Below are positions 1 to 34,488 of a stretch of DNA of 34,488 nucleotides, piece by piece; positions within the stretch are counted from its first letter, which is position 1; every line of letters starts with the position of its first letter. The DNA is from Nitriliruptorales bacterium. Its GTDB lineage: Bacteria > Actinomycetota > Nitriliruptoria > Euzebyales > JAHELV01. A program made the position numbers and the translations under genes. The notes under the pieces are model-generated. The model did no database searches. It was not told where the DNA came from and was given only the letters and a program-made list of their open reading frames with translations. The stretch lies in NCBI GenBank assembly GCA_024644015.1, contig JAHELV010000011.1, positions 19,962 through 54,449 of the forward strand, given 5' to 3'.

Positions 1-65
1 CGCGGAGCCTGGTTCCGCTGCGGCTCAGCCTCGGGCCTGCGCGGAGCCTGGTTCCGCTGCGGCTC
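1..65. repeat. 26-bp perfect direct repeat, period 39 bp
   Basis: Bases 1-26 and 40-65 are identical, separated by 13 bp. They lie at the 3' end of the biotinyl carrier gene and add a repeated PQRNQAPR tail to the protein. The array may continue beyond base 1. Confidence 0.85.
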
Positions 66-275
66 TATCGCGACGAGGAGGTCGCCTTCGAGGACCGTGT
101 CCCCTGCTGCCACGCCGACCGTCGTGACCCGGCCACCGACCGCCGCGAGTATCGGAATCTGCATCTTCATCGACTCGAGGACCACCAACGGCTGATCAAC
201 GGCCACCCGATCCCCGACCGCCACCTCCACGCGAACCACACTGGCGGCGATGTCTGCGGTGACCCGTCGCGTCAT
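1..275 (-). CDS. Small biotinyl-domain carrier protein (BCCP-like), 3' end cut by window
   Basis: A single biotinyl/lipoyl domain fills the first ~70 residues. The biotin attachment motif reads ESMKM (residues ~34-38), followed by QIPI and a second half-barrel ending GDLLVAIE. This matches the ~70-aa biotin/lipoyl-binding carrier proteins of Actinobacteria (TB7.3 type), which carry CO2 on a Lys-linked biotin for an acyl-CoA carboxylase. The ATG at 275 overlaps the stop of the upstream aminotransferase gene (ATGA), so the two are translationally coupled. The family normally stops just after the second half-barrel. Here the frame continues past the domain into a repeated PQRNQAPR peptide encoded by a direct repeat and leaves the window at base 1, so the true C-terminus is unknown. 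The domain call is firm; the partner enzyme is inferred. Confidence 0.88.
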   Translation of the reverse strand, partial: MTRRVTADIAASVVRVEVAVGDRVAVDQPLVVLESMKMQIPILAAVGGRVTTVGVAAGDTVLEGDLLVAIEPQRNQAPRRPEAEPQRNQAP

Positions 276-1090
276 GCCGTGACGCCGGCACCGAGGCGGC
301 GGCGCTGCTCCAGTGCGGCGCCGAGCCTGCCGGTGACCGGCGCGCTGTCCGGCAGGCCGTGGTCGTCGATGCCGACCAACGGCAGGACCGGCCGCACCGA
401 CGAGCACGTCAGCACCTCGTCGGCTGCCAGCACGTCATCGAGGACGAAGCGGCCGTCTACACAGTCGATGCCTTCGGCTGCTGCGATCTCGATGATCGTG
501 CGACGGCTGATCGAATCGACGAGACCGAGTGCGAGATCAGGTGCACGCAGGGTGCCATCGTGGACCCACATGACGGTGAAGGTTGGGCCTTCGAGTACCA
601 GCCCCTCGAGCGAGATGAGCAGCGCGTCATCAGCGCCCGCGCGCACGGCCGCACGTGACGCCGCCATGTTGGGGCCGTACGACATCGTCTTCGCCGAGGA
701 GGGTCCGTACGTGCCAAGCGGTCGGATCCACGGCGCCGGCTGACAGCTCAGGCGCCGCAGCGGTTCGCGGGACGGCGGATCGGCCAGCACGACGATGCTG
801 GTGCCGGTGGCGGTCACGAACACGCGGATCGCCCCGTCGCCCGACTGGTCCCGCAGCGCACGACCGATGTCTCGCCGGATGGCGTCCGCGGGGGCAGCAG
901 GCAGACCGATCGCGGACAGCGACCGGTCCAACCGCTCCAGATGGTCGTCCAATCGGAACGGCCTGGCGTCCCACACGCCGATCGTCTCGAATGCACCGTC
1001 TCCGCGCACGACGCCGGCGTCGGTCAACGCCAGGCTCGCGTGCTCCAGTGGAGACGCGACGCCGTCGACGAACGCGATCTGCGTGACCAT
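272..1090 (-). CDS. Class IV aminotransferase / aminodeoxychorismate lyase-like
   Basis: A 272-aa PLP enzyme of fold type IV (PabC, branched-chain and D-amino-acid aminotransferases). Visible family motifs are RGDGAFETI (residues ~29-37), the catalytic Lys in SSAKTMSYG (K134), the Glu in LEGPTF (~E167), and the C-terminal ADEVLTCSSVRPVLP phosphate-binding region. The start chosen is ATG at 1090 because AGGAG (minus strand of 1097-1101) sits 6 nt upstream; earlier ATGs lie at or before this site. It is coupled by a 4-bp overlap to the biotinyl carrier gene. Length fits 4-amino-4-deoxychorismate lyase (folate pABA branch) or a BCAT-like enzyme. No pabA/pabB neighbour is visible, so substrate is left open. 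Confidence 0.85.
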   Translation of the reverse strand: MVTQIAFVDGVASPLEHASLALTDAGVVRGDGAFETIGVWDARPFRLDDHLERLDRSLSAIGLPAAPADAIRRDIGRALRDQSGDGAIRVFVTATGTSIVVLADPPSREPLRRLSCQPAPWIRPLGTYGPSSAKTMSYGPNMAASRAAVRAGADDALLISLEGLVLEGPTFTVMWVHDGTLRAPDLALGLVDSISRRTIIEIAAAEGIDCVDGRFVLDDVLAADEVLTCSSVRPVLPLVGIDDHGLPDSAPVTGRLGAALEQRRRLGAGVTA

Positions 1091-1243
1091 GGCCATCTCC
1101 TGTGTCACGTGATGGACCGGTGCCATTCATCGCAGTCCGTCAGCGACGTGCACGACCAGCAGCTTAGCCTGGATCCGGCTCATGCCCTGGCGCATCACCC
1201 GACGAGAATCGACCCGGCACCGACGAAACCATCCGCACGCAGG

Positions 1244-2062
1244 TCAGTCGGGCAGGGTGATCCCGCTGGCGGCCGTCGGTGCCCGCACCGGCGTCGCGTT
1301 GGTCGAGAAGCCGTCCCACCAGACCAAACGACGCGGGTGGAACACGAAACCGCTGTCGACGTGGCCGCGTAGCAGTACGCCCAGCTTGGTCGACGGTCGT
1401 GGCTCGTCGTGCGCGTCGACCACGATGCAGGCGGGCGTCAGCGGATCCGGCACCGCGCTGGCACCCACATCCAGACGATAGCCCGCACTCCAAATGGCGG
1501 GCTGGACGGTGAGCACGCCACCGCGCTGCGACGCCAGCGCCACGACCCTTGTTCCCGTGACCGCCCGACGGACGTTGGCGGGCAGCTCGGGCGGCAGCAC
1601 CGGCCCGACCCCGGTCTGACGCTGCGGCGCCAGGCGGCTGCGCGCGCGGTCCACACGCACGCGGATGAGCACCCGGCCATGAGGCATCCAGCGGGGTGGC
1701 AGCCGCGGAAGGTCGCGCACATAGCCGGCCAAGGCAGATCTGTGGACGACGGCCAGCGCAGCCAGTGCCGCCGAGATCGTGGGCCCGTGCAGTGCCAGTC
1801 CGATCGGATCCGACACGTCGTAGACACGCGCGGTGCCGTCGACCGACACGCCGGGCTCGGTGGGATCCGGCGGTTCGATCCACAACACACAACGGGGGTC
1901 GCGCCGCAACGCGGTGACCTTGGCGGCCTGTCGCGACGTGGTCATCCACAGACCGCCACCGTCGGACCAGCACGACATCGGTGTCATCGCCGGGCCGTCG
2001 CTGACGCGGTAGGCGATCAGACAGCGTGTCGCGTCGGCCAGCAGGGTGTCGGTTCCAGGCAT
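1244..2062 (-). CDS. PNPOx-like FMN-binding split-barrel protein
   Basis: 272 aa. The N-terminal half has the pattern of pyridoxamine-phosphate-oxidase-like split barrels: CWSDGGGLWMTTSRQAAKV (residues ~31-49), then DPRCVLWIEPP, i.e. a strand-turn-strand with a Thr/Ser-Lys FMN phosphate site followed by the second barrel strand. Such proteins bind FMN, F420 or heme. The C-terminal ~120 residues look like a second degenerate barrel (GVLTVQPAIW, GFVFHPRRLVWWDGF), so the protein may be a two-domain version. The start is the ATG at 2062 with no clear Shine-Dalgarno. It is divergent from the ABM-fold gene at 2177 across a 114-bp gap. Cofactor and substrate cannot be assigned. Confidence 0.65.
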   Translation of the reverse strand: MPGTDTLLADATRCLIAYRVSDGPAMTPMSCWSDGGGLWMTTSRQAAKVTALRRDPRCVLWIEPPDPTEPGVSVDGTARVYDVSDPIGLALHGPTISAALAALAVVHRSALAGYVRDLPRLPPRWMPHGRVLIRVRVDRARSRLAPQRQTGVGPVLPPELPANVRRAVTGTRVVALASQRGGVLTVQPAIWSAGYRLDVGASAVPDPLTPACIVVDAHDEPRPSTKLGVLLRGHVDSGFVFHPRRLVWWDGFSTNATPVRAPTAASGITLPD

Positions 2063-2176
2063 CTGACCGGTTCTGCCCAGCCGTTGACGCCGTCATGCAT
2101 CGGGCCGGCACGCGGCCGGTCGCGGATTCCGTGGCACGATCGGGTGACCGTTACCATCAATCCGTAGGAGCAGGCC

Positions 2177-2500
2177 ATGGCGTTCGTCGCGATCAACGTG
2201 TTGACTGTGCCGCCCGAACGGCGGGACGTGCTCGAGCAGCGCTTCGCCACCCGTGCCGGGGAGGTCGACAAGACACCCGGTTTCCAGGCGTTCGAGCTGC
2301 TGCGTCCAGCCGACGGTGACGACCGGTACTTCGTCTACACCCGCTGGGACTCGCGCGAGGCATTCACCGCATGGACCGAGTCGCAGGCATTCGACCAGGG
2401 TCACGCGCAGCGGCCGGCGGGCGGCCCCGCCGCCAGCGGAGCACAGCTGTGGACGTTCGAGGTGGCAGAGCACAGCGAACGACCGGGCGACCGGGCCTGA
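2177..2500 (+). CDS. ABM-domain (heme-degrading / antibiotic biosynthesis) monooxygenase
   Basis: A 107-aa single-domain protein of the dimeric alpha/beta barrel ABM fold, related to HmoA/HmoB and MhuD-type heme monooxygenases. Seen in sequence: an N-terminal strand FVAINVLTVPPERRDVLEQRF, the middle GFQAFELLRPADGDDRYFVYTRWDS and the helix REAFTAWTESQAF, which is the family signature (W-x-S-x-x-A-F-x-x-W). A clear AGGAG lies 8 nt upstream of ATG 2177. It is the first gene of a tight plus-strand run; the next gene begins 2 nt after its stop. Physiological role could be heme degradation or quinone/aldehyde oxidation. Confidence 0.85.
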   Translation: MAFVAINVLTVPPERRDVLEQRFATRAGEVDKTPGFQAFELLRPADGDDRYFVYTRWDSREAFTAWTESQAFDQGHAQRPAGGPAASGAQLWTFEVAEHSERPGDRA

Positions 2501-2502
2501 TC

Positions 2503-3276
2503 TTGCCCGTCTGGGCACTGCACCTCGACGCCGATCTCGACGAGGCCAACCTGGCTTGGGCGGCGCTCACGGCGGCGGGCATGGTCGGCGCCGCCGAGGT
2601 CGACGGTCGAGCCGCCGTCTACTTCGCGCAACGTCCCACCGCGGCCCCGCTGCCGGGTCGATGGGAGCGCGTCGCCGACCGCGACTGGCACGAGCGCTGG
2701 CGCGCCGGTCTGACGCCCGTGCGTGCGGGCCGTTGGACGGTCACACCCCCGTGGCTGTCGACGGCCGCGGCCGACGAACTGATCATCGACCCCGGTCAGG
2801 CGTTCGGCACCGGGGACCACGAGACGACCCGGCAAAGCCTCGACGCGCTCGACGGGGTGGCGCTGCCCGAAAGGACCGTGCTCGATGTCGGCACCGGCAC
2901 CGGTGTGCTGGCGATCGCTGCGGCGCGTGGCGGCGCATGGGTCACGGCGATCGACATCGATCCCCTGGCCGTCGCCGCGGCCCGCGACAACGCGCACCGC
3001 AACGGGGTCACGATCGAGGTTCTCGCCGTGGGCATCGACGACCTGGCGGGCCGTACGTTCGACGTCGTCGTCGCCAACCTCGACAGCGCGACACTGATCG
3101 CGTCGGCGCCTGCGCTGCAGGCCGCCCTCGCCGTCGACGGCCTGCTGATCGCCGGCGGGGTGAGCAACGTCCGTGGGGACGAGGTCTGCGCCGCCCTGGA
3201 GCGGTCGGGCCTGCGGGTGCAGCGCGCCGCCGGCACCGAGTGGAGCCTGCTGCGCGGTGAGCGGGCCGGTCCGTGA
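2503..3276 (+). CDS. prmA: PrmA-like SAM-dependent methyltransferase (ribosomal protein L11)
   Basis: 257 aa. Domains follow PrmA: a short N-terminal domain (1-60, with an ADRDWHERWRAGLTPVRAG linker equivalent to the KDWEREW region of PrmA), then a Rossmann SAM domain with DPGQAFGTGDHETTRQ (96-111), LDVGTGTGVLAIAA (127-140) and VVANLDS (189-195) in place of the usual VVANILA. PrmA trimethylates ribosomal protein L11. I chose the TTG at 2503, 2 nt after the upstream stop, because the whole conserved N-terminus follows it; the next in-frame ATG (2581) would delete the first strand. The protein is shorter than E. coli PrmA (~293 aa), mainly in the N-terminal domain. The stop overlaps the next start (GTGA). 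Confidence 0.82.
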   Translation: MPVWALHLDADLDEANLAWAALTAAGMVGAAEVDGRAAVYFAQRPTAAPLPGRWERVADRDWHERWRAGLTPVRAGRWTVTPPWLSTAAADELIIDPGQAFGTGDHETTRQSLDALDGVALPERTVLDVGTGTGVLAIAAARGGAWVTAIDIDPLAVAAARDNAHRNGVTIEVLAVGIDDLAGRTFDVVVANLDSATLIASAPALQAALAVDGLLIAGGVSNVRGDEVCAALERSGLRVQRAAGTEWSLLRGERAGP

Positions 3277-4517
3277 CCCGCGCCGAGCCCGACACCGTGG
3301 TCGAGCTGACACCGCACGGATTCGCGCACGGTGGAGCGGCGGTCGGCCGGCTGCCGGACGGACGCGCGTGTTTCGTCGACTATGCGATCCCTGGCGAGCG
3401 GATTCGTGCGCGCATCACCGACGACCGGCGTCGCTGGGCGCGCGCGACGGTGGTGGAGGTGATCGACCCGTCGCCGGATCGCGTCGAGCCACCGTGCCCC
3501 TTGTTCGGCCCCGGCCGCTGCGGTGGCTGCAAGCTGCAGCACATCACGCCATCCCGGCAGGCCGAGCTGCTCGGCACGGTGATCGCCGACCAGCTGCGAC
3601 GGATCGCGCACCTCGAGGTGCCCGGCGACGGTACTGTCGAAGTGCTGCGTCCCCACTCGCGAGACGGTCTGGGCTACCGCAACCGCGCGCGGTTCGTCGT
3701 CACGCGGTCGGGCCGACTCGGGTTCCGTCGGGCGCGCAGCCACGATCCGGTGATCGTCGACGACTGTCCGTTGCTCGAGCGCTCAGCCCGGGCGATTCTG
3801 AGCCGGATCCGGTCGGGGTGGAGCCAGACCTCACAGGTGCAGCTTCAGGTCGGGTCCGACGGCGGTGGCGCGCTGACCGTGACCGGGCATGGGACTTCTG
3901 TCCCGTCCGATCTGCCGGCGGTCGTCCACAGCCCCGGCGGGCCCGATCGTCGCCTCGGTGATCCGCGAGTGCACCTCGACGTCGGGGGTCGGCGGTTCGT
4001 GGTGAGCGCCGGCAGCTTCTTCCAGGCCAGCGTCGCGGGCGCGGAACTGCTGGTCGACCTCGTGCGCCGCTTCACCGCTGCGTCGCCCGGGGCGCACGTG
4101 GTCGACTGCTACGCGGGAGTTGGGTTGTTCTCGGCCTTTCTCGCAGCTGACGGCGCGCGTGTCACAGCGGTCGAAGCCGGTCCGGCGGCCTGCGCGGACG
4201 CGCGGGTCAACACCGCCGCACTGCCCGTCGAGGTCGTCCTGGCGGATGTGACGACGTCACCGGCCGTGGCGCCGCCGGTGGACGCCGTGGTGCTCGATCC
4301 GCCCCGGGCGGGCGCCGGCCCGGTGGTCGTGGCGTGGGTCGCCGGACTGGAGCCCGCCCGGGTGGTCTATGTGTCGTGCGACCCGGCGACGTTCGCGCGC
4401 GACGCACGCAGCCTCGCCGATGCCGGCTACCTGCTGACCCGGATCGTTGGCGTCGACCAGTTCACCCACACCGCACACGTCGAGATCGTTGCCGCGTTCA
4501 CCCGCCAGAAAGCCTGA
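3273..4517 (+). CDS. TRAM-domain Fe-S RNA (uracil-5-)-methyltransferase, TrmA/RlmC/RlmD family
   Basis: 414 aa. An N-terminal TRAM RNA-binding domain (~6-65) is followed by cysteines C75, C83 and C86 (CPLFGPGRCGGCK) and C165 (DDCPLLE), which match the four 4Fe-4S ligands of RumA/RlmD. The catalytic domain has DCYAGVGLFSAFL (278-290), LDPPRAGAG (341-349), the nucleophile C369 in YVSCDPATF and the general base E404 in HVEIVAAF. These enzymes make m5U in 23S rRNA or tRNA. The usual FxQxN motif reads FFQAS, so Asn is replaced by Ser at ~253. The start is GTG 3273, overlapping the PrmA stop. Position specificity (747, 1939 or tRNA U54) cannot be told. Confidence 0.88.
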   Translation: MTRAEPDTVVELTPHGFAHGGAAVGRLPDGRACFVDYAIPGERIRARITDDRRRWARATVVEVIDPSPDRVEPPCPLFGPGRCGGCKLQHITPSRQAELLGTVIADQLRRIAHLEVPGDGTVEVLRPHSRDGLGYRNRARFVVTRSGRLGFRRARSHDPVIVDDCPLLERSARAILSRIRSGWSQTSQVQLQVGSDGGGALTVTGHGTSVPSDLPAVVHSPGGPDRRLGDPRVHLDVGGRRFVVSAGSFFQASVAGAELLVDLVRRFTAASPGAHVVDCYAGVGLFSAFLAADGARVTAVEAGPAACADARVNTAALPVEVVLADVTTSPAVAPPVDAVVLDPPRAGAGPVVVAWVAGLEPARVVYVSCDPATFARDARSLADAGYLLTRIVGVDQFTHTAHVEIVAAFTRQKA

Positions 4518-4632
4518 TGTGGTGACCGCGGCGGCGGTCAGCCCATGGGCCGCGTTCGGACGGCGAGATGCGGCCGCCGCGGGAGCGCCGTACGTGCAAC
4601 GGCGTGCCTGCAGCGCGCTGTCGGCGCGAAAG

Positions 4633-4780
4633 AGCCGCAGGCGGTGCGGCGGAGGGGTCGTTCGTTGGCACCACCTGCGGCTGGTCCGCTAGGCGGACGG
4701 ACGGAGTATGGCCCACGAGCGTGCGCTTAGCAAACGTTAGTCATGCCGCCGGCGTCGCCGAGCCTGTGACGACGCCGGCG
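4633..4780. other. Structured intergenic region with three successive stem-loops
   Basis: The 333 bp from 4518 to 4850 contain no convincing gene. Three inverted repeats follow one another: 4633-4646 with 4669-4682 (14-bp stem, one C-A mismatch, 22-nt loop), 4684-4689 with 4693-4698 (GTCCGC-TAG-GCGGAC), and 4747-4757 with 4770-4780 (11 bp, 12-nt loop). I saw no B12-box (GCCACTG) of a cobalamin riboswitch. The region could be a leader of the B12-regulator gene, a 3' end of the upstream operon, or a structured RNA of its own. Confidence 0.4.
4747..4780 (+). terminator. Candidate terminator hairpin after the RNA methyltransferase gene
   Basis: A perfect 11-bp GC-rich stem (CGCCGGCGTCG / CGACGCCGGCG) with a 12-nt loop, followed 7 nt later by TTTT. 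It lies about 230 bp past the methyltransferase stop and 70 bp before the next start. The weak T-run makes it only a candidate. Confidence 0.35.
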
Positions 4781-4850
4781 ACACCGATTTTGCGCCGACG
4801 GGCCTGAGGGGTTGAATGGGCGGCAGCGGAAGGTAGGGGGGCCGCCACGC

Positions 4851-5684
4851 ATGGAGCGCCAGACTGCCAGGCTGCTGACGCTTCAGGAGGCGGCCGAGCA
4901 GCTGAATGTGCACTACATGACGGCGTACCGCTGGGTGCGCCGGGGCGACCTGCCCGCGTTCAAGACCGGGGGACGACTCCGTGTGCGTGCCACCGACCTC
5001 GAACGCTTCCTTGCCGACCGGGAGCTCGACGTGGCCATTGGCGGCCGTGGGACGAATCACACCGACTGGGATCGTCATGTCGAGCGCCTGACGTCCGCGC
5101 TGCTGGTCGGCGACGCGGTGCAGGCGCGGGGCGAGGTGCAGAAGGTCATCTCGGACGGCGCGACCGCCGGCAATGTCTACGTCCACCTCATCGCGCCCGC
5201 ACTGCGCGACGTCGGCAACCGCTGGGCGCATGGCGACATCGGCGTCGCCGAGGAGCACCGGGCCAGTCAGATCTGCGTGACGATCGTCGCGCAGCTCAGC
5301 GACCTGTTCCGCCGGCGCGGTCCCTCGCGCGGCACCGCGGTGACGCTGACACCGCCAGACGAGCGGCACGCCATCGCCTCGGCGATGGTGGCCGACTTCC
5401 TGCGGGCCGCCGGCTATTCGGTGCACCACCTCGGCGCGGGTGTTCCGGCCGCGGACCTGTCGATCTTCCTGGCGGCCGTGCCGGCCGACCTGGTCTGCTT
5501 CTCGGTCACACAGCCGATGTCGGTCGAGGCGTACGCCGCCCTCGCGGCTGCCAGCCGCGACACCAACCCGGACGTGGTCGTCGTCTTCGGCGGACAGGGC
5601 GTCGACCCGGACGCCGCGGTGGCGACCGGCGCTCTGGTCGTGACCGACATCGGGGAACTCGCGGAGCACATCGACCAGCTGTGA
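4851..5684 (+). CDS. CarH-like B12-binding regulator with excisionase-type HTH
   Basis: 277 aa. Residues 8-56 form an excisionase/MerR-like helix-turn-helix (LTLQEAAEQLNVHYMTAYRWVRR then GGRLRVRATDLERFL). Residues ~70-155 form the four-helix cap with W125 and E135-H136, an exact W-x9-EH motif as in the adenosylcobalamin photoreceptor CarH. A B12-binding Rossmann domain follows (~160-277) with ERH (171-173), H173 being the expected lower Co ligand, then SVTQPMSVEAYA and VVVVFGGQGV. Known CarH has His directly after the Trp (the light-state ligand); here that position is Ala126, with His127 one residue later. Start ATG 4851 has AGGTAGGGGGG about 9 nt upstream; an upstream in-frame TTG (4812) would add 13 residues. 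Likely a B12-dependent, possibly light-responsive transcription factor; its target is unknown. Confidence 0.8.
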   Translation: MERQTARLLTLQEAAEQLNVHYMTAYRWVRRGDLPAFKTGGRLRVRATDLERFLADRELDVAIGGRGTNHTDWDRHVERLTSALLVGDAVQARGEVQKVISDGATAGNVYVHLIAPALRDVGNRWAHGDIGVAEEHRASQICVTIVAQLSDLFRRRGPSRGTAVTLTPPDERHAIASAMVADFLRAAGYSVHHLGAGVPAADLSIFLAAVPADLVCFSVTQPMSVEAYAALAAASRDTNPDVVVVFGGQGVDPDAAVATGALVVTDIGELAEHIDQL

Positions 5685-5826
5685 TCACCCGGGTCCCACG
5701 GTCTCCGACGGTCGCCGGAGGTCGGCGTTTCGCCGGCACCGAGATTCGCAACGATATCTCCGGGGCGACCGACAGGTCCGCGCGTTCGCCCTCCGGCCCA
5801 TCCACGCGGCGGGACAGGACGACCAG

Positions 5827-6798
5827 GTGCACAGAATCGCAGTGTTGACCAGCGGCGGCGATGCGCCGGGCATGAATGCGGCTCTGCGTGCCGTTGTGCG
5901 CTCCGCGGACGCACGCGGCATCGACGTCTATGGCGTTCGGAGCGGCTACGAGGGCCTGATCGACGGCGAGCTGTCGCCTCTGAGCGCCCGTAGCGTGTCG
6001 AGCATCCTGCACCTGGGCGGCACCATGCTCGGCACGGCACGGTCGGAGCGCTTCCTCACGGTCGAAGGCCGTCAGAAGGCGATCAGCGCGCTGGCTGCGC
6101 ACCAGATCGAGGGCCTCGTCGTGATCGGTGGGGATGGCTCGTTCCGGGGCGCCGACGTGTTGTCACACGAGTGCGATGTCGCGGTCGTCGGCGTGCCCGG
6201 CACGATCGACAACGACCTGTCGGGGTGCGACTACACGTTGGGATTCGACACGGCCGTCAACACGGCACTGGACGCGATCGATCGGATCAGGGACACCGCG
6301 GCCAGCCACAAGCGCGCGTTCTTCATCGAGGTCATGGGTCGCTCGAGCGGATGGATCGGGCTTCACTCCGCGATCGCCGGTGGCGCGACGGACGTGCTGC
6401 TGCCGGAGCGTCCGACCGACATCGACGAGTTGCAGCACCGCATCCACGAGGCGTTCCGCATGGGTAAGCAGTACTGCCTGATCGTCGTCGCCGAAGGCGA
6501 CGACGCGGGCGGCGCGTTCGAGGTGGCCCAACGGTGCAGCGAGGGTCTGGCGGGCGTGAGCCACCGCGTCACGGCGCTCGGCCATGTGCAGCGTGGAGGC
6601 CCGCCGCTGATGCGCGACCGCGTCCTCGCAGCGCGCCTGGGGGATGCGGCCGTCACGGCGTTGATCGACGGCGAGAATCGCGTCATGGTCGGTGAGGTCC
6701 ACTGGGAGGTCGTGCGCACGCCACTGGAGCACACGTGGACGGCTGTCGACCCCCCGAACCGGGAGCTCATGGAACTGATGGATCGTCTGGCGCGCTGA
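5827..6798 (+). CDS. pfkA: ATP-dependent 6-phosphofructokinase
   Basis: 323 aa, typical group I PFK length. It phosphorylates fructose-6-phosphate to fructose-1,6-bisphosphate in glycolysis. Motifs: LTSGGDAPGMNAALRAVV (7-24), GGDGSFRGA (101-109), PGTIDND (124-130) with the catalytic Asp, GFDTAVNTA, EVMGRSSGWIGLH and GHVQRGGPP. Gly104 in GGDGS, and Gly rather than Lys in PGTIDND, mark the ATP-dependent type rather than the PPi-dependent one. Start GTG 5827 has a GGACAGGA-like site upstream. The 142-bp gap before it holds GAGAT-N10-ATCTC (5741-5760), which could be an operator for the adjacent B12 regulator; this is speculation. It is convergent with the redoxin gene only 13 bp away. Confidence 0.93.
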   Translation: MHRIAVLTSGGDAPGMNAALRAVVRSADARGIDVYGVRSGYEGLIDGELSPLSARSVSSILHLGGTMLGTARSERFLTVEGRQKAISALAAHQIEGLVVIGGDGSFRGADVLSHECDVAVVGVPGTIDNDLSGCDYTLGFDTAVNTALDAIDRIRDTAASHKRAFFIEVMGRSSGWIGLHSAIAGGATDVLLPERPTDIDELQHRIHEAFRMGKQYCLIVVAEGDDAGGAFEVAQRCSEGLAGVSHRVTALGHVQRGGPPLMRDRVLAARLGDAAVTALIDGENRVMVGEVHWEVVRTPLEHTWTAVDPPNRELMELMDRLAR

Positions 6799-6811
6799 GC
6801 ACAGCGACGCC

Positions 6812-7408
6812 TCACCCCGACAATGCGTCCAGGCGCGCTTCGAGATCGGCACGTGGGATCGCGCCCAGCACCCGCTCGCCGTCGCCGGTGGCGGCGTCGA
6901 GGAACACCCACGCCGGCTGCCCGACGACACCGAAGCGCTGCCACACCGCGCCCTCGACGTCGGCGATGTTGACCATGTCCTCGAGACCATGGCGTGCGAC
7001 GAACTCCTCCATCGCCGGACGCTCATCCCTGCTCGCCACGCCGATGATGTCAATCTTGTCGCTGTACTGCTGCACAACCTGTGCAACCTCGGGAGCCTCC
7101 CGATTGCACGTCCCTCACCAGGGTGCCCAGAACCACAGCGCCAGGCTGTCGCCGGCATAGTCCGCACCGTCGAGGCTGGCACCGTCGACCGTCTCGACCA
7201 CGCCGAACGGCACGATGTCCGGCGACGCTGAAGAAGCCTGGTCGTCCGACGCGCCGTCGCCGGCTGCGGGCGACGGTGCAGTCGCCCCGGTGTCACCGGA
7301 GTCGGCGCCGGCCACGTCCGCTGTGGTGCCGTCCACTGACGATCCGCACGCACCGAGGACCAAGCCGACGACAATGAGCATCACAAGTCGTCGCACACGT
7401 CGCAGCAT
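6812..7408 (-). CDS. Secreted DsbE/TlpA-like redoxin lipoprotein with in-frame UGA (probable selenocysteine)
   Basis: 198 codons when the TGA at 7117-7115 is read through. The N-terminus is a lipoprotein signal: MLRRVRR, a hydrophobic core, and lipobox LGAC (Cys21), then an Asp/Ser/Ala-rich linker. The thioredoxin fold follows with SLALWFWAPW, then UGA as codon 98, then GTCNREAPEVAQ, so the active site reads U-G-T-C where relatives such as MPT53/DsbE have WCPFC. Downstream the same frame continues without a break through IIGVASRDE, FGVVGQPAWVFLDA (cis-Pro loop) to a natural stop at 6812. A SECIS-like hairpin begins 5 nt after the UGA. I therefore call a selenoprotein acting as an extracytoplasmic thiol-disulfide oxidoreductase. 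ATG 7408 was chosen for the signal peptide; a TTG at 7438 is possible. A Cys-to-stop mutation is the alternative. Confidence 0.77.
7081..7109 (-). promoter_or_regulatory. Bacterial SECIS-like hairpin downstream of the in-frame UGA
   Basis: On the minus strand, GTGCAA (7109-7104) pairs with TTGCAC (7086-7081), and TCGGGA (7103-7098) pairs with TCCCGA (7094-7089): 12 perfect base pairs with a 3-nt apical loop GGC and a 2-nt GG bulge on the 3' side. The loop starts 17 nt after the UGA and begins with G. This meets the bacterial SECIS model as I recall it (loop 16-37 nt from UGA, small loop, G in its first two positions). SelB would bind it to deliver Sec-tRNA. Confidence 0.7.
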
Positions 7409-7500
7409 ACCGAGCCCGGCTACGTAGGGTGCCGCCAAACGGCAACCCGCGCGACAGTGTGGGTCGCCGATCAGGGCGCCGCACCCCGTGGGTGGACTCT

Positions 7501-7516
7501 GACTGACCGGTTAGTC
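7501..7516. promoter_or_regulatory. TetR-type operator-like palindrome
   Basis: GACTGACCGGTTAGTC is a 16-bp palindrome with one mismatched pair (half-sites GACTGACC and GACTAACC). It sits in the divergent region between the redoxin (start 7408) and the plus-strand genes at 7548 and 7769. The form is typical of TetR-family operators, but no TetR gene is in the window. Confidence 0.4.
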
Positions 7517-7547
7517 TGGGTCGCACGCCACTCGGGAGCCGGTATCC

Positions 7548-7762
7548 ATGAGCACAGGCTTGCTGTCGAACGAGCAGCTCCGCGAGCGCAGCGCCGCCTG
7601 GCCCACGGCGGCCGCGGCTGGTTCTACGATGCCGCGGCATTCATGGCACTGACCGACGAGCACGTGTGGATCGAGTTGCCCGGACTGCTGTGGCGCCACG
7701 TGGTCGCTGTCTACGGACGCGATCGGGTCACGGCCTCCGCCGGGCGGATTCCGGGCGCGTGA
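7548..7762 (+). pseudogene. Small frameshifted gene of unknown function
   Basis: Coding signal is present but switches frame. From ATG 7548 the first ~18 codons (MSTGLLSNEQLRERSAAW) have strong G/C third positions and a GGGAG site about 9 nt upstream, but this frame stops at 7652. From about 7605 to the stop at 7762 another frame takes over with equally strong bias (GGRGWFYDAAAFMALTDEH, then VWIELPGLLWRHVV). One missing base between about 7600 and 7625 would join them into a ~72-aa protein. Reading the second frame upstream to a GTG at 7457 gives a 101-aa ORF, but its first part has poor codon bias. Either a real frameshift mutation or a sequence error. I do not recognise the family. Confidence 0.4.
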
Positions 7763-7768
7763 CCGCCG

Positions 7769-10700
7769 ATGGACTGCGCGGCATGCGGCACCACCGCCAG
7801 ATCGGGTGATCGCTTCTGTGCCGCGTGCGGGACACCGCTGCCGGTCGCCGAACCACGAGGAGCCGCACGCCCGAGCATCTCGGGTGAACGCAAGATCGTC
7901 ACCGTGCTGTTCGCAGACACCGTGGGGTCCACCAGCCTGATCGAGAACGTCGATCCCGAAGTCGCCGTCGGCCGGCTCCAACCGGTGCTCGACAGCATGA
8001 CCAACGCTGTCCACGCGTACGGCGGGATCGTCAGCCGCGTCGCCGGCGATGGGATCCTCGCCCTGTTCGGCGCCCCCGTCGCCCGCGAGGACCACGGCGT
8101 CCGTGCGGCGTACGCCGCCCTGCAGATGCTCGACGACGTACGCGCCGCGACGCGCGGGACGATCGACATCCGCGTCGGCTTGCACTCGGGCGAGGTGCTT
8201 CTGCGCACGATCACAACCGACCTGTCGAGGGACTACACGGCGTTGGGTCCAGCGGTGCACCTGGCGTCACGCATGGAGCGCATGGCCGCACCGGGACAGG
8301 CGTTGATGACCGGCGACACGGCACGCATGGTCAGCGGATTCGTCGTCGCCGAGCATATGGGGCCGCGACCGGTCAAAGGCCTGGACGAGCCCGTCGACGT
8401 GCACCGGCTGGTCCACCGGACCAGCGCCGTCGGCACCTGGATGCCGCGCCAGCGTCGCGAGCTGACGCGCTTCATCGGACGGCAGGGCGAGCTCGGTACG
8501 CTGCGGGAGGCGTTCGGCGAGGCGCAGCGCGGTCGCGGACGTCTGACCGCGGTCACCGGCGAGGCCGGTGTGGGCAAATCGCGGCTGGTCCACGAGTTCC
8601 TCGCCACCCTTGGCCCCGACGTCTCGGTGCGGCGACTCCAGGCATCGCCGTACGACGTGAGCACCCCATACTTCCCCTTGATCCCGTTGTTCCTCGGCAC
8701 CGGTGACGCCAGCGGGGAGACCGAAGGCGAGACACGACAACGGATCACCGCGGCGATCGCCGCGATCGATCCGGCGCTCGTTGCCACGGCGCTCGATCCG
8801 GCGATCGCCCTGACTGGTGGACAACCAGACAGCCCGGCATGGACGGCGCTTGACCCACCCCGCCGCCGCCGCCGGATCCGCGATGCCGTGCGGGCGCTGG
8901 CCATCGCCGCCCCACGGCGGGGTACAGGGGTCTTCGTCGTCGAGGATCTGCACTGGATCGACGAGGACACGCAGGCGGTGCTCGATGACATCGTCGACGT
9001 CGTCGACGACATGACGATCCACATGGTCGTGACGTACCGGCCGGAGTACGTCGACCACTGGGCGGACCGGGCCTTCTACTCGAAGGTCCACCTCGAACCG
9101 CTCCTCGGGGACCACGCGGTTCAGCTCCTCGATGCGCTGCTCGGCGCACACCCGAGCGTCGCGCGGCTGCACGAGGCGCTGCTGGCGCGGACGGACGGCA
9201 CGCCGCTGTTCGTCGAGGAGACCGTCCGGTCGCTCGCCGACACCGAGGCTTTGCATGGCCACGTCGGCGACTACCGCTTCGTGGGCGATCCGGACGCTTT
9301 GGAGCTGCCCGACACGGTGCAGGCGGTCGTGGCCGCACGCATCGACCGGTTGCCGCGCGCGGACAAGCGTCTTTTACAGGTCGCCGCAGTGATCGGCGAG
9401 ACGATGCCGGTCGACATCCTGGACGCGACGGCCGGCAACGACCCACGGGCCATGCGCGACAGCCGTGCGCGGCTCGAGGCGGCGGACCTCCTCCACGAGG
9501 GCCATGTTGCGGGAGAGCTCGCGTTCAAGCACAACCTCATCAGGGAGGTGGTGTACGCAGCGATCCCGTTGGAGCGCAGGCGCGTCCTGCACGGCGCGGT
9601 GGCGGACGCCCTCGCGGCACGACAGACACCGGACGCACCCGTCGAGCGCCTGGCATACCACGCCTACAACGCGCAGCGTTGGGACGACGCCGTGGCGTAC
9701 CTCTGGCAGGCCGCGGCGCTCTCGGAGCATCGTTCGGCCTACCCACAGGCCCGACGGCTGCTGACGATGGGGCTGGACGCGTCGACGCGGCTGCCCGAGA
9801 CCGCCGAGCGGATGGCCCGCTTCATCGACATGGCCGGTGCGCTGCGGGTCGCCGCGACCGGCGCCGGACAACACCTGTTGTCCACGCTGCGCGATCTCGA
9901 TCGCGCCGCCGTGTACGCCGACCGGCTCGGCGACCGCCGCAGACTCGCGACGGTCGCAGTCCACCGCTCCTACGTCGCAAGCATGACCGGCGACCACCGC
10001 CTTGCGGTCACCGCGGCGCAGACCGCACGCAGGCTCGGCCTCGAGCTCACCGACAGCTACCTGATCGCCGAAGGCCGGCTCGCGGAAGGACAGGCGTTGG
10101 CGATGGCCGGCCGGCCGAGCGCCGTGCCGGAGCTGCTCGCGACCGATCTGGAGTTCTTCCGCGAGATCGGTGCGGACCGTCGTGGGCTGGTCACCAGCCG
10201 GATCTCGACCAGTCTGACCTTCATGGCGATGGCCCATGCGCAGATGGGCCGGTTCGACGACGCCGACCGCGTCTACGCCGACCGCACGGCCATCGTGAAC
10301 GCTGGCGGACGCCCCTTCGAACTGACGTTCGGCGCATGGGCGGGCGGCGCGATCGACATCTACGCGGGCCGCATGCAGGCGGCGGAGGCGAAGTTGACGG
10401 CGGGGTTGGCCGTCGCGCAACTCCACGACATGATGTACAACGACGCACTGATCAGTGCCTACCTCGGGTACGTACAGGCCGTGCGGGGCGATCCTGAGAC
10501 GGCGATCGCCACGCTCGACCGCGCGGTCGAGCTGGCGCGGGAGATCGAGTCTCCGTACATCGCGGGTTGGGCCCGGGCACATCGCGCGTACGTCCATCTG
10601 GCCCGACACGAACCGGCGCCGGCCAGGGCCGACGCCCACGCTGCACGGATCTTCGCCCGCGATCACGGTCAGGCACTCCTCGAAGCGGTCGCGCTCCGCG

Positions 10701-10828
10701 AGCTCGCGGCCGCGACGGACGATGACGTCCAGGCCGGCGCGCACCTGCGGGCTGCCGTGGAGATCTGCGAACGGGCCCAGCTGGTCGCGCTGCGCCAGCA
10801 GCTCCGTCACGCCCACGCCGACGGATGA
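7769..10828 (+). CDS. Class III adenylate/guanylate cyclase - AAA ATPase - TPR signalling protein
   Basis: 1019 aa. Residues 1-21 are a zinc ribbon (C3, C6, C17, C20). Residues 40-220 are a class III nucleotide cyclase domain: KIVTVLFADTVGST with metal-binding D50, and GDGILALFGAP with D94. Residues ~230-560 are an AAA/STAND ATPase with GRQGEL, Walker A GEAGVGKS (264-271) and Walker B-like VFVVEDLHWID. The remaining ~450 residues are helical TPR-like repeats. In the cyclase the transition-state Asn of the usual N-x3-R is His164 (GPAVHLASRME) while R168 is kept, so cAMP/cGMP synthesis may be weak, altered or lost. Start ATG 7769 is 6 nt after the preceding reading frame's stop. It is convergent with the FAD gene. 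A stand-alone signal integrator whose ligand is unknown. Confidence 0.85.
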   Translation: MDCAACGTTARSGDRFCAACGTPLPVAEPRGAARPSISGERKIVTVLFADTVGSTSLIENVDPEVAVGRLQPVLDSMTNAVHAYGGIVSRVAGDGILALFGAPVAREDHGVRAAYAALQMLDDVRAATRGTIDIRVGLHSGEVLLRTITTDLSRDYTALGPAVHLASRMERMAAPGQALMTGDTARMVSGFVVAEHMGPRPVKGLDEPVDVHRLVHRTSAVGTWMPRQRRELTRFIGRQGELGTLREAFGEAQRGRGRLTAVTGEAGVGKSRLVHEFLATLGPDVSVRRLQASPYDVSTPYFPLIPLFLGTGDASGETEGETRQRITAAIAAIDPALVATALDPAIALTGGQPDSPAWTALDPPRRRRRIRDAVRALAIAAPRRGTGVFVVEDLHWIDEDTQAVLDDIVDVVDDMTIHMVVTYRPEYVDHWADRAFYSKVHLEPLLGDHAVQLLDALLGAHPSVARLHEALLARTDGTPLFVEETVRSLADTEALHGHVGDYRFVGDPDALELPDTVQAVVAARIDRLPRADKRLLQVAAVIGETMPVDILDATAGNDPRAMRDSRARLEAADLLHEGHVAGELAFKHNLIREVVYAAIPLERRRVLHGAVADALAARQTPDAPVERLAYHAYNAQRWDDAVAYLWQAAALSEHRSAYPQARRLLTMGLDASTRLPETAERMARFIDMAGALRVAATGAGQHLLSTLRDLDRAAVYADRLGDRRRLATVAVHRSYVASMTGDHRLAVTAAQTARRLGLELTDSYLIAEGRLAEGQALAMAGRPSAVPELLATDLEFFREIGADRRGLVTSRISTSLTFMAMAHAQMGRFDDADRVYADRTAIVNAGGRPFELTFGAWAGGAIDIYAGRMQAAEAKLTAGLAVAQLHDMMYNDALISAYLGYVQAVRGDPETAIATLDRAVELAREIESPYIAGWARAHRAYVHLARHEPAPARADAHAARIFARDHGQALLEAVALRELAAATDDDVQAGAHLRAAVEICERAQLVALRQQLRHAHADG

Positions 10829-10892
10829 ACCGCGTCGCCTGCTTGCTGGTCAGCGCGGACACACGCGCGTCGGTCGACAGCGGTCGCGGACG

Positions 10893-12347
10893 TCACCGCG
10901 TCCGGCCCGTCCGGTGCACGCCGACCGCCGGCGCCTCGTCCGGCGCGCGCGGTGGCGGCGCCGACGGCTCGGTGGTGCGAGCCCGCAGCGCCGCCGCGAC
11001 CACGCCGGGAGCGAACAGCGACGTGGGACGCGACAGCATGCCGATCACCCGCGCGTACGCGTCCGCCGCGCCCGGCTCGCGGGTGGATGCGGCTGCGACC
11101 CGATCGACGTAGCGGTGCAGCAACCGGGTGCCCGCAGTCGTCCGCCCACCCGTGGTCGTGGGGAACCGCAGGTCCTCACCGGTGGACAGCAACCATGCGC
11201 CGCCGTTGCGCCTCGCGAGGCGACGCTGGAACTTCGCTGCCAGCCCCGTCAGCCCGAGCTCGTCGCCCGCTTGCCGCCGGCGGCGGCGCAGGCACTCGTC
11301 CAGCGTGCGGGCCGCGATGGCGGCGGTGCTGATGCCCTGCCCGTACACCGGGTTGAACGCGCACGCGGCGTCACCGAGGACGACCAGCCCGTCGGGCATG
11401 GCGACGCGCTCGTAGTGGCGCAGCCGGTTCGCGGTGCCGCGGTGTGCCCGGGCGGGTGTGACGGGCTCCGCGCCGGCGATCGCGTCCGCGAGGATCGGGT
11501 GGCGGAGGCTGCGCGCGAACGTCATGAAGCCCTCGGGATCGGTCGGCGGATGCTGTCCGGCGGCTCCCATGAGGCTGGCCATCCAGTGGCCGCTCTCGAT
11601 CGGGAACAGATAGCCGGTACGCGGCACCACCGGTGGCCGCGAGAGCAGCATCAGCGCCTTCCAGTCCACGTCGAGCCCGCGTGGGATCCGCAGGACCTGA
11701 CACGCGTAGGCGATGTCGGGATCGACGACGGTCTCGGGCGGCGCGCTGGCGCCGAGCTCCTCCAGCCAGGCGGGAGCGCGTGATGCGCGTCCGGCGGCAT
11801 CCACGACGAGATCCGCATCGAGGGTGCCAGACGCGTGTGCGGCGATGGAGCGCACGGCGACACCGCGGACCGTGCCACCCCTGTCGGCGCGCAGACCGGT
11901 CACGTCGTGACCGTCGAGCAACTGCACGCGGGCGTTGGCGCGCACACGGACGCGCACCATGAGCTCGAGCAGCGGGCGACTGGCCGACAGTGTCGTCCAG
12001 CCGCTCGCACGCCGGTCGGCCCAACCCGGCGGCAGCAGCATGAGAATGTCGCCCGGCACGTGGATCGGGACGGCACCCGCCGTCTCGAGCGCCCGGCTGT
12101 AGCCGGGGAACATCTGCTCGATGATGCGCAGGCCTCCCGGCAGCAGTGCATGCAGCAAACGGCCCTGGGGGACGCCTCTGCGGGTAGCGACCGTGTCGTC
12201 GAGCACGTCGCGCTCCACGAGGGTGACGCGCAGGAAGTGCTGCGCGCACACGCCGGTCGCCAGCAGGCCGGCCATGCCACCGCCGATGACCACGGCGTGG
12301 CCGGCGTCAGGCCGTGGTGATGGCGACGCCGGTCTGCGCTGTGCCAT
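10893..12347 (-). CDS. FAD-dependent hydroxylase/monooxygenase-like oxidoreductase
   Basis: 484 aa. The N-terminal FAD Rossmann motif is HAVVIGGGMAGLLATGV (17-33), with ERD at the end of strand 2. Near residue ~310 comes the second FAD motif, LVVLGDAACAFNPVYGQGIS, characteristic of the PHBH/UbiH and geranylgeranyl reductase superfamily. ASRAPAWLEELG resembles the Asp-Gly motif region (DAAGRASRAP). The start is ATG 12347 with GGAGGA 6 nt upstream. No obvious partner gene flanks it, and its stop faces the cyclase gene 65 bp away. It may hydroxylate an aromatic or reduce a polyprenyl substrate; the specific reaction is unknown. Confidence 0.8.
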   Translation of the reverse strand: MAQRRPASPSPRPDAGHAVVIGGGMAGLLATGVCAQHFLRVTLVERDVLDDTVATRRGVPQGRLLHALLPGGLRIIEQMFPGYSRALETAGAVPIHVPGDILMLLPPGWADRRASGWTTLSASRPLLELMVRVRVRANARVQLLDGHDVTGLRADRGGTVRGVAVRSIAAHASGTLDADLVVDAAGRASRAPAWLEELGASAPPETVVDPDIAYACQVLRIPRGLDVDWKALMLLSRPPVVPRTGYLFPIESGHWMASLMGAAGQHPPTDPEGFMTFARSLRHPILADAIAGAEPVTPARAHRGTANRLRHYERVAMPDGLVVLGDAACAFNPVYGQGISTAAIAARTLDECLRRRRRQAGDELGLTGLAAKFQRRLARRNGGAWLLSTGEDLRFPTTTGGRTTAGTRLLHRYVDRVAAASTREPGAADAYARVIGMLSRPTSLFAPGVVAAALRARTTEPSAPPPRAPDEAPAVGVHRTGRTR

Positions 12348-12365
12348 GACGGCTCCTCCGCGCGC

Positions 12366-12381
12366 GGTGTGACACCACACC
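12366..12381. promoter_or_regulatory. Operator-like inverted repeat upstream of the FAD hydroxylase gene
   Basis: GGTGTG-ACAC-CACACC is a 16-bp inverted repeat with perfect 6-bp arms, 18 nt upstream of the ATG at 12347 and overlapping the expected leader. It suggests control by a dimeric repressor; none is identified. The rest of the 171-bp gap to 12518 shows nothing more. Confidence 0.3.
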
Positions 12382-12518
12382 TTGCGCCCGCACTCGCAGC
12401 AGCGGCCGAACGGCTCGCGCTCGGCTCCCGAGTGGGCGTGGCAGGTCGTAGGTCACGCAATCGTACGTGCGCGTGGCTCCCTGCTGCGGCCCGTGCGTAT
12501 CGACGGATCCTCGTCGGA

Positions 12519-14981
12519 TCAGGCGCGCATGCGGGCGCCGGTCGGGTCGAACAGGCAGGTGTCGAGCAGGACGGCGGCACGGCGCTCGCCGACCACCTCG
12601 ATCTCGAAGCCGTCCCGGGCGTCGGCGAGTCCGGCCGGCACATAGCCCAGCGCAACGGACGCCTGCGACGCGTGTGCGTAGCCGCCCGACGTCACCCAGC
12701 CGACGACCTCGTCGTCGTGCCAGATCGGCTCGTCACCGACGGCATCGGCGTCATCCGCGTCGATCGTGAACGTGACCAGGCGGCGGTCCGGCCCGTCGGC
12801 GTGTACGCGCGCAGCCGCGTCGCGACCGATGAACGGGCCCTTGTCGAGCTTCACGAACACGCCCAAGCCCGCCTCGTATGGATCGTAGATGGGTCGGTAC
12901 TCGGTCGCCCACGCGCCGAAGGACTTCTCCAACCGCAGTGAATCCAGCGCCCGGATGCCGAACAGGCGCAGCCCGTGGCGGGCACCGGCAGTGGTCAGCA
13001 CGTCGAACAGTCGCGGCTGGTAGGCCGGCTCGACCCACAGCTCGTAGCCGAGGTCCCCGGTGAAGCTGATCCTGCCGAGCAGCACGGGAACCGCCTCGAT
13101 CTCGACGCGGCGCATGTCGAGGAACCGCAGGGCCCCCGCCGACACGTCGGTGTCGGTCACCTCGGCAAGCAACGCACGCGACGCCGGGCCGGCGATCGAC
13201 AGCCCGCACAGGTTCGGTCCGAGGCTGCGGTAGCGCACCGTGCCATCGGCCGGCAGGTGCGCGTCGAACCAGCGCTCGTACCAGCGTTCGGCCGCACCCG
13301 TTCCGAAGATCATGAAACGCTCGTGGATCCCCTCGACGGCGTCGCCGGGGGTCGGAGGCAGCGCCGCCACGGTCAGGTCACCGATCAGGCGGCCGTGCTC
13401 GTTCAGCATCGGCGTCAGCGCGATGCGCCCGACCGCGGGAATGCGGTTGGCCAGCAGGCCGTCGAGGAACGCGCGGGCCCCGGACCCGGTGAACTCGAAC
13501 TTCGCAAAGCCCGTGGTCTCGATCAGGCCGACACCGCTGCGCACGGCCTCGCTCTCGTGGGCCACCGCATCCCAGGCGTTGGAGCGACGCAGGGTCGGTG
13601 TCTCGTACGCCTCCAGCCCGTCCCGCTGGAACCACAGCGCGTACTCCAACCCGTAGGCCACGCCCCACACCGCGTTGGCGCGGTCGAGCCGGTCATAGAT
13701 CGGCGACGTCAGCAACTGGCGGCCGGCCGGCAGCTCCTCGTTCGGGTAGGCGATCCGGAACCGGCGGCCGTAGTTCTCACGCACCTTCGTGTTGGTGTAC
13801 GCCGGGGTTGCGAAGTCCCCGAACCGTGCGACGTCCATGCCCCAGACGTCGAACCCGGGGTCGCCGTCGGCGATCCAGTTCGCCAGCGCCAGACCGACGC
13901 CGCCGCCCTGGCTGAGACCGGCCATGACCCCGCAGGCTACCCAGTGGCCGCGCTGACCGCGGATCGGGCCGATCAGCGGGTTGCCGTCGGGGGCGAAGGT
14001 GAACGGCCCGTTGATGACCTTGCGGATCCCGACCTCATAGAAGATCGGGAAGTGCTCGAAGGCGACCTCGAGGTTGTCGGCGATCCGGTCGAGGTCGGGT
14101 GGCAGCAACTGGTGCCCGAAGTCCCACGGCGTCGACTGCGGCGACCACGGCACACCGTTGGGCTCGTAGGTGCCCAGCAGCAGCCCGGTCCCCTCCTTGC
14201 GCATGTAGACCTCGCCGGCGAAATCCATCGCGTGCAGGCCGCTGCCGGGCCCGGTCACGTTCCAGTCCTCCAACTCGGGCACCGACTCGGTCAGCAGGTA
14301 CATGTGCTCCATGGCCAGCACCGGCAGTTCGACGCCGCACATGCGGCCGACCTCCCGCGCCCACAGCCCACCGGCGTTGACGAAGTGCTCGCACGTGATC
14401 GTGCCGGCCTCGCCGCAGTCGAGGTCCCACAGGCCGTCGGGCCGCCGGCGGATCGCGTCGACGCGGGTGTGCTGGACGACGTCCGCGCCGGCCAGCTGGG
14501 CCGCCCGCGCATAGGCCCACGTGACGCCGGACGGATCGACATGTCCCTCCATCGGGTCGAACAGCGCGCCGACGAAGTAGCGCTCGTTCATGAACGGCAG
14601 GATCTTGGCGGCATCGGCGACGTCGAGCAACTCGGTGTCCATGCCCAGGTAGCGGCCGCGCGCGTGCGCCATTCGCAGCCAGTCCATGCGTTCGTCGGTG
14701 TCGGCCAGCATCAGCCCGCCGGTCAGGTGGATGCCACAGTCATGGCCGGAGATCCTCTGGATCTCCTCGTACAACCCCACGGTGTACTGCTGCAGCGCCG
14801 CCACGTTGGGATCGCCGTTCAGCGTGTGCATGCCGCCTGCCGCGTGCCAGGTCGAGCCCGACGTCAGCTCGCTGCGCTCGACGAGCACGACGTCGGTGAT
14901 ACCGACCTTCGTGAGGTGGTACAGCACGCTCGCGCCGACCACACCGCCACCGATCACCACCACCTGGGCGCTGGTCCTCAT
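12519..14981 (-). CDS. Dimethylglycine/sarcosine dehydrogenase-like flavoprotein with GcvT domain
   Basis: 820 aa, the length of the DMGDH/sarcosine dehydrogenase family. Residues 1-~380 are a DAO-type FAD domain with VVVIGGGVVGASVLYHL (8-24) and STWHAAGG, in which H46 matches the His that carries covalent FAD in DMGDH. A FAO-type linker follows, and residues ~440-820 are a GcvT-like aminomethyltransferase domain (YGLEYALWFQRDG, then GVGLIETTGFAKFEFTG, GDLGYELWVE, AWATEYRP). The family oxidises N-methyl amines and passes the C1 unit to tetrahydrofolate. ATG 14981 has GGAG 5 nt upstream, and the gene begins 12 bp after the MttB-like stop, so iclR-mttB-dmgdh form one operon. This fits stepwise N-demethylation after the MttB step. 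Substrate is inferred. Confidence 0.85.
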   Translation of the reverse strand: MRTSAQVVVIGGGVVGASVLYHLTKVGITDVVLVERSELTSGSTWHAAGGMHTLNGDPNVAALQQYTVGLYEEIQRISGHDCGIHLTGGLMLADTDERMDWLRMAHARGRYLGMDTELLDVADAAKILPFMNERYFVGALFDPMEGHVDPSGVTWAYARAAQLAGADVVQHTRVDAIRRRPDGLWDLDCGEAGTITCEHFVNAGGLWAREVGRMCGVELPVLAMEHMYLLTESVPELEDWNVTGPGSGLHAMDFAGEVYMRKEGTGLLLGTYEPNGVPWSPQSTPWDFGHQLLPPDLDRIADNLEVAFEHFPIFYEVGIRKVINGPFTFAPDGNPLIGPIRGQRGHWVACGVMAGLSQGGGVGLALANWIADGDPGFDVWGMDVARFGDFATPAYTNTKVRENYGRRFRIAYPNEELPAGRQLLTSPIYDRLDRANAVWGVAYGLEYALWFQRDGLEAYETPTLRRSNAWDAVAHESEAVRSGVGLIETTGFAKFEFTGSGARAFLDGLLANRIPAVGRIALTPMLNEHGRLIGDLTVAALPPTPGDAVEGIHERFMIFGTGAAERWYERWFDAHLPADGTVRYRSLGPNLCGLSIAGPASRALLAEVTDTDVSAGALRFLDMRRVEIEAVPVLLGRISFTGDLGYELWVEPAYQPRLFDVLTTAGARHGLRLFGIRALDSLRLEKSFGAWATEYRPIYDPYEAGLGVFVKLDKGPFIGRDAAARVHADGPDRRLVTFTIDADDADAVGDEPIWHDDEVVGWVTSGGYAHASQASVALGYVPAGLADARDGFEIEVVGERRAAVLLDTCLFDPTGARMRA

Positions 14982-14993
14982 TGCAGCTCCGGA

Positions 14994-16571
14994 TCAGAAG
15001 TCGGTTGCCACGCCGCCCTCGGCGACGCGTCTGGAGACGAACTCGTCGAGCTCCTCGGCGACCGCCGGGTCGAGACGTGGCGGTTCGTAGTCGTCGAGCA
15101 GCGCGCGGACCCGTCGCCGGGCATGGTCGACAGCTGTCGGGCCACCCGCTTCATCCCAGGTCTCGAAGTTGCGCCAGTCAGAGATCGCCGGGCGAAAGAA
15201 CGCGTCGCGGAAGCGGTCCTGCGTGTGCTGGGCACCGAAGAAGTGACCGCCGGGCCCGACCTGGGCGATCGCGTCGATCGCCATGGCCGCGTCGTCGACC
15301 ACGACCGGGTCGAGGAAGGCCGCGACCATCTGCAGCAGGTCGGCGTCGATCACCATCTTCTCGAACGATGCGCGCAGCCCGCCCTCCATCCAGCCGGCGC
15401 CGTGGAGCACCACGTTCGCCCCGCCCATGACGGCGCCCCACAACGAGAAGACGCTCTCGTACGCGGCCTGGGCGTCGACGGCGTTGGCGGTGCACACGTT
15501 CGACGACCGGTACGCGACACCGGCGCGACGTGCGAGCTGGCCGCCGATCATGGCGGCCTTCATGAACTCGGGGGTGCCGAACGCCGGAGAGCCCGACTGC
15601 ATGTCGACGTTGGACGTGAACCCGCCGTACACCACTGGCGCACCTGCGCGCACCAGCTGCGTGAAGGCGATGCCCGCGAGTGCCTCGGCGTGCTGCTGGA
15701 CGAGCGCCCCGGCGAGCGTCACCGGCGCCATGGCACCAGCGAGTGTGAACGGAGTCACGATCACGGCCTGGTTGCGCGACGAGTACTCGAGGATGCCCGC
15801 GAGCATCGGATGGTCATAGCGCAGCGGCGAGCTGGCGTTGATGACGGTGTGGATCGAGGGCTGCTGGTCCAACGTCTCGTGATCGACCTGCCGAACGATG
15901 CGGACCATCTCGAGGCAGTCCCTGTTGCGCTGCGCTCCGAGGCTGTAGGCATGCAGGACCTTGTCGGACAGCGTCAGCAGCATCCGTGTCGCGTGCAGGT
16001 GGCGGACCGACGCGTGCAGGTCGACCGGCTCGACCGGGTATCCCCCGTGCAGGTGCACCGCGTTGAGCTGCTGGCTGAGCCGGACGAGGTCGGCGAAGTC
16101 CCGTTCGTTGCCCTGGCGACGACCGCCTGCCTCGTCACTCACATAGGGTGCGCTGGCCACGGCGGTGAACGCGATGGCGTCGCCACCGATCTCGAGGTCG
16201 TGGGCGGAGTTGGGCGCATGCAACGTGAAGCGATCGGGCGCCTGTGACACCAGCGCGGTGACGAGCGCGGGGTCGACGCGCACCCGTTCACCTTCCACTT
16301 CGGCTCCGGCGTCCGCCCACAGCTGCCGTGCGCGGGGGTGCAGGAAGTCCATGCCGATCTCGGCCAGCACTCGCAGGGCACCGCGGTGGAGTTCCTCGAG
16401 CTCGTCGTCGGAGACCGCCCGCACGGGCGCGAAGCGGCGACGTGGCTGCCGCCAAGCGGGCTGTGACGGTGCGGCAGCGCCCGCTGCGCGCTGCCGGCGC
16501 CGGCCCGTGCGACGGCGGTCCGTCCGACCACCTGCGGCTGGTCCGGCTGTCGCGGTCTCGTCGGTGGTCAC
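14994..16571 (-). CDS. MttB-family (trimethylamine/betaine) corrinoid methyltransferase, non-pyrrolysine
   Basis: 525 aa from GTG 16571, which overlaps the iclR stop (GTGA). After an Arg-rich, probably disordered N-terminus (~1-45) comes the TIM-barrel MttB fold: ELHRGALRVLAEIGMDFLHP, LHAPNSAHDLEIGG, VINASSPLRYDHPML, GGFTSNVDMQSGSPAFGTPE, SSNVCTANAVDAQAAYES and GANVVLHGAGWMEGGLRAS. The family moves a methyl group from a quaternary or tertiary amine to a Co(I) corrinoid protein. No in-frame amber codon interrupts it, so it belongs to the pyrrolysine-free branch, whose studied members act on glycine betaine, proline betaine or carnitine. Its corrinoid partner is probably the MtbC-like protein at 18723, across the divergent promoter. 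Exact substrate unknown. Confidence 0.88.
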   Translation of the reverse strand: MTTDETATAGPAAGGRTDRRRTGRRRQRAAGAAAPSQPAWRQPRRRFAPVRAVSDDELEELHRGALRVLAEIGMDFLHPRARQLWADAGAEVEGERVRVDPALVTALVSQAPDRFTLHAPNSAHDLEIGGDAIAFTAVASAPYVSDEAGGRRQGNERDFADLVRLSQQLNAVHLHGGYPVEPVDLHASVRHLHATRMLLTLSDKVLHAYSLGAQRNRDCLEMVRIVRQVDHETLDQQPSIHTVINASSPLRYDHPMLAGILEYSSRNQAVIVTPFTLAGAMAPVTLAGALVQQHAEALAGIAFTQLVRAGAPVVYGGFTSNVDMQSGSPAFGTPEFMKAAMIGGQLARRAGVAYRSSNVCTANAVDAQAAYESVFSLWGAVMGGANVVLHGAGWMEGGLRASFEKMVIDADLLQMVAAFLDPVVVDDAAMAIDAIAQVGPGGHFFGAQHTQDRFRDAFFRPAISDWRNFETWDEAGGPTAVDHARRRVRALLDDYEPPRLDPAVAEELDEFVSRRVAEGGVATDF

Positions 16572-17305
16572 TGCACCACAGTCCTTCCGGTCCTGGCGTT
16601 CCAGGCGTGGGAGATGCGCCGCGCCATCTCGACGAGGCGTCGCTCGGTCTCGTGGGTCGCGCCGTCGGGGAAGCGGTACGACGGGCCGTACACGTACAGC
16701 GCCGCGATCCCCCGTCCCGAGTCGTCGACGATCGCCGCCGCGACGCTGGACAGCTCGTCGACGTAGTCGCCGTGGCTCCACGACACGCCAGCGGCCCGGG
16801 CGGCAGCGATGCCGTCGCGAACGCGGCCGGGATCACTGCTGCCATCCAGCAGCTCGTCGACCTCCGACTGCGACCACGTCGCCATCAGCGCGTATCCGGT
16901 GCCACCACCGAGCAGCGACCAGCGCGTGCCGTACCAGTCCTCCGCCTTGACCGCCCGTGGCGCGTCGACCTGCGCGATGGTCACGGCGACACCGTCCACC
17001 GGAATCGACAGGCCGACGGCCTCGTCGACGGCCCCCACCAACTCGACCATGTGCGGGTGTGCCAGCGCGCGCAGGGAGGACCCGACATCGCCGGTCGACA
17101 CGAGCGAGATGATGGTCGGGCCGATGCGGTAGATGCCCTCGTCATCACGACGCAGGGCGTGCAGGTCCTCGAGGGTCGCCAACAGCCGCGCCGTTGTGGT
17201 GGTAGGCAGTTTCGCCGCATCGGCGAGCTCAACCAGCCCCCTCGGCCGGTGCGCGACCTGCTCCAGGAGAGTCATCGAGCGCACAACGCTCTGGACGGTC
17301 GTCAT
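16568..17305 (-). CDS. IclR-family transcriptional regulator
   Basis: 245 aa. The N-terminal winged HTH is recognisable (VQSVVRSMTLLEQVA, then GLVELADAAKLPTTTTARLLATLEDLHALRRDDEGIYRIG), followed by the IclR effector domain (RALAHPHMVELV, EAVGLSIPVDG, GGGTGYALMA, GVSWSHGDYVDELSSVAAAIVDDSG). It is the first gene of the minus-strand operon and overlaps the MttB-like start by 4 bp. It diverges from the DAO-family gene at 17384 with 78 bp between starts, the usual place for an IclR regulator of flanking catabolic genes. The likely effector is the methylated amine or a breakdown product. ATG 17305 was chosen; it has no Shine-Dalgarno and lies 10 nt from a -10 box, so it is probably leaderless. Confidence 0.9.
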   Translation of the reverse strand: MTTVQSVVRSMTLLEQVAHRPRGLVELADAAKLPTTTTARLLATLEDLHALRRDDEGIYRIGPTIISLVSTGDVGSSLRALAHPHMVELVGAVDEAVGLSIPVDGVAVTIAQVDAPRAVKAEDWYGTRWSLLGGGTGYALMATWSQSEVDELLDGSSDPGRVRDGIAAARAAGVSWSHGDYVDELSSVAAAIVDDSGRGIAALYVYGPSYRFPDGATHETERRLVEMARRISHAWNARTGRTVVQ

Positions 17306-17315
17306 ATGGCGGCGT

Positions 17316-17344
17316 ATATTACCGCTTTGTGGCAACTAAGCCAA
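17316..17344 (-). promoter_or_regulatory. Sigma-70-type leaderless promoter of the iclR-mttB operon, with a possible operator
   Basis: On the minus strand: -35 TTGGCT (17344-17339), 17-bp spacer, -10 TAATAT (17321-17316), and the iclR ATG begins 10 nt later. This AT-rich patch stands out in GC-rich DNA. A TGGC-N6-GCCA inverted repeat (17330-17343) overlaps the -35 and spacer and could be the IclR operator. TTCC-N8-GGAA (plus strand, about 17350-17365) is a second candidate site toward the rightward operon. Confidence 0.5.
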
Positions 17345-17383
17345 TCAATTTCCACATGATGGGAATCGCCGGATCGGGGCCGC

Positions 17384-18700
17384 ATGGCTGAGCACGATCA
17401 GAGCACGGACGCGGTGATCATTGGCGCGGGCGTCATCGGGGCGGCCGTCGGCTTCGAGCTCGCCAGACGCGGGTGGCGCACGCTGAACATCGACGCGCTG
17501 CCGGCCGCGGGGTTCGGCTCGACGTCCAACTCGTGCGCCATCGTGCGGTTCACCTACTCGACCTACGACGGTGTCGCCATGTCCTGGGAAGGCCTGCACT
17601 ACTGGACCGACTGGCCCGCGTACCTCGACGCGTCCGACGAACGCGGTCTCGCCAGCCTGGTGCAGTGCGGCACGCTGCTGCTCAAGAACCCCGGCGGCCA
17701 CCACGGGCGGGTGCAGCCGCTGTTCGACAAGATCGGCATCCCGTACGAGGACTGGGACGCCGACACCCTGCGCAAGCAGATGCCTGCGTTCGACACCGGT
17801 GTGTTCGGGCCGCCGCGTCCCGTCGACGACGACGCCTTCTGGGAGACGCCGACGCACAAGCTGCCGGGCGCCATATGGACGCCCCAGTCCGGCTACGTCA
17901 GTGACCCGCAGTTGGCCAGCCACAACCTGCAACGCGCTGCCGAGGCCAAGGGCGCGCGCTTCCGCTTCTCTACCAAGGTGACCGGCATCCAACGGTCCGG
18001 CGACCGCGTCACCGGTGTCACGCTGGACGACGGCACGACCGTCGGTGCGCCGGTCGTGGTCAACGTGGCGGGGCCGCACTCTGCGGTGATCAACGACCTC
18101 GCAGGTCTCTCGGGGAGCATGCGGATCGGCACCCGCCCGCTGCGCCACGAGGTGCACCACGTCGCCGCACCACCGTCGATCGACTACGAGCACACCGGCG
18201 TCCACGTGTCCGACGGCGATACGGGCGTCTACTTCCGCCCGGAGACCGGCAACAGCATCCTCGTCGGCTCCGAGGACCCCGAGTGCGACGCGCGGGACTG
18301 GGTGGACGATCCCGATGACTTCGACCGCTCGATCACCGCCGCGCAGTGGGACGCGCAGGTGCTGCGCCTCGCACGCCGCATCCCCGACCTGGGCGTACCC
18401 AACCAGCGCCGCGGAGTCGTCGACCTGTACGACGTCGCCGACGACTGGATCCCGATCTACGACCGCACCGACCTCGGCGGGTTCTACGTCGCGATCGGCA
18501 CGTCGGGCAACCAGTTCAAGAACGCCGGAGTCGCGGGCCACTGCATGGCCGAGCTCATCGAAGCCGTCCAGGGTGGGCACGACCACGACGCCGAACCGTT
18601 GGTCGTGACCGGCAGATACACCGGCCTCGACCTGCACCTGGGTTCCTTCTCCAGGAACCGCGCGATCAACCCCGACAGCTCGTTCTCGGTCAATGGCTGA
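17384..18700 (+). CDS. DAO-family FAD oxidoreductase (sarcosine/glycine oxidase-like)
   Basis: 438 aa, single-domain DAO fold. The FAD motif is DAVIIGAGVIGAAVGFEL (9-26); later hallmarks are VVVNVAGPHSAVIN, the Arg-containing YFRPETGNSILVG and the C-terminal GFYVAIGTSGNQFKNAG, where the FAD pyrimidine/substrate region lies. Relatives are monomeric or beta-subunit sarcosine oxidases and N-methyl amino-acid oxidases. As first gene of the rightward operon with the corrinoid protein, it probably removes an N-methyl group oxidatively after the corrinoid methyl transfer. Start ATG 17384 is preceded by a GGATCGGGG-like site. The TGA stop at 18698-18700 overlaps an alternative ATG (18693) of the next gene. 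Confidence 0.82.
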   Translation: MAEHDQSTDAVIIGAGVIGAAVGFELARRGWRTLNIDALPAAGFGSTSNSCAIVRFTYSTYDGVAMSWEGLHYWTDWPAYLDASDERGLASLVQCGTLLLKNPGGHHGRVQPLFDKIGIPYEDWDADTLRKQMPAFDTGVFGPPRPVDDDAFWETPTHKLPGAIWTPQSGYVSDPQLASHNLQRAAEAKGARFRFSTKVTGIQRSGDRVTGVTLDDGTTVGAPVVVNVAGPHSAVINDLAGLSGSMRIGTRPLRHEVHHVAAPPSIDYEHTGVHVSDGDTGVYFRPETGNSILVGSEDPECDARDWVDDPDDFDRSITAAQWDAQVLRLARRIPDLGVPNQRRGVVDLYDVADDWIPIYDRTDLGGFYVAIGTSGNQFKNAGVAGHCMAELIEAVQGGHDHDAEPLVVTGRYTGLDLHLGSFSRNRAINPDSSFSVNG

Positions 18701-18722
18701 GCGCGCGGACGGAGACCCTGCC

Positions 18723-19418
18723 ATGAGCGACGAGGACCTGGACCTGTCGACGTTGCCCGACGAAGAGCTCGTCGAGCAGATGCACGACGACCTGTACGAC
18801 GGCCTCGCCGACGAGATCGCAGAGGGCACCCGCGTCCTCCTGGACCGCGGCTGGGAACCCCAGCGTGTGCTCAACACCGCCCTGGTCGAGGGCATGCGCA
18901 TCGTCGGCATCGACTTCCGAGACGGCATTCTGTTCGTGCCCGAGGTCCTGCTGGCGGCCAACGCCATGAAGGCCGGCATGGCCATCCTGCGCCCGCTGCT
19001 CGCCGAGACCGGGGCCGACACCATCGGCAAGGTCGTCATCGGCACCGTGAAGGGCGACATCCACGACATCGGCAAGAACCTGGTCGGGATGATGCTCGAA
19101 GGCGCCGGCTTCGAGGTCGTCGACATCGGCATCAACAACGACGTCAACGCCTATCTGCACGCGCTCGACGAGCAGCAGCCCGACATCCTCGGCATGTCCG
19201 CGCTGCTGACCACGACGATGCCGTACATGAAGGTGGTCATCGACGAGCTGGCCGAGCGCGGTCTGCGTGACCGGTACATCGTGCTGGTCGGCGGCGCGCC
19301 CCTGAACGAGGACTTCGGACGTGCGGTCGGTGCCGACGCCTACTGCCGGGACGCCGCCGCGGCGGCCGAGACCGCACAGGCGCTCGTGCTCGCACGGCGC
19401 GCGGCGACGGCGGGCTGA
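18723..19418 (+). CDS. MtbC/MtgC-type corrinoid protein (B12-binding methyl carrier)
   Basis: 231 aa. Residues ~15-95 form the B12-binding helical cap (LVEGMRIVGIDFRDGILFVPEVLLAANAMKAGM). Residues ~100-225 form the Rossmann B12 domain with VIGTVKGDIHDIGKNLV, i.e. the D-x-H-x-x-G motif with Co-ligand H114, then GMSALLTTTMPYMK and LVGGAPLNEDFGRAVGADAY. It is the methyl shuttle between the MttB-like enzyme and the methyl-THF methyltransferase. I chose ATG 18723 (GGAG 8 nt upstream); the ATG at 18693 would overlap the upstream gene and add 10 residues. Sequence and size are standard for the family. Confidence 0.93.
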   Translation: MSDEDLDLSTLPDEELVEQMHDDLYDGLADEIAEGTRVLLDRGWEPQRVLNTALVEGMRIVGIDFRDGILFVPEVLLAANAMKAGMAILRPLLAETGADTIGKVVIGTVKGDIHDIGKNLVGMMLEGAGFEVVDIGINNDVNAYLHALDEQQPDILGMSALLTTTMPYMKVVIDELAERGLRDRYIVLVGGAPLNEDFGRAVGADAYCRDAAAAAETAQALVLARRAATAG

Positions 19419-19420
19419 CG

Positions 19421-20020
19421 GTGGGCGATCGGATCCTGGTGGTCGCGTGCGGGGCGCTGGGCCGCGAGTTGCAGGCAGTGATCGGGGCGAACCGGTTGGA
19501 CGGGATCGACGTCGCCTACCTGTCCGCAGCGCTGCACAACACACCGGACCAGATCCCCGGCGCGGTCGACGAGCGTCTCACGGCCGCCGGGGCGCAGTAC
19601 GAGAAGGTCTTCGTCGCGTACGGCGACTGCGGCACCGGCGGTGCGCTCGACGTCGTGCTCGAGCGCCACGGCGCGCAGCGGCTTCCCGGTGCGCACTGCT
19701 ACGAGTTCCTCGCCGGCGCCGACGTGTTCGCGCACCTCCACGAGGCCGAACCGACCACCTTCTACGTGACGGACTTCCTGCTGCGCCAGTTCGACCGGCT
19801 GGTGTGGCGCGGGCTCGGTCTGGACCGCTGGCCACAGCTGCGCGATGACTACTTCGGCAACTACACACGCCTGCTGTACCTGTCGCAGTTCCGACCCGAC
19901 GCCGAGCGACTGACCGCAGCGCAACGCGCCGCCGACCAGCTCGGTCTGCGACTCGAGCACGTACACGTCGGAACCGGTGACGTGGCGCCGGCGCTGCTGT
20001 CGATCGCGGGGAGGCCTTGA
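19421..20020 (+). CDS. DUF1638 protein
   Basis: 199 aa; start GTG 19421, 2 nt after the upstream stop. Recognised as DUF1638 from VVACGALGRELQAV at the N-terminus, VAYGDCGTGGALD (~65-77), RLPGAHCYEFLAG (~86-98) and the aromatic-rich DFLLRQFDRLVWRGLGLDRWPQL. The Cys and His residues in the first three motifs look like metal or cofactor ligands. The biochemical role of the family is not known to me. It is found beside corrinoid methyltransferase genes, and here it lies inside the operon between the corrinoid protein and the methyl-THF transferase, which argues for an accessory role in methyl transfer or corrinoid loading. Confidence 0.8.
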   Translation: MGDRILVVACGALGRELQAVIGANRLDGIDVAYLSAALHNTPDQIPGAVDERLTAAGAQYEKVFVAYGDCGTGGALDVVLERHGAQRLPGAHCYEFLAGADVFAHLHEAEPTTFYVTDFLLRQFDRLVWRGLGLDRWPQLRDDYFGNYTRLLYLSQFRPDAERLTAAQRAADQLGLRLEHVHVGTGDVAPALLSIAGRP

Positions 20021-20021
20021 C

Positions 20022-20366
20022 GTGAGCCGCCGCCGGGCCGGACCGACGCTGACCGTGATCTGGTGGCGGGACATCCCCGCGCAGGTCGTGGCGCGCGACG
20101 CCTCGCGCTCGGCGAAGGCGGCGTTGCCCGACCGCTTCCAGGCCGCGATCGATCGTGCCGCCATGCGTGCGGGCACCGCAGGGTCGGGCGAGTACCTGGA
20201 CCTGTGGGACCGCCGCACCCGGCCGTGCGGCACCGACCTTCACGCGGAGGTCGACGCCGAGATCGCCGCGCTCGACGCGCGTTTCCCGCCCGCCACGCTG
20301 GCGGCCCTGGCGAACGCGACCCAACACGACCGCTCCGCCGACCCGGACAAGGACGCCCGCACATGA
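20022..20366 (+). CDS. Virulence_fact-family small protein
   Basis: 114 aa; start GTG 20022, 2 nt after the DUF1638 stop; its stop overlaps the next ATG (ATGA). The core is TVIWWRDIPAQVVARD, then KAALPDRFQAAIDRAAMRAG, then EYLDLWDRRTRP, which I recognise as the family named virulence factor in databases, a name with little functional meaning. It is soluble and has no signal peptide. Tight coupling within the corrinoid operon suggests a structural or chaperone role there. Confidence 0.72.
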   Translation: MSRRRAGPTLTVIWWRDIPAQVVARDASRSAKAALPDRFQAAIDRAAMRAGTAGSGEYLDLWDRRTRPCGTDLHAEVDAEIAALDARFPPATLAALANATQHDRSADPDKDART

Positions 20367-21277
20367 CCCACACCGTGATGAGTTCGGCGACCCGCGAGAT
20401 CGTGCTCGGCTTCGATCGCCCGTTCGTCGTGATCGGCGAGCGGATCAACCCCACCGGGCGCGCGTTGCTGTCCGCGGAGATGGCCGCCGGTGACTACCAC
20501 AGGGTGCGCGCCGATGCCGTCGCGCAGGTCGAGGCGGGCGCAGCGATGCTCGACGTCAACGCGGGCATCCCCATGGCCGACGAACCGGGCATCCTCGCCG
20601 AGGCTGTCCGTCAGGTGCAGGCTGTCGTCGACGTGCCGCTGTCGATCGATTCGTCGATCGTCGCGGCGCTCGAGGCGGGCCTGGAAGCCTACGACGGCAA
20701 GCCGCTGGTCAACTCGGTCACGGGAGAAGAGGAGCGCCTCGAATCGGTGCTGCCGCTGGTGGCCAGGTACGGCGCGGCCGTGGTCGCGATCACCAACGAC
20801 GAGTCCGGCATCTCCCAGGATCCCGACGTCCGGTTCGACGTCGCACGCACCATTGTCCGCCGCGCCGCGGATCACGGCATCCTCGCCTCCGACATCGTCG
20901 TCGATCCCCTGGTCATGCCGATCGCCGCGGTCAGCGCCGCCGGTCGCGACGTGATGGCGCTGGTGGGCCGCCTGCGCCGCGAGCTCGGCGTCAACACCAC
21001 CTGCGGCGCCTCGAACATCAGCTTCGGGCTGCCCAACCGCGGCGGGATCAACGCGGCGTTCCTCGCGATGGCGATCGGCGCCGGCCTGACCTCGGCGATC
21101 ACGAATCCCCTGGAACCCGACATCCTCCGGACCGTGCTGGCAGGCGACGTGCTGACAGGCAACGACGCGAACTGCGCGGCGTGGATCCGACGGCACCGGG
21201 CGGCCAACGGCGACGGCGACGGTGCGGCGTCCGGCCGACGCCGCAGCAACCGCCGAAGGGCCCGGTCCGGTGGCTGA
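20363..21277 (+). CDS. Methyltetrahydrofolate:corrinoid methyltransferase (MtgA/AcsE-like)
   Basis: 304 aa from ATG 20363. A pterin-binding TIM barrel: FVVIGERINPTGR (21-33), AGAAMLDVNAGIP (~58-70), VPLSIDSSIVAALEAGLEAYDGK split over the second and third strands, VNSVTGEEER, AITNDESGI, VDPLVMPIA, NTTCGASNISFGLPNR and ITNPLEPDI. These match MtgA, MtrH-like and AcsE enzymes that exchange methyl groups between corrinoid and tetrahydrofolate. In this cluster it should move the methyl group from the MtbC-like protein onto THF. The C-terminal ~25 residues are Gly/Arg-rich and not part of the fold. The last 8 bases overlap the next gene's start. Confidence 0.92.
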   Translation: MTHTVMSSATREIVLGFDRPFVVIGERINPTGRALLSAEMAAGDYHRVRADAVAQVEAGAAMLDVNAGIPMADEPGILAEAVRQVQAVVDVPLSIDSSIVAALEAGLEAYDGKPLVNSVTGEEERLESVLPLVARYGAAVVAITNDESGISQDPDVRFDVARTIVRRAADHGILASDIVVDPLVMPIAAVSAAGRDVMALVGRLRRELGVNTTCGASNISFGLPNRGGINAAFLAMAIGAGLTSAITNPLEPDILRTVLAGDVLTGNDANCAAWIRRHRAANGDGDGAASGRRRSNRRRARSGG

Positions 21278-23318
21278 GACACCGTCGGACGACAACCCGG
21301 CGCGCGCCGCCACCGCTGCCGGCCGTCCGGCGGCAGCGTTGGTCGACGTGTCGTTCACCCCGGCGGGCCGGCGCGGCCCGGTGCCCGCAGGAACGACGGT
21401 GCTCGACGCCGCCAGAGTGCTGGGTGTCGATCTCGACTCGGTCTGCGGCGGCCGCGGGCTGTGCGGTCGATGCCAGATCACACTCGGCGAACAGCCGGGT
21501 CGACATGCCGACACGCGGCGACTGAGCCCGCCCGGCACGATCGAAGCCTCGTACCGGGGGCGGCGCCCGCTGGCCGACGGCAGCCGGCTGGGGTGCGCCG
21601 CGCGGATCCTCGACGACGTCGTGGTCGACGTCCCAGCGGACAGCCAGGTCCACCGGCAGGTCGTGCGCAAGGACGCGGGCGCGACGACCCTGCCCGTCGA
21701 TCCCGTGGTCGTGCTGCGCTACGTGGAGGTCGCGCCGACCGAACTGGCCGGCACCGGCGGCGACCTGGAACGGCTGCGCGAGGCTCTGCTCAGCCAGTGG
21801 GGTGTGGCGGACCTCGACATCGATCTGGCCGCCCTGTCCGCGCTGCAGCCGGCACTGCAGGCCGGTGATCGCGGCGTCACCGTGGCCGTGCGCGACGGGC
21901 GCGACGTCGTCGCCGTGTGGCCTGGCCTGCGTGACACGGTGCTGGGGGTCGCGTTCGACGTCGGATCGACGACCCTGGCCGGCCACCTGTGCGAGCTGGC
22001 GTCGGGACAGGTGCTCGCATCGACCGGCCGGATGAACCCGCAGATCCGCTTCGGCGAAGACCTCATGAGCCGTGTGTCATACGTCCAGCTGCACGCCGAC
22101 GGCGCGGCACGGCTGACAGCGGCGGTCCGCTCGGCGCTCGCCGCCATGACTGTCGAACTGTGCGCGCAGGCCGCGGTCGATCCCACCGACGTGCTCGAGG
22201 TCTGCATCGTCGGCAACCCGATCATGCACCACCTTGTACTGGGCCTGGACCCGCGAGCGCTGGGGTCGGCGCCATTCACGCTGGCGACCACGACCGCGGT
22301 GACTGCGCGGGCCACCGACCTCGGTCTCGGCCTGCACCCGGGGGCCCGCGTCTACGCGCCACCGTGCATCGCCGGGCACGTGGGCGCGGACGCGGCCGCG
22401 ATGGTGCTGGCCGACGGCCCGCACCGCCGCTCCGAGTTGACGCTGCTGGTCGACGTCGGCACGAACGCTGAGGTGGTGCTCGGCAACGATCACCACCTGC
22501 TCGCGGCGTCGTCGCCGACCGGCCCAGCGTTCGAGGGGGCGCAGATCTCCTGCGGCCAGCGCGCGGCGCCGGGAGCCATCGAGCGGGTCCGCATCGACCG
22601 TTCGACCCTGGAACCGCGACTGAAGGTCGTCGGCGCCGACGTGTGGTCCGACGACGAACGGTTCGGCGACGCGGTCGGCAGCAGCGGTGTGACCGGCATC
22701 TGCGGCTCGGGGATCATCGAGGCGGTCGCCGAGCTGTTCCTCGCCGGCGTCGTACAGCCCGACGGACGGATGCGCCGGCCGTGGGCGAGCCCGCGCCTCG
22801 TCGACCGGGGGCGCACCGTGGCGTACCAGTTGTGGGACGACCCGGTCATCGAGGTGACCCAGAACGACATCCGCCAGATCCAGCTCGCGAAGGCGGCGCT
22901 GCAGGCGGGCTGCCGGCTGCTGATGGACCACTTCGGTGTGACGACGGTCGACCGCATCCGGCTGACCGGCGCGTTCGGCAGTCACATCGACCCGCTGTAC
23001 GCGCTCGTGCTGGGCCTGCTCCCCGACTGCGACGTCGAGCGCGTCGAGGCGATCGGCAACGCCGCCGGCATCGGCGCGATGATGGCGCTGCTGTCGAGCG
23101 CAGCCCGGACGGAGATCGAGGCGCTGGCGCCGCGCATCACGAAGATCGAGACAGCGATCGAGCCCGACTTCCAGGCGCACTTCGTCGCGGCGATGGGCCT
23201 GCCGCACTCGCACATGCCCTACCCGGCGCTCGCGGCGCGGGTCACGCTGCCCACACCGGCCCCGGTGGGCGGGCGTCGGCGCGGCCGCCGGACCGTCGAG
23301 CGCGAGCCCACCATGTAG
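21270..23318 (+). CDS. RACo/RamA-like ATP-dependent corrinoid activation protein (2Fe-2S, DUF4445/ASKHA)
   Basis: 682 aa from GTG 21270, overlapping the upstream gene by 8 bp. Residues ~22-125 are a plant-type ferredoxin domain: SVCGGRGLCGRCQITLGE gives C59-x5-C65-x2-C68, with the fourth ligand C109 in LGCAARI. A linker follows, then an ASKHA ATPase domain with VAFDVGSTTLAGHL (~227-240), LVDVGTNAEVVLG and CGSGIIEAVAEL, then LTGAFGSHID near the C-terminus. Such proteins use a low-potential electron and ATP to return inactive Co(II) corrinoid to Co(I). RamA of methanogens has C-terminal 4Fe-4S clusters; this N-terminal 2Fe-2S layout is the bacterial RACo type. Last gene of the rightward operon. 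Confidence 0.92.
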   Translation: MAETPSDDNPARAATAAGRPAAALVDVSFTPAGRRGPVPAGTTVLDAARVLGVDLDSVCGGRGLCGRCQITLGEQPGRHADTRRLSPPGTIEASYRGRRPLADGSRLGCAARILDDVVVDVPADSQVHRQVVRKDAGATTLPVDPVVVLRYVEVAPTELAGTGGDLERLREALLSQWGVADLDIDLAALSALQPALQAGDRGVTVAVRDGRDVVAVWPGLRDTVLGVAFDVGSTTLAGHLCELASGQVLASTGRMNPQIRFGEDLMSRVSYVQLHADGAARLTAAVRSALAAMTVELCAQAAVDPTDVLEVCIVGNPIMHHLVLGLDPRALGSAPFTLATTTAVTARATDLGLGLHPGARVYAPPCIAGHVGADAAAMVLADGPHRRSELTLLVDVGTNAEVVLGNDHHLLAASSPTGPAFEGAQISCGQRAAPGAIERVRIDRSTLEPRLKVVGADVWSDDERFGDAVGSSGVTGICGSGIIEAVAELFLAGVVQPDGRMRRPWASPRLVDRGRTVAYQLWDDPVIEVTQNDIRQIQLAKAALQAGCRLLMDHFGVTTVDRIRLTGAFGSHIDPLYALVLGLLPDCDVERVEAIGNAAGIGAMMALLSSAARTEIEALAPRITKIETAIEPDFQAHFVAAMGLPHSHMPYPALAARVTLPTPAPVGGRRRGRRTVEREPTM

Positions 23319-23330
23319 CAGCGCACCCGG

Positions 23331-24377
23331 TCAGCGGCCGGAGCGCCGGGTCATCGCGAGCGCGGCGTCGGCCAGTTGGTCGATCCGAGACGGCAACGCC
23401 GCTGCATCGGGGTGCGTGCCCCCGTAGGCGCCCGAGGCGAACCGGGAGTAGACGCCCTGCAGGATCGCGGCCAGACGCCAGTAGCTCAAGGCCAGGTAGA
23501 AGTCGAAGTCGGCGACGTCTCTGCCCGAGCGCTCGGCATACCGCGTCACGAGCTCGCCACGCCGGAGGAAACCCGGCAAGTGGGTGGCCGCCTGGGGCAG
23601 CGTGCGGAAGTCATCGTCGGGGTCGGACCAGTACGCGGCCAGGATCCCCAGGTCGCCCAGCGGATCGCCGAGCGTGCACAGCTCCCAGTCCACGACGGCA
23701 GCGACCACGCCCTCCGGCGAGAAGATCAGGTTGTCGAGCCGGTAGTCGCCGTGGACGATCGTCACGCCGTTCTGCGGAGGGATGTCTGCGCGCAAGCGCT
23801 CGTGGACCTGTTCGAAGGCCGGCACCGGCCGATCCACGACATGTTCCCACTGGCGACGCCAGCGACGCAGCTGGCGGGCACAGTAGTCCTCCCGGCGGCC
23901 GAGGTCGCCCAGGCCGACCGCATCGGCGTCCAGCTCGTGGAGCGCGACGAGTGTGTCGATCAGCGACTCGCTGATCAGCCGGCGCGACCGCTCATCGGTC
24001 TGGCCCGCAACGATCTCGGCGTTGCGGTAGACGGGCCCCGGCACGTACTCCATGACGTAGAAGTCGGCGCCCGTCACCGACGGGTCGCCGCAGAGTCCCA
24101 CAGCGGCCGGCACCGGCACGCCGCTGCCGGACAGCGCGGCGATGATCGTGTACTCCCGGCCCATGTCGTGCGCCGACTGGATGACGCCATGCAGCGGGGG
24201 ACGCCGGAGGACCCAGCGACGACCCGCGGAGTCCCGGACGAGGTAGGTGAGGTTCGACAGCCCGCCGGTCACCCGTTCGAACGCCAACGGCAGGTCCACC
24301 GGGCGGACGTGCCGCGACCACCAACGCCCGAGGCCGTCGGGGTCGATGCCGGGCAGCTGCGGCTCGCCCTCATGCAT
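23331..24377 (-). CDS. APH-fold phosphotransferase (ACAD10-like), acyl-CoA metabolism associated
   Basis: 348 aa. Aminoglycoside-phosphotransferase/choline-kinase fold: GGLSNLTYLVRDSAGRRWVLRRPP (nucleotide-binding beta hairpin, 38-61), YVMEYVPG hinge (107-114), HGDYRLDNLIFSPEG catalytic loop (209-223) and VVDWELCTLGDPLGDLG with metal-binding D230. This subfamily matches the kinase domain of ACAD10 and usually travels with acyl-CoA dehydrogenase or ligase genes, where it is thought to phosphorylate a hydroxyacyl substrate. ATG 24377 overlaps the AMP-ligase stop by 8 bp, so they are coupled. The substrate is unknown; it is not an antibiotic-resistance gene on this evidence. Confidence 0.83.
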   Translation of the reverse strand: MHEGEPQLPGIDPDGLGRWWSRHVRPVDLPLAFERVTGGLSNLTYLVRDSAGRRWVLRRPPLHGVIQSAHDMGREYTIIAALSGSGVPVPAAVGLCGDPSVTGADFYVMEYVPGPVYRNAEIVAGQTDERSRRLISESLIDTLVALHELDADAVGLGDLGRREDYCARQLRRWRRQWEHVVDRPVPAFEQVHERLRADIPPQNGVTIVHGDYRLDNLIFSPEGVVAAVVDWELCTLGDPLGDLGILAAYWSDPDDDFRTLPQAATHLPGFLRRGELVTRYAERSGRDVADFDFYLALSYWRLAAILQGVYSRFASGAYGGTHPDAAALPSRIDQLADAALAMTRRSGR

Positions 24378-25926
24378 CGCCGGCAAGGCTGTCGCGCAGC
24401 ACGTGCTTGGAGATCTTGCCCGTCGAGGTCTTGGGCAGCTCGCCGAAGTGAACCTCGCGCGGCGCCTTGTAGTCGGCGATCCGCTCGCGCACATGGGCGA
24501 TGATCGCGGCGGCGTCGACCTGCGCACCCTCGCGCAGGGTCACGAATGCGACGGGGGTCTCACCCCATTTCTCATCGGGTCTGGCCACGACTGCCGCCTC
24601 GAGCACGCCCTCATGGCTTTCGATCGTCCGCTCGACTTCGACCGACGCGATGTTCTCGCCGCCCGAGATGATGACGTCCTTCTTGCGGTCGGACAGCTCG
24701 ACATAGCCGCTGGGATGCATCACGCCGACGTCGCCGGTCCGCAGCCACCCAGAGTTGGTCACTGCCCGGGTCTGCTCCTCGTCGTTGAAGTAGCCGAGCA
24801 TCACGTTGTTGCCGCGCAGCGCGATCTCACCCTCGGTCAGCCCGTCGGCCGGCACGTCCTCGTCGTTGTCGTCGAGCACCCGCGGTCGCTCGCCCACGAC
24901 ATTGGCCACGCCCTGACGTGACCGCAGCTCGGCCTGGCGCGCGGCGTCCAGGTCGTTCCACTCGGGCTGCCACTGGCAGATCATGATCGGCCCGTACGAC
25001 TCCGTGAGGCCGTACAGGTGGGTGACCTCCATGTTGAGATCGGCCAGCGCGCTCAGCAGCGTCGGCGATGGTGGCGCGCCGCCGGTGTCGACGTGGATCG
25101 TCCGGGGCGCTGGGCCCGCGGCGGCGGCCCCGCAGTTGGCGATCATGTTCAGCACGGTCGGTGCCGCGCTCATGTGGGTGACCCCCCGCTCGCGGATCAG
25201 GCGCCAGATCTCGTCCGTGTCGATCGCGCGCAGGCACAGGTGGAGCGCGCCCGCGGCGCTGACTCCCCACGTGAAGCACCAGCCGTCGCAGTGGAACATC
25301 GGCAGGGTCCACAGGTACACGCTGTCGGCCTGCATCTGCGACTGGAACGCCATGGCGAGTGCCTGCAGATAGGCGCCGCGGTGGGAGTACATGACGCCCT
25401 TCGGCTGACCGGTCGTGCCCGACGTGTAGTTGATCGACAGCACGTCTGACTCGTCGACGTCGACCGCGTACTCGTCGGCGCCGGCGAGCAGCGACTCGTA
25501 GTCGTCGCCGTCGCCACCGACCTCGATCAGCGCGACATCGTGCCCGGTGCGTGCGACGGCGTCACGCGCGTTCGCGCCCAGCGACTCGTCGTAGATCAGC
25601 GCTCGGGCGCCCGAGTGCGACAGGATGGCCGACAGCTCGCCGGGCTTCTGGCGGGTGTTCATCGGCACCAGCACGGCACCTGCAAGCGGCACGCCGTTGT
25701 GCGCCTCGAGCAGTGCCGCGCTGTTGGGCGCCAGTGCGGCGACGCGCTGTCCGCGCTCGATGCCCAGTCCGGCCAGCGCACCCGCCAGGCGGCTCGATCT
25801 CGACCACAGCTGCGCGTACGTGTGCGCACGGTCACCATCGCTGACGGCCGGTCGATCACTGAACACGTAGGCCGCCCGGCGGAGGAACGACGTGGGGGTC
25901 AGCGGCTCGTACGAGAACGTGGTCAC
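24370..25926 (-). CDS. AMP-forming acyl-CoA synthetase
   Basis: 518 aa ANL-superfamily enzyme that activates a carboxylic acid with ATP and CoA. Motifs: YTSGTTGQPKG P-loop (167-177), LYGLTESYGP (A5, ~305), GWLRTGDVGVMHPSGYVEL (A7), DRKKDVIISGGENIASVEVE (A8) and the C-terminal Lys in KTSTGKISKHVLR. The sequence style is that of medium-chain or aromatic acyl-CoA ligases; chain length cannot be read. GTG 25926 has AGGAG 6 nt upstream. It sits 8 bp behind the SDR gene and overlaps the phosphotransferase, making a three-gene operon for oxidation of some acyl compound. Confidence 0.92.
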   Translation of the reverse strand: MTTFSYEPLTPTSFLRRAAYVFSDRPAVSDGDRAHTYAQLWSRSSRLAGALAGLGIERGQRVAALAPNSAALLEAHNGVPLAGAVLVPMNTRQKPGELSAILSHSGARALIYDESLGANARDAVARTGHDVALIEVGGDGDDYESLLAGADEYAVDVDESDVLSINYTSGTTGQPKGVMYSHRGAYLQALAMAFQSQMQADSVYLWTLPMFHCDGWCFTWGVSAAGALHLCLRAIDTDEIWRLIRERGVTHMSAAPTVLNMIANCGAAAAGPAPRTIHVDTGGAPPSPTLLSALADLNMEVTHLYGLTESYGPIMICQWQPEWNDLDAARQAELRSRQGVANVVGERPRVLDDNDEDVPADGLTEGEIALRGNNVMLGYFNDEEQTRAVTNSGWLRTGDVGVMHPSGYVELSDRKKDVIISGGENIASVEVERTIESHEGVLEAAVVARPDEKWGETPVAFVTLREGAQVDAAAIIAHVRERIADYKAPREVHFGELPKTSTGKISKHVLRDSLAGDA

Positions 25927-25934
25927 GTCGACTC

Positions 25935-26702
25935 CTATCTGGGCGCCATCCGGATGGCGCCGTCCAGGCGGATGACCTCGCCGTTGAGCATCTCGTTGGC
26001 GATCACGTGCAACGCCAGCGCCGCGTACTCGTCGGGCCGGCCGAGGCGGCTGGGGAACGGCACCTGTTCCGCGAGCGACTCGCGGGCCTTCTGGGGCAGG
26101 CCCGCCATCATCGGCGTGTCGAAGATGCCCGGCGCGATCGTGACGACGCGGATGCCGTGTTGCGCGAACTCGCGCGCGACGGGCAACGTCATGGCGGCGA
26201 CGCCACCTTTCGACGCCGAGTAGGCGGCCTGACCTATCTGACCGTCGAACGCCGCGACCGACGCGGTGTTGATGATGACGCCGCGCTCCCCCGCGTCACT
26301 CGGCGTGTTCTCGGCCATCACCGCGCCCACGAGCCGGATCATGTTGAACGTGCCGATCAGGTTGACCGTGATCGTGCGCGTGAACAGCTCGAGCGGGTGA
26401 ACGCCATCGCGGCCGATGACCCTGCGGGCCGTCGCGATGCCCGCGCAGTTGATGAGCCCGCGGACACCACCGAACTCGGAGCGTGCCAGCGCGATCGCGC
26501 CGTTCGCGCCGGCCTCGTCGGTCACGTCTGTCTCGGCGAACCGCGCCCGGCCACCGATCTGCGACGCCGTCGAGGATCCTGCGTCCGCGTCGACATCGGC
26601 GAGCACGACGTTCGCGCCGCCCGCCGCGAGCTCGCGCGCGGTGGCGGCGCCCAGCCCCGATCCCCCACCGGTGACGATGAACGTCGCGTTGTCCAGGTGC
26701 AC
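25935..26702 (-). CDS. Short-chain dehydrogenase, 3-hydroxyacyl-CoA dehydrogenase type 2-like
   Basis: 255 aa classical SDR. Cofactor motif TGGGSGLG (11-18), acidic residue D37 after strand 2 (NAD preference), NCAG, catalytic S148 and YSASK (Y161, K165), and [10 protein letters not shown]. The C-terminal [43 protein letters not shown] is typical of HSD17B10-type 3-hydroxyacyl-CoA dehydrogenases of beta-oxidation. GTG 26702 (GGAG 5 nt before the tract) is chosen; GTG 26708 is an equal alternative adding two residues. First gene of the minus-strand operon with the acyl-CoA ligase and phosphotransferase. Confidence 0.9.
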
Positions 26703-26858
26703 GTGCACTCCGATCCACTCGAGGACGGTCGCGAGTGACCTACCCCGCCACGCGCGTCTCACCCGGCGGCGCCGCAGCGGTCGGCGTTCGGGGCGTCGGC
26801 GGATCGCGGCCGCGCAGGTTGCACTACGCTCGTGGCGACGAGCCGGGAAGGAGTCGAG

Positions 26859-27332
26859 ATGGCTGTGTCCGCGATACCCGACCACCTGCAGTCCGTGACG
26901 CCGTCGCTGGTCTGTACGCCGTGCACCGACGCGATCGATTTCTACAAGCGGGCGTTCGGCGCCGAAGAGATCGGGCCGCGCATGACCGGGCCCGACGGCA
27001 TGGTCGGCCACGCCGAGATCCGCATCGGCGGCAGCGTGATCATGCTCGCCGACGAGTGGCCTGGTGGGCCCACGCAGTCGCCCACGAGCCTGGGTGGATC
27101 CACCGCCGCGTTGTTCATCTACACCGACGATGTCGACATGCTCTGGAAGCGCGCCGTCGACGCCGGCGCCGAGGAGGTCTTTCCCCTCGAAATGCAGTTC
27201 TACGGCGACCGGTCGGGACGGCTGCGCGATCCGTTCGGTCACACCTGGGGCCTCGGCGAGCACGTCGAGGACGTCAGCGACGACGAGATGCGGAGGCGGA
27301 TGGCCGACTTCTACGAGGACGACTCCGGCTGA
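26859..27332 (+). CDS. VOC-family (PhnB-like) protein
   Basis: 157 aa vicinal-oxygen-chelate fold resembling PhnB/glyoxalase relatives: [75 protein letters not shown], then [24 protein letters not shown]. The pattern VxGHAEIxIG with GDRxGxxxDPFGHxW is the PhnB-like signature; the metal ligands of true glyoxalase I are only partly evident. AAGGAG lies 6-7 nt before ATG 26859. Divergent from the SDR operon over about 155 bp. A hairpin repeat follows its stop. Function unknown. Confidence 0.85.
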
Positions 27333-27350
27333 CCGGCGGGCCTTCCCGCA

Positions 27351-27462
27351 CCGGATGCGGGTGCACCACCGCCCGCATCCGGGCGCACCCGCACCCGCGC
27401 CAACCCGCCGCCTCCACGCGGGCGCACGGCCGCCCGCATCCGGTCGCACCCGCACCCGCGCC
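27351..27462. repeat. REP-like palindromic and direct repeats
   Basis: CCGGATGCGGG (27351-27361) and CCCGCATCCGG (27372-27382) form an 11-bp hairpin with a 10-nt loop just after the VOC gene. A 32-bp unit at 27370-27401 recurs at 27431-27462 with one mismatch, so the core GCCCGCATCCGG appears three times, once inverted. The 212 bp between the two VOC genes hold nothing else. It may also end transcription. Confidence 0.75.
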
Positions 27463-27544
27463 GGACGGGGTGATCGATGGTGTGACGGTGAACCGCCGCG
27501 GTCGCGGGTATCGTCCCCGTCGACGTCGTGCGTGAGGAGAGTTG

Positions 27545-27907
27545 ATGGCAGGACATGTCGCGTTCTTCGAACTCGGTGTCGACGACCTCGAACAGGCACG
27601 CCGGTTCTACGGCGAACTGTTCGACTGGACGTTCGAGCCCGGACCGTCCGGTGAGGGCCTGGCCATCAAGACGCCCACAATCCCCGGTGGCGTCCACGCC
27701 GGTGACGCAGGAGGCGGACCGTACCTGTTCTTCGCGGTCGACGACCTCGACGCGGCGGTCGAGCGGGTGCGCGAGCTCGGGGGCGCCGTCGATGACGTCG
27801 ACCTCGACGGCGACGAGCAATCGCGGTCGACGTACGGCCGCTTCGTGCTCTGCCAGGACGACCAGGGGTCACCGTTCGGGCTGCACGAGGCTCCCCCCGG
27901 CGAGTAG
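27545..27907 (+). CDS. VOC-family glyoxalase-like protein
   Basis: 120-aa single VOC domain: [58 protein letters not shown], then [21 protein letters not shown]. This is the 27 kDa antigen/hydroxylase-like half-domain type that usually works as a dimer. Start ATG 27545 with GAGGAGAG about 7 nt upstream. It stands alone after the repeat region and differs clearly in sequence from the VOC gene at 26859, so the two are not a recent duplication. Ligand unknown. Confidence 0.85.
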
Positions 27908-27978
27908 CACCTGAGCGGTCGCACACCCGAGCGAGCTCGGGTCCCGACCATGAACCCATTCACACCATGCGCTCGCGC

Positions 27979-28265
27979 TCATCCACCGTGGACGAACCAG
28001 ACATTCGGTTCCCAGTACTCGCAGCGATCGCGGTCCAGGTCGACCACAGTGTCGAGAGTCCGCCAGGAAAGACGAAACGGCCCGACGCGGGCAGCGCCAC
28101 CTCCGCCGCAAGACCCCGTGAGCGCGCGGACGGCGCGATCTCGGCGGCGACGGCGCACAGCGCAGTGAACGACCGACCAGCGTCGTACCGACCGAATGAG
28201 TCGACCAGGACGTCGTCGATGCCCGCCGCGAGACCCGCGTCGGTCCCATCCCAGTAGCAGCACAC
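27979..28265 (-). pseudogene. Frameshifted gene remnant of unknown function
   Basis: The 466 bp from 27908 to 28373 contain a decayed coding region on the minus strand. From GTG 28265 one frame has clear G/C third-position bias and ordinary protein composition (CCYWDGTDAGLAAGIDDVLV, then DSFGRYDAGRSFTALCAVAAE and VALPASGRFVF) until about 28070. The bias then moves to another frame, which reads LDTVVDLDRDRCEYWEPNVW and FVHGG before a stop at 27979. A single missing base near 28050-28075 explains the switch. No Shine-Dalgarno is seen, so the 5' end may also be lost. I do not recognise the family. A sequence error is an alternative. Confidence 0.38.
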
Positions 28266-28373
28266 CGTGTGCGCGGGCCGTGCAACGCACGATGCCGGTA
28301 TCACCAGGGGACCCGCGTGCTCATTCTGTCCGAGCACGCGGCCAGGCGCGGCCACGGCCGGTGGTTCGACCTC

Positions 28374-30851
28374 ATGTCGACCGCAGCCCTCGCGCGGCCG
28401 TCGTGCGCAGCCGGCCGCCGACATGCAAAGGCGTGGTCCACTGTGCGAGACGACACGCAGGCCCGGACGATCGCGGCGACCGTGCGGGAGGGCGCGAAGC
28501 GTCGCGTGGTCGGAGCCGGTGGCGTTGGCAAGACCTTCCTGCTCGACGCGATCAGCGGTGCGTTCGACCGGCCGCCGGCCGTCAGGTGGAATGCCGGCAT
28601 CGAGCCTGATCGGCTGCCGCCGGACGAAGGCGTCGTGCTGGTCGACGACGCCCACCTGGCGACGGCTGACGCCGTCCAGGCACTGGTGCGCAGGACCGAC
28701 GGCGTGGTCGTGGCGCACCGGCCGACCCGCCGCGAAATGGGGGAACTGCTGGGCACCATGGATAGTGCACCAACCGTGCTCGGCCCACTGGGATACGGCG
28801 CGGTTCACGACCTGCTGGCCGACCGGTGGGGCACCCAGCCGGACGCCGCGATTGTCGCCTCGATCAAGGCCGCGACGGGCGGGCTGGCCAAGCTGGTCAC
28901 GGCGGTCGCCGGTCACGAGCCGATCACCGAGCCGCGTCGCACCGCGACGCTCGACGAGTTGGTGCGGTCGGACCGGGAACGTCTGCGCGCCAGCGCACGT
29001 GGCCTGCTCGACGCCGCGGCGATCCTGGGCGATCTCGACCTGTCCCTCCTCGCGGCGGCCAGCGGTCTGCCCATCGACGACGCGACCGCCGCGGCCTCCC
29101 ATCTGGCGGCCGTCGGTCTCGCGCTCGACGCTGGCGTGCGTCTGCCACCGCTGGTCGGCGCAGTGGTGCGGTTCCTCGCGCCGGCGTCAGCGGTCACCAC
29201 GATCGCTGAGCGGGTGGCGTCAGCGGCGCTGGCAGGCGCGGGTGATGTCACCCGGGTCGCCGGCCGTCTGTACGACACCGGGGTCACCGGGCCGGCGACC
29301 GCTCGCTGCCTGCTGCTGGCGGTCCGCAAGTCCTTCCACGCCGACCCCGAGCGCGCCGCACGCTGGATCACCGCGGCGGGCCAGGGCGGGACGTCGACCG
29401 CCGATCTGGCGGCGCTGCGCGCCCTGGTCGGCTTCAGGAGGGGGCAACCGGAGGAGACGGTGGGAGCCGCCGACGAGTTGTTGCGCGCGGACGCGTCGCT
29501 TGACCAGTGTGAGCTACGCAGGACCGCCGTCGAGGCGGCCGCAGTGGTGCTCGCGCGGCGGGGCGCGTGGGTACGAAGCGCCGAGCTCGCAGAAGCGGTC
29601 GGGCCGGCAGGAGACAGTGCGACGGCGGTGGCGGCGACGGCACGTCTGGCGGTCGGCGACGCGGTCGGCGTGCGCGCCGTGCTGGACGACTTCGAGCGCT
29701 CAGCGCCGCCCGGTCTCCGCCCGGCGGCCGCCGCCGCAGTAGCACGTGGGCTGCGCGCGACCCTTGATGACGACCCGACACACGCATTGCCGCAGCTGCT
29801 GGAGGCCGCGCATCTGTACGAGCTGTCGGTGCCGTCGGTTCCGCTGCCCGAGTCCCCGCAGGCACTCGCCGCGGTCGTCGCTTGCCACCAGTGGGAGTTC
29901 GACGTCGCGTCGCAGATCCTGGCCGACGTCGCCCCGCATGACGCGGTCGCCGTCCGCCACGCCCTGCTGGGCGCCTGGGCGGCGCTACGACGGGACGATC
30001 TGACCGCCGCCGGGGCGGTGATCGAAGGGCTGCGTGGGTCGGTCGACGACACCCGCGACAAGCTGGTCGCCCTCGCGATCGGTGCCGGCAGCGCGCGCCG
30101 TCGTGGTGATCTCGACGGCATGGAGTGTATGTGGCGCCAGGCGCGCCCGTTGCTGCTGCGGCAGGCACCGGACCTGCTGCTGAGCCAGCCGATCGGTGAG
30201 CTGCTGATCGTCGGAGCGCGGCTCGGGGAGCGGGCCACCGTGCACAGCTGCATGGCAGGCCTGCGCAAACTGGTGGGCGACGCTGGTGCGCCGCCCCTGT
30301 GGGCCCTGTCGCTGCGGTGGGACGAGCTGCACGTGGCCGTGGCGCTCAACGATTCCACTGCCGCCCACGCGGCCGCAACCGCGGCCCGCCACCTGCCCGC
30401 GGTTCTCGGCCGGCCCGGCATGGTCGTCGCGGCCGCCACGTGCTGGGCGCAGCTGCTTGACGGCGTTGCCGATCCGCACCGCATCCGCGTCGTCGCTCGT
30501 GACCTGGCCGCAGTCGGCCTGGCGCGTGACGCCGCCCGGCTGGCGGGAGCCGCCGCCATCCGGGTCGCCGACAGCGCACAGATGCGCGGCCTGCTGCAGT
30601 TGGCGCGCGACCTGCACGGCGACCGTGCGCCGGCAACGGCCAACGTCACCGACGACCTGTCAGAGCGGGAGCGCGACGTGGCTCGACACCTGATCGCGGG
30701 ACTGACCTACCGCGAGATCGGGAGACAGCTGTATCTCGCCCCGAAGACGATCGAACACCACGTCGCGCGTATCCGCCGGAAGCTCGGCGCGGGATCGCGT
30801 GCCGAGCTGCTGCTCGCGCTGCGCCGTCAGCTGTCGGTGCCCGCGAGCTGA
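28374..30851 (+). CDS. Large LuxR-type STAND regulator, IniR-like
   Basis: About 825 aa. The N-terminal P-loop ATPase has Walker A GAGGVGKTFLLDAI (47-60) and Walker B-like GVVLVDDAHLA (~84-94). A long helical, Ala-rich TPR-like middle follows. The C-terminus is a GerE/LuxR HTH (LSERERDVARHLIAGLTYREIGRQLYL, then APKTIEHHVARIRRKLGAGS, ~760-815). This MalT-like architecture is shared by mycobacterial IniR, which controls the iniBAC operon; here the gene lies tail to tail with iniA/iniC-like genes, overlapping the latter by 25 bp, so I infer the same role. The start is uncertain: ATG 28374 is used; GTG 28443 (closer to the P-loop) or GTG 28269 are possible, none with a good ribosome site. Confidence 0.78.
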   Translation: MSTAALARPSCAAGRRHAKAWSTVRDDTQARTIAATVREGAKRRVVGAGGVGKTFLLDAISGAFDRPPAVRWNAGIEPDRLPPDEGVVLVDDAHLATADAVQALVRRTDGVVVAHRPTRREMGELLGTMDSAPTVLGPLGYGAVHDLLADRWGTQPDAAIVASIKAATGGLAKLVTAVAGHEPITEPRRTATLDELVRSDRERLRASARGLLDAAAILGDLDLSLLAAASGLPIDDATAAASHLAAVGLALDAGVRLPPLVGAVVRFLAPASAVTTIAERVASAALAGAGDVTRVAGRLYDTGVTGPATARCLLLAVRKSFHADPERAARWITAAGQGGTSTADLAALRALVGFRRGQPEETVGAADELLRADASLDQCELRRTAVEAAAVVLARRGAWVRSAELAEAVGPAGDSATAVAATARLAVGDAVGVRAVLDDFERSAPPGLRPAAAAAVARGLRATLDDDPTHALPQLLEAAHLYELSVPSVPLPESPQALAAVVACHQWEFDVASQILADVAPHDAVAVRHALLGAWAALRRDDLTAAGAVIEGLRGSVDDTRDKLVALAIGAGSARRRGDLDGMECMWRQARPLLLRQAPDLLLSQPIGELLIVGARLGERATVHSCMAGLRKLVGDAGAPPLWALSLRWDELHVAVALNDSTAAHAAATAARHLPAVLGRPGMVVAAATCWAQLLDGVADPHRIRVVARDLAAVGLARDAARLAGAAAIRVADSAQMRGLLQLARDLHGDRAPATANVTDDLSERERDVARHLIAGLTYREIGRQLYLAPKTIEHHVARIRRKLGAGSRAELLLALRRQLSVPAS

Positions 30852-32368
30852 GCCAGGCCGTCCAGGATCCCTTCGCAGCTCCGGGCAACCAGGCCCGATG
30901 CGTCGACCACACCGCGCGCCGCGAATGGGTGCTCGGCCCTCCGACGCCACCGCGTGAGCGCGTCCATCGCGGCCTCGCGCAGGATCGCGGCGTCTGCTGT
31001 GCCGTCCTGCGTCGGGTCCTCCACCAGTCCCAGGCGCACCACGGCGGCGTCACCGGCGCCACCGAGCAGGCGCTCGGCCTCTTCGGCGGCGGCACCATCG
31101 AGCTGGACGGTGCCGGCGCGCAACGCGTTGAGCAACCGGGCCTCGGCGAACGCGTGTGTGGTGGCCGTGATGCGCTCGACCTCACGCCGCAGGTCCTCGG
31201 TCCCGGCACGTGGGTGGCTGCGGAGCACCGCCGCCAGCACCGAGAGGGCCGACCTGGCCTGCAACAGATCGGCGCGGGCTGCGAACTGGGTCACGAGTGT
31301 CTCACGCAGCTGCTCCACGCCGCTGCGCCGCAGCAGGGCGGCCGCCAGCGCGGTCGCGCTGGGCGCCTGACCGCTCCGGATGAGTGCCAGGCTCACGCGG
31401 ATGCCGAACACGCCCAGCCGGCTGAGAAGCGCACGCCGGACATCGCCGGACGCCTCCACCGGGGCATCAGGCGCGGCGAACCGATCGGCTGACAGCAACA
31501 GCTCGTTGCGCGCCTCCAGGTCGAGGTCGACCAGCGTCGTCAGGGCCGCGTACTCGTCCTCGCGCAACGTCGCCCCGGTCTCGGCCAGCAGGCCGGCGAC
31601 CGGCACCACCGTCTGGCAGAGCCGGCGCACGCGCGGATCGGCGCGGTAGCGCCGGGCAATGCGGTCCGCCACCTCCAAGGCGTTCAGCCGCCCGGACCCG
31701 ATCTCGTCAGCGCGGGACAGCACGCCGACGGCATTGAGTGGTGTCCCGCGCGCGGCATCGTCGTCGTGGAACGACTCCAGGAAGTGCGCGTCGGTCGCGT
31801 GGAGATGACGCATCAGGTAGCACACCGCGTCGGCGTCCCCAGGACGATCGTCCGGAGCGAGGAACGCCTGTGTCCGTGCCGACACCTCCGTCGACAGCGA
31901 CCCGATGCCGGGCGTGTCGATCAGTGTGATCGTGCGCAGCGACGCGGACGGCCACTCGACCTCAAGATGGTCGATGTCCGCCGGATCGCGGCCCTGCAGT
32001 CGCACTGTCAGCACGCCGCGGTCCCGCCGGAACGCAACCGGCACCCCCGGACCATCGACGGGGTGCATCGTCACCTTGTACGTCAACCCATCGCGGTACC
32101 AGGTAACGATGCGGGTGCACTCCCCGGCGTCCGTCGGCGCCAGCGGCTGACCGACCAGCGCGTTGAGCAACGTCGACTTGCCGGCCTTGACCTTGCCGGC
32201 GATCGCGACCCGGAGCGGCGCGTCCAACCGGTCGCGGACGCGTCGCAGGGTGTCGGCGGCCTCCGTGCCGCCATACCGCGCGGTCGCTCGCCCGAGCAGC
32301 GCGGCGACCCGGGTCCGCAGCGCGTGGTGCGCGCCCGCCGACGGCGCAGTGCGGTCGGGGGTCGTCAT
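30827..32368 (-). CDS. Dynamin-like GTPase, IniC-like
   Basis: 513 aa. The GTPase domain has G1 AIAGKVKAGKSTLLNAL (56-71), a Thr-containing switch (ECTRIVTWY), G3 LIDTPGIGSLS (149-159) and a G4-like GVLSRADEIG where the usual T/NKxD reads SRAD. The rest is long helical bundle with few hydrophobic stretches. It resembles mycobacterial IniC, the partner of the membrane-remodelling IniA. Its ATG overlaps the stop of the IniA-like gene (ATGA), implying fixed stoichiometry, as with other paired bacterial dynamins. It was started at 32368 because longer upstream reading is out-of-frame shadow of the IniA gene. Its 3' end overlaps the convergent LuxR-type gene by 25 bp. Confidence 0.83.
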   Translation of the reverse strand: MTTPDRTAPSAGAHHALRTRVAALLGRATARYGGTEAADTLRRVRDRLDAPLRVAIAGKVKAGKSTLLNALVGQPLAPTDAGECTRIVTWYRDGLTYKVTMHPVDGPGVPVAFRRDRGVLTVRLQGRDPADIDHLEVEWPSASLRTITLIDTPGIGSLSTEVSARTQAFLAPDDRPGDADAVCYLMRHLHATDAHFLESFHDDDAARGTPLNAVGVLSRADEIGSGRLNALEVADRIARRYRADPRVRRLCQTVVPVAGLLAETGATLREDEYAALTTLVDLDLEARNELLLSADRFAAPDAPVEASGDVRRALLSRLGVFGIRVSLALIRSGQAPSATALAAALLRRSGVEQLRETLVTQFAARADLLQARSALSVLAAVLRSHPRAGTEDLRREVERITATTHAFAEARLLNALRAGTVQLDGAAAEEAERLLGGAGDAAVVRLGLVEDPTQDGTADAAILREAAMDALTRWRRRAEHPFAARGVVDASGLVARSCEGILDGLAQLAGTDS

Positions 32369-34185
32369 GTCAGGCTCCTGGCCTGCTGGTCGAGCGTCCG
32401 GATGCGGTGGAGTTCGGCGTCGACCTGACGCAGCCTGGTCGTGCGTTCGGCCTCGCCGGCGGCCAGCGCCTCCTTTGCCGCGTGCAGGGCTTCGCCGGTG
32501 CTGCGCTGCAACTCCTCGGCCTGCGCCGTGAAGGTGTCCCGCAGATCCCGCTGGAGCCTGCGCAGGCCGTCCCTGGCGTCCTTGCCGACCGAGAAGCTGA
32601 CGTCGTCGACGTAGCTGCGGCAGGCCTGCCGGGCCTGCTGGCGGCGTTGGGCCAAGGCACGTTCGCGCTCGTCGCGGATCGCCTTGCGTCCGAGGATCAC
32701 GCCGAACCCAAGCGACACCGGGTTGATCAGCCCCCAGCCGATGACGCTGCCGAGCATGCCGATCATCATCACGCCGCCGTACGACCCGCGCATCGCGGTC
32801 AAGCCCCGGGCACCGAGTCCCATCGTGCCTTTCTCGACCCCGGGTGCGGCGCCGATCTGGCGCAGTCGCTCGAGTGGCGCGTCGACACGCAGGCTCGCGG
32901 TGGCGACGGACTCGCCGTCGGCGAAGTGCTCGGCGACCAGCGACGCAAGCTCTCCGGCCCGGTCGGTCACCAGCGCATAGTGGGCCGCGACGCCGTGCGT
33001 CACCATGCGGTACAACCACTGCTCCATCTCCGCCCACACCTTGCCGGGATCGACGTCCGTGATCGCGTCGTCGACCTTCTTCAGCACTCCGCGCATCCGT
33101 TCACGCAGGTCGTAGTCGGCGTCGGCAGCGAGGTCGGCGAAGCCGTCCGACAGCGTCTGCTGCCACCGGGCGGCCCTCCCGCGAAGCGCTGCCGCCTGCT
33201 CCTGCGCACGCTCGAGGTTGGCCACGAGCTCGGCGGAGTGGCCGGGGTCGGCCAGCGCGTCGCGCTCTGCGCTGAAGCGCGCATCGAGCTGTCCGGTCAC
33301 TCCGGTGACAGCCACCGACACCGCGCGGTTCATGAGCTGTCCGGCACTGCCGACGACCTGTTCTCGCAGAAACGCGAGCAGCGCCGGGTATCCGGACTCG
33401 ATGTTGAGCTGACCATCGTTGCGCGCCGCCGCCTGCGCCCGCAGCGTCGCCGACGTGGTGATGACTGTCGCTGTCAGTCCGTGGTCGCGCAGATGGTGTC
33501 TGTTGAGCTCTGCGATGCGCCGCCACTCCGGATGGAAGTCGGTCTTGGTCAGCACGCAGGCGATCGTCGGGCACAGGTCCCGCGCCATGTCGAGGAACCG
33601 CAGTTCCGGCTCGGTGAGCTCCTGGGACGCGTCGGTCACCAGCAGCACCGCGTCCGCGGACGGCAGGGCGCCGATCGTCGTGGCGCTGTGTGCGGAGCCC
33701 AGGCCGCCGACGCCGGGCGTGTCGACCAGCACGAGACCGGAGCGCAGGACCGTGCGTGGAAGCCCGACCTCGAACGCCCACAGGTTGCGCTCGTTGGCCG
33801 GGTTTCCGGCCTCCGACACGTACTCGCGGATCCGGGCAACGTCGACCGCTTCGCGGCGCGGAGCGTCATCCGCCCCTTCGCCCGGGTGGAGCGCGACCGC
33901 GGCGGCCGGGTCGGCATAGTGCACCGCGGTCGGCACCGAGGTCGCGACGTCGTCGTCGACCGGGCACACGTCGGCGTTGACGACGCCGTTGATCAGTGAG
34001 CTCTTGCCCTGTTTGAACTCGCCGACGACGAGCACGCGGATGCGGGGATCGACGACGCGCTCGCGCACCGTAGCCAGCCGGCGCCGCAGGTCCGGCCGCC
34101 CGTAGGCGGTCGCGGCGCGCAGCGCACGATCGAGCAGAGTCAACACGGTCTCGTCGTGCGACCGTGATGCGTGCGTGACGGTCAT
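32365..34185 (-). CDS. Dynamin-like GTPase, IniA-like
   Basis: 606 aa. G1 VVGEFKQGKSSLINGVV (53-69), switch Thr in DDVATSVPTAV, G3 LVDTPGVGGLGS (153-164) and G4 CVLTKTDFHPEW (210-221). A glycine- and hydrophobic-rich segment at ~480-515 (GGVMMIGMLGSVIGWGLINP) is the likely membrane-insertion paddle of bacterial dynamins, flanked by long helical stalk regions. Mycobacterial IniA is induced by cell-wall inhibitors and remodels the plasma membrane. ATG 34185 has GGAGG 5 nt upstream. A CGCCAC-N7-GTGGCG hairpin lies at 34208-34226 in the 93-bp gap behind the IniB-like gene. Confidence 0.87.
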   Translation of the reverse strand: MTVTHASRSHDETVLTLLDRALRAATAYGRPDLRRRLATVRERVVDPRIRVLVVGEFKQGKSSLINGVVNADVCPVDDDVATSVPTAVHYADPAAAVALHPGEGADDAPRREAVDVARIREYVSEAGNPANERNLWAFEVGLPRTVLRSGLVLVDTPGVGGLGSAHSATTIGALPSADAVLLVTDASQELTEPELRFLDMARDLCPTIACVLTKTDFHPEWRRIAELNRHHLRDHGLTATVITTSATLRAQAAARNDGQLNIESGYPALLAFLREQVVGSAGQLMNRAVSVAVTGVTGQLDARFSAERDALADPGHSAELVANLERAQEQAAALRGRAARWQQTLSDGFADLAADADYDLRERMRGVLKKVDDAITDVDPGKVWAEMEQWLYRMVTHGVAAHYALVTDRAGELASLVAEHFADGESVATASLRVDAPLERLRQIGAAPGVEKGTMGLGARGLTAMRGSYGGVMMIGMLGSVIGWGLINPVSLGFGVILGRKAIRDERERALAQRRQQARQACRSYVDDVSFSVGKDARDGLRRLQRDLRDTFTAQAEELQRSTGEALHAAKEALAAGEAERTTRLRQVDAELHRIRTLDQQARSLT

Positions 34186-34278
34186 GACGCCTCCGCTTCC
34201 CTACTCACGCCACCTCGCGCGTGGCGGCGGCTGGCGGCGGCTGAGGCCACCGGCCGCCGTTGCCACGCGACGACACGG

Positions 34279-34488
34279 TCACCCGGCGTCGACGAACTCG
34301 CCCTCGCCCGGGTCGATGCCTGGGTCGCCTGCGTTGTCGGGCGCGACGTCCGCTGTGCGCGGGAGACCCCCGCCGAGATCGTCGCCCTCGTCGAGCGCGA
34401 ACGCTGCGCGTTGAGGTAGCCCGTCACCGTGGCCGTCCAGGTCGATCACGTCCTTGTCGTCGATCACGTCCTTGTCGTCGATCACGTC
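34279..34488 (-). CDS. C-terminus of an acidic Asp/Gly-rich repeat protein, IniB-like (partial)
   Basis: The last 69 codons of a gene entering from beyond the window. It begins with IDDKDV repeats and continues LDGHGDGLPQRAAFALDEGD, then DLGGGLPRTADVAPDNAGDP and ends EGEFVDAG. The composition is strongly acidic with Gly and Pro, low complexity, probably disordered. Position, strand and composition are like IniB, the Gly-rich first gene of mycobacterial iniBAC, but no diagnostic IniB N-terminal domain can be seen here. 93 bp separate it from the IniA-like start. Confidence 0.55.
   Translation of the reverse strand, partial: DVIDDKDVIDDKDVIDLDGHGDGLPQRAAFALDEGDDLGGGLPRTADVAPDNAGDPGIDPGEGEFVDAG
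34441..34488. repeat. 18-bp tandem repeat, at least 2.7 copies, running off the window
   Basis: The unit GTCGATCACGTCCTTGTC starts at 34441, 34459 and 34477 with no mismatch and is cut by the window end. On the minus strand it encodes a DKDVID hexapeptide repeat in the IniB-like protein. Confidence 0.88.

Follow-up and report, generated by a model that had tools for sequence, protein, structure and literature searches.

A Nitriliruptorales regulator combining an excisionase-type DNA-binding domain with a CarH-type cobalamin domain that lacks the upper histidine, and a candidate operator upstream of its gene

INTRODUCTION

By sequence, the closest relatives with solved structures of the regulator described here are chains of CarH/LitR from Thermus thermophilus (TtCarH; PDB 5C8A-5C8F and 8C31-8C37), in which a MerR DNA-binding domain is combined with a cobalamin domain of four-helix and Rossmann parts. 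The latter carries a Wx9EH motif and a lower histidine, His177 (PMC10442372). A His directly after the Trp, His132 in TtCarH, acts as the upper cobalt ligand in the light, which is a feature of many CarH proteins (PMC9304148). Whether switching of cobalamin photoreceptors needs this His is disputed for the H132A variant of TtCarH, in which photolysis occurs and the protein mostly stays tetrameric, while an earlier report described disassembly (PMC10442372).

Other light-responsive cobalamin proteins do without the upper His. Among SasPcob, the protein of PDB 8J2Y, CtMerR and TtCarH, it is present in TtCarH only (PMC11796333). CtMerR of Chloracidobacterium thermophilum (PDB 8JBS and 8JBT), described as a member of the MerR family, has Arg at that position and goes from tetramer to monomer in the light, and the photocobilins SasPcob (8J2W) and 8J2Y, with Gln and Tyr in its place, undergo the same spectral light change (PMC11796333). 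The photocobilins have a biliverdin-binding domain, and the available part of that source describes no helix-turn-helix (HTH) domain for them. For DNA binding, a further point of comparison is Streptomyces BldC, a small MerR-like winged HTH protein without an effector domain that occupies direct repeats (9-bp AATTNNNNC repeats) as head-to-tail oligomers (PMC5859096).

In this study, we analyzed a window of 34,488 nt from a Nitriliruptorales bacterium (assembly GCA_024644015.1, contig JAHELV010000011.1, positions 19,962 to 54,449), which encodes a regulator that resembles CarH in outline. At roughly even odds (about 0.5), we read it as an autoregulatory transcription factor in which a BldC-like, excisionase-type HTH domain would be controlled by a CarH-type cobalamin domain.

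RESULTS AND DISCUSSION

Domain architecture and predicted fold

The regulator gene starts at ATG4851 and encodes a protein of 277 aa (Table 1). Its N-terminal domain, which a previous sequence-only reading had called excisionase-like, is matched by Pfam HTH_17 (3.6e-16) and, over residues 8-55, by the NCBIfam excisionase model TIGR01764 (1.5e-14; 54.1 bits, above the curated cut-off of 28.8). The remainder is matched by Pfam B12-binding_2 (2.1e-11) and B12-binding (4.7e-13). Likeness to BldC is a weak match, with 22.5 bits against the BldC model NF033787, under its cut-off of 77. The CarH model NF052513 gave 95.7 bits over residues 76-273 only and its cut-off of 400 bits was not reached; this cut-off is a weak test, as none of 396 genomes of the phylum passes it and neither does a Thermus composti control. 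The CarH model stops short of residues 8-57, where CarH would have its MerR-type domain and where HTH_17 and the excisionase model match instead. As the MerR domain is absent, the regulator was not filed as CarH; judged by its domain matches, it is an excisionase-type HTH fused to a CarH-type cobalamin domain.

Table 1. Coordinates of the regulator gene, its domains and key residues, and the upstream features in the window
Feature	Position	Strand	Basis or remark
Conserved hairpin with a covarying stem of 13 bp and a conserved loop	4633..4682	+	Possibly linked to the regulator
Candidate operator TTAGCAAACGTTAG, 10-bp direct repeat of TTAG	4727..4740	+	Exact match to TTAKCAANNNTTAG; upstream-region statistics
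Regulator gene	4851..5684	+	Orthologue in 21/30 order-level genomes (own included; 1 cut by contig end)
DNA-binding domain, HTH_17/excisionase type, residues 8-57	4872..5021	+	Pfam and NCBIfam; VHYMTAYR core conserved
B12-binding_2 four-helix domain, residues 78-149	5082..5297	+	Pfam; AlphaFold2 model
W125-A126-H127: Trp of the Wx9EH motif, followed by Ala where CarH has His132	5223..5231	+	
E135-H136	5253..5258	+	Invariant in 81/81
B12-binding Rossmann domain, residues 162-269	5334..5657	+	Pfam; VIA-align Z about 20 to 26 against photocobilin, CtMerR and CarH domains
H173, predicted lower cobalt ligand	5367..5369	+	Invariant in 81/81; alignment partner in TtCarH is the His of GERH

An AlphaFold2 model built from 79 sequences had a mean pLDDT of 92.6. 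The closest structures to its cobalamin part in VIA-align were the photocobilins, SasPcob (Z 25.7; 204 residues, rmsd 1.8) and 8J2Y, which we take to be AbDPcob (Z 23.6), followed by CtMerR (Z 23.2; 22% identity over the cobalamin domain) and TtCarH (Z 22.7; 198 residues, rmsd 2.3, 31% identity), where Z differences under 1 count as ties. By sequence, the TtCarH chains ranked first among solved structures, led by 8C35 (E 2.5e-21), which is itself the H132A variant (PMC10442372).

The upper-ligand position in the family

The regulator carries the Wx9EH motif of CarH (W125, E135-H136), and its alignment with TtCarH is ungapped over the motif (GNRWAHGDIGVAEEH over GEAWHRGEIGVAEEH). With no gap in that alignment, Ala126 (codon 5226-5228) occupies the place of His132, between W125 (5223-5225) and H127 (5229-5231). 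The upper-ligand His found after the Trp in CarH is therefore absent from the window protein. The sequence-only reading had placed these residues correctly, including H173 as an AdoCbl-binding residue, and the one-residue shift that it considered as a way of bringing His127 to the His132 place did not occur.

The frequency of the missing His was determined in a family set of 81 proteins, consisting of the window and 80 loci kept out of 225 found in a scan of genome contigs. Outside Nitriliruptorales lie 67 of the 80 loci; 38 of these were counted as Acidimicrobiia, a count that takes in Ilumatobacteraceae, Microthrixaceae and Ferrithrix on our assumption that they belong to that class, and the rest are labelled less precisely or otherwise. 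A second set consisted of 21 orthologues from 30 order-level genomes. Because the Nitriliruptorales loci of the family set (L035-L047) overlap with these genomes, the counts of the two sets were not added. The coding regions around the loci are simple ORF picks rather than gene-finder calls.

G122, W125, G128, E135, H136, H173 and G195 were invariant in all 81 proteins, a conservation of the pocket well beyond chance. The residue after the Trp was Ala in 47, Glu in 16, Ser in 7, Val in 3, His in 3, Arg in 2, Gln in 2 and Lys in 1, so that 78/81 proteins keep the Trp, the EH pair and the lower His without the upper His. Likewise, the order-level orthologues had Ala (12), Glu (6), Val (2) or Ser (1) at this position and His in none. 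As a control, a CarH search covered 396 genomes of the phylum and matched in 62 of them; among the 30 CarH-like loci retrieved from it, the His was present in 2 and absent in 28. Given its absence from 78/81 family proteins and 28/30 CarH-like loci, the missing upper His is ordinary, and the rarity implied by the sequence-only reading was mistaken. It is a family trait that is already represented among characterized photoreceptors.

It had also been proposed that His127 might serve as a displaced ligand, replacing His132 of CarH in the light state. His127 does adjoin the right position in the window protein and in one same-genus relative (G002). However, a His two residues after the Trp occurs in just 1/81 family proteins (the window alone) and 2/21 order-level orthologues (these two), and the alignment is gapless. 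A role for His127 is thus unsupported, and we regard this explanation as scarcely credible.

In a FastTree phylogeny of the cobalamin domains, the three His-bearing loci, L049-L051, formed one group (0.997), and a further 43 loci, here termed the imu clade, split off as a separate clade (0.975). The outgroup row L177 is a wrong reading frame and was disregarded. No full-length match was found in 9 of the 30 order-level genomes, some of which are incomplete; one of the nine, the same-genus genome G001, holds a truncated remnant only.

Light signature and cobalamin supply

The published signature of light-responsive cobalamin domains (SignatureFinder) requires GxxW, EH, GxxH and GxxxP together, and all four elements were present in 71/81 family proteins. 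The window regulator has three of them (G122-W125, E135-H136 and G195-P199). In the fourth, GxxH reads D170-E-R-H173, where 73/81 proteins have Gly, which places the window among the 10/81 proteins without the full signature. The CarH B12 motif D/ExHx2G/Px41SxT/Vx22-27GG gave no match in its strict form, and a match from E171 is obtained only if Ala176 is allowed for G/P. A search of the own genome for a PduO-type adenosyltransferase found none.

The deviations D170 and Ala176 around the lower ligand, together with the result for the adenosyltransferase, could be explained by a CarA-like regulator that does not need adenosylcobalamin. CarA, though, is without the Trp of Wx9EH (PMC9304148), and this Trp is kept in 81/81 proteins here, which makes such a regulator unlikely.

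Another explanation is a dark sensor of AdoCbl supply, or of B12 redox state or oxygen, in which light has no physiological part. This would agree with the missing upper His, the missing signature element, the two searched neighbors, neither of which is a light gene, and the largely tetrameric state of TtCarH H132A after light in one study (PMC10442372). It sits poorly with the invariance of W125 and E135-H136, with the full signature in 71/81 relatives and with the photolyase genes adjoining two relatives. Furthermore, CtMerR switches without the His (PMC11796333). A dark sensor is therefore doubtful, though it has a real chance of being correct. The sequence-only reading had offered a choice between a dark B12 sensor and a displaced His; the first need not be assumed, as CtMerR with its Arg switches in the light, and the second is unsupported. 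We infer from the conserved residues and fold that the window protein would bind AdoCbl and respond to light, and it is probably a light-sensitive AdoCbl regulator without the upper His.

Candidate operator

The candidate operator in Table 1 ends 110 nt ahead of ATG4851; nowhere else does the 4.0-Mb genome match TTAKCAANNNTTAG exactly. Across the 30 order-level genomes, the pattern had 10 matches, 6 of which precede the called start of the regulator gene by 53-131 nt, in the own genome and five relatives (G000, G002, G003, G013, G017 and G025). The other four lie away from the gene (G004, G008, G027 and G029), and the one in G027 repeats all 14 bases of the site in the window. In the same genomes, the reversed pattern had 4 matches. 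A relaxed form, TTA[GT]N6TTAG, was found upstream of 8/21 orthologues against a mean of 0.01 in resampled upstream regions, the resampling being first-order Markov rather than exact shuffling. As the upstream patterns, including the TTAG repeat, were spotted by eye before they were counted, these statistics are after the fact.

CarH operators are 11-bp TnnACA repeats (PMC9304148), whereas the candidate here is a 10-bp repeat of TTAG; no TnnACA occurs on either strand of 4518-4850. Because the repeat is unique in the genome and lies upstream of the same gene in five relatives, it suggests autoregulation by cooperative binding to a direct repeat.

No support was obtained for a regulon beyond the regulator's own gene. 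With one mismatch allowed, the own genome contained 1 further site (on contig C151, close upstream of what by eye is a sugar-kinase-like ORF) against 5 matches to the reversed pattern.

An operator common to all groups of the family was likewise not found. The TTAG direct repeat was absent from all 37 upstream regions of the imu group and all 25 of the remaining loci outside Nitriliruptorales, and these groups show other patterns, namely, T[TC]ACGCA in 21/37 regions of the imu group and a TTTAGYRNTAAA-like palindrome in 11/25 of the others. These counts exclude L058, L068, L070, L084 and L111, and L107, which belongs to the imu clade by the tree, was counted among the others. The palindrome, which resembles TTTAG(C/T)(A/G)NTAAA, lies about 100 nt or less from the called start in L049, L050, L051, L063, L079, L096, L097, L099, L104, L105 and L112.

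Neighboring genes of the sister groups

In two of the three His-bearing loci, L049 (8808-13220) and L050 (9480-12777), acyltransferase and DNA photolyase genes are located downstream of the regulator gene, from which they are separated by a gene for a sigma factor (L049) or an anti-sigma factor (L050). The two searched neighbors of L051 encode DUF3179 and DUF885 proteins. At 21 further loci, 80 of 162 picked neighbor ORFs were searched, and the most frequent families were sigma-70 region 2 and sigma-70 region 4 with 7 occurrences each, ahead of short-chain dehydrogenase and epimerase with 6 each. Region 1.2 is present in at least three of the neighboring sigma factors, which resemble primary sigma factors. 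Genes for photolyase and short-chain dehydrogenase also occur near class II LitR in Pseudomonas (PMC9758184), a parallel that is suggestive only.

In the imu clade, a member of the imuA' cluster followed the regulator in 37/38 loci with at least 1 kb of downstream sequence, and a dnaE2 cluster member was present in 20/25 loci with at least 7 kb. Representatives were identified as imuA' (NF058630, with two exceeding the cut-off), an ImuB-like polymerase with an IMS domain and a polymerase of the DnaE2 type. Loci outside the clade contained no member of the imuA' or imuB clusters. Loci of this type occur among L048-L113 (e.g., L085:10929-16464), often with NUDIX and dnaE2 genes as well.

This arrangement raises the possibility that the main task of the family is control of DNA damage tolerance, with light or B12 signals feeding into the ImuA'-ImuB-DnaE2 genes. 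However, imuA' has a GAACN4GTTC box of its own, which we take to be a LexA/SOS box, in 22/24 loci where it is adjacent to the regulator and 12/13 with an intervening gene. Adjacency alone thus shows no control by the B12 regulator, and control of the imu genes as an operon, given the separate box in 34/37 loci, was demoted to a rival explanation. In the window genome, moreover, imuA'-imuB lies on another contig (C26), with CGAACGTGTGTTCG and no TTAG repeat in the stretch before imuA', and the imu genes were rejected as a trans target there. We consider a main role in damage tolerance quite improbable.

A broader generalization would be that the family is a widespread actinobacterial class of B12 photoreceptors, mostly without bis-His ligation, in which oligomerization driven by AdoCbl would line up BldC-like HTH domains as a short filament on 10-bp direct repeats and light would release it simply through loss of the adenosyl group, the switch being tied to mutagenesis genes in one clade. 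This is rather unlikely; if true, daylight or B12 would tune error-prone repair in that clade in addition to SOS. A literature search by titles and the beginnings of abstracts, with most subscription papers outside its scope, returned nothing on the family or on a link between light and mutagenesis, which is no proof that neither has been published. The photolyase neighbors of two His-bearing loci and the imuA'-imuB-dnaE2 neighbors of the His-less clade offer test genes for a light or B12 input to DNA repair. Together with the operator, these neighborhoods are the new, testable parts of the finding.

Proposed mechanism

For the window regulator itself, we favor light- and AdoCbl-dependent autoregulation. 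In the dark, AdoCbl would be bound with H173 as the lower ligand and with W125, E135 and H136 around the adenosyl group, and its binding would drive oligomerization. Several HTH domains could then cooperatively occupy the TTAG-N6-TTAG direct repeat and keep the promoter of the regulator gene repressed. Green or blue light would break the Co-C bond, and the adenosyl group would leave. Water or hydroxide would presumably take the upper site, as the position that serves bis-His ligation in CarH lacks a His here, and the oligomer would loosen and release the promoter. What the analysis shows are the domains, the residues, a predicted fold and the location and rarity of the site; AdoCbl binding, oligomerization, the response to light, binding of the regulator at the site and the direction of its effect are steps that we infer.

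Several observations are consistent with this mechanism. W125, E135, H136 and H173 are invariant while the position after the Trp varies, most of the family carries the full light signature, and the model is closest to light-responsive cobalamin domains. CtMerR provides a precedent for switching without the His (PMC11796333), and BldC one for oligomers on direct repeats (PMC5859096). The operator match statistics and the photolyase genes downstream of L049 and L050 point in the same direction.

Other observations count against it. The window gene has non-light neighbors, the one photolyase of the own genome lies on another contig, and the neighbors of L051 are DUF3179 and DUF885. D170 and Ala176 deviate, and the PduO-type adenosyltransferase was not found. 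No full-length match was obtained in 9/30 genomes, some of them incomplete, the repeat lies upstream of under half of the orthologues, and 4/10 exact matches are elsewhere. With a 14-bp predicted operator and a His-bearing minority in L049-L051 among otherwise His-less natural variants, the question of the upper His is open to direct test.

Hairpin and other features of the window and genome

The hairpin upstream of the candidate operator has changes on both sides in 8 of its 13 stem pairs and one-side-only changes in none, and its loop of 22 nt contains GGCGGAGGGGTCGWTCGT. Since the hairpins were first picked with the exact loop pattern, the invariance of the loop is partly by construction. 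One copy each was found in 8/61 genomes; in seven it precedes the regulator gene or what remains of it, and in G017 it lies at a contig end. A covariance model run on 66 genomes recovered these eight as its strong matches, added two weak ones at 38 bits (G001:C187 and G039) and also matched the reverse strand of the G001 hairpin. Rfam gave no match to the hairpin at gathering level and only chance-level ones below. In G001 (L180, G001:C27:5000-10500), the hairpin and a TTAGCAAACGCTAG site are kept, and a truncated start of the regulator precedes the phosphofructokinase gene.

The regulator gene of the window lies between rlmD/rumA (3273-4517) and a 6-phosphofructokinase gene (5827-6798), and a phosphofructokinase gene follows in the three same-genus genomes as well; neither of these two searched neighbors is a light gene. 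A second corrinoid protein is encoded in the window at 18693-19418 (+), with best matches, below cut-offs, to the MtgC, MtbC and MtaC models. In addition to further B12 domains, the own genome holds a CarH-like paralogue on contig C95 that by eye has a MerR-like N terminus and has Leu after the Trp. TGTCTAAGGTT occurs twice upstream of this paralogue (L179:6700-6900, G000:C95), and an ORF whose product looks secreted points away from it on the opposite strand.

Follow-up and report, generated by a model that had tools for sequence, protein, structure and literature searches.

A predicted selenocysteine-containing DsbE/DsbF-like lipoprotein in a Nitriliruptorales bacterium and its relatives in the Actinomycetota

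One reading frame interrupted by a single in-frame TGA

Is a TGA codon at the active site of a thioredoxin-fold lipoprotein gene read as selenocysteine (Sec), or does it mark a broken gene or another kind of readthrough? The question is raised by a locus in the window analysed here, a stretch of 34,488 nucleotides (C86:19962-54449) from the genome of a Nitriliruptorales bacterium (4.0 Mb in 161 contigs, 97% complete). A preliminary description had proposed that a single frame runs here from a signal sequence to a stop and encodes a selenoprotein. Reading and translating the window confirmed that the minus-strand frame 7408-6812 is broken solely by the TGA at 7117-7115 and is ended by the TGA stop at 6814-6812. 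The features of the gene and its product are as follows.

6812..7408, minus strand: predicted selenoprotein gene for a DsbE/DsbF-like thioredoxin-fold lipoprotein, 198 amino acids, Sec codon 98
7115..7117, minus strand: in-frame UGA, predicted to be read as selenocysteine 98; the aligned column is TGA in 21/21 sequences
7346..7357, minus strand: lipobox L18-G-A-C21, preceded by a hydrophobic signal segment; lipoprotein signal peptide predicted from the translation
7106..7108, minus strand: Cys101, second redox residue of UxxC, invariant in the 21-orthologue alignment
6914..6916, minus strand: Pro165, in the Q-P-A-W loop, corresponding to the cis-Pro of the thioredoxin fold, nearly invariant and matching the QPA of DsbF and MPT53

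The translation comprises, in order, a hydrophobic N-terminus, the lipobox (VLGAC), a linker rich in Ala, Asp and Ser, the thioredoxin-fold domain and the QPAW loop. The internal TGA lies in the context WFWAPW-TGA-GTCNREAP, where it takes the first position of U-G-T-C. At this position DsbF (WFWAPWCPTC) and MPT53 (WFWTPWCPFC) have Cys, in agreement with the earlier placement of the TGA at the first active-site Cys. The claim that the product is a lipoprotein was likewise supported, the lipobox Cys being visible in 20 of the 21 orthologues (the other one is without that part). As to the extent of the gene, the frame itself stood, while the start at ATG 7408 is unsettled: translation may begin instead at GTG 7396-7394, because this codon aligns with the GTG or ATG starts of several orthologues (VRRL...).

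The GC content by codon position was coding-like downstream of the TGA (0.76/0.44/0.83) and gave a weaker coding signal upstream of it (0.72/0.59/0.78), where the Ala/Asp/Ser-rich linker is located. Comparison of the 100 codons 3′ of the UGA with same-genus orthologues showed 26-28 synonymous and 17-24 non-synonymous differences, a pattern indicating that the sequence downstream of the TGA is under purifying selection and that the open frame did not arise by chance.

The complete Sec pathway, the conserved TGA and the selection acting downstream of it give strong support to a selenoprotein gene, and we infer that Sec is inserted, that the product is lipid-anchored and that it acts as an enzyme. 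SelA, SelD and tRNA-Sec would produce Sec-tRNA, and SelB would insert Sec at codon 98, directed by an mRNA hairpin right after the UGA. The product would be exported, anchored as a lipoprotein and folded as mycobacterial DsbE/DsbF (MPT53), with U-x-x-C replacing C-x-x-C. In disulfide exchange with envelope proteins, the selenolate would be the attacking residue and Cys101 the resolving residue. We put the probability of this explanation as a whole, that is, SelB- and hairpin-guided Sec98 in an exported DsbE/DsbF-like U-x-x-C lipoprotein and predicted oxidoreductase, at about 95%.

Family, predicted fold and redox role

The best solved relatives by sequence were Mycobacterium tuberculosis DsbF (3ios, E 3.5e-28) and MPT53/DsbE (1lu4, E 1.8e-23). 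An AlphaFold2 model computed on the 21-row alignment had mean pLDDT values of 93-98 in the ten-residue blocks across residues 71-198, and Foldseek ranked 3ios (TM by target 0.91, rmsd 1.3 Å, 40% identity) and 1lu4 (TM by target 0.89, rmsd 1.4 Å, 36% identity) ahead of ResA and CcmG. Sequence and predicted fold thus both uphold the DsbE/MPT53-type identity given in the preliminary description. The protein shares with DsbF and MPT53 the WFW[AT]PW-x-xxC motif, the thioredoxin fold, the QPA cis-Pro loop and export, but Sec replaces the first active-site Cys. The N-terminal lipobox and the Ala/Asp/Ser-rich linker are apparent further differences from DsbF/MPT53. Since the first Cys of CxxC is absent, the protein is best classed, as judged from sequence, as a Sec-form sister of actinobacterial DsbE/DsbF (MPT53) and not as a Cys-form member.

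Pfam matches were obtained to Redoxin (best), AhpC-TSA and Thioredoxin, and an NCBIfam profile search with the window's protein gave no family over its cut-off. CcmG-type DsbE belongs to the same superfamily; orthology to CcmG was rejected, TIGR00385 (DsbE/CcmG) scoring 38 bits against a curated cut-off of 123.15. Membership in NF041054, the WAxxUGC ResA-like selenoprotein, was also rejected (22.5 bits against a curated cut-off of 300). The two have in common a ResA-like fold and a Sec following a WA.. motif, but the motif here is WAPW-U-xxC.

The protein is most likely an envelope-anchored thiol-disulfide oxidoreductase acting through Sec98 and Cys101. Compatible with this, and given slightly less than an even chance, is a role as a reductant or isomerase served by a CcdA/DsbD-type membrane donor in place of one as a disulfide-forming oxidase. 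Such a role is favoured by the low redox potential of Sec and by a fold that is also near ResA and CcmG, both reductants. On the other hand, the nearest relatives, DsbF and MPT53, are regarded as disulfide-forming, and no conserved redox partner adjoins the gene, the conserved neighbour found being a phosphofructokinase gene. VKOR, the usual actinobacterial partner in oxidative folding (PMC12421883), was searched in this genome and not found; in the class it was present in 2 of the 20 TGA genomes versus 17 of the 46 others (p = 0.037, relatedness ignored), which again points to the reductant or isomerase.

The Sec pathway of the genome

Insertion of Sec at codon 98 calls on selA, selB, selD and tRNA-Sec, for which the preliminary description had suggested a search, counting their absence as a refutation, and all four are present in the genome. 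Three of them lie on the window's contig: tRNA-Sec (C86:3176-3267, 70.1 bits; SeC with anticodon TCA by ARAGORN), selA (C86:72434-73750, 471 bits) and selB (C86:75939-77780, 320.8 bits). The selD gene (C23:8681-9592, L021; 358.9 bits) has a single in-frame TGA of its own, at GAG-U-ACK, and the gene for the formate dehydrogenase alpha chain, fdhA (C26:36591-38477, L177), likewise contains a single TGA, located in its UHxP motif (U-H-A-P). Because selD, fdhA and the DsbE/DsbF-like gene each carry an in-frame TGA, at least three selenoprotein genes are predicted in this genome. An Rfam scan of the window gave no tRNA or SECIS family match. Between selA and selB (C86:72434-77780; L001, L013) lies a gene whose product, judged by eye, resembles a CLC-type chloride channel.

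It is very improbable that the UGA is read without Sec, by reassignment to Trp or Gly or by programmed readthrough. The one point in its favour is the frame being open past the UGA, and the site in homologues is Cys, not Trp or Gly. Moreover, the genome has a tRNA-Sec whose anticodon is TCA as well as the other sel genes, and the UGA in selD falls at the Sec/Cys position typical of the SelD family. TGA is also a stop here, since TGA 6814-6812 terminates the same gene. Reassignment to Trp was accordingly rejected on the Cys at the site in homologues, the gene's own TGA stop and the sel genes.

Conservation of the TGA form

The read-through protein was searched against every order-mate genome in the collection (n = 30, including its own), and each of the best 13 matches had exactly one TGA. 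A class-level search of 66 genomes of Nitriliruptoria gave 21 matches with one TGA, in 20 genomes; the weaker matches listed had no stop. The codon alignment of the class orthologues showed TGA at the Sec column in every one of the 21, and the residues invariant among them were G76, W92, W94, P96, W97, U98, C101, E104, A105, P106, G123, D128 and F136. The preliminary description had named TGC or TGT at codon 98 in sister strains, with decay downstream, as evidence against a selenoprotein; the sister strains have TGA, and the downstream sequence is under purifying selection. Either selA or tRNA-Sec was present in 20/20 TGA genomes of the class. In one of these (G011), the selA match is split into two adjacent frames (G011:C20:345521-346817), through a frameshift or an assembly error.

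A pseudogene or a sequencing or assembly error, in which a Cys codon has turned into TGA in a decaying or misread gene, would look alike in one genome after a single TGC/TGT to TGA change, and Cys orthologues do exist, but this explanation has next to no chance, being refuted by the TGA in 21 class orthologues, which occurs at the same codon in independent assemblies down to 36-46% identity, with complete or near-complete assemblies (G022, G025, G039 and G046) among its carriers, purifying selection downstream and Sec machinery present.

Sampling 396 genomes evenly from the Actinomycetota revealed 18 further TGA-bearing genomes outside the class, from six other family groups. Outside the class, selA was present in 17/18 TGA genomes versus 9/20 Cys-form genomes (Fisher p = 0.0014). 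The preliminary description had considered a Sec-containing DsbE-type lipoprotein unusual in an actinobacterium. This view did not hold, as Sec-form genes proved common among the deep-branching Actinomycetota surveyed. In a collection of named genomes, the best 80 relatives had at the site 65 TGC, 10 TGT, 3 TGA and 2 TGA with variant motifs, so that the 78 motif matches comprised 75 Cys codons (TGC/TGT) and 3 TGA. In the two variant orthologues, WAPG-U-LTC (L085:3001-3339) and WSPY-U-TTC (L086:3001-3486), the W preceding Sec is replaced. Two weak matches with one TGA each (G001:C21:47923-48189 and G010:C37:190688-191002) are possibly other thioredoxin-fold selenoproteins.

Candidate bSECIS hairpins and codon choice after the UGA

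Two candidate hairpins follow the UGA in the mRNA.

7069..7087, minus strand: candidate bSECIS hairpin B, GUUGCAC-AGGUU-GUGCAGC, conforming to the bSECIS rules, dG -8.7
7089..7103, minus strand: candidate hairpin A, UCGGGA-GGC-UCCCGA, 17 nt past the UGA, dG -7.4

The bSECIS rules were applied as quoted in PMC13188914. Hairpin B has 7 bp, an AGGUU loop located 34 nt past the UGA and a folding energy of -8.7 kcal/mol. In this genome's selD, the hairpin 31-33 nt past the UGA (GCGCAGGUUCUGCGC) has a loop resembling AGGUU; the fdhA hairpin has the loop GGUCU, 18 nt past the UGA. Hairpin B is the better SECIS candidate because it agrees with the bSECIS rules and its loop is like that of the selD hairpin. 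Hairpin A, whose energy falls slightly short of the -7.5 rule, is a candidate alternative or auxiliary to it.

The strict bSECIS rule was passed by 15/21 orthologues versus 65/448 in-frame background windows, a comparison that, like all the codon and hairpin statistics given here, is inflated by the shared ancestry of the orthologues. The six that failed were five members of family f5 and L034. The f5 Sec orthologues (L054, L055, L057, L059 and L061) are without hairpin B and may use a different hairpin as SECIS, for example ACCGUGAGGCCCCCGCGGU in L057 and L059. When hairpins A and B were taken together, 84% of cells were paired, compared with 22-55% when slid, and 21 two-sided changes were counted, compared with at most 2 when slid. 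In hairpin B, pair 36-44 alternates between A-U and G-C, and pair 33-47 between U-A and C-G.

Codon choice was also biased at the conserved residues among codons +4 to +12 past the UGA, where the mean bias relative to window coding usage was 1.03 bits versus 0.18 bits elsewhere in the gene (p = 0.014), indicating that these codons are constrained at the RNA level. Arg CGC was used in 0/20 Sec orthologues versus 16/38 Cys orthologues, and GTG at Val+10 in 0/20 versus 23/52. Conversely, Pro CCC was used in 21/21 Sec versus 26/53 Cys orthologues, and Ala GCT in 13/21 versus 11/53. The CCC bias is partly common to Cys paralogues (12/18), and the codon-choice claim therefore also rests on the Arg, Ala and Val codons.

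Measured against synonymous shuffles, the stretch past the UGA folded only slightly more stably than controls taken from within the gene (mean z -0.88 versus -0.51). This is a weak test for a SECIS, because the codons for NREAPEVAQ, being GC-rich, fold in any case; the SECIS evidence was taken from the codon-choice and pair-count tests in its place. RNAalifold gave a poor consensus for the full set of 21 (-2.95 kcal/mol), owing to the family f5 members.

Relation to known selenoproteins

Thioredoxin-fold selenoproteins with a UxxC motif are already known, since a 2026 catalogue of 119 selenoprotein families and subfamilies includes UxxC proteins of cd02966 and PF08534 (PMC13188914). The original description of the UxxC TlpA-like or 'thiol-disulfide isomerase-like' (cd02966) selenoproteins was based on 4 sequences from the Sargasso Sea (PMC1088965). 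DsbE is mentioned in neither paper, and actinobacteria are not mentioned in the review. With its thioredoxin fold and UxxC, the gene product studied here resembles the catalogued selenoproteins of cd02966 and of the 'Redoxin family' (PF08534), Redoxin being its best Pfam match. MGB1650493.1 and HEU0032618.1 represent the UxxC TlpA/redoxin proteins in the catalogue. Unlike it, those classes are broad and at the domain level, the likeness being one of domain class and motif alone. A literature search on a DsbE/DsbF-like Sec lineage or on Nitriliruptoria selenoproteins found nothing specific. The DsbE/DsbF Sec lineage is not named in PMC13188914 and is matched by no NCBIfam family.

The bacterial selenoproteome would thus gain a widespread, apparently unnamed lineage, with UGA recoding maintained across many Actinomycetota genera. 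The finding also points to genes that standard gene calling would split, ending the product at the active site, and that no NCBIfam model covers, and it raises the question of why selenium is used in an envelope disulfide enzyme of lineages in which VKOR, the usual actinobacterial partner, is mostly not found.

Evolution and gene neighbourhood

An unrooted tree of 100 proteins split 28 Sec rows from 72 Cys rows by one branch (99/98). When the tree was rooted with ResA-like paralogues, three long rows being left out, the Sec rows grouped as a single clade (88/92; recovered in 87% of bootstraps), placed either beside the Cys DsbE/DsbF family or within it. These trees fit one Cys-to-Sec conversion followed by mostly vertical descent, with moderate support for the root. 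The phosphofructokinase gene also adjoins the Sec gene in the three congeners and in two order-mates from a different family, which agrees with vertical descent. A broader scenario is put forward tentatively and considered rather unlikely in full: the Sec DsbE/DsbF proteins, of one Cys-to-Sec origin, would be a main user of the Sec pathway in deep-branching Actinomycetota beside SelD and FdhA, with an envelope disulfide role where VKOR is mostly lacking. In one genome outside the class, Cys-form and Sec-form copies are adjacent, about 280 bases apart (G208:C154:60505-61725).
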